Shown in pieces: positions 1 to 64,000 of a stretch of 64,000 nt of DNA. Source of the DNA: Armatimonadota bacterium (GTDB taxonomy: Bacteria > Armatimonadota > HRBIN16); contig BPGU01000002.1 in assembly GCA_026003195.1 (NCBI GenBank), positions 992,001 through 1,056,000 of the forward strand. The letters run 5' to 3'. Positions within the stretch are counted from its first letter, which is position 1. Every line of letters starts with the position of its first letter. Under the pieces are notes generated by a model. It was not told the DNA's origin. It was given only the letters and a program-made list of their open reading frames with translations, and did not search any database. The position numbers were made by a program, and so were the translations under genes.

Positions 1-78
1 CATCTCAAAGAAGGGCTCACGCTCGAAATCGTGCCCACCGGTAACGATCAGCACGCGGATGGGTTTGCTTCCGTTCAC
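1..78 (-). CDS. ThuA-like protein, N-terminal fragment (runs off the window edge)
   Basis: Only about 26 codons are present; the gene continues past base 1. The translation reads VNGSKPIRVLIVTGGHDFE, and the strand followed by a TGGHD turn is the typical N-terminus of ThuA (trehalose-utilisation-like, class I amidotransferase-like) proteins. I chose the GTG start at 78 because an AAAGGGGG ribosome-binding site lies 7 bases upstream. An ATG at 96 is in frame and overlaps the stop of the upstream gene as ATGA, so it is a possible alternative. The gene is probably co-transcribed with the propeller gene upstream (93-1451). Confidence 0.6.
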   Translation of the reverse strand, partial: MNGSKPIRVLIVTGGHDFEREPFFEM

Positions 79-92
79 TGTGTATCCCCCTT

Positions 93-1451
93 TCATGGAG
101 AGTAGTAGTTCCATACTGCTTTCGTGCGCCGGTATACAGGGTTTGTCCACAGGCGCGAGCGGTTCGGGTTCGGATTGGGAGCGGTGTTCTGGTAGATGTG
201 CAGTTCGTTGCCCGCCAGCACAATCAGCTCCTCCCGCCAGTCGCCCGCTACGTCTGCCACATACAGCCTGTCCGCCTTCTCCGGGAAGCGCGCGATGAAC
301 CGTCCCGTTATGGCGTCGATCACTGCTACGTCGCCCGACTCGTGCCGCTCCTTTGCCGCGAGGTGTTGTTTGCCCGTGCCGTCCCAGTGGATGGCGTGAA
401 TCACCTCGATGCCTTTCTCCGTCCAGTCGGGGGGAGCTACCTTGCTCAGCTCGTAGTCCGCAATGACCTTCCCGTCGGCGTCCAGCACCCAGGGTTTCTG
501 GTGCGTGTCGTATCGGCTGCGGCACCAGATTTGCAGTCCCTTTCGCGCAGGGTCAAACCGACCGACGGCAGCGTTTTGCGGTTCCTGACGTTTGTAGTCT
601 ACCTCCCACAGAAGCCGTTTGCTGTTGAACAGGAACACCCGGTTCGCGCCCTCTTCCAGCGCCACGATCTCTAGCCCCTTCACGTCGGGTTGTACATCGG
701 CGATAAAAACGCTGTCCAGATGCCCACGCACCTCGGGCAGTCGGAAGAGCTCCCTACCATCGGGCGCAAGGATACACCCGCTCACGATTTCATCCCTGCC
801 ATCGCCGTCGATGTCCGCCACGCGCAAACCGTTGTGTGCGCAGGCAAGGAAGTTATTCACCTGCCACAGTGGTCTGGTGTTGCCCCTGCGCAGTTCCTCC
901 AGCGCGAAGGCGGCGACGTACCTGCCCATTCGGTAACCTCTCGCGTTGGTGGCTTGCAGTACCACGTCGCGGTCACCTTTGCCGCGCAGGTTGACTATCG
1001 CCAGATGCTCCCATCGCTCGGCACCTTCGGGCACAGGGATGGTGGCTGTCCAGCGCGTTTGACCCGTTGTGCCCTCAACCACATGCAGGGTGCTGTTGTT
1101 GTCCAGGAACAGCACTTCGGTGCGCCTGTCGCCGTCAATGTCACCTGCCTGTACACCCGCGCCGTGGTGCCCCGGCAAGCCGTACGTCTCCGAGGAGCCT
1201 CCTACACGCACATCCACTTTCAGCACCCACAGCTTGCGCCCATCCCAGGCGTACGCCGCTACATGCCCGGGTACAGTCACCAGATAGTCCATGCGCCCAT
1301 CTCTATTCAGGTCAGCCACGATGAGACTGCCCGCGCTGTCCTGCGGGGCAGGAATCTCCATTTTGATGACGAAAGGGTTGCTCGGATACTCAGGGACATG
1401 GCGAGATTGCACTGTGATCACCCCTGAAGCCAGATTCGCAAGAGGAAGCAT
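93..1451 (-). CDS. FG-GAP/VCBS beta-propeller protein, resembling family 11 rhamnogalacturonan lyases
   Basis: This 452-aa protein carries repeated calcium-binding propeller motifs of the type ADLNRDGRMDYLV, GDIDGDRRTEVLF, ADIDGDGRDEIVS and ADVAGDWREELIV. The C-terminus (NTAPNPNPN...RLWTNPVYRR...WNYYSP) resembles the end of PL11 rhamnogalacturonan lyases, so binding or cleavage of a pectin-like sugar is possible but not shown. I set the start at ATG 1451, with AAAGGATG just upstream; the open frame extends further but would run into purC. No signal peptide is visible, which is odd for this family. It is divergent from purC with about 30 bases between them. Confidence 0.72.
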   Translation of the reverse strand: MLPLANLASGVITVQSRHVPEYPSNPFVIKMEIPAPQDSAGSLIVADLNRDGRMDYLVTVPGHVAAYAWDGRKLWVLKVDVRVGGSSETYGLPGHHGAGVQAGDIDGDRRTEVLFLDNNSTLHVVEGTTGQTRWTATIPVPEGAERWEHLAIVNLRGKGDRDVVLQATNARGYRMGRYVAAFALEELRRGNTRPLWQVNNFLACAHNGLRVADIDGDGRDEIVSGCILAPDGRELFRLPEVRGHLDSVFIADVQPDVKGLEIVALEEGANRVFLFNSKRLLWEVDYKRQEPQNAAVGRFDPARKGLQIWCRSRYDTHQKPWVLDADGKVIADYELSKVAPPDWTEKGIEVIHAIHWDGTGKQHLAAKERHESGDVAVIDAITGRFIARFPEKADRLYVADVAGDWREELIVLAGNELHIYQNTAPNPNPNRSRLWTNPVYRRTKAVWNYYSP

Positions 1452-1481
1452 TTCATCCTTTGGAAAAGAGGTTGAGCATAG

Positions 1482-2405
1482 ATGCAAACAGTTACCCACA
1501 CTCAAATCCCTGGTTTGCCAGAGCCAAAGCGGGGCAAAGTACGCGACATCTACGACCTGGGCGATCAGTTGCTCATTGTGGCTACCGACCGCATCTCCGC
1601 CTTTGATGTGGTGTTGCCCAACGGCATCCCCGACAAGGGGCGCGTGCTGACACAGCTCTCGCTGTACTGGTTTGAACGCACGCAGCATATCGTGCCCAAT
1701 CATCTGATCAGTGCGGACATGGATGCGATGGCGGAGGCGGTGGCAAAGGCAGGCGGTCAGGTAGACGCAGGCGTCCGAGAGATGCTGGACGGGCGTTCTA
1801 TGCTGGTGGTGAAGGCGAAGCCGTATCCCATCGAGTGCGTGGTGCGCGGGTATCTGGCGGGTTCACTGTGGAAGGAGTACGTACAGGCGGGCGGCAGGGA
1901 GAAACCCGTTACCCTGCACGGCATCCCCTTGCCCGCCGGGCTGCGCGAGAGCGACCGCCTGGAGGAACCCCTCTTCACTCCTGCCACCAAAGCGGAAGCG
2001 GGGCACGACGAGAATATCAGTCTGGAGCAGGCGGTGCGAATCGCCGGAGAGGTCGCCCGGGATCTCGCCCGCCTGAGCGTGGAGATATACCGTTTCGCCC
2101 GGGAAGACGCTGCGCAGAAGGGCATCCTCATCGCCGATACCAAGTTCGAATTCGGCGAAAAGGACGGGCGGATTTTGCTGATTGACGAGGTGCTCACCCC
2201 CGACTCCTCGCGTTTCTGGGCGGTGGATGATTACGTGCCCGGTCGCTCCCAGCCGAGCTTCGACAAACAGTACGTGCGCGACTGGCTGGAGAGCACCGGC
2301 TGGGATAAGACCCCTCCCGCGCCCAACCTGCCGGAGGAGGTGGTAACAAAGACCGCCGAGAAGTATCGCGAGGCGTATCGGCGCATCACAGGCAAAACGT
2401 TGTGA
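1482..2405 (+). CDS. purC: Phosphoribosylaminoimidazole-succinocarboxamide synthase
   Basis: This 307-aa SAICAR synthetase ligates aspartate to CAIR in de novo purine synthesis, in the cytoplasm. The N-terminus has the family nucleotide-binding strand [20 protein letters not shown], followed by [16 protein letters not shown]. Further on come [20 protein letters not shown]-type (here [14 protein letters not shown]), and [12 protein letters not shown]. The length matches the longer bacterial/yeast-type PurC of about 300 aa. The ATG at 1482 follows an AAGAGG at 10-base spacing. No other pur gene is near, so it stands alone. Confidence 0.96.
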
Positions 2406-2668
2406 CGACAGTGGGGGCAGGCACGCAGGTCTGCCGGAACGGAAAACACCCCTACCGCTTCCGTGCGATAAGTGTTCGCCCAGATGCTGCCGACCAGCTG
2501 CCACGTCTCGGCGTTGTGGAACTCCACCCGACCCAGCCTGCCCTGCCGGTCGGTGATCCACACCTGTATCTGCAGAGAGTTGCCAGAGGGGGCAAACAGT
2601 CCCCAACCGGGCTCTTCGGGCAGTTCCAGCTCGCTGAACGACCGGCTGAGCAGTTGTTCGAAGTCCAC
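2231..2668 (-). CDS. Hypothetical protein, convergent and overlapping the 3' end of purC
   Basis: This possible 145-aa protein starts at a GTG (2668). Residues 1 to about 90 look like real coding sequence (an acidic amphipathic start, then [19 protein letters not shown] and a CPHC pair). The last 55 residues are antisense to purC, so the 3' overlap is about 175 bases. Either a small gene lost its own stop and now reads into purC, or it is a genuine long convergent overlap. I recognise no family. The 2406-2670 part is better supported than the overlap. Confidence 0.4.
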
Positions 2669-2887
2669 CTGCTCGTTTGGCGAAAAGTCCGCTGCTGTTT
2701 TCTGTCCTCATGATATTGCTACCCCCTGGTTGTCAAGGGTCCCAGGAATGAACCCCTCTCCACGGCGAAGCCCCGTCCCAGCCGGTGAAGCCGCAGAGTA
2801 ACCTCACCCCAACATGCTGGAGGAAGACCCCTTCCCCAGAGCGAACAGGATTTTAATCAGATTGCTATCGTTATCAGGAGGCACATC

Positions 2888-3835
2888 ATGCGTTACCATG
2901 CGGTGCTTCTACTCGCTGTTGCCCTTTTGTTGATAACAGGCTGCAGCAAGCAGCAAACGCAGACCACAGCTCCCACCGAGGACAAAAAGTGGCGTGTGGG
3001 CGTGACCCTGCTCACCAAGCAGCATCCTTTCTATCAGGAACTGGAAGCTGCCATGCGCGAGACGGCGCAGAAGGAAGGCATCGAACTGCTCGTCCAGAGC
3101 GCGGAGTTCAATCTTGCCGACCAGACCGCACAGGTAGAGAACTTCCTCACCAGCGGGGTGGATGCACTGATTATCTGCCCGGTGGACTCGGCGGGCATCG
3201 CGGGCGCGGTGAAGAAGGCGAATGCAGCGAAAGTGCCCGTTTTCACCGCCGACATCGCCGCGCAGGGGGGAGAGGTGGTCTGCCACGTCGCCTCTGATAA
3301 CGTGCAGGGCGGCAGGCTCGCCGGTGAGTATATGGCGAAGCTGCTCAACGGCAAGGGCAAGATAGTGATTATAGACCATCCTGTAGTGACCAGCGTGCAA
3401 GATCGCACGCGGGGTTTTCTGGAAGCCATCAGCAAATATCCGGGTATTCAGGTGGTAGACCGTCCTCCCGGCGACGGCGTACGCGACAAAGCGATGGCGG
3501 TCACCGAGACCATGCTGCAAAAATATCCCGACCTCGCAGGCATCTTTGCCATCAATGACAGTACCGCATTGGGCGCGTTGAAGGCAGTGGAGAGTATGGG
3601 GCGCACGAACGTGGTGATCGTCGGCTATGACGGCGACCCCGAGGCGCGGCGCGAAATCCTGCGGGGCAGCCCGCTCAAGGCGGATGCGGTGCAGTTCCCG
3701 CGCCGAATTGGCAGTACGGTGGTAGAGATGGTCGCCAAACACCTGCGTGGTGAGCAGGTTCCCAAACTGGTACCCATCCCCTGCGATATGATCGATAAGC
3801 AGAAGCTGGAGAAGGAAGCCAGAGAGACACCCTGA
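2888..3835 (+). CDS. Sugar-binding lipoprotein (type 1 periplasmic binding protein, ribose/RbsB-like)
   Basis: This 315-aa protein has a lipoprotein signal (LLLITGC lipobox, Cys19) followed by a two-lobe periplasmic-binding fold. Recognisable parts are WRVGVTLLTKQHPFYQ, the VDALIICPVDSAGI segment, GKIVIIDHP, and VVIVGYDGDPEA. These match RbsB-type sugar receptors anchored outside the membrane. AGGAGG lies 7 bases before the ATG. No permease or ATPase gene follows, so it is an orphan receptor that must use a transporter encoded elsewhere or serve in sensing. The GntR-LacI regulator at 4549 is the nearest plausible functional partner. Confidence 0.85.
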   Translation: MRYHAVLLLAVALLLITGCSKQQTQTTAPTEDKKWRVGVTLLTKQHPFYQELEAAMRETAQKEGIELLVQSAEFNLADQTAQVENFLTSGVDALIICPVDSAGIAGAVKKANAAKVPVFTADIAAQGGEVVCHVASDNVQGGRLAGEYMAKLLNGKGKIVIIDHPVVTSVQDRTRGFLEAISKYPGIQVVDRPPGDGVRDKAMAVTETMLQKYPDLAGIFAINDSTALGALKAVESMGRTNVVIVGYDGDPEARREILRGSPLKADAVQFPRRIGSTVVEMVAKHLRGEQVPKLVPIPCDMIDKQKLEKEARETP

Positions 3836-4316
3836 AAAGCCTGAGGGTTTCCCAATTCGGACCCATCCAAGAAGGGCAGGTGGAGTTCGGTAATCTGACC
3901 CTGCTGGTCGGTCCGCAGGCAACAGGTAAAAGCCTTTTTCTACAGCTGTTCAAGCTGCTGGTGGACATCAGCGCGGTGAAGGCGGAGCTGCGGCGGTTCA
4001 AGCTGCGCTGGAACGGAGAGATTACCAGTTTCTCGAACTGTATTTCGGCGAGGGGATGTCAGGAGTTTATGACGAGCGAAAAACACAGATCGCTATAGAC
4101 GGACAGCAGATTGAAATGCCACAGAATATCCGCCGCCAAAAGAAGCAAGAAGCGGAAAAGATGTTTTACATCCCTGCACAAAGGGTTATCACCATTCGTG
4201 ACGGGCTCACCCGCCCTTTCACCGACTATCGCGCGGGCGACCCTTTCGTGCCGCAGGCACGTCGTCTCTCTCAGAGTGGGTTGCGTTACCCCACACGGAT
4301 ATTACATCTGGGTTAG
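3832..4316 (+). pseudogene. AAA-family ATPase remnant (frameshifted and truncated)
   Basis: Frame one reads LKSLRVSQFGPIQEGQVEF, then a Walker A in LLVGPQATGKSLFLQL, as in SMC/OLD-like AAA_15 ATPases. Near 4020-4030 the reading shifts: frame two continues as FLELYFGEGMSGVYDERK and then MFYIPAQRVITIRDG and PFTDYRAGDPFV, which is the expected continuation. The frame stops at 4316, well short of Walker B and the signature region. There is no good start codon; the N-terminus begins at the end of the upstream lipoprotein gene. Two lesions (indel plus 3' truncation) make it a clear remnant. Confidence 0.75.
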
Positions 4317-4404
4317 GAGGAATGATTCTCTGCACACCAGAAGTCACTTTACGCTCGCCGACGCCTTTAAGGACCCCTCTGTGCACTGGGACACTCCTTC
4401 GCAG

Positions 4405-4485
4405 AGGAGATGGCTTCGGTTGCTACGCTCCCTCACAAGGAGACACGAAGCAGGTTTTCGATGCGATGTACCGAAGCCATCTCCT
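4405..4485. repeat. 16-bp perfect inverted repeat upstream of the GntR-type gene
   Basis: AGGAGATGGCTTCGGT at 4405-4420 pairs exactly with ACCGAAGCCATCTCCT at 4470-4485, with 49 bases between. The right arm abuts and shares one base with the -35 element at 4485. The 4317-4404 stretch before it holds no gene. A related sequence occurs at 63398-63422. Confidence 0.8.
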
Positions 4486-4513
4486 TGACATATTCAGCAA
4501 AGTGATATATAAT
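4485..4513 (+). promoter_or_regulatory. Consensus sigma-70 type promoter for the GntR-type regulator
   Basis: TTGACA (4485-4490), 17 bases, then TATAAT (4508-4513): both boxes and the spacing match the consensus exactly. Immediately downstream, AGTTATAGAACA (4522-4533) is a candidate operator for autoregulation. Confidence 0.88.
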
Positions 4514-4548
4514 GAATTCAAAGTTATAGAACAATTGCGGTGACGACG

Positions 4549-5634
4549 ATGCCTGTGTCCGAACCGCGCTACCGGCGCATCCAGAAGCATATCGAGCTGC
4601 TCATCGCCCAGCGCAGGGTGTGCGAAGGGGAACGCATCCCCAGTGAGCGTGAAATTGCCCGGCAGTTCGGCGTGAGCCAGATGACGGTCAACCGCGCCAT
4701 TCAGGAACTGGTACGGGAAGGCGTGCTGGTGCGTCGGGTAGGTTCGGGCACATATGTGCGAGCCAGGCATCCTTCCGTGCGCACCACAGACCGCGCCACG
4801 GTTGTGATGGTGCCTCCCTTCGCGGAACATCTGGAAGAAGATACCTACCTGCGCTGGCCCTTCCATGCGTTCCGGGATAGAGCTATCCGGGACGGTTACA
4901 CGCTGGTGGTAGAGCCTGCCCTGTACGAAGGCTACGAGCAGGTCGTACGCCGTTATCCCGATGCGGGCTTTATCTTCCTGATACCCGACGAGAAGGGTTA
5001 CGACACTCTGCACCGCCTGTTGGTGAAGGGCGTACCGTTCGTGGTGCTGGGGGCATCGTGGAAGAATGCGCCTTTCGCCTGCGTGGATAGCGATAACATC
5101 GGCGGAGCACGGATGGCTGTCGGGTACCTGCTTCGGCTGGGTCATGAACGTATCGCCTACGTCAACGGCAAAGAATCCGCCACCAACTGCCGCGACCGGC
5201 TACAGGGCTACCTGCAGGCGATGGAAGAGCGGGGAATCGCGGTAGAGGAAGACTGGATCGTGCGCCCGCGTTCCAACCGACACCTGAGCGAAGAGGCAAG
5301 ACACCATCTCACATCCCTGTTGCTGCGCCGGGATGGGGTGACCGCATTCCTCTGCGCGGGATACTATCTCACATTAGAGGTGCTGAGCCTGATACGCACC
5401 TTGCGCCTGCGCGTGCCTGAAGATGTGAGCATCATTAGTTTCGATGACCCCTCTTCGGCAGCGCACCTGCAGCCGCCGCTCACCGTGGTGCGCCAACCGC
5501 TTTACGCAATGGGCGAGCGGGCGGTGGACAGGTTGTTGAACCTGATGCGCTCGCCGGCGAACGAGCCGGGCGGCGTGGAGTACTTGCCGGTGGAACTGGT
5601 CGTACGCAACTCGTGCGAGCGCGTGCCGGGATAA
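4549..5634 (+). CDS. GntR-LacI type transcriptional regulator
   Basis: This protein of about 361 aa has an N-terminal winged helix of the GntR family (residues 5-75: IPSEREIARQFGVSQMTVNRAIQ, then VRRVGSGTYVR). The C-terminal part is a LacI/periplasmic-binding type ligand domain (ACVDSDNIGGARMAVGYLL, ISFDDPSSAAHLQPPLTVV). This is the AraR-like architecture that senses sugars or sugar phosphates. The start is uncertain: GTG 4540 or ATG 4549; neither has a strong ribosome-binding site. It is transcribed from the consensus promoter at 4485. Likely targets are itself and the neighbouring sugar receptor or pseudopilin gene. Confidence 0.9.
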   Translation: MPVSEPRYRRIQKHIELLIAQRRVCEGERIPSEREIARQFGVSQMTVNRAIQELVREGVLVRRVGSGTYVRARHPSVRTTDRATVVMVPPFAEHLEEDTYLRWPFHAFRDRAIRDGYTLVVEPALYEGYEQVVRRYPDAGFIFLIPDEKGYDTLHRLLVKGVPFVVLGASWKNAPFACVDSDNIGGARMAVGYLLRLGHERIAYVNGKESATNCRDRLQGYLQAMEERGIAVEEDWIVRPRSNRHLSEEARHHLTSLLLRRDGVTAFLCAGYYLTLEVLSLIRTLRLRVPEDVSIISFDDPSSAAHLQPPLTVVRQPLYAMGERAVDRLLNLMRSPANEPGGVEYLPVELVVRNSCERVPG

Positions 5635-5680
5635 CGCTTCCCCGTATGTTGTCAAGCATCCAGCAGCTGATACAGTGAAG

Positions 5681-5692
5681 TGTTACATAACA
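5681..5692. promoter_or_regulatory. Candidate operator (TGTTA-CA-TAACA)
   Basis: TGTTACATAACA has arms TGTTA and TAACA around two bases. It resembles AGTTATAGAACA at 4522-4533 in front of the GntR-type gene (shared core GTTAYAKAAC). It lies between the regulator and the pseudopilin. Inference only. Confidence 0.3.
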
Positions 5693-5759
5693 AATGAGCG
5701 TTTCGCACGATTGCTATAACAGAACCCAAACAATGTCCAAAGCGAAGGAGGTTACACCC

Positions 5760-6551
5760 ATGAAACGCGGTGGTTTTACGCTCATCGAACTGCTCGTCGT
5801 GATAGCGATTATCGCTATCCTGGCGGCGATTCTGTTCCCGGTGTTCGCTCAAGCCCGGGAAAAGGCACGCATGACCGGTTGCCTGTCCAACACGAAGCAG
5901 ATCGGTCTCGCGCACAACATGTACATTCAGGACTACGACGAGACCTTCGTGTGGAACCCCTGGCCCGGCGGACCGGGCGGTGCACCCTCGTGCAGCAATC
6001 CGGATCAGCCCACCCTGATCTGGACCGGAGCGCTGATGCCGTACATCAAGAACAAAGGGGTATTCCAGTGCCCCAGCATTGGCGCAGGACGTACCCAGAG
6101 CATGTGTCCGTGGTGTCCTCAGGTGGGTGACTGCCGATACTATGTGGCGAACTACGTGGAAGCCAACGGACTGCTCCCCGACTACTGCATCACCTACGGC
6201 TTCAATGAGTATGTCATCGGTAACCAGTGCACCCCGCGCACACTCGGATCCATCGGCTCACCCGCTTCTGTGGCAATCTTTGCGGATTCCATCGCCATGA
6301 TGTGGGCGTCGTTCTACGGCATTACCGTGAACGGCGAGGGACCCTTCTGGTGTGCCTCCGACCCCACCAGCGGATGGATGTACGGTATTCCCGTACACCA
6401 CGTGACCGGTCCCGCCAATAAGCCCGTCGGCTCCATCAATTTTGTGTATGCGGACGGTCATGCCAAGTCCGACAGAAACTTCTGGGCGGACGATTCGTAT
6501 CCGGTGTACTGTCGGGGCGGTTACCGGGGCGCACTGCTCTGGAAAGACTAA
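5760..6551 (+). CDS. DUF1559 type IV pilin-like protein (pseudopilin, prepilin N-methylation signal)
   Basis: This 263-aa protein starts with [19 protein letters not shown], a class III prepilin signal cut before Phe with Glu at +5, then the hydrophobic helix. [26 protein letters not shown] is the usual DUF1559 continuation. The C-terminus has the H-X9-DG type end ([15 protein letters not shown]). Such proteins are secreted and anchored through the N-terminal helix; function is unknown and they are heavily amplified in Planctomycetota and Armatimonadota. AAGGAGG (5745-5751) fixes the start at ATG 5760. It is monocistronic. Confidence 0.93.
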
Positions 6552-6566
6552 GAACTGAGGTCCTGG

Positions 6567-6612
6567 CGGAGCGTAAACCTCTATCTGTTCGGGCGGAGAG
6601 GGATACGCTCCG
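6567..6612. terminator. Possible hairpin after the pseudopilin gene
   Basis: CGGAGCGTA (6567-6575) pairs exactly with TACGCTCCG (6604-6612), leaving a 28-base loop. There is no T tract, so termination would have to be atypical. The rest of the 6552-6862 gap shows only a promoter. Confidence 0.35.
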
Positions 6613-6710
6613 TCCTCTCCACAGGTTACAAACCCACAGGGGTGTGCTCTGTCGCGTTCTGTAGTACTGTGGTCACGGCACAGCATGCACCACTCCAGAC
6701 ACCACATGTC

Positions 6711-6740
6711 TTGCATCGTTCCACCTTCGGGGCGTATAAT
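6711..6740 (+). promoter_or_regulatory. Promoter for the phosphosignalling operon
   Basis: TTGCAT (6711-6716), 18 bases, TATAAT (6735-6740), about 120 bases before the FHA gene. The long leader holds no open frame of note. Confidence 0.6.
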
Positions 6741-6862
6741 GGTTAGCGTAGCAGGTGTTGCCCATGTTCCCAAACATCTGCAAACCCGTCTTCGGTCGTT
6801 ATCCCGGAGCGCTGGACATACGGTAGAATCCATGCAGTGCTGTGCAGGAAGGTGAGGATCGC

Positions 6863-8014
6863 GTGCGCAACCTGTTTGAACGCATCAACACGCTGTTTGG
6901 GAGTTGGTACGAGGGGCTTTTTGGCGCGGGAGGTGAGCTACCGCCCCGCGAGGTGCTTCGTCGGCTGGTCGCTGCCGCTGAGGAACACTGTATCGAGGGA
7001 CTGGACGGCGAGCTGTACGTTCCTAATCGCTATAAGCTGGAAATCGCGCTACAGAATCCCGAGGAGCAGGAGGCATACCTTACCTTCCTGCAGCCGCAGG
7101 ATCTGGCGGATGCGCTGTGGCAGGAGCTGCAACAGGAAGGTTACCGCCTGCGCGGCGGCATCGTGTGCGAAGTGGTTGCACAAGCTGCCCCCTCTGCCTC
7201 CGCCCCACGACAGGCGTTGCGTATTATCGCCAAATTTGACCCTTCTGTCCCCCTTCCAGCAGCAACATTGACTCCGTCATCCTTGCCGGTGGAGGAAGCG
7301 ACTAACGTTGCCAGCTCACCTGCCTTTTCCGCCACCGATGTCGCTTCCGACGTGGCTGCCCGGGCGGTGCTGAAAAGCGAGGACGGCACAACGCTGATGC
7401 CTCTGGCGAACCGTCCGGTGGTTGTAGGACGTTCGCGCAGTGCGGGTTGCGACCTGGTGCTGGACGCTGACCGACAGGTCTCACGCCGACACGCTCGTAT
7501 CGAGTGGGATGCGATGACGGGCAACTATGTTATCTACGACCTGCAAAGCACCAACGGGCTGTACGTGAACGAGCAACGGGTGGATAACAGGGTACTGCGC
7601 TCCGGAGACCGTATCCGCATGGGCAAGACGGTGCTGATTTTTGAAAGTGCCGAACCACCTGCGGAGAAACGCGAGACGCCTGCAGCGGAAACGATCTCCC
7701 AACGCCCGACTGCCTACTTGACCCTGCACCCCGATACCCCGCAACAGGAGGTTATCCCGTTGCCCCGTGAGGTGCTGATAGGGCGTGCGCTCACGGCGGA
7801 CATTGTGCTGAAAGAGCCGGAGATTGCGATGCGTCATGCGGTCATCCGCTGGAACGGCACCGAGTGGGTGCTCGAGGATTTGGGCAGCGTATCGGGTACT
7901 ATGGTCAACGAGAACCGTCTTTTCCCGCACCAACCGCTCAGCCTGCGCTCAGGCGACGTTATCTGTGTGGGAAAGACGAATATGCGCTTCGACATCACCG
8001 GGGAATCACCATGA
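6863..8014 (+). CDS. FhaA-like protein: DUF3662 domain and two FHA domains
   Basis: The first 120 residues match the FhaA N-terminal domain DUF3662 (FERINTLFGSWYEGLFG, then YVPNRYKLEIAL and the FLQPQDLADALWQELQQEGY segment). After a proline/alanine-rich linker come two FHA domains, which bind phosphothreonine peptides. FHA1 has VVVGRSRSAGCDLVL, SRRHARI and STNGLYVNE. FHA2 has VLIGRALTADIVL, MRHAVIRW and GTMVNENRL. It probably docks phosphorylated kinase or substrate proteins. GTG 6863 is preferred (GGTGAGG just before it); GTG 6842 is the alternative. It is the first gene of an operon with the phosphatase and kinase, and overlaps the next start by ATGA. Confidence 0.9.
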   Translation: MRNLFERINTLFGSWYEGLFGAGGELPPREVLRRLVAAAEEHCIEGLDGELYVPNRYKLEIALQNPEEQEAYLTFLQPQDLADALWQELQQEGYRLRGGIVCEVVAQAAPSASAPRQALRIIAKFDPSVPLPAATLTPSSLPVEEATNVASSPAFSATDVASDVAARAVLKSEDGTTLMPLANRPVVVGRSRSAGCDLVLDADRQVSRRHARIEWDAMTGNYVIYDLQSTNGLYVNEQRVDNRVLRSGDRIRMGKTVLIFESAEPPAEKRETPAAETISQRPTAYLTLHPDTPQQEVIPLPREVLIGRALTADIVLKEPEIAMRHAVIRWNGTEWVLEDLGSVSGTMVNENRLFPHQPLSLRSGDVICVGKTNMRFDITGESP

Positions 8015-8109
8015 ACGTTCTGGCAGGACTGTTCCGATTCGTAGTGCTGGCTGCGCTGGTGCTGTTTGTGCTGTACGTGGCGTGGACTATTCGACAGGAT
8101 GTGGAGTAG
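8011..8109 (+). CDS. 32-aa single-pass membrane peptide
   Basis: This small frame starts at an ATG that overlaps the FHA gene stop (ATGA at 8011-8014) and ends 4 bases before the phosphatase ATG. Such spacing is typical of translational coupling. The product is MNVLAGLFRFVVLAALVLFV followed by LYVAWTIRQDVE: a short amphipathic start, one transmembrane helix of about 18 residues and a charged tail. Most gene callers would miss it. Its place between an FHA protein and a PP2C phosphatase suggests a small membrane subunit or adaptor of the signalling complex, which is inference. I know no family for it. Confidence 0.7.
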   Translation: MNVLAGLFRFVVLAALVLFVLYVAWTIRQDVE

Positions 8110-8113
8110 AGGA

Positions 8114-9556
8114 ATGGCAAGCCTGATGACGGGAAAGAAACCTCTCTGGCAGGTGGCTGCCGCCACCGATGTGGGCAAAGTACGAGCGCATAACGAAGAC
8201 AGCTACGCCATCCTGAACGCGGCGCAGCTGCGCGGTGTGTATGATTTCGCACTGATCATTGCGGATGGCATGGGTGGGCGTAACGCCGGAGAGGTTGCCA
8301 GCCGTGCGGCGGTGGAGGCGGCGTCGCAAGCGATACTGAACAACGTGACGTATGCCGACGCCTCTGCCCTGTTACGCTTCGCAGTCGAAGCAGCCCATAT
8401 TTCTATCCAGCAACGCGCCGAAGAGTATCCCGAGTATGAGGGCATGGGCACGACCCTCGTGATGGCGCTGGTGCGGAACATGGAAGCATGGATAGCGAGC
8501 GTGGGCGATAGTCGCGCGTATATCCTGCGCGGCGACCAGCTCCTGCCGTTAACGGAGGACCACACCTTCGTCGCCGAGCAGGTGCGCGCAGGCGGAATGA
8601 GCGCGGAGCAGGCTCGCCACAGCCGTTTCCGACACATGTTGACCCGCGCCGTTGGAACGAATGTCGATTACACACCCGATGTGGTCTCGACAAAGGTGGA
8701 GCCGGGAGATGTGCTGATACTGTGCACCGACGGTTTGACGAACATGGTGTGGGAAGAGGAGATAGTGCGCCTGCTGCGCCAATACCGACAGGACCCCGAG
8801 CGCGCCTGTCGCAGTCTGATTGATGCCGCCAATGCACAGGGTGGGCAGGATAACATCACCGTGCTGCTGGCAGCGGATATGCGCGAGATACCTGCCCCCT
8901 GTGAGGAGGAAGAGCTGCAGACCGTCTCTGAACTGCCTACGGTGCGTGACCCCCTGCGTCAGATAGCCCGTTTCACGCAGCGCATCTCGCCTCGGCAGAT
9001 GGCTTTCGGAGGTGCACTCGCACTGGTTGTAGCCAGTGTGCTGGTGTGGATGTCCGTGATCAGCAAACCAAAGCCTGTGCCTCCGCTGCCGCCACCACCG
9101 CCTGTAGTGGACCTCGCCAGCGTGCGATACACAGAACCTCGGGTACTTTCCAGCAAGCCGTTGCGCGGCGCACCTCTGGTCGTGGCGCCGGATGGCAACC
9201 TGTATGCCATGAGCGAACAGGGTAGGGTGCTGCGCATCTCGCCAGAAGGGAAGATCCTCATGGCGTCCAGCGCACCGTTCGAAGCGGCTGCCAACCCCGA
9301 AATCAAACCGGATATGGTCTACTTCGCTACCGATTCGCAGGGCAATTTCTATGTGTGCGACCGTGTGAGCCGACGCATTCTCAAGTATCGTCCGGATGGA
9401 GCTTTTCTGGGAAGCATTGGCGAAGGGAAGCTCAAACGACCGGCAGCGCTCGCAGTGGGTTCAGACGGCTCGGTGTACGTGATAGACGCAGGGAAGCTGA
9501 CTGTCTTCCGTGCTGTGCTAGGGGGAACCGACAATGCCTCTCAGCCCCATCGGTAA
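8114..9556 (+). CDS. PP2C-type serine/threonine phosphatase with membrane anchor and propeller-like tail
   Basis: This 480-aa protein has an N-terminal PP2C domain (residues about 10-245) with all metal-binding motifs: VRAHNEDSY, IIADGMGGRNAGE, SVGDSRAYIL, CTDGLTNMV and GGQDNITVLLA. A transmembrane helix follows (near residues 296-315), then a proline run and an NHL-like beta-propeller fragment (DGNLYAMSEQGRVLRISPEG, GSDGSVYVIDAG). The phosphatase would face the cytoplasm and the propeller the outside, so the tail may sense something. It removes phosphates added by the kinase encoded next; its 3' end overlaps that gene by 23 bases. Only about three blades are visible, fewer than a closed propeller. 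Confidence 0.93.
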   Translation: MASLMTGKKPLWQVAAATDVGKVRAHNEDSYAILNAAQLRGVYDFALIIADGMGGRNAGEVASRAAVEAASQAILNNVTYADASALLRFAVEAAHISIQQRAEEYPEYEGMGTTLVMALVRNMEAWIASVGDSRAYILRGDQLLPLTEDHTFVAEQVRAGGMSAEQARHSRFRHMLTRAVGTNVDYTPDVVSTKVEPGDVLILCTDGLTNMVWEEEIVRLLRQYRQDPERACRSLIDAANAQGGQDNITVLLAADMREIPAPCEEEELQTVSELPTVRDPLRQIARFTQRISPRQMAFGGALALVVASVLVWMSVISKPKPVPPLPPPPPVVDLASVRYTEPRVLSSKPLRGAPLVVAPDGNLYAMSEQGRVLRISPEGKILMASSAPFEAAANPEIKPDMVYFATDSQGNFYVCDRVSRRILKYRPDGAFLGSIGEGKLKRPAALAVGSDGSVYVIDAGKLTVFRAVLGGTDNASQPHR

Positions 9557-11180
9557 GTATGAGCGTGTGGATGTGCTGGGTTACGGCGCGACGGGCATTG
9601 TGTACCTCGCGTGGGACTCGTTGCTGCGCAAACAGGTCGCGCTGAAGGAAATCAACGTTCAGGCGGGTGACATGGAGCGTTTTCTAGAGGAGGCTCGCCT
9701 GCTGGACCGCCTGAATCATCCCAACATTGTGCGCGTGCATAGCGTGGACCAGGTGGACGGCAAAATCCTCATCGCCATGGAGTATGTGCCCGGCATCAAC
9801 CTGCAGGAGCTGTTGCGCCAGCAGGGCAAACTACCCGTCCGACAGGCGCTGGATATCGCCATTCAGGTGCTGGATGCGCTGGACTACGCTCACCGCAACC
9901 ATACTATCCATCGCGACATCAAACCGGGCAACATCCTGATACGCAAAGACGGCGTGGTGAAACTGGTGGACTTCGGGCTGGCGACCATTTTGGGCACAGG
10001 CTCTTACGCAGGCGGAGCGGGGACCTACGTATATATGGCACCCGAAGACTTCGAGGAGGAAGAGCGATCGGACCATCGTTCCGACCTGTGGGCAGTAGGC
10101 GTGACGCTGTACGAGATGGTCACCGGTCGCCGCCCGTTCAACGCCACGAACCCGAAGAACCCCTTCTCGTGGCAGGAGGCGGTGCAGAAACAGCAACCGC
10201 CGCCCTTGCAGCAGTTTGTGCCCGACGCGCCGCCCGCCCTGCAGACGGTGATAGAGCGCGCGCTGGCTAAGCGCAAAGACGACCGCTATCCCACAGCAGG
10301 GGAGTTCGCCCAGGCGCTGCGTCGCGTGCAGGTGATGCTGCCCGAAGCAGGAGATGAAACGCTCGCGGTGGTCTCGTCGCAGGCGTATGGCGTGCAGCAA
10401 CGCCAGAAGCCTTCTCCCCGTGCTGCACCCGAAAGTCCACGCTCCGCCATCGCTCGGGTGGAACCTCAGGAGGTTTCGCTCGGTCCGGTGCGCCAGGGTG
10501 AGCAATGTACCGCCAGAGTGGTGGTACGCTCCACGAATCGTAAGCCGCTGGATGCGAGGCTGGTGTCTCACCCGGGCTGGCTGTATGTGCACCCCACTGT
10601 GCTCGATCGCAAACAGCAGGTGGTGACCCTGACCGCCGACACGGGCATGGTCTCTGCACAGGGAGCTTTAGCCGACGTGGTACAGTTTGTGAACGGCGAA
10701 AAGCGCATTGATATACCGGTCAAACTGGAGGTGCTTCCCCCACGTCCGCAGTTCCGGCAGGTGGCATACTGGTACGTGCCTCTGTTTATTGCCTGTCTGT
10801 TGCCGCTGTTCACCGTGATCCTTGGTGCGCACAACTGGTCGCACTGGATGCCCATCGGTCTGGAGCTTTCCGGATTGCTGGGGGCGATGCTGGTGCTGAT
10901 TACCATTGGGGCCGAACTGCGCTCCGGGGAACGGACAGCGGCGGTTCTGCTGATGCTCACGGGTTTGTCGGCAACGGGAACCTATCTGGGAGTGCTGGGC
11001 GACCCCCAGAACCACCCACAGGGCAGAGTTGCCGTAGACCTGCTGACTATCATGGGAGCGGTGTTGTTCCTGCAGGTGTTCAGCACGCGCCGCTGGAAGT
11101 GGTGGGGATGGCTACTGGTAGGGCTATCGCTGGCTCTGTCGGGAGTGATTGCTTCCATGCTGGGAACACGAGTATCATAA
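9534..11180 (+). CDS. PknB-like serine/threonine protein kinase with C-terminal membrane domain
   Basis: This 548-aa protein has a Hanks-type kinase domain (residues 7-270): glycine loop GYGATGIVYLA, catalytic Lys in VALKEI, HRDIKPGNIL, DFGLATILG and APE in YMAPEDF. A linker follows, then an Ig-like/ASPM-like beta domain (PQEVSLGPVRQGEQCTARVV, about 305-400). The C-terminus has about five hydrophobic helices. Most PknB-type kinases have one transmembrane helix and extracellular PASTA repeats; this multi-pass tail is different. It starts inside the phosphatase gene, so kinase and phosphatase levels are likely coupled. The operon appears to end here. Confidence 0.94.
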   Translation: MPLSPIGKYERVDVLGYGATGIVYLAWDSLLRKQVALKEINVQAGDMERFLEEARLLDRLNHPNIVRVHSVDQVDGKILIAMEYVPGINLQELLRQQGKLPVRQALDIAIQVLDALDYAHRNHTIHRDIKPGNILIRKDGVVKLVDFGLATILGTGSYAGGAGTYVYMAPEDFEEEERSDHRSDLWAVGVTLYEMVTGRRPFNATNPKNPFSWQEAVQKQQPPPLQQFVPDAPPALQTVIERALAKRKDDRYPTAGEFAQALRRVQVMLPEAGDETLAVVSSQAYGVQQRQKPSPRAAPESPRSAIARVEPQEVSLGPVRQGEQCTARVVVRSTNRKPLDARLVSHPGWLYVHPTVLDRKQQVVTLTADTGMVSAQGALADVVQFVNGEKRIDIPVKLEVLPPRPQFRQVAYWYVPLFIACLLPLFTVILGAHNWSHWMPIGLELSGLLGAMLVLITIGAELRSGERTAAVLLMLTGLSATGTYLGVLGDPQNHPQGRVAVDLLTIMGAVLFLQVFSTRRWKWWGWLLVGLSLALSGVIASMLGTRVS

Positions 11181-11192
11181 TGTGGGTGAGTG

Positions 11193-11370
11193 ATGATGCG
11201 CGAGAACCCGTTTCCGGGCATGAACCCCTCCGCAGCTGTGGCCGGGGGTGCACTACCGGTTCGTCACCTATCTGGCTGACGCCATTGCACCGTCCTTGCA
11301 GGTCAGCCTGTTTCTATCTGCCCTTGCTGTAGGATATTTGCTGGTACAGGGCGAACTGCTTCCACGATGA
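11193..11370 (+). pseudogene. DUF4058 remnant (frameshifted, truncated)
   Basis: Frame one reads MMRENPFPGMNP, the signature start of DUF4058 proteins. After a small deletion near 11228-11233 the family continues in another frame as QLWPGVHYRFVTYLADAIAPSL. The similarity then fades and the frame ends at 11370, overlapping the next gene's start. DUF4058 proteins are normally about 250 aa, so only the first 60 residues survive, broken. Confidence 0.72.
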
Positions 11371-12740
11371 CCTCTTTCACACTCCACAAACAGGTAACCG
11401 GCTGGGGACGGTATCCACGCGCCCTGTGCCACCTCTATCGCCCGGAGCGGGTGGGAGAGGTGGTAGGCACGCTGCAACACGCCGAGCCGAACGGTTTCCT
11501 GCCACGCGGGTTGGGGCGGGCGTACGGCGATGCCGCGCTCAACAGCGAGGGCGGGATTATCCTGATGGAGCGCATCGACCGTTTCCTCGCCTTTGACGAA
11601 AGCACAGGTGTGGTGCGGTGTGAGGCGGGCGTGTCGCTGGCAGACATCATCTCCACCTTCCTGCCGCGCGGATGGTTCCTGCCGGTGACGCCGGGCACCA
11701 AGTTCTGCACAGTGGGGGCGTGCGTCGCGTGCGACGTGCACGGCAAAAACCACCACCACGATGGTTCCATCGGCAATTTCGTGCGCTCGTTGACACTGCT
11801 TCTGCCTTCGGGGGAGAGGGTGCGCTGTTCACGCGAGCAGAATCCCGAACTCTTCTTCGCCACCATCGGCGGGATGGGCTTGACAGGCATCACGCTAGAG
11901 GTGGAACTGCAGCTGCGCCAGGTGGATACTGGCTGGATGGTAGTGGACTACGTGCGCACGCGTGACCTGGATGAGACCCTGCGCACCTTCCACGAGCGCG
12001 ACGAGCATTATCTGTACTCGGTGGCATGGCTGGACTGTGTCGCGCAGGGCAGAGGCTTCGGCAGGGGGGTGCTGATGTTCGGCAAGCATGCGAAGGTGGA
12101 CGATTTGCCCCCCACCAGACGTCAGAACCCTTTCACCATCCCCCACAAGCGCGACAAGAGCGTGCCGATAGACCTGCCGGAGTTCGTGCTAAACCCCCTC
12201 TCCTTGAAGGCGTTCAATGGGGCTTACTACGCCATACATCCCGGTCGCGAGGGTGTGGTGGTAGATTACAACACCTACTTCTACCCGCTGGACAGCATTC
12301 TGCAGTGGAACCGGGCGTACGGCAGGCGAGGTTTTGTGCAGTGGCAGTGCGTGCTGCCGTACGAGAATGGCGTCCAGAACCTCGAGCGCATCCTTCGCAT
12401 CGCGCAACAGAGCAAACAGTACCCATTTCTCTCCGTGCTGAAACGCATGGGCGAGAGCAGTGGAGGCTTCCTCTCCTTCCCGATGCCAGGCTATACCATC
12501 GCGCTGGACTTTCCGATGCGCAACGGGCTGTTGGAGGTGCTGGATAAACTGGACCAAATCGTGGTCGAGGCGGGAGGCAGGCTGTATCTGGCGAAAGACG
12601 CGCGGATGTCGGCGGAGACCTTCCACGCCACCTACCCGCAGCTGCCACGCTGGCAGGCGGTGAAGGCGCAGGTAGACCCTCAAGGGGTATTGCAGTCCGA
12701 CCTGGCGCGTCGCCTGCGTCTGATGGAGGTAGCGAAATGA
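11367..12740 (+). CDS. FAD-dependent oxidase, DprE1-like (decaprenylphosphoryl-ribose oxidase family)
   Basis: This 457-aa protein has a vanillyl-alcohol-oxidase-type FAD-binding fold: FLPRGLGRAYGDAALN, the RCEAGVSLADI strand, then PGTKFCTVGACVACDVHGKN and FFATIGGMGLTGI. The HGKNHHHDGSIGNFV segment matches DprE1, which oxidises the 2' hydroxyl of a polyprenyl-phosphate ribose in arabinose donor synthesis. The C-terminal substrate domain ends in the expected YLAKDARM and PRWQAVKAQVDP. It overlaps the reductase gene that follows (ATGA at 12737-12740), as in dprE1-dprE2. The actual substrate here is unknown. Confidence 0.85.
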   Translation: MTSFTLHKQVTGWGRYPRALCHLYRPERVGEVVGTLQHAEPNGFLPRGLGRAYGDAALNSEGGIILMERIDRFLAFDESTGVVRCEAGVSLADIISTFLPRGWFLPVTPGTKFCTVGACVACDVHGKNHHHDGSIGNFVRSLTLLLPSGERVRCSREQNPELFFATIGGMGLTGITLEVELQLRQVDTGWMVVDYVRTRDLDETLRTFHERDEHYLYSVAWLDCVAQGRGFGRGVLMFGKHAKVDDLPPTRRQNPFTIPHKRDKSVPIDLPEFVLNPLSLKAFNGAYYAIHPGREGVVVDYNTYFYPLDSILQWNRAYGRRGFVQWQCVLPYENGVQNLERILRIAQQSKQYPFLSVLKRMGESSGGFLSFPMPGYTIALDFPMRNGLLEVLDKLDQIVVEAGGRLYLAKDARMSAETFHATYPQLPRWQAVKAQVDPQGVLQSDLARRLRLMEVAK

Positions 12741-13474
12741 GGCGGGTACTGGTTGTGGGAGCCACCTCTCCGCTGGCGCGCTACATGGCGCACGAGTTCG
12801 CCCGTCTTGGCGATACGCTTTTTCTGGCGGGACGGGATATGGACGAGCTGCAGCGGGTCGCCAGCGACGTGCAGGTGCGTTTCGGCGCGAGCGTGCACAC
12901 AGGGCGGTTCGATGCCGCTGCTGTAGAGACTCACGAAGCCTTCTGGCAGGAGGTGCTTCGCGTGCTGGGCGGCCTGGACGGCGTGGTGTGGGTAGCGGGC
13001 ACGATGGACGGGCTGGAAGAGGCTTTTCGCGAACCGCAGGCGGTGCGGCGGCTGATTGACGTCAACTTCACCGGCGCAGCCTCTCTGCTGACGCTGGCGG
13101 CGTGCTACTTCGAAGAGCAGAGCAAGGGTTTCATCGCCGGCGTCAGCTCGGTGGCGGGCGATCGTGGGCGAGCGCAAAACTATCCTTACGGCGCGGCGAA
13201 AGGTGGTCTTTCCCTCTTCCTGCAGGGCTTGCGCAACCGCCTGAGCAAACGAGGGGTACAGGTGACCACCCTCAAACCCGGCTTCATCGACACCCGCATG
13301 ACGTGGGGACGAGACAAACTGCCTTTCCTCGCTTCTCCCCAGCGCGTGGCGAAGGAGAGCGTGCAGGCGATACTGCAAGGCAAAGATGTGGCTTATGTGC
13401 CCGCCATCTGGTGGCTGGTGATGCTGGTGATTCGTTCGATACCGGAAAAGGTTTTTAAGAGGATGAATATTTGA
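12737..13474 (+). CDS. Short-chain dehydrogenase, DprE2-like
   Basis: This 245-aa SDR has the cofactor motif VLVVGATSPLARYMAHE (TGxxxGxG variant, as in DprE2) and the catalytic Ser in SSVAG with a YGAAK active site. The C-terminal hydrophobic stretch (IWWLVMLVIRSIPEKVF) also matches DprE2. It would reduce the 2-keto intermediate made by the oxidase encoded just before. The pair is translationally coupled. It ends 2 bases from the stop of the convergent ribokinase gene. Confidence 0.85.
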   Translation: MRRVLVVGATSPLARYMAHEFARLGDTLFLAGRDMDELQRVASDVQVRFGASVHTGRFDAAAVETHEAFWQEVLRVLGGLDGVVWVAGTMDGLEEAFREPQAVRRLIDVNFTGAASLLTLAACYFEEQSKGFIAGVSSVAGDRGRAQNYPYGAAKGGLSLFLQGLRNRLSKRGVQVTTLKPGFIDTRMTWGRDKLPFLASPQRVAKESVQAILQGKDVAYVPAIWWLVMLVIRSIPEKVFKRMNI

Positions 13475-13476
13475 CC

Positions 13477-14394
13477 TCAGCTTGAACGAGAAAAGTCGTC
13501 CACCTCCGCACGGTAGGGCAACGAAGGTTGTGCTCCCAGGCGGGTGACCGATAGTGCAGCCACGCGCTGTGCGAACTGCACCGCCATCTCCACGCTCTTG
13601 CCCTCCGCCAGCGCCACTGCCAGCGCGCCTGCGAAGGCGTCCCCTGCTGCTGTGGTATCTATCGCCTGAACAGGATACGCGGGCATCCGTTGCACGCCGT
13701 CGGCGTCCTGAAGCAGTACCCCCTCTCCGCCCAGCGTGATGATGACTACCGGCACACCCAGCCCACGCAACGCCTGCCCCATCGCCTCGGGAGAGGCGTA
13801 GTCGGGAGCGTTACAGATGCTCTGCGCCTCTGTTTCATTGGGCGTCAGGATGTCCACATGCCGCAGCAGTTCGGGAGGCAAAGGCTGGCGAGGTGCAGGA
13901 GCAGGGTTCAGTATCATCCGCTTGCCGTGCTGGTGCGCCAGTTCGGCGGTGCGGGTGACCGCAGGTATCGGCACCTCCAGCTGCGCCAGCACCACATCTG
14001 CTCTGGCGATTGCCTCCTCGGCGCGCTCTACGTCCTCTGGAGTCAGGCGCATGTTCGCGCCCGGAGCTACCACAATCGCATTCTGTCCTTCGGCATCCAC
14101 CGCTATCAGTGCCACGCCAGATGGGGTTTCTTCATCACGCACGATGAATCGGCAGTCTATCCCCTCTCGCTGATAGCCTTCCAGATTGTGGTCGCCAAAA
14201 AGGTCGTTGCCGACCCGCGCCACAAAGGTCACATGCGCCCCCAGTCGCGCCGCCGCTACCGCCTGATTCGCCCCCTTGCCGCCCGGCACCATCACAAACT
14301 GCGACCCCACGATGGTCTCGCCCGGTCGGGGAATGCGTGGTGCTCGCACCACCATGTCCATGTTGGCACTGCCTACCACCACTACTCGCGCCAT
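13477..14394 (-). CDS. rbsK: Ribokinase
   Basis: This 305-aa PfkB-family kinase phosphorylates D-ribose at O5. It has the family N-terminus VVVVGSANMDMVVRAPRIPRP, the GGKGANQAVAAARLGA motif and the C-terminal anion hole with catalytic Asp in DTTAAGDAFAGALA. TPNETEA (nucleotide-binding region) is intact. GGAGG lies 9 bases before the ATG. It is a single gene, head to tail with nothing; a ribose receptor-like lipoprotein sits 10 kb away. Confidence 0.94.
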   Translation of the reverse strand: MARVVVVGSANMDMVVRAPRIPRPGETIVGSQFVMVPGGKGANQAVAAARLGAHVTFVARVGNDLFGDHNLEGYQREGIDCRFIVRDEETPSGVALIAVDAEGQNAIVVAPGANMRLTPEDVERAEEAIARADVVLAQLEVPIPAVTRTAELAHQHGKRMILNPAPAPRQPLPPELLRHVDILTPNETEAQSICNAPDYASPEAMGQALRGLGVPVVIITLGGEGVLLQDADGVQRMPAYPVQAIDTTAAGDAFAGALAVALAEGKSVEMAVQFAQRVAALSVTRLGAQPSLPYRAEVDDFSRSS

Positions 14395-14465
14395 TGCCCG
14401 CAGCCTCCGTAAAGCTGGTTTTGTGAGGGAATCATTCGTGAGAGCATGAGAGGTATCCTGCGAGT

Positions 14466-14902
14466 TTACTCCGTGTCGCTCTCTCCCACCTGACGCATTA
14501 TTCGGATATATAGATCGTGCTTCATGCGGAAACCTGCTTCAGACAGATTCTCCAAGAGAGGCTGAAGCGAAGGCACCACCCCGGTTTCCCTCGCCAGTTT
14601 CAGTATTCCCAACGTCCCCAGGACCGGAATGTTGTGCTGTTGCGCCCAGCGACGTGCCAGCAGGTCATCAAGAAGCACAACGACTCGCTCCTTGAGGCGC
14701 GAAGTGCAATGCTCAGTGCTTCTCGTTCCCCCATGCCCAGTGCGGAAGGAATCTCTGCGGGAACAGGTTCCGACTGCACCAGAACCAACCAGCTACCAGT
14801 TACCTGATGTAATTCCGCCGATCCAACACGCTGCTCTCCCCTGAGTATTTCCTGATAAACAGACTGTGGCAGGTAAACCTTTGCGAAAAACAGCGGTAGC
14901 AA
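14466..14902 (-). pseudogene. PIN-like toxin remnant (DUF3368 family), frameshifted
   Basis: Frame one reads LLPLFFAKVYLPQSVYQEIL then GMGEREALSIALRAS, a DUF3368 PIN-domain pattern. Around 14692-14700 a one-base indel shifts the frame; it continues as ERVVVLLDDLLARRWAQQHN and VLGTLGILKLARETG to the stop at 14466. The N-terminal beta strand with the first catalytic Asp is also missing: sequence upstream of 14902 is antitoxin coding. Two independent lesions suggest true inactivation rather than a sequencing error, though the indel alone could be an error. Confidence 0.78.
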
Positions 14903-14904
14903 AT

Positions 14905-15102
14905 CTACACACCACCCTGTTCTCCCAGCGGCTTCGCAAAGTCGACCAGAGACATGCCAAGCAGATCGGCACCACGCGATATGCTCATACGGTGCTTTTG
15001 CACGAGCGTGAGAACGTATGTCTGTAACGCGAGTCGCTGTCTTTCCTCTGGTGATAAAAGTTCGGCTACCTCATCGGGTAGTTCTATGGTTATCGCTCGC
15101 AT
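14905..15102 (-). CDS. UPF0175-family antitoxin
   Basis: This intact 65-aa protein reads MRAITIELPDEVAELLSPEE, then a helix-turn-helix-like region SISRGADLLGMSLVDFAKPLG. It is typical of UPF0175 antitoxins paired with DUF3368 toxins. An AAAGGTGGG lies upstream of the ATG. It directly precedes the broken toxin (14466-14902), so the antitoxin has outlived its toxin. Confidence 0.82.
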   Translation of the reverse strand: MRAITIELPDEVAELLSPEERQRLALQTYVLTLVQKHRMSISRGADLLGMSLVDFAKPLGEQGGV

Positions 15103-15160
15103 GAGAGACCACCCACCTTTTGCCCATGCTATCCATCAGACGTTATCATACCAGTACCGC

Positions 15161-16048
15161 TTACCGGTTCCGGGATCGAAACGCTGGCAGTTCGGCGGCG
15201 AACAGCACGTTGTGCGCCCAGCCCGCGTATGCGCCGAAACGCGCCCGGAAAAAGTCACCCACCTGCCAGTATACCTTTTCGGTGAGGCTGCGCCCCCGCA
15301 GCTCAGGCAGGTAGTCGCGCCGTGCGATTTGCCATACATGGGTGTCCACCGGTATCGCCTGCGGCTTGTCCAGCGCAAACAGGCACACACAGTCGGCGAT
15401 TTTGTGCCCCACACCGGGCAGAGTCGTCAGCGCGTGATGTGCCTCTTCATACGGCGCGTAACGCAAGCGGTACAGCCACTCTTCCCCCTGTTCGCGAAGA
15501 CGCTTCGCCGCCTGCACAACCACCCTTGCCCGATAGCCAAAACCGAGCGCAAAAAGGTCTTCTTCGCGGGCTTCTGCCAGCACGTGCACCGTGGGAAAGC
15601 GATAGTACCCCACGCCATCCACCTCAGCCAGTTTCTCCCCATGGCGTCGGCAGAGGGAATCGATCATGCGCGTGATGCGCGGGATGTTGTTCGCACTGGA
15701 GCACAGAAAGCTGAAAAGACACTCCACGGGTTCTGTACGCAATACACGCAGCCCCGGAAAGGCTGGAGCGATGCTGGCGAAGCGAGCATCTGCCTGACTC
15801 CACTGGCGGTATAGTGGCGCGAGCGGCACATGCAGCTGGAAGTAATCGCGGAGAAGAGGGGCGATATTGTCGTCTGGGATAGAATAGTAGAGAACGTCCT
15901 CCGCCGTCTGGCGCAAGGTCACCACGTAGGAGCCGATAACGCCCCTCCACTCGTTCTCCGCAATCGGCTTCCAGCGAAAGGACTGACCACACACGAGGGC
16001 TACGTCACATCGTAGTTCTTCTACCGATACCCCCAGCGAACGCCACAT
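15161..16048 (-). CDS. 8-oxoguanine DNA glycosylase/AP lyase, eukaryote-type (OGG1 family)
   Basis: This 295-aa protein has the OGG1 N-terminal domain (CGQSFRWK, then EWRGVIGSYVVTLRQTAED) and the HhH-GPD domain. EPVECLFSFLCSSANNIPRI, LPGVGHKIADCVCLFALDKP with the catalytic Lys, and AIPVDTHVWQIA with the catalytic Asp are all present. It excises 8-oxoguanine from DNA. OGG1 is best known from eukaryotes, with bacterial members in scattered phyla. I set the start at ATG 16048 (GGAGG upstream); longer starts add a basic, unrelated leader. It is monocistronic. Confidence 0.92.
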   Translation of the reverse strand: MWRSLGVSVEELRCDVALVCGQSFRWKPIAENEWRGVIGSYVVTLRQTAEDVLYYSIPDDNIAPLLRDYFQLHVPLAPLYRQWSQADARFASIAPAFPGLRVLRTEPVECLFSFLCSSANNIPRITRMIDSLCRRHGEKLAEVDGVGYYRFPTVHVLAEAREEDLFALGFGYRARVVVQAAKRLREQGEEWLYRLRYAPYEEAHHALTTLPGVGHKIADCVCLFALDKPQAIPVDTHVWQIARRDYLPELRGRSLTEKVYWQVGDFFRARFGAYAGWAHNVLFAAELPAFRSRNR

Positions 16049-16229
16049 GAGTTTGTCAAACCTCCATCTGGCAAACAGTCTTTTCTCGCGCCCCACATGT
16101 GTTCTCGCAAACCGCGAAGCAGCAAAGTCATCTCCTGCGCTGGTTCGACATCACCCCAGTCTCTCCTCCTGCCTGCGCTGGGAAAGGGGCAGGTGCCAGG
16201 TAGACAGCGCGAGGGTACCAACGGCTTGG

Positions 16230-16262
16230 TGGGTGCCTCGCCTTCCAGCGGATGAAGGCAGG
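16230..16262. repeat. Dispersed repeat copy B
   Basis: GCCTCGCCTTCCAGCGGATG followed by AAGGCAGGAA; GCCTTC and GAAGGC can pair around CAGCGGAT. It matches copy A at 24404-24440. Nothing else is seen in the 16049-16278 gap. Confidence 0.4.
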
Positions 16263-16278
16263 AATCAGACTGAACAAA

Positions 16279-19200
16279 CTACTCCTCGATGCCTACACGA
16301 ACAGGCTCTCGCGCCCGCAGATACCACTGCTCAGCAAAGGAAGCGTCCTTCGCCCCGGGCAGTATCACGTAGCGCAAGCGAACTCCACGAGTGCTGCTCG
16401 TGTTGAAGCCGATACCTCCCATTGCCGAACTATCCCAGTAGACAATCGTCTCTGCCGGAGTGAGCGCGAGGCAGGCGTGCGCCCAGCGAGGCGCATACAC
16501 CGCGTACCAGCGCGGCTCTCTGGTGGCACCCAGGACACCCTCGGCATCGCCTTTGCCGTCCACTCGCGCCGTGACGCCTCCGCTATCCCTGTACTCCCCT
16601 TCCTGCGCGTAAAAGGCACGGCTATAGGTGCCTTCGCTCGTGCTGGTCTCTATCTCTACGTCAAAGTACTGCGGATAGAACGTGTAGCGCTTGGTGTAGG
16701 TCACCCCGCCCTGCAGTTCCCGCTGCACTCGAACGACCGTGCGTACCGGCCCATGCGCCAGCAGTTCTACCTGAGCGGGTTTGGTGCCCTGTTCCTCTAC
16801 CCAGCCCGTTCGGGCAGAGGAGAAGACCAGTTGCCTGATGAACGGCTCTCCGAAAGGCTGGTCAAGACGAGCACTGGCAACAGGTCGGCGATACACATCG
16901 GGATTCGCGGCGGCGATGTCGCGAGGGACGCCGTCGCGCAGGCGCAGACTGTAGGTCTCCCGCCAGACGAAAGGTTGTTCTGCAGACCAGGGATACGGTG
17001 GTCGGGGTGGTAACACCGCACCTGTCCGGCGCATGGCATACAGAGCCACTCGCTGCACGCTGCCCGCAGGCATTTTGCCCGGAATCAGCAGAGCCACCTC
17101 CGTGCGCCCGTCGATACGATCGCACTGGGCAGGGATCTCCTTCACCGGTTTGCCCGATTCATGCAGCAGGTAAGCACGCACCGACTCGGTAGCAAACGGC
17201 GCACCCGTCACAGACACCACCACGACCTCGTCTTCCCTATCCAGTGCGCCCGATTCCACGCGCAGTATTCGGCGCACATCCCAACGGCTCAGGTCGCGCT
17301 GTACTTGCAGGGGGACGCTGGAGAAGTTGAAACCTGCCGCAATCTCCTTCACGCCTTCGCCCAGCGTCGCTTCGGCAATCAAGAGGCGGTTGCCATCCAG
17401 ACGCGAGGAGTCGAGCTGCAGAGTCAACGTCTGCTCGGCACGGGCGTTCAGAGCCACCTTGCCCTGCCAGAGTCGATGCGAGGATGTCCTTTTATCAGCG
17501 TAGATCGCCAGCCTTGTATCAGGCGCGGGAGCGAACCCTCTATTTCGCACGATCAGCTGTACCGCTATCGGTTTGCCCTGCACCGGCTGAGGGGTCTGCA
17601 CTCGCAGATCTAGCGTCACGTCGGGGAGGCGCGTGTGCCTGCCCCACAGGATGTCGTAGAAACTCTTGTTTCGCCAGTCGGTGCCCACAGCCAGATCCAA
17701 CTGTCCATCGCCCAGCCAATCATGGGCTACTTGCGCTCCCCGCTCTCCCTGCTGAGACGAAACGCTGTAGACCAGCAGGGTGCGTCTGTCCCACCCTTTC
17801 ACCACCTGACGCAGGTCGAGCCTCACCCTGCCACGTCTGGCAAAGGCTTCTACGCGCACCTGCTCGTTGTTCATCCGTCGCAGGAACAGCCATTCGGAAG
17901 GGGTCTCGCGGAAGAAGTAGCCGTCTGCCCGCACGGTGGTCACCACTTCCCCGTTCACCAGCACCCTGCTCTGCTCGATGCGAGGCCCTTTCACCCAGAA
18001 ACCGTACCGGGGCAGAACCACGCTGTGGTGGTTTACCTTCAGTGTGTAAGGCTGCTCGCCGAAGTTGACCACGCACACGGTACCGTCCGCGAAGCGGGTA
18101 CGCTGTACGGCGCGGTCAGGCGTCAGGAACTCGTGGCTGAGCATCTCCTGGGTGGCGACCGCTTCGTGCAGCTTGCTCGTCAGGCGATAGGTGCGCACAA
18201 ACCGTTGCCTGTCAGTGTTCCACGCCCCCTGCATGTCCAGCCACATCAGCGGAATGGTGCCGTACAGGATATTGAACAGGTCTTTTCTATCAGTAATCTC
18301 CGGGGCAGCTTGCAGCAGCCAGTCGGACGAGTCGCCCCAGTACCAGGTGGATACCACGCAGTCATGGAACACCAGTTCCCACAGCGGGATGCGGTACGAA
18401 TGCCCGATGCCCCACTTCTCGTACTCGCTCCAGGGTGGCAGCTGGTTGCCCCAGGGGTCGGTGAAACGCTGTTCCTTGCTTTGCGGACGAATCAGGTGTC
18501 CGGCGGGCCAGGAGAACTGGTAACTGCTCATCATGCCCTCGATGTAGTCCTGATACGGCACACCCCACCAGATGCCATGCTCGCCACCAACAACCAGCCC
18601 CAGTGAGCGCACGTAAGCCAGCAAGTTCTGCCCGCATTCCCGTTTGTCCGTGCGTGTGAGCGGATGTTTGGGGTCATAACATTCATAAAGCCCTTCTGCC
18701 GTCGTGACGTCGATAAAACGGGCGAGGAAGGGATGGTTTTTCAGGGCGGCGGGTATCACCTTCTGCGCGGCGCGAAGCCACAGGGCGGGGCAACGCTTCA
18801 TGTACTGCAACCCCTCCATCGTGCGCCAGGCAGTCATGCGCTCGCCGTCGGCTTTCAGTACCGCGCTGTCGGGCAGGAGGTCATGGTTCGAGTCTACCTT
18901 CTGCTCGCTGTCTACAGGCAGAATATCGGTGTAGTTGTCGTATTCGCTGGTCAGATAGCCGGCATCCACCGCTTTCTGCATCGCCTCACGCTGGGCAGTG
19001 CCGTGTAAAATCAGCTTCTCCACGCCCAGCATCTTCGCTTCGCGCACAAACTGGACATAGTCCACTCCCCACACACCCCACACATCTGCCGCGCCGAACA
19101 GCTTGTGCAGGTTCGGGTTGCGCTTCGCCTTCTCACGCAGGGTGATCAGCAGCCCTTTGTCTTTGGCGTATGCGCGATAGGCTTTGGCAATCGCCACGTA

Positions 19201-19911
19201 GCCGCCCTGCGCGACGAAGTGGTAGACAATCCGTCGGGGGTAGGCGAATCTGCCCTTCTGTCCCCACCAGCCTATTTGCGGCGCCGCCACCTCGCGCTCA
19301 CCTGCGCGATAGTGCTTGCACTCCAGCACTCCATCGTCGGGGGTTTCTACAATCAGTGCGTAACCAAACCCTTTTTCCGTATCCACCAGCCCCACCATCG
19401 GCAGGTCCAGTCTGTCCAGTGCCAGCCAGCGTGCAGGAAAGGGCTTGATGTCCAGCGGGTACAGGTGACCGTTGGAATAATCGGCGATAGCCAGCGCGCC
19501 GCGAGGGGTATCCAGCATCAGCGGCGCGAGGAACAGCATCCCCGAGAAGGGTGCGTCAGGTGGTACCGCTTCCGCTGTGATGTGCAGCTCGGCGCCTCGA
19601 GGCGGCACGCGCAGAGTGACCCGGAGAATGCTCCTCTTCCCTTCATCCAGAAACAGGTCGGTTTCCAAACGCACCCCCTCCGGTATCGCCTGCACATTGC
19701 GCACGGAAAACCTGCTCTCTTGCGGCTGCTTCCAGAGGTAACCACACCTCTTATCCAGTACCGAGAACGAACCTGCAGCGGGCTGCAGAGCAACGCGGAT
19801 GGAAGCGTTCTCTATCTGCCATTCTTCCGCGTTCTGAGACGTCCTCGTTTGCGCTTCGGTCAGGGCTGTCGCGCAAATCGCCAGCACACAGAGAGTAACC
19901 CTTGGGATCAC
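16279..19911 (-). CDS. Large secreted glycoside hydrolase-like protein (DUF5696/GH101-like) with CARDB domain
   Basis: This protein of about 1210 aa begins with a signal peptide (VIPRVTLCVLAICATALTEA). The GTG start at 19911 follows GGGGGAGG at 9 bases. The N-terminal part resembles a galactose-mutarotase-like beta domain. The middle (roughly residues 230-650) looks like a TIM-barrel glycosidase, with YVAIAKAYRAYAKDKGLL, EYDNYTDILPVDSEQ and VGGEHGIWWGVPYQDYIEG. A CARDB-like Ig domain follows (VQGKPIAVQLIVRNRGFAPA), then a further beta domain. It probably acts on polysaccharide outside the cell; I cannot name the substrate. It is the only gene in its transcript. Confidence 0.7.
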   Translation of the reverse strand: MIPRVTLCVLAICATALTEAQTRTSQNAEEWQIENASIRVALQPAAGSFSVLDKRCGYLWKQPQESRFSVRNVQAIPEGVRLETDLFLDEGKRSILRVTLRVPPRGAELHITAEAVPPDAPFSGMLFLAPLMLDTPRGALAIADYSNGHLYPLDIKPFPARWLALDRLDLPMVGLVDTEKGFGYALIVETPDDGVLECKHYRAGEREVAAPQIGWWGQKGRFAYPRRIVYHFVAQGGYVAIAKAYRAYAKDKGLLITLREKAKRNPNLHKLFGAADVWGVWGVDYVQFVREAKMLGVEKLILHGTAQREAMQKAVDAGYLTSEYDNYTDILPVDSEQKVDSNHDLLPDSAVLKADGERMTAWRTMEGLQYMKRCPALWLRAAQKVIPAALKNHPFLARFIDVTTAEGLYECYDPKHPLTRTDKRECGQNLLAYVRSLGLVVGGEHGIWWGVPYQDYIEGMMSSYQFSWPAGHLIRPQSKEQRFTDPWGNQLPPWSEYEKWGIGHSYRIPLWELVFHDCVVSTWYWGDSSDWLLQAAPEITDRKDLFNILYGTIPLMWLDMQGAWNTDRQRFVRTYRLTSKLHEAVATQEMLSHEFLTPDRAVQRTRFADGTVCVVNFGEQPYTLKVNHHSVVLPRYGFWVKGPRIEQSRVLVNGEVVTTVRADGYFFRETPSEWLFLRRMNNEQVRVEAFARRGRVRLDLRQVVKGWDRRTLLVYSVSSQQGERGAQVAHDWLGDGQLDLAVGTDWRNKSFYDILWGRHTRLPDVTLDLRVQTPQPVQGKPIAVQLIVRNRGFAPAPDTRLAIYADKRTSSHRLWQGKVALNARAEQTLTLQLDSSRLDGNRLLIAEATLGEGVKEIAAGFNFSSVPLQVQRDLSRWDVRRILRVESGALDREDEVVVVSVTGAPFATESVRAYLLHESGKPVKEIPAQCDRIDGRTEVALLIPGKMPAGSVQRVALYAMRRTGAVLPPRPPYPWSAEQPFVWRETYSLRLRDGVPRDIAAANPDVYRRPVASARLDQPFGEPFIRQLVFSSARTGWVEEQGTKPAQVELLAHGPVRTVVRVQRELQGGVTYTKRYTFYPQYFDVEIETSTSEGTYSRAFYAQEGEYRDSGGVTARVDGKGDAEGVLGATREPRWYAVYAPRWAHACLALTPAETIVYWDSSAMGGIGFNTSSTRGVRLRYVILPGAKDASFAEQWYLRAREPVRVGIEE

Positions 19912-20061
19912 TGTAGATAACCTCCCCCGCTGATGGAGTGATGGGCTGAGTTCTGTTTCGTGAAAGGCAGGAGCGCTTCCTATCGCCAGCTCAGTAACGT
20001 ATCGAGTGTAGAACCGTTTGCCTTTTTTGCTTTTTGTGTGAAAAAGTTTCCCGTTTTCCCC

Positions 20062-20090
20062 TTGCAAAACGATGCAAGATGTTGTATTGT
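20062..20090 (+). promoter_or_regulatory. Promoter for the repeat-protein gene
   Basis: TTGCAA (20062-20067), 17 bases, TATTGT (20085-20090). It lies in the 330-base divergent region 19912-20241, which is otherwise A/T-rich and holds no gene. Confidence 0.45.
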
Positions 20091-20241
20091 AATGAGTGAA
20101 AAACGCAACGTACCGCGAGTTCCAGCAAACGAACGAGCGGACTGGTCGTCATGAGGCGGCGTTTCCGAAAGGAACGTCGCTTCCTTTTCGTTTCTGAAAG
20201 GTATCCATCAGCTCGACACAGTACGGGGGGTAGAACCATTG

Positions 20242-20892
20242 ATGACATCCAAACGCTGGACCAAAGAGAGTATAGCCGAAGATATTCGGCAGCTGGCAGA
20301 GGAAGGGGTGGATCTTTCTTACTCGAACGTGGTGATCCACCATCTGTCCCTGATGCGCGCCGCCATGCGCTACTATGGCAGCTGGCGCGAGGCGGTGAAG
20401 GCAGCGGGCATTGACTACGACAAGGTGCGCAAGTACCGCAGCTGGAACCGCCAGCGCATCATCGAGCGCATTCGCGAGCTGTATGAGCAGGGCGAGGACC
20501 TCTCCTGGCGCAACGTCAGCACCAACCTGGACCCGCAGCTTGCCGCAGCTGCCACTAAGCCCAAGCACTTCGGCTCGTGGCGCAAGGCGGTAGAAGCCGC
20601 AGGTATTGACTACCAGGAAGTGCGACGCTATCACCAGTGGGACGAAGAGACCATCATCCAGCGGGTGCGCGAGCTGTACGAGCAGGGCGTACCTCTGAAC
20701 GCGAAGAACGTGGAAGAGATCGACATCCCACTCATCACCGCAGCGCGTCGCCGGTTCGAGTCGTGGGATAAAGCACTGCAAGCCGCGGGACTGGATTATA
20801 AGCAGATTGTACTGCGTCGCCCCTTCAGGCGTCGCGCACGAGGCAGCGACGAAGAGCAAGAGGAAGCCAAAAACAACGGCGACAGCGAGTAA
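20242..20892 (+). CDS. Protein made of three homing-endonuclease-associated repeats
   Basis: This 216-aa protein consists of three tandem repeats of about 60 aa: each begins W(T/N/D)..(S/R/T)I.. .IR.L.EQG..L and ends in a (Y/F)GSWR.AV.AAGIDY-type motif (repeat 3: FESWDKALQAAGLDY). This is the HNH_repeat/homing-endonuclease-associated DNA-binding repeat, but no nuclease domain is attached. The C-terminus is basic then acidic (RRPFRRRARGSDEEQEE). DNA binding is inferred from the family. ATG 20242 or the TTG at 20239 could start it; a GGGGGG lies 8 bases before the TTG. Confidence 0.8.
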   Translation: MTSKRWTKESIAEDIRQLAEEGVDLSYSNVVIHHLSLMRAAMRYYGSWREAVKAAGIDYDKVRKYRSWNRQRIIERIRELYEQGEDLSWRNVSTNLDPQLAAAATKPKHFGSWRKAVEAAGIDYQEVRRYHQWDEETIIQRVRELYEQGVPLNAKNVEEIDIPLITAARRRFESWDKALQAAGLDYKQIVLRRPFRRRARGSDEEQEEAKNNGDSE

Positions 20893-20902
20893 CGTCCCCT
20901 GC

Positions 20903-21000
20903 AGGGAGCGGTTGGTGCTCTCTGCTTCGCGAACTCGGAAGCAGGCAATCGGGGCACTTCTGCCGACGAAGTCGCGATAGCAGGCGCGGGACCGCTCCCT
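20903..21000. other. Highly structured intergenic element (candidate non-coding RNA or repeat)
   Basis: Outer arms AGGGAGCGGT (20903-20912) and ACCGCTCCCT (20991-21000) pair perfectly. Inside are CTGCTTC (20922-20928)/GAAGCAG (20938-20944), enclosed by GTGC (20916-20918 region)/GCAC, and ACTTC (20956-20960)/GAAGT (20968-20972). The result is a branched cloverleaf-like fold. No T tract follows, and it precedes the ffh promoter. Confidence 0.4.
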
Positions 21001-21028
21001 TGCTATAGCGACGCATCTCCCTCGGTGT

Positions 21029-21057
21029 TTGACAAGTTTTGCATGGCAGTGTATACT
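21029..21057 (+). promoter_or_regulatory. Promoter of the ffh-rpsP-khpA-rimM-trmD operon
   Basis: TTGACA (21029-21034), 17 bases, TATACT (21052-21057): nearly consensus, about 30 bases before the ffh start. Confidence 0.85.
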
Positions 21058-21088
21058 ATAGCGGATTTGCAATCGGTGGGCGAGAAAC

Positions 21089-22429
21089 TTGTTTGAAAGC
21101 CTGACGGAAAAACTGCAGAAGGTCTTTCGGAGGCTCAGTAATCAGGGCAAAGTCACTGAGCAAGACGTCCAAGAAGCCCTGCGCGAAGTGCGCATCGCCC
21201 TGCTGGAAGCGGACGTACATTTTAAGGTCGTCAAGGACTTTATCGCGCGGGTGCGCGAGCGTGCCGTGGGGCAGGAGGTGCTGCAAAGCCTCACCGCCAC
21301 CCAGCAGGTCATCAAAATCGTGCATGAAGAGCTGGTCAGCCTGCTCGGTGACGGGGCAGAAGGTATCCGTTTCGCGCCCAAGCCTCCCACCGTCATCCTG
21401 TTGTGTGGTCTGCAGGGCTCCGGCAAGACCACCACCGCAGCGAAGCTGGCACTGTGGCTGCGCAAACAGGGGCGCCGCCCGTTGCTGGTGGCGGCGGACG
21501 TGCATCGCCCGGCAGCGGTGCAGCAGTTGAAGGTGCTGGGGCAAAGCCTGCAGGTACCGGTTTTTGTGAGAGAGAACAGCAAGGACGCGGTGCGCATTGC
21601 CCACGAGGCGCTGCAATACGCGGTCGAACAGGGGCATGACGTAGTCATCCTGGACACCGCGGGACGCTTGCATATTGACAATGAAATGATGGACGAAGTA
21701 CGGCGCGTCAAAGAAGCCACCCAGCCCAACGAGATTCTGCTGGTTCTGGACGCCATGACCGGTCAGGATGCGGTGCGCGTGGCAGAAGAGTTTCACCGCC
21801 ATCTGGAGGTAGACGGTTTCATCCTCACCAAGCTGGACGGCGATACGCGCGGTGGTGCGGCGATTTCCATTCGCGCCGTGGTGGGCAAACCCATCAAGTT
21901 CGTCGGGGTCGGTGAGAAGCCCGATGCGCTGGACGTGTTCCATCCCGACCGCATGGCGGGGCGCATTCTGGGCATGGGCGACGTGCTGACGCTCATCGAG
22001 AAGGCTCAGCAGACCTTTGACCAGAAGCAGGTCGAGGAACTGCAGCGCAAACTGCGCCAGAACCAGTTTGACCTGAACGATTTCCTGATGCAGATGCGCC
22101 AGATGCAGCAGATGGGACCGCTGGACCAGCTGCTGAAGATGATACCCGGGCTGGGTTCCCAGCTCCAAAACGTGCAGATAGACCCGAAAGAATTAAAGCG
22201 TGTGGAAGCCATCATCCTTTCGATGACACCGGAGGAGCGGGCGAACCCGCACATCCTCAACGCCAGCCGAAAGCGGCGTATTGCGCGGGGTAGCGGCACC
22301 ACGGTGCACGAGGTGAACGAACTGCTGTCGCAGTTCGAAGAGATGCGCCACATGATCCGAGAGCTAAACGCCTTGCAGTCCGGAGGAGGCAAGGGCAAAC
22401 GCAAAGTGCGCCTGCCTTTCTTCGGATAA
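21089..22429 (+). CDS. ffh: Signal recognition particle protein Ffh (SRP54)
   Basis: This 446-aa SRP GTPase binds 4.5S RNA and signal sequences and targets nascent membrane proteins to FtsY. The N domain is followed by the G domain with P-loop [36 protein letters not shown] and GVGEKPDAL. The methionine-rich M domain includes [20 protein letters not shown] and the RNA-binding [12 protein letters not shown]. The TTG at 21089 is the only fitting start. It leads a translation/secretion operon, 27 bases before rpsP. Confidence 0.97.
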
Positions 22430-22455
22430 AACACACGGAAAGGAGGGGAGGTGGT

Positions 22456-22758
22456 TTGGCGGTAAGGATCCGACTCAAGCGCATGGGCGCAAAAAAACGC
22501 CCGTTCTACCGTCTCGTGGTAGCACCCAGTACGGCACCGCGAGATGGACGGTTCATTGAAACCATCGGTTATTACAATCCGTTGACCGACCCCGCCACCG
22601 TTCAGGTGGACGTGGAGAAGGCACTGTACTGGCTGGAGCACGGAGCGCAACCCACCGACACGGCAAAGGATATCCTGCGTCGCGCCGGGGTGCTGGAAGC
22701 CTTGCAACAGCGCAAAGCTCAACCAGCAGGGAGCACCACCGCACCAGCCGAATCGTAA
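22456..22758 (+). CDS. rpsP: 30S ribosomal protein S16
   Basis: This 100-aa S16 binds 16S rRNA during 30S assembly. [20 protein letters not shown], then [14 protein letters not shown] and [19 protein letters not shown] are the family pattern. A short Ala/Pro/Thr-rich tail follows. It starts at TTG, with AAAGGAGGGGAGG upstream. The order ffh-rpsP-khpA-rimM-trmD is the classic one. Confidence 0.97.
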
Positions 22759-22802
22759 AATACTTACTCACCAAAATTCACTGGACAGAGAGGGCTAAAG
22801 GA

Positions 22803-23042
22803 GTGGCTGAGGTGAAAGAACTGGTAGAGTACCTGGTGAAGGAGCTCGTCGACGAGCCGGATCAGGTTCGCATCAACGAGGTTCCGGGTGAGGTGGCGAC
22901 CACCTACGAGGTACACGTCGCCCCCAGCGACGTGGGCAAGGTCATCGGGAAGCAAGGACGTATTGCCAACGCCTTGCGCACCATCGCCAAAGCTGCCGCC
23001 ATGAAGAACAAGCGCAAAATCTATCTGGAGATTATTGCGTAA
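22803..23042 (+). CDS. khpA: KH-domain RNA-binding protein KhpA
   Basis: This 79-aa protein is a single KH domain with the RNA-contacting loop VGKVIGKQGRIANALRTI. KhpA works with KhpB on mRNA in bacteria that have both; here it is only recognised by sequence. GTG start at 22803 after AAAGGA. It sits between rpsP and rimM, its normal place. Confidence 0.93.
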   Translation: MAEVKELVEYLVKELVDEPDQVRINEVPGEVATTYEVHVAPSDVGKVIGKQGRIANALRTIAKAAAMKNKRKIYLEIIA

Positions 23043-23079
23043 CCACACGGAGCGCGGCAACAGGCGAAGGGTGGGTATA

Positions 23080-23115
23080 CTTTGCATGGGGCATCTTTGG
23101 AAGCCCCATGCAAAG
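23080..23115 (+). promoter_or_regulatory. Strong hairpin just upstream of rimM
   Basis: CTTTGCATGGGGC (23080-23092) pairs perfectly with GCCCCATGCAAAG (23103-23115) around a 10-base loop. The right arm runs into AAAGGTGAGG, the likely rimM ribosome-binding site, so folding could limit RimM translation or stabilise the processed mRNA. A T-rich run does not follow, so it is not a normal terminator. Confidence 0.65.
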
Positions 23116-23130
23116 GTGAGGGTGGTTGTC

Positions 23131-23652
23131 ATGAAAAAAGCAGAACGAGACAGCTGGCGTACCGTCGGATACATCTCTAAGCCGCACGGACTGCAGGGGG
23201 AGGTTTGTGTGTACTCCCTGACCGACTTCCCGGAGAGGTTTGCCAGAGGGGCAAGCCTTTCGCTCTCTTTACCGGATATGCCACGCATCACCCTGCATGT
23301 GGCGGAATCGCGTCCCTTCAAAGGCGGTTATCTGGTGCGCTTTTTGGAAATCACCACCGTGGAAGCTGCCGACCGCCTGCGCGGTGGCTACCTGCAGGTT
23401 CCCCTCGAAGACCGGATGCCCCTGCCCGAAGACACCTACTATATCGATGACCTGATCGGGCTGGACGTGTTCACCGACACAGGGAGGTATCTCGGGCAGA
23501 TCGAAGAGGTCATTCTGAATCCCGCCAACGACCTCTACCGCGTGGGAGAGATACTGATTCCTGCCGTCTCCGAGTTTGTGCGCGAAATCGACCTTGTGGC
23601 GCGCCGGGTGACCATCCACCCCATCCCCGGCTTGCTGCCCGATGAAGAGTAG
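23131..23652 (+). CDS. rimM: Ribosome maturation factor RimM
   Basis: This 173-aa protein assists 30S assembly, binding S19. The N-terminal domain has [26 protein letters not shown] and the PRC-barrel domain has [16 protein letters not shown] followed by [15 protein letters not shown]. The ATG at 23131 is the most likely start; GTGs at 23116 and 23122 are alternatives. It lies 4 bases before trmD. The hairpin at 23080-23115 precedes it. Confidence 0.95.
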
Positions 23653-23656
23653 AACC

Positions 23657-24403
23657 ATGCGTATCGATATCGTCACCATCTTCCCCGAGATGGTCGAGCC
23701 GGTGGTCCGATGCAGTATGCTGGCACGTGGGCAGCAGGCAGGAGTATTAGAGATCCACACGATAGACCTGCGTCAGTTCACCCACGACAAGCATCACACC
23801 ACCGATGACGCTCCCTTTGGCGGCGGCGCGGGCATGGTGATGAAGCCAGAGCCTTTCTTCGAAGCGGTGGAGCACCTGCGTGAGCAAGCGGGATGGATAC
23901 CCGCCCGCATCGTGGTGACTACGCCTCAGGGCAAACTGTTCCACCAGACGATGGCGGTGGAGTTCGCACAGGTCCCTCACTTGATTTTGCTGTGCGGACA
24001 CTACGAGGGTATCGACGAGCGTGTCTGTCAATATCTGGCGACCGATGAGGTCTCCATCGGCGATTACGTGCTGACGGGAGGAGAGCTGCCCGCGCTGGTG
24101 ATCGCCGACGCGGTGGCGAGGCTGGTGCCCGGGGTACTGGGCAACCCCGAATCGCTGCAGCAGGACAGCTTGGTGGACGGGCTGCTGGCTCCACCGCAAT
24201 ATACCCGCCCGGCGGAGTATCGCGGCTATCGCGTACCGGATGTGTTGCTCTCCGGTCACCACGCCCAAATTGCCCGCTGGAGGCGGTTGCAGAGGCTGTT
24301 GCGCACGCGCGAACGTCGTCCCGACCTGTGGGATAAGGTGCAGTTGACGGAAGAGGATCGGAAGCTGTTACAGGAGATCGATATTGCAAGAGCTCGGCGG
24401 TAG
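23657..24403 (+). CDS. trmD: tRNA (guanine-N1)-methyltransferase
   Basis: This 248-aa SPOUT enzyme makes m1G37 in tRNAs from SAM. It shows [36 protein letters not shown], the knot segment [13 protein letters not shown] and [18 protein letters not shown], all typical. The usual next gene, rplS (L19), is absent; a dispersed-repeat stretch and convergent cysK follow. The operon therefore ends here. Confidence 0.97.
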
Positions 24404-24440
24404 CCTCGCCCTCCACAGGGTGAAGGCAAGAAACAGCCCG
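24404..24440. repeat. Dispersed repeat copy A
   Basis: GCCTCGCCCTCCACAGGGTG followed by AAGGCAAGAA resembles 16230-16262 (copy B). About 24 of 30 bases agree. No gene lies in the 24404-24505 gap. Confidence 0.4.
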
Positions 24441-24505
24441 GACGCACGAGGAGCAGGCTGGCTTCATGGGAAGCCGATGTACCTCGTCCGCATACAGGAT
24501 ATCTC

Positions 24506-25453
24506 TCACCAGTCGTCGCGGTCGGGCAGGTCGGCGTAGACAGGTGTGGAGAGGTATCGCTCACCGGTGCTGGGCACGATGACCACAATCAGTTTGCCTT
24601 CATTTTCGGGACGTTTTGCCACCTGCACCGCCGCATGTACCGCCGCTCCAGAGGAGATACCTGCAAAAACACCCTCCTCCCGTGCCAGGCGTCGGGTCAT
24701 CGTGAAAGCATCTTCGTTCTCTACGGGGATAATTTCGTCGATGAGGTCTACGCGCAGGATGTCGGGAATAAACCCCGCACCGATTCCCTGAATAGGATGT
24801 GGTCCGCGCGGCTTGCCCGACAACACCGCCGACGCCGCAGGTTCTACTGCAATTGCCCGGAAAGAGGGCTTTCTCGCTTTGATCACTTCCGCCACCCCTG
24901 TGATCGTGCCGCCGGTGCCTACCCCTGCCACCAGGATGTCCACTTGCCCGTCGGTATCACGCCAGATCTCTTCGGCGGTGGTGCGGCGGTGTATCTCGGG
25001 GTTTGCGGGGTTTTTGAACTGCTGAGGCATGAAGTATCGCTCGGGGTCCGAGGCGACAATCTCCTCTGCCTTGCGGATGGCTCCGGGCATCCCTTCAGGA
25101 CCAGGCGTGAGTACCAGCTTCGCACCCAGCGCGCGCAGAAGGCTCCTTCGCTCCATCGACATGGTTTCGGGCATCACCAGCATACAACGGTACCCCTTCG
25201 CTGCGCACACAAACGCCAGTGCGATGCCCGTGTTGCCCGAGGTGGGTTCAATAATGATGGTGTCGGGCTGGATTCGCCCCTCCCGCTCGGCGGCTTCGAT
25301 CATCGCCACACCGATGCGGTCTTTCACGCTGGAAAGCGGGTTGAAGTACTCCAGCTTGGCAGCAACCACCGCCTTTGCCCCATCGGTGACGCGGTTCAGG
25401 CGCACCAGAGGAGTATTCCCGATCAATTTGGTCACATCTTCTGCAATGCGCAT
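24506..25453 (-). CDS. cysK: Cysteine synthase (O-acetylserine sulfhydrylase)
   Basis: This 315-aa PLP enzyme makes cysteine from O-acetylserine and sulfide. It has [30 protein letters not shown] with the PLP Lys, the [13 protein letters not shown] motif and [11 protein letters not shown]. The C-terminus has [20 protein letters not shown] lies 6 bases before the ATG at 25453, so I shorten the longer open frame. It forms an operon with the Rrf2-type regulator upstream (14-base gap). Confidence 0.95.
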
Positions 25454-25467
25454 CCTCTGCCTCCGTT

Positions 25468-25917
25468 TTAAAGATGTGGTGCAATACTCTGTGCCTGGTC
25501 CAGCAGGTACTTCTGTTCCAGCAGGTGCTGGATAGTGGTCGAATCCAGCAACCGCCACACTGCTTCCGAAGTGCGCCTCTGAAAATCGCGAATGCACTGG
25601 ATGGTCGTAGTGCTGGCACTATCCTTCATCAGAGCTTCGGAGGGTTCCAGAGACTTGCTTCCCGAAAAGGCACGCAGGATATCGCCCACGGTGAGGCGCG
25701 CAGGAGGCAGCGCCAGCTCATAGCCACCCCCTACCCCGCGAATACTGCGCACCAGCCCGGCTCGCTTCAGTACCGCCAGAATCTGGTCCAGATAGGGACC
25801 GGGGATGTATTCCGCTTCGGCAATGTCGCGACTCTGCACAGGTACACCGGACGGTTGCTGTGCCAGATAGAGTATAGCCCGCAGGGCGTACTCGACTTTC
25901 GCGCTGAACAGTAGCAT
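25468..25917 (-). CDS. Rrf2-family transcriptional regulator
   Basis: This 149-aa protein has the Rrf2 winged helix: [20 protein letters not shown], the helix-turn-helix [19 protein letters not shown], and the wing [16 protein letters not shown]. The three-cysteine iron-sulfur cluster motif of IscR is missing; only one Cys ([10 protein letters not shown]) is visible. That makes it more like CymR, which controls cysteine metabolism and binds CysK. The cysK gene being in the same transcript supports that reading. I start it at ATG 25917; longer starts would reach into its own promoter. Confidence 0.9.
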
Positions 25918-25951
25918 CGATAAATCCTGACTTTGTTGACCAGTGTTTGTT

Positions 25952-25980
25952 ATTTTATCGTATCTTCCTGCAATTGTCAA
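25952..25980 (-). promoter_or_regulatory. Promoter of rrf2-cysK
   Basis: Reading the minus strand: TTGACA (25980-25975), 17 bases, TAAAAT (25957-25952). Its -35 box overlaps that of the divergent yebC promoter, so the two are likely mutually influenced. Confidence 0.8.
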
Positions 25981-26003
25981 GGGTGGAGGGAAAATGATAT
26001 AAT
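25974..26003 (+). promoter_or_regulatory. Promoter of the yebC-family gene
   Basis: TTGTCA (25974-25979), 18 bases, TATAAT (25998-26003). The -35 region overlaps the divergent rrf2 promoter. Confidence 0.7.
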
Positions 26004-26036
26004 TCGGGAGGTGAAGGAAGGAGGTGTACAGGTTAC

Positions 26037-26786
26037 ATGGCAGGGCACTCGAAATGGCACAACATCCGCCTGCGCAAGGGCAAACAGGACGCCGAACGCG
26101 GCAAGCTGTTCACCCGGCTGGCGCGTGAGATTATCGTGGCGGCACGAGAGGGCGGTGGTAACCCCGACGCCAATCCCCGTCTGCGCATGGCGATCCAGAA
26201 GGCACGGGATGCCCATATGCCCCAGGAGAACATCAAACGCGCCATCCAGCGCGGCACCGGCGAGATTGCCGGCGCTGCTTATGAGGAGGTGGTTTACGAA
26301 GGCTACGCACCAGGCGGGGTGGCGGTCATGGTGGAATGTCTGACCGATAACCGCAACCGCACCGTTTCCGATGTGCGCGCCGCTTTCTCGAAGTGCGGGG
26401 GGAGCCTGGGCGAGTCGGGGTGTGTGAGCTGGATGTTCAAACCACGAGGGCTCATCCGCATCCCTAAGGAGGCGGGTGATGAGGACACGGTGCTGGCAGC
26501 GGCGCTGGAGGCAGGTGCGGACGATATGAGCACGGAGGAGGAGTTCTACGAGGTTTACACCGAACCCGAAGACCTGCACCGCGTGCGCGAAGCACTGGAG
26601 CAAGCCGGTTTGCCCATCGAGAACGCCGAGATAACCATGCTGCCGACCACCACGGTGCATGTGGAAGGCAAAGAGGCACAGCAGGTGCTGCGCCTGATGG
26701 ATATGCTGGACGAACTGGACGACGTGCAGCAAGTATATGCCAACTTCGATATCGCCGAAGAAGAGATAGAAAGCGCGGTGCGCTAG
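26037..26786 (+). CDS. YebC/PmpR-family protein (transcriptional or translational regulator)
   Basis: This 249-aa protein begins AGHSKWHNIRLRKGKQDAER, the invariant YebC start, and has NPRLRMAIQKARDAHMPQEN and GYAPGGVAVMVECLTDNRNR. The C-terminus YANFDI is also canonical. YebC proteins were long viewed as transcription factors and some relieve ribosome stalling at polyproline. AAGGAGG precedes the ATG. Confidence 0.95.
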   Translation: MAGHSKWHNIRLRKGKQDAERGKLFTRLAREIIVAAREGGGNPDANPRLRMAIQKARDAHMPQENIKRAIQRGTGEIAGAAYEEVVYEGYAPGGVAVMVECLTDNRNRTVSDVRAAFSKCGGSLGESGCVSWMFKPRGLIRIPKEAGDEDTVLAAALEAGADDMSTEEEFYEVYTEPEDLHRVREALEQAGLPIENAEITMLPTTTVHVEGKEAQQVLRLMDMLDELDDVQQVYANFDIAEEEIESAVR

Positions 26787-26799
26787 GAGACTGCCTCCC

Positions 26800-28926
26800 A
26801 TGCCCACGTGGCGTGCGACATGGTTTTTGCTCCTGTGGAGCGTTTTTTGTATCCCTTGTGCGCGGGCACAACCAATTGTGCTGGATGTGGTGCCGGGTTT
26901 CGACGGAGTGTGCCCTGCAGAGGGATGCTATCCCGTTACCGTATGGATCCAGGGCAGACGCGCCAGCTCCGTACCTGCAGTGTATGAGATAGAGGTAACT
27001 GCTCTCTCCCGGAGTGGCTCCGCTACCGCACGGAAGGCGGTGACCTTAGCAGGTGAGGCAGTCTCGCAAGCGGTAGGGCTTCTGCTCTGCTCCCCGGAAG
27101 AACCTTACGAGGTCACCGCTCGTCTTGCGCTGCGCGGGCGGGTGCTGGCAACCAGCAAGCCTGTTCTCGCGAATGTGGCTCAGTGGTACCCTTTGCTGGT
27201 GGGACTGGGAGAGGAATCCTCTGCGCTGGCATACGTTCCCCTGCGACCGCTCGGCGTCGTGAACGTGGGAGGCAAGCTGATGGTGGATGTTCCGCGCAAC
27301 CCTGCGCCTTCTCCCTTCCTGCCCGGCGCCGGCACGAATGCGAACCGCCTTTTCATCGGACGGATGCGCAACAGCCTGCCTCCTGAAAGCGCGATGGCTT
27401 ACCGGGGTGTGGCGGCAGTATCACTGGATGACCGTGCCTGGGACACCCTCACCGAACGGCAGCAGCAGGCGCTCCGGGGGTACGTGTTCTCGGGCGGTTT
27501 GCTGGTGGTACACGGTGTAGACATCAACCGTCTGCAGTCGCTCATGCCATCGGGATTGCTGCCGGTAGAGCCTCTGGGGATGGCGCAAGTGCCTGCTTCT
27601 GCCCTGGCGAAGTGGATACCGCCGTTCAGCGGCTTGCTCGCACCTGTGGATGTGGTTCGCGCTCGTCCCTTGAGCCAGGCGAGGGTGCTTCTGCAGTTCG
27701 AAGGCATACCGCTGGCGGTTGTGGCATCCAGAGGGCTGGGGCAGGTGGTCTTTCTGGCATTTGACCCCAGCCAGCCCCCCTTCACCAGCGACGAAGCTGC
27801 GCACTCATTGTGGAAGAACTTGCTGAAGCTGCATGTTGGGCGTTTCGCTCCCCCAGCGAGAGTGTTTCCGGATGGCAGCTTTTTCCCGCCGAGTGCATTC
27901 CTGGAGGCAACTGGGGAATTATATTTGCGGATTGTGGAGGCGATGGTGAACGCTGTCGCCGCGAAGCCAGTGCCAATCCACTGGTTGGTTGCCTATCTGG
28001 GCGTGTATATTCTGGTGTTGATACCTCTGAACTACCTGATACTGCGCAGGCTGGACAGACTGCATCTGTCGTGGTTCACCCTGCCGATGCTGGCGGCACT
28101 GACCTCTCTGGCAGGGTATCTGCTGGCAGAGCAGGTGCAGACTGGCTCGCACCAGGTGCGTCAGTGGACGGTATGGTATACCACCTCTGGATCGCCACAG
28201 GCGACGGTGGAAAGCGATTGGGTGCTGTACAGTGCGCGCACGCAGCATTACCGACTGAAAGCGAAGGTAGACGGCATTCTTCTGGAGAACTCTCCGAGCG
28301 ACCTGCAGGCGCGGCGCGTGGCAGAGATTCCCCAGGAAGAGCCAGCGGAACTGCGCCATGTGCCGATACCTCTATGGTCGGCGCGAATCTTCCACCTGAG
28401 CGGCACCACAAGCCTGGCAGGGAGCGTAAACATCTCCGCTGCTCGCCAGGGGAAGAACGTCCTGCGGCTGGAGGTGCACAACAATACCCCCTATGCCCTC
28501 CAGAATATCCGTGTGGTGTTCCCCGCAGGCTTTGTCGAGACAAAAGCATCTTGTCCGCCGCGGGGACAAGCCAGTATCAGCGTGAGGGTAGATGCGTCGG
28601 CGTTCACGCTGTTCGGTCCTACCCCCATGCTTGGTTATCCCAGACAACCGCCTGTGGAGGGATGGAGCAGTGAGGACTGGCACAGGCTGGCGATGAAAAG
28701 CTGGTTGCATCTTACAGGTGTTCGCCTGAGCCGAACGGTCGATACAGGGCAATCGTCCTGGGCGGTACCGAGAAGGTTGTCTCCCGGTGACCTGTCGCAA
28801 GGGGTGTTTGTCGCGGAGGTACAGGGCGCCCCGTCTGTGGTGGAGATAACGCCTTTACCTTCTTCTTCTATCCAGCAAGTGACAGTGCTGGCGGTGCCTT
28901 TCGAGACAGAGGGGGGCAAGCGATGA
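26800..28926 (+). CDS. Exported/membrane protein of unknown function, partner of an ABC-2 permease
   Basis: This 708-aa protein has a signal peptide (WFLLLWSVFCIPCARAQ), a long extracytoplasmic beta-rich part, and two central transmembrane helices (WLVAYLGVYILVLIPLNYLI and PMLAALTSLAGYLLAEQV) around residues 390-450. Further beta-rich domains follow. ThuA-like and gliding-associated membrane proteins share this layout, but I cannot place it in a family. Its stop overlaps the next start (ATGA), so it is coupled to the permease. Confidence 0.75.
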   Translation: MPTWRATWFLLLWSVFCIPCARAQPIVLDVVPGFDGVCPAEGCYPVTVWIQGRRASSVPAVYEIEVTALSRSGSATARKAVTLAGEAVSQAVGLLLCSPEEPYEVTARLALRGRVLATSKPVLANVAQWYPLLVGLGEESSALAYVPLRPLGVVNVGGKLMVDVPRNPAPSPFLPGAGTNANRLFIGRMRNSLPPESAMAYRGVAAVSLDDRAWDTLTERQQQALRGYVFSGGLLVVHGVDINRLQSLMPSGLLPVEPLGMAQVPASALAKWIPPFSGLLAPVDVVRARPLSQARVLLQFEGIPLAVVASRGLGQVVFLAFDPSQPPFTSDEAAHSLWKNLLKLHVGRFAPPARVFPDGSFFPPSAFLEATGELYLRIVEAMVNAVAAKPVPIHWLVAYLGVYILVLIPLNYLILRRLDRLHLSWFTLPMLAALTSLAGYLLAEQVQTGSHQVRQWTVWYTTSGSPQATVESDWVLYSARTQHYRLKAKVDGILLENSPSDLQARRVAEIPQEEPAELRHVPIPLWSARIFHLSGTTSLAGSVNISAARQGKNVLRLEVHNNTPYALQNIRVVFPAGFVETKASCPPRGQASISVRVDASAFTLFGPTPMLGYPRQPPVEGWSSEDWHRLAMKSWLHLTGVRLSRTVDTGQSSWAVPRRLSPGDLSQGVFVAEVQGAPSVVEITPLPSSSIQQVTVLAVPFETEGGKR

Positions 28927-29741
28927 TGGACTGGCGGGAAAACCCACTGCTTCGACGAGAGCTGCTCTATCGCGTGCGTCCGTCGCTCTCGCATCGTTGG
29001 CTCGTTGTGTTAGTGGTCGTTGTGGTATTACTGGCAGTGGCTTTGCTCTACTGGGCAGCTCTGCAAAGTATGCGCGACTACAATACCTACAGCGAACTGC
29101 TCGTTCTGACCCTGGTGATTGAGACGTTGCTCGTGGTAGGGGGTGCTCCTGCCGCTACAGCCAATGCTGTCTCGCGCGAGCGTGAACAGCGCACCTGGGA
29201 CCTGCTGACCATCACCCTGCTCAAGCCGCACGAAGTGGTGCTGGGCAAGCTGCTGGGTAGAACAATACCTCTGTTCCTGCTTCTCCTGCTGGGGGCGCCG
29301 ATGATGGCGGTGTGTGTTATCGCCCAGCCCCAACTCCTGCTGGTAGCACTTTTGGGAACGTTGTGTATTCTGGTCACCCTGGCTTTTTACAGCACGGCGG
29401 GGCTGGCGGCATCTTGCTGGAGCCGAAAGACGGTTACTGCCACCGCGCTGGCATACCTGTTCGCAGGCGGGTGGGTATTCGGCACACTCATCCTGTGGGG
29501 GTTGACCAGCCTGATTGTGCCCAGCATCGGGAGCAACGAGGCAACTTTCTGGCTGGCGGTGAACCCCTTTGCGGTGATCGAGCCTCTCATGGCGAAATAT
29601 GGACCACCCTCTTACTCGCTTTCCTCCAACGACATGCTCTACGTGCTCAGCCCGTGGATGCTGCTTTTCGTCTACAGCGGACTGACCGTGGTGCTGTTGT
29701 GGGTGCTCGTGAGTACTTATCAGCACTGGGCGTATCGGTAG
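28923..29741 (+). CDS. ABC-2 type transporter permease
   Basis: This 272-aa protein has about six transmembrane helices. The sequence VSREREQRTWDLLTITLLKP is typical of ABC-2 permeases (SREREQGTLELLLTTPL). The translation start is ATG 28923 or 28926. No ATPase gene is adjacent, so the ATP-binding subunit must be elsewhere. It probably exports or organises something together with the 708-aa protein. Confidence 0.82.
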   Translation: MMDWRENPLLRRELLYRVRPSLSHRWLVVLVVVVVLLAVALLYWAALQSMRDYNTYSELLVLTLVIETLLVVGGAPAATANAVSREREQRTWDLLTITLLKPHEVVLGKLLGRTIPLFLLLLLGAPMMAVCVIAQPQLLLVALLGTLCILVTLAFYSTAGLAASCWSRKTVTATALAYLFAGGWVFGTLILWGLTSLIVPSIGSNEATFWLAVNPFAVIEPLMAKYGPPSYSLSSNDMLYVLSPWMLLFVYSGLTVVLLWVLVSTYQHWAYR

Positions 29742-29796
29742 ACCCCCTTCTTACCTCCAGAACTACTTCAGGTTTGCCGATATTTCTAACAGGTGT

Positions 29797-31917
<2,121 letters not shown>

Positions 31918-31927
31918 GAGGAGGAAG

Positions 31928-33052
31928 ATGGCAAATATCCGCAAATATCAGGCGAAGACGATGACCGAAGCACTGGCAATGGTTCGCGCCGATTTAGGGC
32001 GTGACGCAGTCATTGTGCAAACGCGCAAGGTGAACAAGCGCGTGCTCGGTGTGTGGGGGCGCGAGGTAGTGGAAGTCTGGGCTTCCGACAACCCCGAACT
32101 GGAGAATCTGCGTCGCCCGCCCACCAGAACGCTCTCTACATCCCCGGAGTCCTCTTCTCGTATCGAGCAGCTGGAGAACGAGATACAGAATCTGAAGGCG
32201 ATGATTGCCCAGCTCGCCCGGCAGGGCGTGGCGGTCGTCTCCGAGAGTGTTCCTTCCGGTGTGCCTGCCCGAAACCGCTGGGTGTCTCTGCTGACCGAAG
32301 CGGAGGTGGAAGAAGACATCGCTGGAGAACTGATACAGTCTCTTTCCGAAGATACCCTTTCGGAGGGCGCGCTCCAGTCGCTGATTGCCGAGCGGCTCCT
32401 GACCTCGGGACCGATTACCCTGCAAGAGGCACAGCCCAAAGTGGTGATCCTGGTGGGACCGACGGGCGTGGGCAAGACCACCACCATCGCCAAACTGGCG
32501 GCGCAGTACGCCCTTTTGCAGAAGCGTCGCGTGGGGCTGATCACCATTGATACCTACCGTATCGCTGCCGTAGAGCAACTGCGCACTTACAGCCAGATTA
32601 TCGACGTGCCTATTCGCGTGGTCTACAGCAGTAACGAGCTGCCCTCTGCCGTGCGCGAGTTCTCCAGCATGGATGTGGTATTTGTGGACACCGCCGGACG
32701 GAGCCAGCGTAACACCATGCAAATCGGCGAGCTCAAAGCCTGTTGCGAGAGGCTCAGCGATTGCGAGGTGCATCTGGTGCTGAGCAGCACCACCAAAACA
32801 CGCGACCTGTACGACATCGTGCAACGCTTCTCCGTGATGCCTCTGCATCGCGTCATATGGACGAAGCTGGATGAGAGCACTACCTTTGGCAACATCCTGA
32901 ACGTGGCAGTGAAGCATCCTCTGCCCATCTCGTACATCACCACCGGACAGCGTGTGCCAGAGGATGTAGAGGTCGCCGAAGCGAATAAGCTGGCGTCACT
33001 GGTGGTGGGAGGGACAGTTGCCCCCACCTCCATTCCGACGCCAGCCGCATGA
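31928..33052 (+). CDS. flhF: Flagellar biosynthesis GTPase FlhF
   Basis: This 374-aa SRP-type GTPase places and numbers flagella. The N-terminus (KYQAKTMTEALAMVRADLGR) is the FlhF B domain, followed by a coiled-coil/N domain and the G domain: GPTGVGKTTTIAKLAA, TIDTYRIAAVEQLRTY, VDTAGRSQRN and TKLDESTTFGN. GGAGGAGGAAG precedes the ATG. The usual partner flhG does not follow; instead a glycosyltransferase gene overlaps its stop. Confidence 0.96.
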   Translation: MANIRKYQAKTMTEALAMVRADLGRDAVIVQTRKVNKRVLGVWGREVVEVWASDNPELENLRRPPTRTLSTSPESSSRIEQLENEIQNLKAMIAQLARQGVAVVSESVPSGVPARNRWVSLLTEAEVEEDIAGELIQSLSEDTLSEGALQSLIAERLLTSGPITLQEAQPKVVILVGPTGVGKTTTIAKLAAQYALLQKRRVGLITIDTYRIAAVEQLRTYSQIIDVPIRVVYSSNELPSAVREFSSMDVVFVDTAGRSQRNTMQIGELKACCERLSDCEVHLVLSSTTKTRDLYDIVQRFSVMPLHRVIWTKLDESTTFGNILNVAVKHPLPISYITTGQRVPEDVEVAEANKLASLVVGGTVAPTSIPTPAA

Positions 33053-34023
33053 ACGTCACGCTATCTATCATCATCGTTAACTGGAATACGCGCGAGCACC
33101 TGCGTGCTTGTCTGCGCTCTATCTTCGCACATCCCCCCGAGGAGCCGTTGGAGGTGTGGGTTGTGGATAACGCCTCTTCCGACGGCAGTGTGCAGATGGT
33201 GCGTGAAGAGTTTCCACTGGTGCACCTGATTGCCAACGAACAGAACCTCGGTTACGGCAGGGCGAACAACCAGGCGTTGCGTCAGGCACGGGGCGAGTTC
33301 GCACTCATCCTGAACAGCGATATCGAGGTCATGCCCGGTGCACTGCAAGCATTGATCGATTTCATGCGTCAGTATCCCGATGCGCACGCAGCTGGGGGAC
33401 AGCTCATCTTGCCAGACGGAAGGGTCCAGTTCTCCTGCTCGGATCGGTTGACTCTATGGGCGGTGTTCTGCGAGCAGAGCCTGCTGGCGAAGGCGTTTCC
33501 GCACTCGCGCCTGTTCGGTGGCTACACTCTCACCTGGTGGAGTTACGACAGCGTGCGCGAAGTGGAGCAGGTAGTAGGGGCATGCCTGATGCTGCGTCGG
33601 CAGCCGGACGGCTCCTTTCCCCTGTTCGACGAACGCTACTTCATGTATGCCGAAGACACCGAACTGTGCCATCGCATTCGGCAGGCGGGCGGGCGTATTT
33701 ACTATGTGCCTCATGCCCGATTCAAGCATCACCTGGGAGCGAGCAGCGAGCAGGAAACGGTGCGTACCGAGATGGTGAAAGCGTACAACCGCAGCCGTAT
33801 CCTCTTCTTTCGCGAGGTCTACGGTGCCTGGAGCATACCCCTGTACCGCCTGCTCATCGCGATGGGAGCGTTGCTGAGAACGCTTCTGTGGATGGGAGCA
33901 TGGTTGCGAGGTCAACCGAACCGCACACGCGCTGCGCGGCACGTCGCGATGTTTTGGGAAGTTTTTCGGGACGCTATCGGTCTCTCCGGGCAGGATCCCC
34001 CAGATATTGCAAACAGAGCATAA
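33049..34023 (+). CDS. Family 2 glycosyltransferase (rhamnosyltransferase-like)
   Basis: This 324-aa GT-A enzyme has SIIIVNWNTREHLRACLRSI, the nucleotide-binding VVDNASSDGSVQ, the metal-binding ILNSDIEVMPGAL, and FMYAEDTELCHRIRQAGG. This is the wbbL/rhamnosyltransferase subgroup. Its ATG overlaps flhF as ATGA, so it may modify flagellin or another surface glycan, which is inference. A C-terminal helix resembles a membrane-associated segment. Confidence 0.9.
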   Translation: MNVTLSIIIVNWNTREHLRACLRSIFAHPPEEPLEVWVVDNASSDGSVQMVREEFPLVHLIANEQNLGYGRANNQALRQARGEFALILNSDIEVMPGALQALIDFMRQYPDAHAAGGQLILPDGRVQFSCSDRLTLWAVFCEQSLLAKAFPHSRLFGGYTLTWWSYDSVREVEQVVGACLMLRRQPDGSFPLFDERYFMYAEDTELCHRIRQAGGRIYYVPHARFKHHLGASSEQETVRTEMVKAYNRSRILFFREVYGAWSIPLYRLLIAMGALLRTLLWMGAWLRGQPNRTRAARHVAMFWEVFRDAIGLSGQDPPDIANRA

Positions 34024-34036
34024 ACTGCGGTAAAAT
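34007..34036 (+). promoter_or_regulatory. Candidate gltBD promoter
   Basis: TTGCAA (34007-34012), 18 bases, TAAAAT (34031-34036), inside and just after the glycosyltransferase stop. Confidence 0.45.
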
Positions 34037-34062
34037 AACCACACGCACACGGTTCCAAAGAC

Positions 34063-34116
34063 GCCCGTGTCGTTCGTGCGAGGGGACGCACCTGCGACAA
34101 CGGGCATTATTTGTCT
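34063..34116 (+). terminator. Terminator-like hairpin in the gltB leader
   Basis: GCCCGTGTCG (34063-34072) pairs with CGACAACGGGC (34095-34105), with an inner GTGCG (34076-34080)/CGCAC (34087-34091). ATTATTTGTCTT follows, so it could terminate the upstream operon or attenuate gltBD from the promoter at 34007. Confidence 0.55.
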
Positions 34117-34169
34117 TGTGCAAAAGCATGTATCTCTATCATCGCTTGACAGGGAGTTGGTGAGAGGTT

Positions 34170-37100
34170 ATGCATTATCACGGACTGCCAGCACCGGATG
34201 GTTTATATCACCCCGCATACGAGCATGATGCGTGCGGTGTGGGCTTTGTGGTGAATATCCAGGGCAAAAAGTCGCACGCCATTGTGGAGCAAGGCATCCA
34301 GATTCTGGAAAACCTGGTGCACCGTGGCGCCGCAGGAAGCGACCCTGAAACGGGTGACGGCGCAGGTATCCTCATCCAGATACCCCACCAGTTTTTCCTG
34401 CGCCAGCGCGATGGTAACCTGCCCGAAGAAGGCTACTACGGGGTCGGTATGGTCTTCCTGCCCCGCGACGAGCGCGACCGCGCCCTGTGTGAGGCGGCGA
34501 TAGAGACCGTGACCAAAGAGGAAGGGCAAATCTTCCTGGGCTGGCGTGAGGTTCCGGTGGACAACACCGCCATCGGTACCGCCTCGCGTGCGGTGGAGCC
34601 TGTCATCAAACAGTTCTTCATCGGGCGAGCCAAGGAGATACCCGACCAGGAGGCGTTCGAGCGCAAACTGTTTGTGATCCGTAAGGTCATTGAGAACCGT
34701 GTGTCTCGCCTGCACCTTCGGCAACCAGAGTATTTCTACATCTGCAGTTTGTCGTCGCGAACGCTCGTGTACAAAGGGCTGTTGCTGGCACACCAGATCA
34801 GCGGTTTCTATCTGGACCTGGCGGAGCCTGATGTGGTGACCGCGCTGGCGCTGGTGCATCAGCGCTTCAGCACGAACACGTTCCCCACCTGGCCGCTGGC
34901 GCACCCTTATCGTATGCTTGCGCACAACGGAGAGATTAATACCCTGCGCGGCAACCGCAACTGGATGCGCGCCCGCGAAGCCTATCTGCGTTCTTCGCTG
35001 TTCGGCGACGATGTGAAGAAGCTCACCCCACTGGTCACGGAGACGGGCAGCGACTCCGCCACGCTGGACAACGCGCTGGAGCTGCTGGTGCGAGGCGGAC
35101 GTAGCCTGGCGCATGCGATGCTCATGCTTATCCCCGAGGCGTGGGGCAACCATCAATTTATGGACGAAGACCGCAAGGCGTTTTACGAATACCATGCCTG
35201 CATCATGGAGCCGTGGGATGGACCCGCCGCTGTGGCGTTCACCGACGGGCGCCAGATTGGTGCCATGCTCGACCGCAACGGTCTGCGCCCCGCACGCTAT
35301 CTGGTGACGAAGGACGACCTCGTCATCATGGCATCCGAAACGGGCGTGCTGGACATTCCTGACGAGAACATCCGCTCCAAGTGGCGACTACAGCCGGGCA
35401 AAATCTTTCTGGTGGACACTGAAGAGGGGCGCATCATCGATGACGAGGAGCTGAAGGACCGAATCGTGCATCAAAAGCCCTACCGGCAGTGGCTGTTTCA
35501 AAACCGCATCGACCTGAGCAGACTCCCCGACCCGCCGCACGTCTACCTGCCCCATCACGACACCATTCTGGAGCGGCAGAAGGTGTTCGGCTACACGCTG
35601 GAAGACCTGAACATGATCCTGGCGCCGATGGCCATCGATGGTGAAGAGCCGGTCGGCTCGATGGGTAACGACACGCCTATCGCGGTGCTATCACAGCGAC
35701 CACAGCTGCTGTACAACTACTTCAAACAGCTCTTTGCACAGGTGACCAACCCGCCGATTGACCACATCCGTGAAGAGATTGTGATGTCACTGGCGGACTA
35801 CATCGGCAAAGACGGCAGCCTGCTGGAGGAGACGCCCGAGCACTGCCGGCAGCTACGCATCGAAACGCCCATCCTGACCAATGTGGAGCTGGAGAAACTG
35901 CGCCACATCGAGGCGAACAACTTCAGTGCGCGCACGCTGTACATGCTCTTCGACCCCGACACCGGCGCAGCGGGCATGGAGGCAGCCCTCACGCACCTGT
36001 GCAAGGAGGCGAGCCGCGCCGTCGCAGAGGGAGTGAGCATCATCATCCTCTCCGACAGAGGGGTAGACCGCAACCACGCGCCTATTCCCGCCCTGCTGGC
36101 CACCTCGGCGGTGCATCACCACCTGATTCGCGAGGGCACGCGCACAGCGGTCGGGCTGGTGGTGGAGTCGGGCGAGCCGCGCGAGGTGCACCATTTCGCC
36201 CTGCTCATCGGCTATGGCGCGAGCGCGGTGAACCCATACCTCGTGTTCGAGACGCTGGCAGACATGAAGCGCGAGGGCATGTTGCCCGAAGAGCTCACCT
36301 ATGAGCAAGCCTGCAAGAACTTCATCAAGTCCATCAACAAGGGCTTGCTCAAAACGATGTCCAAGATGGGCATCTCCACCCTGCAGAGCTACCGTGGTGC
36401 GCAGATATTCGAAGCCATCGGTCTGCACGAGGAGGTCATCGACAAATACTTCACCCATACCGTCTCACGCATTAGCGGCGTGAAGCTGGACGTGATCGCG
36501 GAAGAGACGCTGGCGCGGCATCGGTTCGCCTATCCGCCTGCGCCCGTGCCGGAGAACCTGGACCTGGACCCTGGCGGGTGGTACAAGTGGCGACGCGGCG
36601 GCGAGTTCCACCAGATGAACCCCGATGTCATCGCCAAACTGCAGCACGCGGTGCGCACCGGTAACTATCAGATATACAAAGAGTACGCCGAGCTGGTGAA
36701 TAAGCAGAACGAGCAACTGGCCACCCTGCGCGGACTGTTCCAGTTCAAGAAGGGCAACCCTATCCCCATCGAGGAGGTGGAGCCTGTCAGCGAGATTGTA
36801 AAGCGGTTCGCCACGGGGGCGATGTCGCTCGGCTCCATCAGCAAAGAGGCGCACGAGACGCTGGCTATCGCCATGAACCGCCTCGGCGGTAAAAGCAACA
36901 CGGGCGAGGGCGGCGAAGACCCCGAACGCTACATCCCCCTGCCCAACGGCGACAGCAAGCGTAGCGCCATCAAGCAGGTGGCTTCGGGGCGGTTCGGCGT
37001 CACGACCCACTATCTGGTCAACGCCGACGAACTGCAGATTAAGATGGCTCAGGGCGCCAAGCCGGGTGAGGGCGGTCAGCTGCCGGGACACAAGGTCAGC

Positions 37101-38708
37101 AAGTACATCGCCAAGGTGCGCCACTCTACGCCGGGCGTGACGCTCATCTCGCCGCCGCCGCACCATGACATCTATTCCATCGAGGACCTGGCGCAACTCA
37201 TCTTCGACCTGAAGAACGTCAACCCCTATGCCCGCATCTCCGTGAAGCTGGTGGCGGAAGTGGGTGTGGGCACGGTGGCGGCGGGTGTCGCCAAAGCGCA
37301 CGCCGACCATATCCTCATCAGCGGTTTTGAAGGAGGCACAGGAGCGTCGCCGCTGTCCTCCATCAAGCACGCAGGCATCCCGTGGGAGCTGGGCATTGCG
37401 GAGACGCAACAGGTGCTGGTGAAGAACGGCTTGCGCGGGCGTGTGGTGCTGCAAACCGACGGTCAGCTGAAGACCGGGCGCGACGTAGTGATTGCTGCTC
37501 TGCTGGGTGCGGAGGAGTTCGGTTTCTCCAGCGCGGCACTGGTCGCACTGGGCTGCATCATGATGCGCGTGTGCCACCTGAACACCTGTCCGGTGGGTAT
37601 CGCCACGCAAGACCCCGTCCTGCGCGAGCGGTTCGCGGGCAAGCCCGAACATGTGGTCAACTTCTTCACCTTTGTCGCGCAGGAAGTGCGCGAGATTATG
37701 GCGGAGCTGGGCTTCCGCACCTTCGACGAGATGGTGGGGCGCGTGGACATGTTAGAGACGCGCGAGGCGATGGACCACTGGAAGGCGAAGGGCTTGGACG
37801 TGAGCGTGTTGCTACAGAAGCCGAACGTGCCGCCGGGCACGCCTCTGCGCTGTGTGGAGAAGCAGGATCACGGACTAGAGAAGCAGATAGACATCCAGCT
37901 GCTGGAACTGTGCAAGCCTGCGCTGGAGCGAGGCGAGCGCGTGGAGCTGAGCCTGCCCATCCGCAATTGCAACCGCACGGTGGGCACGATGCTCAGCGGC
38001 GAAATCGCTCGGCGCTATGGCGAAGAAGGTCTGCCCGATGACACCATCCGCATCCACTTCAAGGGCTCTGCGGGGCAGAGCTTCGGTGCGTTCCTGCACC
38101 ACGGCGTCACGCTGATCCTGGAAGGCGATGCCAACGACTATCTGGGCAAGGGCATCTCCGGCGGTCGCCTCATCGCCTATCCGCCCAAAGAGTGCGACTT
38201 CCCCTCACATGAAAACATCATCGCGGGCAACACGCTGCTGTACGGCGCGACAGGTGGCGAGGTGTTCCTGAGCGGTGTTGTGGGCGAGCGGTTCGCAGTG
38301 CGCAACAGCGGCGCGAGGGCGGTAGTGGAAGGCGCAGGCGACCACTGCTGCGAGTACATGACCGGCGGCGTGGTGGTAGTGCTGGGCAAGACGGGACGCA
38401 ACTTCGCCGCGGGCATGAGCGGCGGCATCGCCTTCGTGTGGGACATCGACGGACTGTTTGAAAAGCGGGTGAACTTCGGCGGTGGCTCTATTCTGCTGGA
38501 GCCGGTGGAAGACCCCGAGGACGTGTCGCTACTGCGCGACCTGGTGGAGAGACACTATCGCTACACGGGCAGCGCTCGCGCCAAAGAGGTGCTGGACCGG
38601 TGGAGCGAGGTACTTCCCCAGTTCGTGAAGGTCATCTCGGTAGAGTACAAGACCGTGCTGGCGGAGATGGCTCGCGAGCAATCTGCCGAACAGATGGTGA
38701 TGGACTGA
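34170..38708 (+). CDS. gltB: Glutamate synthase large subunit
   Basis: This 1512-aa GOGAT alpha subunit transfers the glutamine amide to 2-oxoglutarate. Cys22 in [10 protein letters not shown] is the N-terminal nucleophile after propeptide removal. The amidotransferase, central, FMN-binding and GXGXG C-terminal domains are all present. The 3Fe-4S cluster Cys pattern lies in [15 protein letters not shown]. It ends 12 bases before gltD. The leader holds a terminator-like hairpin (34063-34116). Confidence 0.98.
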
Positions 38709-38720
38709 GGTGGTAAACGC

Positions 38721-40181
38721 ATGGCTGACCCGAAAGGTTTTCTGAAATATACTCGCGAAACCGCGCCCTATCGCCCTTTGGAAGAGCGAAAGCGGGACTG
38801 GCTGGAGGTGCACACACACCTGCCGCCTGAACGCCTGCAAAAGCAGGCAGCGCGGTGCATGGACTGCGGCGTACCCTTCTGCCATTTGGGATGCCCGCTG
38901 GGCAACATCATCCCCGACTGGAACGATCTGGTATACCGCAACAAGTGGCACGAGGCGCTACGTCGCCTGCACGCCACCAACAACTTCCCCGAGTTCACGG
39001 GACGGCTGTGCCCCGCACCATGTGAAACCGCCTGTGTGCTGGGCATCAATCAGCCAGCGGTCAGCATCAAGCAGATTGAGGAGCACATCATCGAGTACGG
39101 TTTCGAGAAAGGTTGGGTTCAGCCGGAACCACCTTCGGTGCGCACAGGCAAACGGGTGGCGGTGGTCGGCTCGGGACCGGCTGGACTGGCGGCGGCACAG
39201 CAGCTGAACCGCGCCGGGCACTGGGTCACGGTGTTCGAGCGTGCCGACCGCATCGGAGGATTGCTGCGCTATGGCATTCCTGACTTCAAGCTGGACAAGA
39301 AGATTCTGGACCGCCGATTGCAGCTGATGGAGGCAGAGGGCGTCCGGTTTCAGCCCTGCGTGAACGTTGGGGTAGACCTGACCGCTGCCGAACTGCTGGC
39401 GGCGTTTGACGCGGTGCTGCTGACAGGGGGTTCCACCATCCCCCGCGACCTGAAAGTGCCCGGACGTGAGCTCAAAGGCATCCATTTCGCGATGGAATAT
39501 CTCACCCAGCAGAACCGGTTGAACGCAGGAGACCATATCCCACCCGAACAACGCATCACCGCGGAGGGCAAGCGAGTGGTGATTATCGGGGGCGGCGACA
39601 CCGGTGCAGACTGCCTGGGCACCGCCATCCGACAGGGCGCCAAGGAGATTTATCAGATTGAACTGCTGCCCAAACCACCGCTGGAGCGCGACGAGTGGAC
39701 CCAGCCCTGGCCTACCTACCCGATGATTTTGCGCACCTCCAGCGCACACGAGGAGGGCGGCATCCGCGATTGGAGCATCAACACCAAGTGGTTCGAAGGC
39801 GACGAGCACGGCAACGTCAAACGCCTGCACGCGGTGCGACTGGAATGGTACACCGACTCTAGCGGCAGGCGGCAGTTCCGGGAGATACCCGGCAGCGAGT
39901 TCAGTCTGGATGTGGAGCTGGTGTTACTGGCGATGGGCTTCCTGCATCCCCAACACGACGGTTTACTGGACGCGCTTGGCGTGGAGTACGACGAGCGCGG
40001 CAACGTGAAGACGATAAACTATGCCACCAGCGTGCCGGGCGTGTTCTCGGCAGGCGATATGCGTCGCGGACAGTCGCTCATCGTGTGGGCAATCAGCGAA
40101 GGACGCGATGCAGCGCACTATGTGGATAAGTACCTGATGGGGCGCACCTATCTGCCTCTGACCGGAGCGAAACTGCTGTAG
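38721..40181 (+). CDS. gltD: Glutamate synthase small subunit
   Basis: This 486-aa beta subunit passes electrons from NADPH to the large subunit. It has the 4Fe-4S Cys motif [17 protein letters not shown], a second Cys set (CPAPCETAC), the FAD motif [15 protein letters not shown] and the NADPH motif [13 protein letters not shown]. The C-terminal [19 protein letters not shown] is canonical. It is in an operon with gltB and converges on the gene at 40220. Confidence 0.98.
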
Positions 40182-40219
40182 AGTCTGCCGTTCGTCAGCA
40201 CCATCATGGTGGGCAACGG

Positions 40220-41605
40220 TTACCAGCCGTAGCGCTCCGGTCCCCACTCCTTCTCTATCAGATCCTGCCTGAGCAGGATGAGCTTCCGGCTGGGTACGTC
40301 CTCGTAAACGACGACGCCCGGTCCGATGCAGGTGTATGCTCCGATTTTGACGCCCGGCTGGGTGATGACGTTCACCCCGGTGCGGCTGAAATCGCCAAAG
40401 TAGGTGGCGTCTGCGCCGTGCAGAGGAAACTCACGTCTGCCCTTAATGCGATGAATGGTTTCGGCGTCATCAAATCGCAGCGTGCCGCACACTGTAGCGG
40501 CACCGATATCGACAGACTGCCCCACCACGCCTGAAATCTCACAGTAGTGGTAGAGGTACGCCCCATCGAACATCACACCGTCCAGCTCCGCACCGTGTCC
40601 GACGATACACCGATTGCCTACCACACTGTACGCGCCGATGAGACAGTAGTCGCTGACGCGCGTGCGGTCACCAATCGCGACGGCGTTGCCGACGATGGCG
40701 CCGTTCACCACGCGCGTGTGTTTGCCGATGAACACATTGCCCTCTAAGACCACGCGGTTGCCTATTTCGCTGCCCTCGCCTAACACCACGAACCCTTTGA
40801 TCTCCGCGCCATCGTGAATGCGAGCGGTAGGGTGGATGCAGCTTTCCGAAAGGCTCCGGCTCATCTCGTCCAGCACGCGGCGGTTCGCCTCCAGAATGTG
40901 CCAGGGTTTGTCCATATCCACCAGGTAACCCTCCACCTGCACCGCCAGCACCTCTTCGCCGTCGTCCCTCAGCGTTTGCAGACTCTGCGCCAGCTCCGCT
41001 TCCGCTGGAGGCATTCCGCCCACAGGCACCTGCGTCATCAACCCGGGGTTGTCCTGAATAGCCGGGATGGCTTTGGGGGAGAAGGCGTACACACCGCATA
41101 ATCGGTGCTCGCAGTCACGGCTGTGCCCCTCCACGTACTCGATGCGCCCGTCTTTCACCTCCGCCCCCAGCCAGTCTATCCGTCTCTCGGGCGGCACAAT
41201 CGGTTGAACCAGCGCCACCGCAGCGGCTGCACTGCCTCTCGCCACCTCCAGAAAGCGGTTCAGCGTTGCCTGTGTGGTCACCACGTCTCCAGAGAGCACG
41301 GCGAAGGGCTGAGAAGTATCCAGCAGGGACAACGCCGCCTGTACACAGAGCGCCGTACCGGGCGTACCCTGCACGGAGACGAAGGCAATCTCTACCCCGT
41401 CCAGACCATGCAGGGCGGCGCGCACAGAGCCTGCGTGTATCCCCACCACCACCGCCAGTTTGTGAATGCCTGCCTCCCGCAACTGCTTCACCAGTCGGCG
41501 CACCGCAGGTTCATTCACCACCGGGGTTGCACACTTATTGCGCACCTCGTTGTAGGGCCAGATACGGGTTCCTGCACCCGCAGCGAGAACAATTGCCTGA
41601 TTCAC
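40220..41605 (-). CDS. Sugar-1-phosphate nucleotidylyltransferase with hexapeptide-repeat domain
   Basis: This 461-aa protein has the nucleotidyltransferase N-terminal motif IVLAAGAGTRIWPYNEVRNK followed by LVVGIHAGSVR-type segments, and VLSGDVV. The C-terminal half is a left-handed beta helix with many (I/V)G.x..V repeats. The layout recalls GlmU and GlmU-like archaeal proteins, but the KP..GKPxxxH motif is not obvious. It could make a nucleotide sugar and acetylate it. GTG start at 41605 follows GGAGGGGAGG. It is the last gene of a three-gene minus-strand operon. Confidence 0.87.
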   Translation of the reverse strand: MNQAIVLAAGAGTRIWPYNEVRNKCATPVVNEPAVRRLVKQLREAGIHKLAVVVGIHAGSVRAALHGLDGVEIAFVSVQGTPGTALCVQAALSLLDTSQPFAVLSGDVVTTQATLNRFLEVARGSAAAAVALVQPIVPPERRIDWLGAEVKDGRIEYVEGHSRDCEHRLCGVYAFSPKAIPAIQDNPGLMTQVPVGGMPPAEAELAQSLQTLRDDGEEVLAVQVEGYLVDMDKPWHILEANRRVLDEMSRSLSESCIHPTARIHDGAEIKGFVVLGEGSEIGNRVVLEGNVFIGKHTRVVNGAIVGNAVAIGDRTRVSDYCLIGAYSVVGNRCIVGHGAELDGVMFDGAYLYHYCEISGVVGQSVDIGAATVCGTLRFDDAETIHRIKGRREFPLHGADATYFGDFSRTGVNVITQPGVKIGAYTCIGPGVVVYEDVPSRKLILLRQDLIEKEWGPERYGW

Positions 41606-41633
41606 GTGCTTTCCTCCCCTCCCTGTGCCACCT

Positions 41634-44600
41634 CTATCTGTTCCCGATATCCTGCTGCCCTAAAAGCCGAAGCGCCTCGGACTGATGGCGGGCGTCCTCC
41701 TGCGTCACGGTGCAACAGCGCACACACTCCTCCCAGTACTGGCGTGCCAGAGCCTCCTGCCCCAGCCGGCGCGCCGCTAGCCCTGCATAGAAAAGCGGAA
41801 CCGCATCGGCAGGACGCGCCGGTTTGCCCACGCCCAGATGGTGCGGATACTCTAAAGCTTTCTGGAAACTCTCCAGCGCGCCCTGCCAGTCGCCCTGATC
41901 AACCAGTTCCTTGCCCAGACCCATGTGCGCGTTGACCCAGGTGGGGCGGGTGGATGTCTCCCCTTCGGCGACATGGAAGACCCGCGAATGCAGAACCTCT
42001 ATCGCCTCTCGGTACCGGTGGTTTTGCACCAGCAGCCGGGCGTAAAGCTGTGCCACACGGTTCTCCTGCAGCACCTTCTGGGGTGCGCGGCGCAGCCGCT
42101 CCAGAGCGGAGTGTGGGTGATATCGCTTATTTGACCGGGACGAGGCGACCCCTTCTCGCTCCAGCCACAGGTAGTGGTCATATGGAGCCAGCGAGATGGC
42201 TTTGTCGTAGTAGCGTGCTGCCATGCCGGGCAGGTCGCCATACTGCGCCAGAGCCATGCCGACATTGCGGTACAGCGTGGCAAGGGGGCGAAATCCCTGT
42301 GGAGGAGACGCACTCAGGCAGACCTGTGCCAGTGCTCGCCAGGCGCTGCGGAAGCGATACTGCCCTATCTTTTCAGGGGAAACGTCGCCCTTTGCCAGCG
42401 CATCGTGCACCGCCTTCGGATTCAAAGCGCATAGCCACTCCAGCAGAGCTTCGCCCGGTCGGCGATGTGCCATCAGCCAGTTGCCCAGCGCATAGTGGGC
42501 TAATGGGTCATCGGGGCGCAGCGTCAGCACCTCCCGAAGCGCAAGGTAGTCTTGCGTACGCCAGGGGAAAAGATACTCGGCGTCGCCACGTGTCGCGAGC
42601 AGAGCCTGCTCCACCGCCTGGGCGGGCAATCCCTTTCTGGCGTATGCGAAAGCCAGTAGATAGTGGGCACTTGCCGTCTCGGGCAAGCCGAGGCGTGCAG
42701 GAGCCTCCAGAACGCGGATGGCATCGTTGAGGCACCCCGCGCTCAGGTAGTCACAGGCAACCTCCTCGAAGGCGTGTGGTTGCGCGGTCAGCGGGCGAAG
42801 CAGGTTCACTGCATCCGCTTCGGGAGAGGCTGGGGTGCTCAAGAAGGCTTCGGTGCGCAACAGAGGCTCCAGCGGCGCCAGCAGGTGTACCTGCAGACGC
42901 ACCTGCGATGCCTCTTCCACCTCCCCACGCAGGCGCAGCACGACCGCACGCATCATCCACGCTTTGATGTCCGCCGCATTGTACAGCAGCGCTTCGGCAA
43001 GCAGGTCGTCCGCCCGGGCGTACTCCCTGCGGCGCATCGCGCACAGTGCCAGCAGGTAGAATGCCAGCCCGCGATATTCCGCACTGCGCCTCAAGCGGTA
43101 CAGGTACTCCTCCGCTTCCGTCTCCCTGCTCAGGGACATCAGACAGAGCGCACGCAGATACATCGCCTCCCAGTTTTGCGGGTCGCGCCGCAGCACATTC
43201 TCCGTGTGCTGCAAGCACTCCTCGAATCGCCCGTCTTCCAGTCGCAACCGGGCAAGGGCGTTCTCAGCTGGTAAGGAACCCCGTGATTGAGCGGTGAGAT
43301 ACCTCACCTCCGCATCGTCCAGAAGGTTTGCGCGCTCCAGGGCGTCCGCCAGCAGGTACGCCTCGTCGGCAGAATCTACCTCCTCCAGTGGGGTGACCAT
43401 CACCTGCTCGCGCATCGGCTCGGCATTGGCGAGAGCTTCCAGAATTGGCTCCCTGCCTCCTGTGGCGAGAATCACTTTCAGGGGCATTTCGGGTGCTTGC
43501 GGCAAGGTGAACTGCCAGCTGCCGGGGCGTTCCGGATAGAGGTCGACCCGCTGTTCATGCACCACGTCCTCACCATACTGCAGGATGAGCCGGTGGTCGG
43601 GACGTGGGGAGGTGCTGTGGAAGCGTACCTGCAGTTGCTGCCCCTGTAGTTGCACACTCAGCGCACCATCCCGACTGGCAGCAGAGACCACTCCTTGCAT
43701 GCCGCGAATGGGATACCACGCCTCCTGCCAGCACTCCAGCGAGTGGGGAGGTATCCAGTGCCAGATGCTCTGGTCCTCGAATCGTCCTACCTGAATCTCC
43801 ACGTAGGGCACACCGCGGTCGTCCAGTCGCTCTGCCCACACAGCGCCATCGTCTGACGTGCCCCACGTGAACAGTTTTCTGCCGCGCACCTCGCGCCAGT
43901 CGGCGACGTGCAAGAGACCTGCGTCCTCGCGCAGGTCATATCCTCCGAAAAAGTCACCACGAAAGTCGTGTGCGAACACGCTGGAGGCGCAGTCATAGCT
44001 GCGGTAGAGGCTCAGGTCTATGCCTTCGTCGGTTATCGGGAAGGGCAAGGTGGCGCGCGCCTCGCTCAGGTCGCCCTCCCAGTTGCGCACGGAAGAGGCG
44101 GGCAGTATCCACTTCCACTGCTCATGCGCCGACACTGCGCAGTTTGTCCAGAAATAGAAGCGTTTCTTCGTCTCGGTGCGATTGAAAAGGCGGATATCGG
44201 TCTCCATGAGAGCTCTGTCCGGGTAGAGGCTGATGCCCACCATCCACATCATGCGGGTTCGCCGACAGATTTCGCCAATCCATATCGTGCCTTTCTCCCC
44301 CTCTTCGCGGGGAGGTTCTAGCGCATACCACACCGGCTGGTGGGTGGTATAACGATGACCGATCGGAAAGTTGAACTCAATGCCTCCGGCAATCCACGCA
44401 CCCGTCAGCCCGATCAGCGCAGGTTTGATGGACGGAGGCTGGTGCAGGCATTCGCGTTGTGCGATTTTATCATAGAGTGACCAGACACGCCCGCCTACCT
44501 CGGGCAGCACCATCACACGCAGGTAAGGGTTCTCTAAGAAGAGTGCGTGATACTGGCGAGGTTCCGCCTCGTCGCTGATCTGGTCCAGTAGCGGATAGGG

Positions 44601-44705
44601 GTACACCTCCCAGTAGCCTTTGCGCTGGAAGGGAGGATGCGGGTTGGCTTTACCCACCGGGTAAGTGGGAATGGTAACTGTCTCTTCCCAAAGATGAACG
44701 GACAT
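41634..44705 (-). CDS. DUF5107 protein with tetratricopeptide repeats
   Basis: This protein of about 1023 aa begins with the DUF5107 domain, a beta-sandwich/mutarotase-like fold: LPEVGGRVWSLYDKIAQREC, then GGIEFNFPIGHRYTTHQPVW. The C-terminal half is alpha-helical with TPR units (YLRALCLMSLSRETEAEEYL, ALGNWLMAHRRPGEALLEWL, LGKELVDQGDWQGALESFQ). It may bind or process glycans. I start it at ATG 44705 (AGGAG upstream), just 11 bases after the stop of the reductase-like gene. Function is not known. Confidence 0.82.
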   Translation of the reverse strand: MSVHLWEETVTIPTYPVGKANPHPPFQRKGYWEVYPYPLLDQISDEAEPRQYHALFLENPYLRVMVLPEVGGRVWSLYDKIAQRECLHQPPSIKPALIGLTGAWIAGGIEFNFPIGHRYTTHQPVWYALEPPREEGEKGTIWIGEICRRTRMMWMVGISLYPDRALMETDIRLFNRTETKKRFYFWTNCAVSAHEQWKWILPASSVRNWEGDLSEARATLPFPITDEGIDLSLYRSYDCASSVFAHDFRGDFFGGYDLREDAGLLHVADWREVRGRKLFTWGTSDDGAVWAERLDDRGVPYVEIQVGRFEDQSIWHWIPPHSLECWQEAWYPIRGMQGVVSAASRDGALSVQLQGQQLQVRFHSTSPRPDHRLILQYGEDVVHEQRVDLYPERPGSWQFTLPQAPEMPLKVILATGGREPILEALANAEPMREQVMVTPLEEVDSADEAYLLADALERANLLDDAEVRYLTAQSRGSLPAENALARLRLEDGRFEECLQHTENVLRRDPQNWEAMYLRALCLMSLSRETEAEEYLYRLRRSAEYRGLAFYLLALCAMRRREYARADDLLAEALLYNAADIKAWMMRAVVLRLRGEVEEASQVRLQVHLLAPLEPLLRTEAFLSTPASPEADAVNLLRPLTAQPHAFEEVACDYLSAGCLNDAIRVLEAPARLGLPETASAHYLLAFAYARKGLPAQAVEQALLATRGDAEYLFPWRTQDYLALREVLTLRPDDPLAHYALGNWLMAHRRPGEALLEWLCALNPKAVHDALAKGDVSPEKIGQYRFRSAWRALAQVCLSASPPQGFRPLATLYRNVGMALAQYGDLPGMAARYYDKAISLAPYDHYLWLEREGVASSRSNKRYHPHSALERLRRAPQKVLQENRVAQLYARLLVQNHRYREAIEVLHSRVFHVAEGETSTRPTWVNAHMGLGKELVDQGDWQGALESFQKALEYPHHLGVGKPARPADAVPLFYAGLAARRLGQEALARQYWEECVRCCTVTQEDARHQSEALRLLGQQDIGNR

Positions 44706-44716
44706 CACAGACACTC

Positions 44717-45850
44717 CTACTGGAAGGATAAGATACCTTTTGGCGGTTCTACCTCGTGAGTGCGCCCGGCGTTACGGCGGATCCGTTCCACCTCCTCGTC
44801 GGAGATAGCGCGCTCGAAACGCCGGAAGCCTGCCACTTCGAAGCCGTGCTTGTGAGCCAGGCGGGTAATCTCTTCCACCTGTTGCACGCTGATATCTGCG
44901 CCCAGCGTGAAGCACTCGAAACGCTTCTCCAGAGCCAGGATGATGGTTTCGGCAATACACGCCTCGGCGTGTTTGGGGGGGAAGCCGAAATTGAAGCCAA
45001 AATCCACGTGCTCCCCCGGCACACGAATCACTCCGCCGTCAATCACCAGCACATCGTTGCGTTTCTCGTACACCGCCGAAGACACGTTGCGCGGGCGAGC
45101 CACATCGCACACCACCGCGCCCGGTCGCAGGTCTTCCGGTTCCACCAGCACATCCGTCGCCGAGCTCACCGCGATGACCATATCGGCGTCGCGCACTGCC
45201 TGTCGGGAATCTGTGCTGATGTGTACCTCCGCGGGGGCAAACTGCGTGATATCTGCCTGTAACACCTCCAGCCGTTCCACCTGACGTGCCACCAGCGTGA
45301 TTCGCGCCACATGCTTCGCCAGGATGCGCGCACAAACGCTACCAATCGCTCCTGTCGCACCGATAACTGTCGCCTTTGCCTCCTCGGCACGGATGCCCAT
45401 GCGTGCTGCTGCCAGCAAGGTGCCCTGTAGTGCACTACCTGCTGTGTACGAGTTGCCGGTGGTCACGGGGGTTTTGAGCGCGCGCGCCACGCTGACGCCG
45501 CGGTCGCCTACCACCTTCAGGAACGCACCCAGCCCAATAATCTGTGCGCCCAGCTCTTCCGCCATCCGCCCCGCCCGCACGATTTTGGGCAGCACCTTCT
45601 CGAAAGGTGTCTCCAGGAGCAGGCGTGGGGTCATCGGCACGGCAATGAACCATCCTTCCGCCCGTGCTCCCATGCGGGATTCGATGCCGGTGATATGGGA
45701 GAGCACGCGCGGTGGGATATGCTGGAAAGTCTCCTCGACCCACCGGAAGGGCAGAACCCTCAGAAAGGGATACTTACGGGTAAAATCCTCCGGGCGCAAC
45801 GGATGCAAGATAAACGCGAATCGCTCCACCACACCATACCGCCTGTCCAC
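44717..45850 (-). CDS. Acyl-ACP reductase-like NAD(P)-binding protein (AAR family)
   Basis: This protein of about 371-377 aa resembles long-chain acyl-ACP reductase of Cyanobacteria. Matching parts are VTTGNSYTAGSALQG, the Rossmann motif ATVIGATGAIGSVCARIL, a VARPRNVSS-type loop, and the C-terminal LGADISVQQVEEITRLAHKHGF. In AAR these parts reduce a fatty acyl thioester to the aldehyde. No aldehyde deformylating oxygenase gene is in the window. The Cys that forms the thioester in AAR is not clearly identifiable here, so activity is uncertain. The start could be GTG 45850 or GTG 45832 (AGGCGG precedes the latter). First gene of the minus operon. Confidence 0.72.
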   Translation of the reverse strand: MDRRYGVVERFAFILHPLRPEDFTRKYPFLRVLPFRWVEETFQHIPPRVLSHITGIESRMGARAEGWFIAVPMTPRLLLETPFEKVLPKIVRAGRMAEELGAQIIGLGAFLKVVGDRGVSVARALKTPVTTGNSYTAGSALQGTLLAAARMGIRAEEAKATVIGATGAIGSVCARILAKHVARITLVARQVERLEVLQADITQFAPAEVHISTDSRQAVRDADMVIAVSSATDVLVEPEDLRPGAVVCDVARPRNVSSAVYEKRNDVLVIDGGVIRVPGEHVDFGFNFGFPPKHAEACIAETIILALEKRFECFTLGADISVQQVEEITRLAHKHGFEVAGFRRFERAISDEEVERIRRNAGRTHEVEPPKGILSFQ

Positions 45851-45931
45851 AGGTTTCGCCTACATTTTACCTGCTTCCCGGCAGATGCGCAACTAGAGAG
45901 GACATCCGCAACCACAGAGCGAAGCATTTAG

Positions 45932-46525
<594 letters not shown>

Positions 46526-47395
46526 ATGGAGCACACGCGGCACGACTGTTATCGCCCGTTCTGGATAGCAGTCGGGGTCTATCTGCTGTACCGTGTGGGA
46601 GCGCCGCTGGTCACCTTTCTGGGGGATGGCTTTGTACAGGTGGCGCTCTCCACGCTGGTGTTCATGGCGCTGGCAACGTGGGTGGTGCTGCGCGCCGCAG
46701 CACTTCCTCTCAGCCCTGCGAAGGCGTTGTGGCGAATGATGGGGCTCGTCGCGCTGTTCATCGTGGTGCGCATGTCGCCTGCGTTCTTTCCCGTCCTGCA
46801 ACGCAGCCCCATCACGCTGGAAATCGTGCTGGGCGTCAGCGACACGCTGATGGTGCTTGCAGCCAGTATGCTGGGGCGCGCGGTCTCTCATATCGTCCGC
46901 GAGCCCAATATCCTTGCTCCCGCCGCGCTCTTCGCTGCGCTGGCAGATTTCGCTATCGTGAGCCTGTGGATACCGCGTGTGATGCAGGCGGCACCTCATG
47001 CGCTGAGCGCGGTAGCGGTGCATGTGCCGCAGGTCGGAGCCAAGCCTACGCCGACGGGATTGCGACCTATCGGCATCATCGGTCCCGCCGATTTCGTGTT
47101 TCTGGCGTTTTACTTCGCCTGCGTGTGGCGGTTTGGCATGGCGGCGCGCGCCACCTATACCTGGATGGTCATCGCGCTCGCGGGATATATGTTTCTTCAG
47201 AACGTGGTCGGATCGCTCACCCCTCGCTTGATGAATGCGGTGGATATGCTACCCGGTCTGGTGCCGATGGCGGTGGTGTTGCTGATTGTCAACCGAAAAT
47301 ATTTTCGATTCTCTCGCGAAGAGAAACAGGCAATGGCGGTGGTAGCATTGCTGGTGATAGGCATTATCGCCTTTGCCTTCTGGACACTAAAGTAA
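46526..47395 (+). CDS. Polytopic membrane protein of unknown function
   Basis: This 289-aa protein has roughly eight hydrophobic helices (for example [74 protein letters not shown]). Its ATG directly abuts the isomerase stop, so the two are probably co-translated. I recognise no family. Confidence 0.7.
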
Positions 47396-47411
47396 AAGGA
47401 GGTACCAAACC

Positions 47412-47732
47412 ATGCTGGTCACTACCACGCCCTCGGTAGAGGGTAAAACCATCAAACAATACTTAGGTGTGGTGGTCGGAGAAGCCATCGTTGGCGCGAA
47501 CATCTTCAAGGACCTGTTCGCCAGTATCCGCGACATCGTGGGCGGACGCTCCGCAGCCTACGAAGAGGAACTGCAGAAAGCTCGGGACATCGCGATGCAA
47601 GAGATGATTCAGCGTGCCGCAGCAGTGGGCGCCAACGCCATTGTCGGGATAGACCTCGACTACGAGGTGCTGGGACAGGGAGGCTCCATGCTGATGGTGA
47701 CCATCAGCGGCACGGCGGTGGTCGTGGAATAG
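47412..47732 (+). CDS. YbjQ/UPF0145 family protein
   Basis: This 106-aa protein reads [20 protein letters not shown], then [36 protein letters not shown] and [11 protein letters not shown], the complete UPF0145 pattern. The family forms pentameric rings of unknown function. AGGAGG precedes the ATG. It is downstream of the isomerase and membrane-protein genes. Confidence 0.93.
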
Positions 47733-47741
47733 CCCCGTCGT

Positions 47742-47770
47742 TTGCAAATCGGTGAGGAGTTTGGTATACT
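47742..47770 (+). promoter_or_regulatory. Promoter of the LCP gene
   Basis: TTGCAA (47742-47747), 17 bases, TATACT (47765-47770), about 20 bases before the TTG start. Confidence 0.65.
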
Positions 47771-47788
47771 CCCGACAGGGGTGATACG

Positions 47789-48772
47789 TTGCAAGCGAAC
47801 AGAAAACCAGCAAAACGTCGGAGTCTGTTCTGGCGAGTGGTTCTCTTTCTGCTGATGCTGGGTGCGCTATCCGTTGGCACGCTCAGTGGCTACTTCTATG
47901 CCTCCAGCAAAGCGGTACGCAAAACGGTAAGCGCGGTATGGCAATACCGTGGGCTGGATGTGGCGCAGGCTTTTCCCGGACAATCCTCTGTGACCGTGTT
48001 GTTGTTGGGTTCCGACGAGAACCGTGACAACCAGAAGCGCATCTACACCAAGCGTACCCGCAGCGACACTATCATGCTGGCGCACTTCGACTTTGTGAAC
48101 AGGCGCATCAGCGTGCTGTCCATCCCCCGCGATACGCGCGTGCGCATTCCGGAGCACGGCACTCACAAGATTAACTCCGCGATGGCTCTGGGAGGACCGG
48201 AGCTGACCGTGGAGACCATCCGCGAATGGCTCGAGGTGCCCGTAGACCACTATGTGGTCATCTACTACAGCGTCTTCCGTCGCGCTGTAGACCTGCTGGG
48301 CGGTATTACCCTCTACGTGGACAAACCCCTGCATTACGACGATAACTGGGGGGATTTGCACGTGCATCTGGAGCCGGGCTGGCACCACCTCAACGGCGAG
48401 CAGGCTCTGGGATATGTGCGCATCCGCAACGTGGACAGTGACCTCGGGCGTATCGAACGCCAGCAGAAATTCCTGGCAGCGGTGAAGGAACACTTCCGCC
48501 ATCCCAGCACCTACCTGAAGCTGCCGCAGCTGCTAGACGCGGTGGATGAGAACCTGCACAGTTCCCTCAGTTACGGGCAGATGCTGGCTCTGGCATGGTT
48601 CGCCAAGTCGGTGCCCTCCTCGAATATCCAGATGGCGACATTGCCATGCCGACCCGGGCGGGTGTACGTGTACGCCGACGAAGAGAAGGCGCGGGAGCTG
48701 GTGGACCGACTCTTCCGGGATACGTCCGCTCGCCATGTGACCGCACCCCTGCCGGTGGGTACGATTCAGTAG
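47789..48772 (+). CDS. LytR-CpsA-Psr (LCP) family protein
   Basis: This 327-aa protein has a signal anchor (WRVVLFLLMLGALSVGTLSG) and an extracytoplasmic LCP domain. RSDTIMLAHF, SIPRDTRVRIPEHGTHKINSA, and LDDALGRIERQQ-type RNVDSDLGRIERQQKFL carry the conserved Arg and Asp residues that bind pyrophosphate. LCP enzymes attach lipid-linked polymers to the cell wall. TTG start at 47789. The sigma factor-GGDEF gene follows. Confidence 0.92.
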   Translation: MQANRKPAKRRSLFWRVVLFLLMLGALSVGTLSGYFYASSKAVRKTVSAVWQYRGLDVAQAFPGQSSVTVLLLGSDENRDNQKRIYTKRTRSDTIMLAHFDFVNRRISVLSIPRDTRVRIPEHGTHKINSAMALGGPELTVETIREWLEVPVDHYVVIYYSVFRRAVDLLGGITLYVDKPLHYDDNWGDLHVHLEPGWHHLNGEQALGYVRIRNVDSDLGRIERQQKFLAAVKEHFRHPSTYLKLPQLLDAVDENLHSSLSYGQMLALAWFAKSVPSSNIQMATLPCRPGRVYVYADEEKARELVDRLFRDTSARHVTAPLPVGTIQ

Positions 48773-48827
48773 GCTGTACCGTAAAAATCGCCTTTCTTCT
48801 GCCGATAATACCAGTGGAGCCCCTTTG

Positions 48828-48848
48828 CGGAACGCGGGATGCGTTCCG
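48828..48848 (+). promoter_or_regulatory. Hairpin upstream of the sigma factor gene
   Basis: CGGAACGC (48828-48835) pairs perfectly with GCGTTCCG (48841-48848) around GGGAT, 36 bases before the ATG. It could terminate the LCP transcript weakly or act on the sigma factor leader. Confidence 0.4.
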
Positions 48849-48883
48849 GGAATATCTCAGCAAATCCAGAGGGAGCGACAGGG

Positions 48884-50203
48884 ATGTCCAAGAGATATCA
48901 TGATGATGAGGTACAGCAGCTCGTTATCGAGTACCACCGAACAGGCAATCTGGAAATCCGCGACCGCATCGTGGAACAATTTCCTCATCTCGTGGAAAGC
49001 ATTGCCCGTCGGTTCGTCAACACGGGCGAGCCGCTGGAAGACCTGATTCAAGAAGGTTATGTTGGCTTGCTCAATGCGATTGACCTGTATAAGCCCGATA
49101 AGGGCACGAAGTTTTCCACATACGCCACTCACTTCATCATTGGGCAGATCAAGCATTATCTGCGCGACCGGGGCAAGATGATTAAGGTGCCTGCGTGGGT
49201 TCAGGAGTTGCATCAGAAACTCACGCGCGTGATGGACTCGCTATCCCAGCAGCTGGGCAGACAGCCTACCCCCGCCGAGATCGGCGCGGTGATGCATATG
49301 GATGAGAAACAGGTGGAATACCTGCTCTCCACCAGCGAGCTGTTCCGCGTGAGTTCGCTCGAAGCGGGCGAAAGCGAGGAAGACGAGCATTTTCCCGGCG
49401 CAGACCTGGAGAAGCTGGAACACCCGGACAGCGTCACCTTGCAGATTGCCACCGAGGAGCGGGTGGTGCTGGAACATGCGATGGAGCGGCTCAAAGACAT
49501 CGAACGCCAGGTGTTGTATGCTTTCTTCTACGAGGAGCTCTCACAAACGGAAATCGCCCAGCGATTGGGAATCTCCTGCAACTATGTCTCCCACATTCTG
49601 CGCAACTCCACCAAGAAACTGCGCAAGATACTGGTGACCGAGGAACTCAAAGACGCGCAGGCTCAGATGATGCGCATGCAGCAGAGGATGATGACTACCG
49701 AAGAGGAACTGCTACAACCCTCCATCGTAGACCCGATTACCACCTGTTACAACCGCCGCTACTTCGAAAGCCGTCTGGACGAAGAGATCAACCGCGCCAG
49801 CCGATATGGCTACACGGTGGGACTGGTGATTATCCGAGTCGGTGGCTCGCAGCTGTTCATTCGGCAGTACGGTTTGAACCTGTTTGAGGGAGTGATGGCA
49901 CGGCTTGCCCCGCGCCTGCGGGCGAAAATCCGCAAGGCAGATATTCCTGCGCGTATCGACGTCTCGGATCTGGCGATTATCCTGCCCTATACGGGCGAGC
50001 AGGCGGAGGTAGTACGGCAACGGTTGAGCGACGAGGCGCTGCAGATGCTGAAGGAGGAAAACCTGCTCGACTCCGGTTTGTGGATTGAGAGTGCTTGCCA
50101 CTACACCGAGGGCTGGACGAAGATGAAAGATTTTGTGCACCAGACGCAATGCAGGCTCCGGGCGTTCTGGGGCACAGTGGATCAGAAAGACCTGGCTGCC
50201 TGA
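48884..50203 (+). CDS. Sigma-70 family factor fused to a degenerate GGDEF domain
   Basis: This 439-aa protein has an intact SigB/F/G-type sigma factor (residues 1-250): region 2 (EDLIQEGYVGLLNAIDLYKP, TKFSTYATHFIIGQIKHYLRD), region 3 (PTPAEIGAVMHMDEKQVEYL), and a region 4 helix-turn-helix (LSQTEIAQRLGISCNYVSHIL). A methionine-rich coiled coil (255-280) leads to a diguanylate-cyclase-like domain (DPITTCYNRRYFESRLDEEI, about 283-425). The GGDEF signature is replaced by DVSDL at 359-363, so it cannot make c-di-GMP by the normal route. It may bind a ligand or mediate partner contact. Confidence 0.88.
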   Translation: MSKRYHDDEVQQLVIEYHRTGNLEIRDRIVEQFPHLVESIARRFVNTGEPLEDLIQEGYVGLLNAIDLYKPDKGTKFSTYATHFIIGQIKHYLRDRGKMIKVPAWVQELHQKLTRVMDSLSQQLGRQPTPAEIGAVMHMDEKQVEYLLSTSELFRVSSLEAGESEEDEHFPGADLEKLEHPDSVTLQIATEERVVLEHAMERLKDIERQVLYAFFYEELSQTEIAQRLGISCNYVSHILRNSTKKLRKILVTEELKDAQAQMMRMQQRMMTTEEELLQPSIVDPITTCYNRRYFESRLDEEINRASRYGYTVGLVIIRVGGSQLFIRQYGLNLFEGVMARLAPRLRAKIRKADIPARIDVSDLAIILPYTGEQAEVVRQRLSDEALQMLKEENLLDSGLWIESACHYTEGWTKMKDFVHQTQCRLRAFWGTVDQKDLAA

Positions 50204-50221
50204 CCCCACCCATCCCGTCCC

Positions 50222-50260
50222 AAAGGGAGCCCGGTTGACCTCCGCCGGGTTCCCCCTTTT
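50222..50260 (+). terminator. Rho-independent terminator of the sigma factor gene
   Basis: AAAGGGAGCCCGG (50222-50234) and CCGGGTTCCCCCTTTT (50245-50260) form a GC-rich stem ending in a T tract. The remaining bases to 50389 hold no gene. Confidence 0.75.
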
Positions 50261-50389
50261 GGCTTCCTTACCTGTACTTTCTACCGTTTTTTCGGTGAAA
50301 CCGGTAACCATACGGACGCTGGACTCCCCCTTCTGGCTCAGAGCTTGCTGTCTAATAGAGTGAAAGCCTGAGCGAAGGAGTGAGTGTGT

Positions 50390-51235
50390 ATGACCCGACA
50401 GACCCTTTTTGCTCTGTTGGTGTGTTTATTGCTGACTATGCATTCTGCGCAGGGAGCCCGAATGCCTCGTGGGTCCTTTCTTCGACAGCCGGCACATAGT
50501 GCCGCGCAACTGGCATCTCAAATCCGACGTGACCCGGTGGTTGCAGCGCGTTATGAGAAGCACTTCGGCGTTCCTGCCACTCAGTTCGCGACCTATGCGC
50601 AGGGACAGCTGGGGCTGCGCCCACTGAAAAGCAACGGCAGCTACACGGTGTTCTTTATCCGCAAAGACGGTACGATCGGAAGCAGTGTGCGTCGCCTGCG
50701 CAAGGGCACACCGGTGTTTCTGCATCTGCGCACCCACCAACCGGTGCTGCTGGCGGAGTGCGGCAACCCCATGGGCACCAGCCTGCCCGGATACTCTGCA
50801 CCGGCAGCGCAAGATGCAGCTCCGCCTCAACCTACTCGGACCGCCGACATGCCGATAGAACAGATGCTGGAAAGCCCATTGTCGCCGCCTGTGCAGTCGC
50901 CTACACCGGAAATCCTCGATGTTCCCGAAATGGCGCAGGTGCAGTCGCTAGAGCTGCCCCTGTGGGAAGCGGATGCCGCGCTATCGGTGCCCGACCTGGT
51001 GTTCTCTCACCCTTCCGCGATGGCTTACGCGGCTCCTGCCTCGCTGGCTCCGCTATTTCTGGTGGGCGCAAGCGGTCTGATCTCGCTGGGCGGTGACCCT
51101 TCGGGACGCGGCGGCTCGCCAACTCCTCCTGCCGTGCCAGAGCCAGCCTCATTGACGCTCTGGGCGGTTGTGGGAGGAGCTGCGGCATCGGTCAGGTGGC
51201 TTCGGAACCGCAAGACAGTATCGAGCGGGAGATAG
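50390..51235 (+). CDS. PEP-CTERM secreted protein, tandem paralogue 1
   Basis: This 281-aa protein has a signal peptide (LFALLVCLLLTMHSAQG), an N-terminal domain starting RMPRGSFLRQPAHSAAQL, and a proline-rich middle. The C-terminus is VPEPASLTLWAVVGGAAASV then RWLRNRK: VPEP motif, membrane helix, basic end. That is the PEP-CTERM signal recognised by exosortases. ATG 50390 is preferred (GAAGGAG at 9 bases). The next gene is a paralogue (51311). The domain is unknown. Confidence 0.86.
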   Translation: MTRQTLFALLVCLLLTMHSAQGARMPRGSFLRQPAHSAAQLASQIRRDPVVAARYEKHFGVPATQFATYAQGQLGLRPLKSNGSYTVFFIRKDGTIGSSVRRLRKGTPVFLHLRTHQPVLLAECGNPMGTSLPGYSAPAAQDAAPPQPTRTADMPIEQMLESPLSPPVQSPTPEILDVPEMAQVQSLELPLWEADAALSVPDLVFSHPSAMAYAAPASLAPLFLVGASGLISLGGDPSGRGGSPTPPAVPEPASLTLWAVVGGAAASVRWLRNRKTVSSGR

Positions 51236-51310
51236 CCATGCCTTCGCTGTGCCTTGAACCTGCGTGGGCGCTATGTTAGACTCTGGAGTGTACAAGGAGA
51301 GGCATGGGGC

Positions 51311-52117
51311 ATGACAAAGGGGCACATCGCTCTCGGAGCTTTTATCCTGGCGCTACTGCTTTGCACGGAGGCGGCGTGGAGCAGGCGAATGCCGCGCGGT
51401 TCCTTCCTGACACAGCCTGCCTACAGCGCGGCGCAGCTGGCCACTCAGGTGCGGACGAATCCGACGGTTGCCGCTCGTTACAGCAGGCATTTCGGAATAT
51501 CTGCTTCAGAGTTTGCGCAGTACGCACAGTCTCAGCTGGGAATGCGCCCACTGCCTCGCGGTGGCAGATTCCGTGTTTTCTTCATCCTGCCCGGTGGCGA
51601 TATCGAAAGCCGGGTGCGCTATCTGCGCCAGGGCACACCGGTGTTTCTGCATCTGCGCTCCGGACAACCGGTCTTGCTGGGCACGTGCGGGAATCCCTTG
51701 ACCGAGGCAATCCCCGGCTACACTCCGCCGCGTCAGGTGACTGTCGCACCGCCGCGAGTGCCTCAGCCTCCTGTGACACCACCACAGGAGCCGCCATTGC
51801 TGGAGCCTCCTGTATCCACTGCAGCGCACGAGATACCGGAGGCACCTGTGTTCCCACCGACCGAAGAGGTGATGCTCTCGCACTGGCAGGCGGACCCTAT
51901 CACAACGCCCCTCGAGCCGACATCACCCGCCGTTTCAGCCAGGCGTCCCAACTGGATACCCCTCTTGCTGCTCGCGTTGCCGGGGATCATGGAGAGTGAG
52001 GGCAAGCCGGCAAAACCCCCAGCCGTTATCCCCGAACCCGCTTCGGTCGCTTCGCTGGCAACTGCGGTGGCATTGCTGATTACCTGGGAAAGACGGCGCA
52101 GGGTTTGGCGACGGTGA
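51311..52117 (+). CDS. PEP-CTERM secreted protein, tandem paralogue 2
   Basis: This 268-aa protein parallels its neighbour: signal peptide (LGAFILALLLCTEAAWS), RMPRGSFLTQPAYSAAQLAT, VRYLRQGTPVFLHLRSGQPV, a proline-rich middle, and a C-terminal VIPEPASVASLATAVALLIT followed by WERRRRVWRR. GGAGAGG precedes the ATG. It arose by duplication; the N-terminal domains of both align along their full 110 residues. Confidence 0.86.
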   Translation: MTKGHIALGAFILALLLCTEAAWSRRMPRGSFLTQPAYSAAQLATQVRTNPTVAARYSRHFGISASEFAQYAQSQLGMRPLPRGGRFRVFFILPGGDIESRVRYLRQGTPVFLHLRSGQPVLLGTCGNPLTEAIPGYTPPRQVTVAPPRVPQPPVTPPQEPPLLEPPVSTAAHEIPEAPVFPPTEEVMLSHWQADPITTPLEPTSPAVSARRPNWIPLLLLALPGIMESEGKPAKPPAVIPEPASVASLATAVALLITWERRRRVWRR

Positions 52118-52237
52118 TCGCCTTCCTCCGCTGTTCAAATGTTCGTCTCTTCAGGGAAGCCTCAAAAGCTGACAGGCAGGACTCCTTCTCCGTCACCGCG
52201 AATGTGGTTGCACAGTTTGTCTTCCGGTGGTGTGGCG

Positions 52238-53782
52238 ATGACCCGTGTGACCGTGTGGGATGGTGCCGGATGTGTCGGCGGCAACAAAATCCTGCTGCAG
52301 GACGATGGGCTGAACCTGTGGCTGGACTTCGGGCAGAACCTGAGCCGGCTGATGGACTACTATGAGGAGTACCTGAAACCCCAGAAGGGGCGGGGGCTGT
52401 ACGAGCTGTTCGTGATGGGCTTGCTGCCTCCGGTGGGTGGTATCTACCACGACCGCTTTTTAGAGGATTACCCCTTTAGCGAATGGCGCACCCGGCTGGA
52501 TGGGGTGGACGGGGTGTTGCTCTCCCATGCGCATTCCGACCATGCAGGCGACCTGCAGTACCTCCTGCCCGACATCCCGCTGATATGCTCCGCGGAGAGC
52601 GCACTGTTGCTGCGTGCTTTGCAGGACTGTAACAGTCTGGACGACGGCACCATCTACGTGCGCCGATTTGAGCTGAAAGATGGGGAGTTCAAAAAGCTGG
52701 CATGGAACCGCAAAGACACCCCGCTGGCCACCTTTCGCCCCGTGCTGACCGCCGACGGCAACACCGAGCACATGCAGTCCTTCTGGTGCGAACTGCCTGG
52801 TGGGCACCACGAGAAGTGCGAGGTGCAACCGCTGCAGACCTTTAGCGGACAAATCAACGGCTATCGGGTGCGCTTCTTCCCGTTAGACCACTCCATCCCC
52901 GGTGCGGGCGCGTGGGCGGTGGAGAGCAGTGCGGGCTGGGTGGTGTATACGGGCGACCTGCGCTTCCGCGGCGAGCGGCGCCATCTCACCGAGCGGTTTG
53001 CAGAGGAAGCCGCGCAGCTCCAACCTGTTGCGCTGATTATCGAGGGCACACGCATCTCGCGCACGGGGTCGGGCTACACCGAAGACGACGTGCAGCAACG
53101 CTTTGTGCAACTGCTCCAGCAACACCGCGGCAGGCTGGTGAGTGCGAACTTCTCCATGACCCACCTGGAGCGCATGAAGCGTTTCTGGCAGGCGGCGTGC
53201 GAATGCGGCAGGCAGGTGGTGGTGAACCCGAAAGACCTGTACCTGCTCCATGCGTGGCGGGAGAGCGGTCACAACCTGCCCCTGGACGACGGCTCCCTGC
53301 TTTGGTATCAGGGGGTGGGCAAATCGCCCTCCGAATCGTGGGAGAAAGCCCTGCACGAACGCTATAGCGACCTCTGCATCACGGCACAACAGATTGCCCG
53401 CCATCCCGAACAGTACCTGCTCTGCTTCGGCTACTTCGACCTCAACGAGCTGCCGTACCTGAAGGTGAAAGACGGTCTGTGGATACAGTCCTTCAGCGAA
53501 CCGATGACGGAAGAGCAGCGCATCGACGACCAGCGCCTCAACCGCTGGCTACAGCGCTTTGGCTTCACGCGCTACCCACCGCAGGACGATGCCGACGATG
53601 AGAGCGTTCCCCTGCACGTTTCGGGACACGCCTCCGGCGAGGAACTGAGCCGGGTGATCGAAACGGTGCGCCCACGCACACTCATTCCCGTACACACCAC
53701 CGAACCCGCTACCTTTATCGAGCGGTTTTCGGGTATATGTAAAGTGGTCATTCCCGAAGTCGGAAAGGAGATACCCCTGTGA
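52238..53782 (+). CDS. Metallo-beta-lactamase fold hydrolase (RNase J-like)
   Basis: This 514-aa protein has the MBL zinc motif LLSHAHSDHAGDL, an N-terminal DFGQNLS strand, and later PLDHSIPGAGAWAV, VVYTGDLRFRGERR and the C-terminal VSGHASGEELSRVIE and PVHTTEPATF. These match beta-CASP/RNase J-like nucleases or metal-dependent hydrolases, with insertions (residues 30-70) of unknown role. I start at ATG 52238; its stop overlaps the phosphodiesterase GTG. Confidence 0.85.
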   Translation: MTRVTVWDGAGCVGGNKILLQDDGLNLWLDFGQNLSRLMDYYEEYLKPQKGRGLYELFVMGLLPPVGGIYHDRFLEDYPFSEWRTRLDGVDGVLLSHAHSDHAGDLQYLLPDIPLICSAESALLLRALQDCNSLDDGTIYVRRFELKDGEFKKLAWNRKDTPLATFRPVLTADGNTEHMQSFWCELPGGHHEKCEVQPLQTFSGQINGYRVRFFPLDHSIPGAGAWAVESSAGWVVYTGDLRFRGERRHLTERFAEEAAQLQPVALIIEGTRISRTGSGYTEDDVQQRFVQLLQQHRGRLVSANFSMTHLERMKRFWQAACECGRQVVVNPKDLYLLHAWRESGHNLPLDDGSLLWYQGVGKSPSESWEKALHERYSDLCITAQQIARHPEQYLLCFGYFDLNELPYLKVKDGLWIQSFSEPMTEEQRIDDQRLNRWLQRFGFTRYPPQDDADDESVPLHVSGHASGEELSRVIETVRPRTLIPVHTTEPATFIERFSGICKVVIPEVGKEIPL

Positions 53783-54264
53783 AGATAGGCATTCTGGCGG
53801 ATAGCCACGACAACTTGCCCAAAATCCGCGCGGCGATGGAGTTGTTCGCGCGGGAAGGCGTAGGGCTGATTATCCACGCGGGCGATTTCGTCGCACCTTT
53901 TGCGGTGCGGGCGATGCACGGTGCGCCCTGCCGAGTGGTGGCGGTGTTCGGCAATAACGACGGCGAGCGCATCGGACTGGCGAAAGCGTTTGAACCCATC
54001 GGCGAGGTGCATCCGCGTATCGCCCTTTTGCAGGTGGACGGCAAGCGGGTGGGCGTGGTGCATCAGGACGAGCTGGTCGCGCCCATCGCCGCAGGCAACG
54101 CGCTGGACGTGCTGGTGTATGGTCACACCCACAGGCTAGACATCCGCCGCGAGGAGAGCGTGCTGATTATCAACCCCGGCGAGACCGGCGGCTGGCTCAC
54201 GGGCAAATGCACGGTGGTCACGCTCGATACTGAGACGCTGCAACCGAAGGTGTGGGAGCTGTGA
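53779..54264 (+). CDS. YfcE/MJ0936-type metallophosphoesterase
   Basis: This 161-aa protein has all calcineurin-like motifs: ILADSHDN, HAGDFVAP, GNNDGE, and VYGHTHRLDI, with the closing INPGETGG. Such enzymes hydrolyse phosphodiesters with two metal ions. The GTG start overlaps the previous gene (GTGA). It is coupled to the MBL hydrolase, suggesting a joint nucleic acid or nucleotide role. Confidence 0.93.
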   Translation: MKIGILADSHDNLPKIRAAMELFAREGVGLIIHAGDFVAPFAVRAMHGAPCRVVAVFGNNDGERIGLAKAFEPIGEVHPRIALLQVDGKRVGVVHQDELVAPIAAGNALDVLVYGHTHRLDIRREESVLIINPGETGGWLTGKCTVVTLDTETLQPKVWEL

Positions 54265-54272
54265 GGAAGGGA

Positions 54273-57068
54273 CTACGGATGCCCCTGTAAGGCAAGACGG
54301 CGACAGCGTGCAGCCATAGCAAACCAGCCCAACCGTTCGTAACAGCGTGCTGCGTTCGCATAATCCCCCATCTGCTTGTAACAGCGTGCTGCGTTGGTGT
54401 AATCCCCTGCTTGTTCGTAGCAACTTGCTGCTTTGGCATAATCCTCTGCTTGTTGGTAGCACCGTGCTGCTTGGGCATAATGCTTTGCTTGTTGGTAGCA
54501 CCGTGCTGCTTGGGCATAATCCCCCACCTGCTCGTAACAGCGTGCTGCGTTGGCATAATCTCCTGCCTGCTCGTAACACTGTGCTGTGGACTGTACATCC
54601 CCTAACCGCTCATAACACCGTGCTGCGTTCGTGTAGTCTTTCACCAACAGGTAACACTTGACTGCCTTGGCATAATCCCCTAACCGCTCATAACACCGTG
54701 CTGCGTTCGCGTAGTCTTTCACCAACAGGTAACACTTGACTGCCTTGACGTAATCCCCTAACTGCTCATAAAACTTTACTGCGTTCGTATAATCTCCCAA
54801 CTGCTCGTAACAGCGTGCCGCTTTCGCATAATTCTTTGCCTGCTCGTAACACCTTGCCGCGTTCGCATAATCTCCCGCTTGTTCGTAACAGCGTGCTGCA
54901 TTCGCATCATCCTGCGCAAGATCGTAACACCGTGCAGCATGGGCGTAATCGCCCCTCTTCTCGTACAAAACCGCTGCTTCGGGGTACTTCCCCTCGTGCT
55001 CCTTGCGACGCGCCAGTAGTGCCTGTGGATCGAACACCTCCGTGCTACGCACCCTCACAGGTTGTACCGCTTCCCACGCTTCCCACCATCCGTCATCTGC
55101 CTCCGACAAACCCGGTGGCAAACGAGTGTTTCCGGTTTCTACCACGACCATCCCCCGCCGCGCTCGCGTCAGCGCCACGTACAGCCGCGAAAAAGCCTGC
55201 TGCCGGAGCACGGTGGACCGCTTCATCTGCTCGTGCAGCCGACCGTAAATGTGGTACAGAGCCACGCGGTCAAACTCCAGACCTTTTGCCTCTTCGACCG
55301 TGCACACCAGCGCGCCGTGCTGGGTGAGCTGCTGCACGTGGAGCTGACTCTTCTCGCCTTCCTCCCACACCAGCACGACCCCCTGATCCCCCAGCCAGCT
55401 CGCTATCCTCTGCAGGCAGGCTTGCGAATATTCGGGTAGCAACAGGCGGGCTGGGGGCAGACCCTCCAGCAGCGCGGTGACATGGTAATCGGGCATTTCC
55501 TTCAGTCCATACTTGTCCCCGACCCGCTGCATCTCCTGTTGCACAAACTGGGCAATCTGTCGGCTGTTGCGCAGGTTCAGCTCCAACGAGCCTTGCTGAA
55601 CGATCACCGCTTGGGACAGGCGAGCCACCAGCCGCTTCCAGTGGAAGCCGGAGGGACGCAAAGCCTGGAACGGGTCGCCGGTGAGGAAGAGCCCGGCGTG
55701 GTGTTGGACCAGCCGGATGAGCAGCATCCACTGCACTTCGCACAGGTCCTGAATCTCGTCGATGTAGATGCCGTCGTACTGAGGCTTCAGGCTGTCGACG
55801 TTTTCCCACAACTGGCGTGAAAGGTCTAACTCATCCTCTCCTTCCAGACGGAACCAGGTCTGCAGGGCGTCGTAGATGGCGGCTCGCTCCTCTTGCTGTT
55901 CTTTGTGCTCCACGCCCTGCACGTATGCCTCTCTATCCACAGGCTTCTCAGTATGCCAGTTGAGCTGACCCTTGACGGCGTCCCAATACTCTGCCCACAG
56001 ATCCTCCTCGCCCCAGAACTCCTTATGTACTTTGCGCCACGGACGGAGTGCCTTGGGTACCACATCTTTTTTCCACAGTTCAACGGCTTTGAGGTATGCC
56101 TCATGAAACTGCCTGCGCCTTTCGTCGTAGCTCACTATCTGTTTCTGGGGGAAGAAGCGACGCAACAGGTCTTCATAGCTCAGAATATCCACCCGCTGCA
56201 GCAGTTCCTTTCCACCGGGCAGGTGCTCGAAAAGCAGCCAGCACAGGTTGGTGAGCGTCGGTGAGTAGGTCACTACCAGATACCTGCCCGCCGGGTTGGC
56301 GCGCGCCTGACGGTACAGATGGTACAGCATGATGGTCGTCTTGCCGCTTCCCACCGTGCCGCTCAGCAACAGCGGACCCGTCCTGCGCACGAACTGCATC
56401 TGCTCCGGCAACAGGCGCAGCAGGAAGTCTTCATCGGTCTGGGCGATGCGCTCTATCTCCTCCTCGATGCGATCGAGGTCAATCTCCACAAACTCCTGAG
56501 CGTCGTACAGGCTTTCCTGCTCGGCGTTGATGGCTTGCTCCATCCACCACTCTTCGCCCCGATAATGGAGGCGCACATACTGGGGAAGGACGTTCTTCGC
56601 CGTCTTCACGGCGGATTGCACCACCGAGATGGGCACGGTGGGATACTCGGGCAGTCGGGTAATCTCCATCTCCTCCAGCACGCCGTCCGGGTGCAGCAGG
56701 GTTGCCAGATTGAGATGTTCCGCCTGCCGGAGCGAGTCGTACGAGAGACGTTTGGCGGCGTTCAGGGCGTCGTCATGGTGGTCTACATCCCAGACCACTA
56801 TCTGGTGGGTCAGATGGTCCTTCTCCTTCGCGCCATCCTGGGAGTAAGTGTACGCCGGTTGCTTCGTAAAGATGAGGCGCACATCGTCGTTCACACGCGC
56901 CTCGAACACGGGGAGGTCTATGCCCTTCAGGCGCTTCATGCGCAAGCCGTATCCTGCTGTCTGCCCCTCGGCAAGCAGACGCACACATTTGGCTATCTGC
57001 TCGCAGGGCAGCGATTTCTCTTTAATCTTCTTTTCCACTCTGCGATGAAGCACCACCCGGCGCAGCAT
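54273..57068 (-). CDS. RelE-like domain - superfamily 1 helicase - 13-residue repeat fusion protein
   Basis: This 931-aa protein has three parts. Residues 1-100 resemble a RelE-type toxin fold (RVEKKIKEKSL, VFEARVNDDVRLIFT, IVVWDVDHHDDAL). Residues 150-650 form an SF1 UvrD-like helicase: Walker A SGTVGSGKTTIM, Walker B YIDEIQDLCE, motif III FLTGDPFQALR, motif IV LELNLRNSRQI, motif V EEAKGLEFDRV, motif VI LYVALTRARRG. Residues 693-926 are 18 tandem 13-residue repeats, consensus GDYANAARCYEQA. I start at ATG 57068. It could be a defence or RNA-processing protein; partners are unknown. It is monocistronic. Confidence 0.86.
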   Translation of the reverse strand: MLRRVVLHRRVEKKIKEKSLPCEQIAKCVRLLAEGQTAGYGLRMKRLKGIDLPVFEARVNDDVRLIFTKQPAYTYSQDGAKEKDHLTHQIVVWDVDHHDDALNAAKRLSYDSLRQAEHLNLATLLHPDGVLEEMEITRLPEYPTVPISVVQSAVKTAKNVLPQYVRLHYRGEEWWMEQAINAEQESLYDAQEFVEIDLDRIEEEIERIAQTDEDFLLRLLPEQMQFVRRTGPLLLSGTVGSGKTTIMLYHLYRQARANPAGRYLVVTYSPTLTNLCWLLFEHLPGGKELLQRVDILSYEDLLRRFFPQKQIVSYDERRRQFHEAYLKAVELWKKDVVPKALRPWRKVHKEFWGEEDLWAEYWDAVKGQLNWHTEKPVDREAYVQGVEHKEQQEERAAIYDALQTWFRLEGEDELDLSRQLWENVDSLKPQYDGIYIDEIQDLCEVQWMLLIRLVQHHAGLFLTGDPFQALRPSGFHWKRLVARLSQAVIVQQGSLELNLRNSRQIAQFVQQEMQRVGDKYGLKEMPDYHVTALLEGLPPARLLLPEYSQACLQRIASWLGDQGVVLVWEEGEKSQLHVQQLTQHGALVCTVEEAKGLEFDRVALYHIYGRLHEQMKRSTVLRQQAFSRLYVALTRARRGMVVVETGNTRLPPGLSEADDGWWEAWEAVQPVRVRSTEVFDPQALLARRKEHEGKYPEAAVLYEKRGDYAHAARCYDLAQDDANAARCYEQAGDYANAARCYEQAKNYAKAARCYEQLGDYTNAVKFYEQLGDYVKAVKCYLLVKDYANAARCYERLGDYAKAVKCYLLVKDYTNAARCYERLGDVQSTAQCYEQAGDYANAARCYEQVGDYAQAARCYQQAKHYAQAARCYQQAEDYAKAASCYEQAGDYTNAARCYKQMGDYANAARCYERLGWFAMAARCRRLALQGHP
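54291..54992 (-). repeat. 18 tandem 39-bp repeats inside the helicase gene
   Basis: Each 39-base unit encodes 13 residues with consensus GDYxNAARCYEQA. Units 8 and 10, and 7 and 9, are near copies, showing recent duplication of 2-unit blocks. The DNA is in frame throughout. Confidence 0.9.
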
Positions 57069-57099
57069 GGCACGCCCCCTGAGGACAGATTTTTGTCGT

Positions 57100-57128
57100 A
57101 TCATAGCATATCTGTGCACAAAAAGCAA
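57100..57128 (-). promoter_or_regulatory. Promoter of the helicase gene
   Basis: On the minus strand: TTGCTT (57128-57123), 17 bases, TATGAT (57105-57100), about 32 bases before the ATG. Confidence 0.7.
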
Positions 57129-57228
57129 GCTTTTTTTGCGCTTCCCGTGTCGTTTTTTTCTGCACGACAAGCATGCCCTCAGCGGATGCTTCTACCCTCT
57201 AGAACGGTGATACGCCTTACCCCCTTCT

Positions 57229-57247
57229 CCTCTCCCACCAGGAGAGG
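57229..57247. repeat. Hairpin repeat in the helicase/membrane-protein gap
   Basis: CCTCTCC (57229-57235), 5-base loop, GGAGAGG (57241-57247), followed by a C/G-rich palindromic stretch to about 57300. The gap 57069-57381 has no gene; the only other signal is the helicase promoter. Confidence 0.45.
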
Positions 57248-57381
57248 GATGGCGGTGGTTCCCCCTTCCCGCCCGGGGGGCAGGGGGTTCGGGACAACAG
57301 GGCACCGACACCACAGAGCGACAGGAGATTCCCCCTCTCGATGGCGAAATCACGCTGGACAAACAGAGAGGCAGATGCGGC

Positions 57382-58698
57382 ATGAACATCAGATTCATCT
57401 TCCTCCCCGCTCTGGCGATGTGTTTAGGGTGGGGCATTCGCGGACAGTTCGGGGGCGAGACGGGCGCGATGGTGCCCGGCGCGATGGTGGGACTGGCGCT
57501 GGCGATGCTATCGGGCTGGAAGGGCAAAGAGGCGGTGCGCCTGGCAGCGGTCGCTGCCTTCGCCTGCTCGTTGGGCGGGATGATGACCTACGGGCAGACC
57601 ATTGGACTGGTGCAGAACCAGTACCCCTCGCCGACCTACTGGTGGGGATTGCTGGGACTGGCTATCAAAGGTGGGGTGTGGATTGGTATCGTCGGCGCCT
57701 TTCTGGCAATCGCCGCCAGCGACCGCTACCGTCCTCAAGAACTCGCGCTGATGCTACTGGGTATGCTGACGCTGTGGGCTATTGGGGTGCAACTGCTCAA
57801 CCGTCCGCACAACCCGCCGGAGCAACTTCCGCTCATCTATTTCTCCGAACCCCACTCTGCGAAACCGCGCGTGGAGTGGTGGGGCGGGCTGTGGTTTGCA
57901 CTCATCGGGGTGATGGCGTACACCGGCGCGTTCAAGAAGCACCGGCAGGCGGTGGCGATGGCGCTGTGGGGCATCGTCGCAGGAGCGATTGGCTTCAGCT
58001 TCGGAGAGGTACTGCAGGCGTGGGGGATGCACCAGAAACCCTTCGGTGAGGCAGCACAACGGTGGATGGACTGGTGGAAGGTGATGGAGATGACCTTCGG
58101 CTTCATCGCGGGCGCGGGACTGGGCATCGGCTGGAAGGTAAGCGGACTGATGGCTGCTCCGCCACCTTCACCTGCCACCTGGCATCGTCGCTGGGACGAC
58201 CTCACCATCTTGCTCTGGCTGATACCCACGCTGGCGGTGGAACTGGACGTGAGCTGGGCGCAATCGTGGGCAAATCTGCCTTTCCTCTGGATGTTGATTG
58301 GTCTGCTGGGAAGTCTCGCAGGCACGGGATGGGCACCGTTTGGCACGGGCGTAGCGGTCACGCTGGTCTCCGCGACCGATACCGTGCGCTACCTGACCGA
58401 CGAGAAAGCGCTTTTCGCTGGCGGCTGGGGCTTTGCGGGTCTGGTAGTGCTGCTGTTTATCACCGCCTATCTCGCCTCGTTCTGGACCCGGCGCAATGCG
58501 CCTGCACGCACCTGGTGGCTGTGGACGGTGTGGGTGCAAACGGGGCTCACATGGGTGAAGTTTCTGCCTCCCGTGCTGTTCATGCCCGGCGAGGGCAACT
58601 GGTTCGTGCGATGGGGGTCGGGCGGGGTGGTAGAGGTGAGCTTTCTGGTGCTGGCGGTAGTGCTCACCTTGCTGGCTCCTCCACGCCCAGACGGGTAG
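57382..58698 (+). CDS. Polytopic membrane protein of unknown function
   Basis: This 438-aa protein has about ten transmembrane helices. It begins MNIRFIFLPALAMCLGWGIR then GQFGGETGAMVPGAMVGLAL, a pattern I associate with an uncharacterised family in Planctomycetota and Armatimonadota. Conserved-looking Trp/Gly-rich loops (WIGIVGAFLAIAAS, WGMHQKPFGEAA) occur between helices. A GAGAGG precedes the ATG. No operon partner is visible. Confidence 0.75.
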   Translation: MNIRFIFLPALAMCLGWGIRGQFGGETGAMVPGAMVGLALAMLSGWKGKEAVRLAAVAAFACSLGGMMTYGQTIGLVQNQYPSPTYWWGLLGLAIKGGVWIGIVGAFLAIAASDRYRPQELALMLLGMLTLWAIGVQLLNRPHNPPEQLPLIYFSEPHSAKPRVEWWGGLWFALIGVMAYTGAFKKHRQAVAMALWGIVAGAIGFSFGEVLQAWGMHQKPFGEAAQRWMDWWKVMEMTFGFIAGAGLGIGWKVSGLMAAPPPSPATWHRRWDDLTILLWLIPTLAVELDVSWAQSWANLPFLWMLIGLLGSLAGTGWAPFGTGVAVTLVSATDTVRYLTDEKALFAGGWGFAGLVVLLFITAYLASFWTRRNAPARTWWLWTVWVQTGLTWVKFLPPVLFMPGEGNWFVRWGSGGVVEVSFLVLAVVLTLLAPPRPDG

Positions 58699-58727
58699 AC
58701 TGCTATCAGCAGGATTCCGCACGGACC

Positions 58728-60098
<1,371 letters not shown>

Positions 60099-60163
60099 AC
60101 TTCTGCCATGCGGTCGCGTCTATGAATCGGGCAAACTCTACAAAACAAGGAGGATTCCGAAAG

Positions 60164-60619
60164 ATGCGAACCGCATGGCAGAACCGAGTGGTATGGGTAC
60201 TGGGTGCTGTGATAGCCTTGAGCGCAGTGCTTGCCCTGTGGCAGCGCACCCAGGCGCAGATAGAGGTGCCTCCCGCACCGAACGACAGGGTAGCCCTGCA
60301 GCCAGGGCAGCCTTTGCCGCCTCCGCCCGGTCAGCCTCCCGTCGGACAGCCCTTCCCTGCTCAGCCTTTGCCCGGGATCGGCGAGCGGCTCGCGCTAGGG
60401 CAGGTGGCTATCGCGGCGAACAGCGAGTATGTGTACGTGGTGCGGGGCAATATGCTCTATCAATTCTCGGCGAGGAGCCTGGAGCTGGTTAAATCGGTGG
60501 AGCTGCCCCGTCCACAGATTCGTCGTCCTGCAGCGGGCGTAGAGACACAGCCCCAAAATCCACAACGCCTGCGCCGTCGGCTACAGGATCAAGGGCAGCC
60601 GCCCGCTCAGCAACAGTAG
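60164..60619 (+). CDS. Small membrane-anchored protein with proline-rich linker
   Basis: This 151-aa protein has an N-terminal helix (VVWVLGAVIALSAVLALW), a Pro/Gln-rich stretch (QPGQPLPPPPGQPPVGQP) and a short beta segment (VAIAANSEYVYVVRGNMLYQ then FSARSLELVKSVELP), like one blade of a propeller. The C-terminus is Gln/Arg-rich. AAGGAGG precedes ATG 60164. Unknown function; probably faces the outside. Confidence 0.75.
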   Translation: MRTAWQNRVVWVLGAVIALSAVLALWQRTQAQIEVPPAPNDRVALQPGQPLPPPPGQPPVGQPFPAQPLPGIGERLALGQVAIAANSEYVYVVRGNMLYQFSARSLELVKSVELPRPQIRRPAAGVETQPQNPQRLRRRLQDQGQPPAQQQ

Positions 60620-60729
60620 CAGTTCTCAACCCTTTGGAGGGCGCGCTCCGTCGCATCCCGTATCTGGCAGCCACGGCGGAGCGTGCCTACTGCGTTCCGG
60701 GAGGCCTGGTAGGAGTTTTTCCGACTGCC

Positions 60730-62265
60730 CTACCGGACCTCTATTTTCCCCGTTCGGGTGTCTATCCGAACCTCACTGGCTCCGTTCGGCGCGAGGTTGT
60801 TGCCCTGCGCATCCAGCACCGCCGGAAACTCGCCGCGCAGAACCTGAATGTCCTTCTCTTCATGAACGGCAGGAGCGTCTCCTGAGCGGCTGCGCGTGTA
60901 GGGTATCACTGCATCCAGCCGACCGCTGCTCGTGGAGTAGGAAATCAGCATCGCCTTTGTTCCAGGGGGTATTCCCCCCACGCCGACCAGCGTAAAGACC
61001 GCCATGCGTGGGCTTTGCAGATCGATGATCTTCATACTGGTGATGCTGTCTGCTGTCAGGTGGAACACCGCGTTGGAGAGGTTGGACTGCTCGGTGAACG
61101 CGCTCAGGCGCAACGAAGAGCGAGAGGAGGCGTCAAACACCAGAAAGCTGCGCGGAGTCTCTCCGGAGCGAGCATACAGAAAACCGCCCGCGCTGTTCGC
61201 CAGCCGTCCCCCTGCTCCCACGAGGTTCAGGGTCATTCCCTTGCTCCACGCAGGTGAATAGTCATCGGCTGGATGAGTGGTCAGCTGGGTCCGTCCCGTC
61301 CCATCGGCGTTCATGACGTAGATGTCCCAGTTGCCGACTGCATGGAAGGCTATCCTGCGCCCGTCGGGTGACCAGAAGGGGGCGGAGTCGGTCACCGAGT
61401 TGCTGGTCAGCTGAGTCAGCCCGGTACTGTCGGCGTTCATCACGTAGATCTCTTCGTCGCCATCCCGGGCACTCATGAAGGCTATCTTGCTCCCGTCGGG
61501 CGACCAGGCGGGAAGATAGTCCGTCGCTGTATGGGATGTGAGCCGGGTCTGCCCAGAGCCGTCGGCGTTCATCACGTAAATCTCCCAGTTGCCATCCCGG
61601 GTGCTGGCAAAAGCGATTCGGCTCCCGTCGGGTGACCACCTGGGGTGATCGTCCTGACCGGGGATGACCGTGAGCCGGGTTTGACCTGTGCCATCGGCGT
61701 TCATGACATAAACCTCGTAGTTGCCGTCCCGGTTACTGGCGAACACGAGTTTACTCCCGTCGGGCGACCAGCTGGGATTGACGTCGTCCCCTGCCTCACT
61801 GGTGAGTCGGGTTGGTTCCGTGCCGTCTGCGTTCATGACGTAGATGTCGCGTTGACCCATTGAGCCGCTGCAGAATGCAATCTTGCTGCCGTCCGGCGAC
61901 CAGGCAGGAACAAAATCGCCTGCTATACTGGAGGTGAGCCGGGTCTGTTCTGTGCCGTCAGGGTTCATCACGTAAATCTCGGGGTTGCCGTCGCGCACAC
62001 TGTAAAAAGCGATTTTACCCTGTCCCAGCATGGTTAGCCGCGCGCTGGAGAGGTTTCCTGTCAAACCCGTAATGGTTGCTCCGCTGCCTCCCGCGTTTAC
62101 CGGTCCGCTCACCGGAGCGATGCGTGTGGTGAGCGAGCCCATCGTGAACTCTTCTCCGCCACCGCCTGCAGGGGTCTCCATATTCCCTCCGCAGGCTCCC
62201 AGCATGGCGAAGGGAAGCGTGACAGCGAAAAGCCCAAGAATTTGTCGGAAAACTGTGCGTTTCAT
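60730..62265 (-). CDS. TolB-like WD40/PD40 propeller lipoprotein
   Basis: This 511-aa protein has a lipobox (AMLGACGG) and about seven PD40 repeats of the form (I/V)YVMNADGT...TRLT...(P/S)[12 protein letters not shown]-terminal domain of about 180 aa follows the propeller. It sits downstream of the secreted protein gene at 62279 with 13 bases between, so they form one operon. It is likely an extracellular or periplasmic binding scaffold. AAGGAGG precedes the ATG. Confidence 0.88.
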
Positions 62266-62278
62266 GGTAGTACCCTCC

Positions 62279-63157
62279 TTAAGGCTGGAATACCAGCACG
62301 TTGAACTTCAGACCCTCCTCCATCTCCGACGTCAGGTCCAGATAGTATATCGCCCACCTGTTGTTGGAGTTGAGGAAATCATCGTAAAACACGCCTACCG
62401 CCCCCGCGAAATCGGGCGCGCCTGCTCCTCCGTATCGGGGCGTGACGATCAGGATGGCGTTCGGCTTGCCGTTGATGGAAGGATGGTCGATGTACGTGAT
62501 GTAGCGGTCGGGGTCGACGATGCTTGCGCCGGTGACAGTGTGCACAAAGGTGACCATGTTGCTTCCTGCATCGTTGCCCGGCGACCATTGACTGCCGTTC
62601 CATTTCAACACCTGACCACTGCTGGGCGCAGCGGTGGATACAGAACGTCCCCGCAACCGCGCCACCGTGGGGTTCGGGTAATCGCCTGTCAGGTCTCCGC
62701 CGGCGATACCTCCCGGAGGAAAGCTGCTGGGTATGCCGGTGATTCCGTCCCACGGCACGCTCTGCGCCCACAGCGCGTTCAGCGACAGAATACTGTAAGG
62801 CGCGTAGGTCACCTTGACCCTGGGCGAGAGCACGGTGTAATCGCCTGTGCTGTCACCCTGGCGCACTTCAATCTGCAGGTAGCGGTCTTCGCCGTTCCAC
62901 ACCGCGCCGAAGTCGAGCTCTCTGGTGAACACCCCGTTGACGACGGACACGTCCTCAGCGCTGAGCGTGACCAGAGGCATACCACCGGTCGCTGCAGGGT
63001 AGAGGCGGAAAAGGAGATCGTAAGTGCCCTGAGCAGGAACGCCTCGTTCCTTCAGCATCCCCTGATAGGTAATCGGCTGTGCCGATAGAGGCAGACAGCA
63101 CATCCCGAGGAGGAGTGTTGTCGCCACTGCCCCGTACAGCAAGGCGAACTGTTTCAT
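62279..63157 (-). CDS. Secreted tail-fibre-like protein
   Basis: This 292-aa protein has a signal peptide ([20 protein letters not shown]), a first domain with [20 protein letters not shown], then [20 protein letters not shown] and [15 protein letters not shown], a pattern common in phage tail-fibre-like and collagen-like secreted proteins. The C-terminal domain is unrecognised. AGGAGG precedes ATG 63157. It is the first gene of the operon with the propeller lipoprotein. Confidence 0.82.
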
Positions 63158-63283
63158 GATACTTCCTCCTTTCAGATATTCAGATTGCGCCGACAAGAAG
63201 GCTAAGCAGAGAGGAACGAGCGGCTAAACGACGAGGAGTGGGTTCGTCCCCTGAGCGAGAGCCTTTTGTGATCAGCAAAAAGA

Positions 63284-63312
63284 ATTATATTCCAATGGCG
63301 AGGCTTAGTCAA
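63284..63312 (-). promoter_or_regulatory. Promoter of the secreted-protein operon
   Basis: On the minus strand: TTGACT (63312-63307), 17 bases, TATAAT (63289-63284). Confidence 0.85.
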
Positions 63313-63397
63313 TAGCATCGCGTCCCGCACCCTCCACGAAAAACGAGATGCCCCGCTACGTCTGGCAGGCATAGTGTTTTGCTGCCACCTACCGTCA

Positions 63398-63422
63398 TGC
63401 TGAGCGTGCGCGAAGCATCTCC
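63398..63422. repeat. Dispersed repeat related to the 4405-4485 element
   Basis: CTGAGCGTGCGCGAAGCATC then TCCT resembles GAGCGTAGCAACCGAAGCCATCTCCT, the complement of 4405-4430. The gap 63313-63725 otherwise contains only the hairpin at 63621. Confidence 0.35.
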
Positions 63423-63620
63423 TGGAGGTTGAAATGGGGATTCCTTCGCCCCCGTGTCGTCGAGGCTCCATGTTGTGAGAGACCACCCGGCGACTGGAAG
63501 TTGCAGGTATCTTCAGAAACAGGTCTGACAGACTATTACTCTGTCAAGACTCCATCTTCTGGAGGGTGAGGCTCCTGCCGAGCCGTTGCGTGTCATGGTT
63601 CTGTCTACCTAAGCCCCTGA

Positions 63621-63643
63621 CCCCTTCCCTGCAAGGGAAGGGG
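63621..63643. terminator. Perfect 10-bp hairpin
   Basis: CCCCTTCCCT, GCA, AGGGAAGGGG. It lies between deoB and the secreted-protein operon. No T tract on the minus strand side, so it may be a dispersed repeat rather than a terminator. Confidence 0.45.
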
Positions 63644-63725
63644 GAATCATGACCGCATCTCTCCGCGCGGGAGATGGCTTCACCCCCCCTGGGTCTCGCA
63701 AGGGGACAGTAAGCCCGAACAGTGG

Positions 63726-64000
63726 CTACTTCAGCAACCCCAGAAAGCTCCCCTCGCCCCACCTTGGCTCCAGACGGAATATCTCGGCAATGGTGGCGGC
63801 GAGGTCGGCAAAGGTGGAACGAGTGCCCAGGCTCACCCCGCCCTTCAGGGCAGGGCTGTAACAGAGCAGGGGCACGACCTCGCGCGAGTGGTCGGTGCTG
63901 GGAGTGGTCGGGTCGTTGCCATGGTCGGCGGTGAGGATAAGCAGGTCGTCGGGGCGCATTTGCTCCATCACCCGCTCTAAACCTGCGTCGAACTCCTCCA
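63726..64000 (-). CDS. deoB: Phosphopentomutase, C-terminal part (runs off the window edge)
   Basis: The last 91 residues show [33 protein letters not shown] and [18 protein letters not shown], the metal-binding end of DeoB (alkaline phosphatase superfamily). It converts ribose-1-phosphate to ribose-5-phosphate. The start lies beyond base 64000. Confidence 0.93.

Follow-up and report, generated by a model that had tools for sequence, protein, structure and literature searches.

A 931-residue protein encoded by one intact reading frame on the minus strand at positions 54273–57068 of the window (the whole 64,000-nucleotide stretch of Armatimonadota DNA analysed here) almost certainly combines a RelE-type fold, an SF1 motor and an array of 18 short repeats. 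We read it as a stand-alone motor and effector, ArmD-like by architecture, with a diversifying sensor solenoid, and we put the full mechanism proposed below at a probability of roughly 0.5. Fusion of a RelE domain to a helicase is already known from ArmD; what is new is the stand-alone gene and its hypervariable array.

A sequence-only reading of this DNA had assigned the N-terminus to a RelE-like fold by pattern only, an assignment now backed by profile–profile comparison, fold prediction and structural searches. In an AlphaFold2 model, residues 1–108 (56745..57068, minus strand, as are all features of the gene) adopt, at moderate confidence, the order b-a-a-b-b-b-b-a with a core pLDDT of 71–89; residues 95–224, which include the end of this domain and the linker, are unreliable in the model built on a six-sequence alignment. 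The suggested comparison of the predicted structure with RelE/ParE returned a RelE-like fold: the top Foldseek matches were the toxins HP0892 (H. pylori), YoeB and YafQ, with probabilities of 0.80–0.96 and E values of 0.07–0.15. Single-sequence Pfam matches of the N-terminus all fell below the cut-offs, and include ParE_like, HigB-like and YoeB as well as unrelated families. A profile of nine N-termini of the window-protein type (A4) was linked to RelE through the N-termini of short RelE–helicase proteins (A5): hhalign aligned A4 with A5 at a probability of 97.5 (E 7e-12), A5 in turn matches PDB structures of RelE toxins (1wmi, 1.4e-5; 3bpq, 4.9e-5), and one A5 member exceeds the Pfam ParE cut-off. 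On these profiles and the model, we regard the predicted RelE fold as established. Across ten RelE–helicase N-termini, R58, R64 and D99 never vary and H98 hardly does; the domain may catalyse ribosome-dependent mRNA cleavage.

The linker that follows (residues 109–210; 56439..56744) is modelled with low confidence and is conserved across the genus. It leads into a compact SF1A motor of the UvrD/GajB-like type (residues 211–650; 55119..56438), supported by Pfam, PADLOC and Foldseek. Motifs I to VI are all readable, as had been claimed for this part, and include a Walker A motif GTVGSGKT with K243 (56337..56360) and a Walker B motif DEIQD with D437 (55746..55760), the equivalents of ArmD K266 and D454. 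The Pfam UvrD-helicase match is weak (1.3e-7) though over the cut-off, the best PADLOC match of the protein is GajB (3.8e-13), and Foldseek of the motor core returns UvrD, PcrA, Rep and HelD at E values of 1e-10 to 1e-12, HelD–RNA polymerase complexes among them. Only about 70 residues separate motif IV from motif V, so the 2B domain is small or missing. The motor thus shares the SF1A fold and motifs of UvrD, PcrA and Rep but differs from them in having little or no 2B domain and in the added RelE domain and solenoid, which bears out the earlier remark that this is not a standard UvrD layout. Several UvrD elements are missing from GajB as well, and no detectable unwinding or DNA binding has been reported for it (PMC10681800). 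By this analogy, and given the small or missing 2B domain, the window motor may as readily be an NTP-driven switch or translocase as a true helicase.

The C-terminal array had been described as an 18-unit solenoid, and that count holds. It spans about residues 693–927 (54288..54992) in units of 13 residues (39 bp) with the consensus YEQAGDYANAARC. TRF reports a 39-bp period at 54337–54912 and 54805–54940, and AlphaFold2, drawing on a six-sequence alignment, places 18 helices between residues 695 and 927 at a strict spacing of 13 residues, one predicted helix per unit, with pLDDT mostly 81–92 and lower at the last units. At lag 13 the array has a self-identity of 0.55, where shuffled versions average 0.10 (2000 shuffles, maximum 0.17; z 24.5), and a chance repeat was rejected on that score. 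TPR-type Pfam models match the array; a TPR reading (a two-helix unit of 34 residues, with a 34- or 20-residue period) was rejected because lag 13 dominates and the unit is a single helix of 13 residues. An HMM search of all three parts, proposed earlier as a check, matched the motor and the array and stayed under the Pfam cut-offs for the N-terminus.

Directly before the ATG at 57068 lies AGGGGG, and an in-frame TTG, 34 codons 5′ of that ATG, is a possible alternative start. The gene had been credited with its own promoter; the promoter scan found none over threshold upstream of the reading frame, and the best that can be picked out by eye is a possible weak site, TTGCTT-17-TATGAT (8/12; 57100..57128), which is under the scan threshold. 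An imperfect inverted repeat, gcaaaaaaagc-ttgctttttgtgc, also noted by eye at about 57117–57142, overlaps the weak −35 element and could be a candidate operator. The neighbouring genes in the window are ordinary ones, with no defence gene, methyltransferase, YprA-like, BrxHII-like or GajA gene beside the gene of interest and no recognised antitoxin gene or operon partner adjoining it; no defence island was found at this locus. Elsewhere in the window, one reading frame at 48839–50203 (plus strand) matches sigma-70 regions 2, 3 and 4 and, at its C-terminus, a GGDEF domain, so that its product would join a sigma factor to a diguanylate-cyclase-type domain. The neighbouring genes at 50384–51235 and 51254–52117 (plus strand) are apparently a tandem duplicate: read by eye, their products resemble each other, look secreted and end in PEP-CTERM-like sequences.

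The closest characterized relative by architecture is ArmD of ARMADA type II, a protein of about 704 residues with a RelE-like domain and a GajB-like UvrD motor. Deletion of armD or the K266A substitution abolishes phage protection and D454N weakens it; ARMADA needs four genes, ArmD working with ArmA–C in an operon; and the parts of the report available to us describe no mutant of the ArmD RelE site (PMC12458937). An E. coli plasmid protein of 704 residues (P0008), reached through the short RelE–UvrD family, has its Walker A lysine at position 266 and its Walker B aspartate at 454, and its gene follows those for a methyltransferase and a giant DEAD/DEAH helicase. Because both the residues and the upstream genes agree, comparison at the sequence level identifies the short RelE–UvrD family as ArmD. 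The window protein shares the N-terminal RelE-like domain, the GajB-like UvrD motor and the conserved Walker motifs, at 21.5% identity between the motors (E 7e-6), whereas ArmD has no repeat array and sits in an operon with ArmA–C. No armA, armB or armC operon is present at the window locus, and we therefore do not file the gene as ArmD. GajB of Gabija resembles it in the compact SF1A motor but has neither RelE domain nor solenoid and is paired with GajA. In the literature collection searched, no RelE–UvrD fusions other than ARMADA were found.

On plasmids, short RelE–UvrD genes adjoin type III CRISPR (Thermus), lie within a restriction–modification locus (Gemmobacter) and precede giant helicases (Pseudanabaena). 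Homologues do not lie beside repair genes, the placement that the earlier reading had named as refuting it. The window genome itself has a solitary short ArmD-type gene (L109 9599-11692; C2:678101-680110). Proteins combining RelE, UvrD and a solenoid occur on Crinalium, Euhalothece and Paraclostridium plasmids, and a Fimbriimonadaceae MAG encodes a RelE, UvrD and helical-repeat protein with mainly 34-residue periodicity. No phage carriage was found for the Crinalium homologue; viral contigs yielded one weak locus and, for the short form, four partial helicase matches. A deep tree of the RelE–helicases gave long branches and no resolved branching, and its own-genome UvrD row was badly chosen.

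A further distant variant is a protein of 1528 residues (L034 2175-6761; G003:C8), whose SF1 core is related and is preceded by a long N-terminus and followed by a long helical region. Among the matches listed, many Shigella plasmids, and some from E. coli, carry relatives of the motor, one of these relatives being annotated as an ankyrin repeat protein. On the Euhalothece plasmid, a second UvrD-type gene (L052 10864-12756) directly follows the RelE–UvrD–solenoid gene, and its product has an N-terminal nuclease-like region, NERD-type by eye. TRANK1-type proteins, in which UvrD is joined to TPR or ankyrin repeats, are a possible eukaryotic parallel.

Within the genus, six congeners share one slot for the gene, flanked where contigs allow by genes for a membrane protein and a phosphoesterase; in G008 both flanking genes are present, but different sequence adjoins them and the gene has left no trace. 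At E≤1e-10 the array was found at a single locus of these genomes and in no second gene. The array at that locus is hypervariable between species; its units evolve in concert, and a block of them has recently been duplicated. It counts 18 units in the window, about 162 in G005 (a 2801-residue reading frame in a 7-contig assembly), about 50 in G007 and at least 13 in G001, and is split over contigs in G004; the G005 array contains an exact 440-bp duplication at a 16-unit offset. In four species the nearest relative of most units is a unit of the same array (25 of 26, 10 of 11, 14 of 15 and 70 of 82 cases), but in the window this holds for only 9 of 17. Compared between species, the array thus both varies in repeat number and shows concerted evolution. 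Positions 3, 5, 8, 9 and 12 of the unit are variable. Within-array pN/pS is below 1 overall, with a few positions above 1 in G007 and G004, and gives no clear signal of diversifying (positive) selection across the units.

The core of the protein also changes quickly. Between the window and G005, the motor shows dN 0.18 and dS 0.62, against dN 0.04–0.05 and dS 0.28–0.38 for both neighbouring genes, an evolution about four times faster than that of the neighbours. The short RelE–UvrD paralogue is 93% identical between these two genomes and the core of the window protein 76%. Change is uneven along the sequence: nucleotide identity to the nearest orthologue (G005) is 93% over residues 111–210 and 61% over residues 301–430, a segment in the 1B region (55779..56168) whose flanking parts are at 87–93%. 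Over residues 361–430 the window is nearer to G007 (70%) than to G005 (62%), which indicates intragenic recombination and a mosaic motor. Disabling lesions occur in three of the seven copies: a frameshift within the RelE domain in G001, two stops in the motor in G002, and, in G003, a stop where the array begins and a frameshift further on. Errors in MAG assembly could account for these; if real, they would show the pattern expected of a dispensable, costly gene.

Taken together, the order of effector, motor and repeats, the turnover of the repeats, the mosaicism, the repeated loss and the kinship with ArmD favour a function in conflict. Against a defence reading stand the lack of an island and of partner genes, the low similarity to ArmD and the want of clear selection on the units. 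The earlier guess at defence gains support by analogy, as ArmD, with the same first two domains, is an anti-phage component; the suggestion of RNA-directed action does not, since ARMADA is reported to act directly and non-abortively (PMC12458937). That same report, together with the dependence of ArmD on three partners, lends some weight to an ArmD-like defence directed at DNA. The RelE fold would then serve as a structural module or bind nucleic acid, with no RNase activity, and the solenoid would bring in partners whose genes lie elsewhere in the genome. GajB, with no detectable unwinding or DNA binding (PMC10681800), fits this too, as such motors may be switches. We consider it unlikely, if worth taking seriously: R58, R64, H98 and D99 are kept in nearly all RelE–helicase proteins, as expected of an active site, and no partner gene adjoins the window gene.

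A housekeeping motor with a scaffold solenoid, acting in RNA polymerase recycling like HelD or PcrA or in repair, would explain the HelD–RNA polymerase complexes and UvrD/PcrA among the Foldseek matches and the one chromosomal slot that the gene keeps across most of the genus. It is nonetheless improbable, given the lesions in three of seven copies, the fast evolution, the plasmid relatives and a patchy distribution beyond the genus (of 291 genomes of the phylum, 9 match at E≤1e-12, comprising the window genus, the Fimbriimonadaceae MAG and one partial helicase match). The plasmid relatives raise another idea, a helicase that first served to maintain plasmids or to act against them and only later became fixed in the chromosome, because those in Crinalium, Paraclostridium and Gemmobacter lie near ParA and that in Euhalothece near ParA/ParB-like genes; the collection searched held plasmids only, so such proximity is expected, and the window copy is chromosomal with no ParA-type neighbour, which leaves this idea quite improbable. 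The RelE fold and the absence of a recognised adjacent antitoxin gene would also suit a self-contained toxin–antitoxin-like protein whose array holds the RelE domain inactive. Array-less RelE–helicase proteins exist, one of them in the window genome, and the array is therefore not needed to restrain the domain; we hold this last explanation to be very improbable.

For an ArmD-like stand-alone protein with a diversifying sensor, we propose that the solenoid would serve as a sensor or partner-binding arm for a phage- or plasmid-derived protein or nucleoprotein, and that this binding would license the motor on nucleic acid. ATP turnover would then unmask or deliver the RelE domain, which may cleave RNA or block translation locally. 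Because gain or loss of a 39-bp unit keeps the reading frame, unequal recombination could renew the sensor without disabling the enzyme. The defence function is a putative one, and the sensor role is suggested by the layout and dynamics of the array and by analogy with fungal NLRs and STAND receptors. In fungal NLRs, the WD, ANK and TPR domains with highly conserved repeats show repeat-number polymorphism and concerted evolution (PMC4986451), and bacterial STAND receptors offer a comparison for repeats in a sensor role (PMC10907252). Fungal NLRs and bacterial Avs/STAND proteins share with the window protein an N-terminal effector, a central NTPase and C-terminal repeats, and the fungal ones also the polymorphism and concerted evolution; the window protein differs in its SF1 motor, which is not a STAND NTPase, its 13-residue unit and its lack of clear positive selection. 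More tentatively, and as a possibility we think falls short of probable, it may be a one-gene immune receptor in which an SF1 helicase replaces the STAND NTPase switch, RelE is the effector and an array of about 13 to about 160 units of 13 residues renews specificity by growing, shrinking and homogenising while the reading frame is kept, as the repeats of fungal NLRs may do.

ArmD represents a type of anti-phage protein that experiments have validated but that is still little understood, and the window protein links it to a stand-alone form in which a fast-changing candidate recognition arm is built in. With arrays of about 13 to about 160 units at one locus, the genus offers a natural size series on which the sensor idea can be put to a direct test. 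If the array is a sensor, bacteria would have an NLR-like strategy of diversification built on a helicase scaffold.
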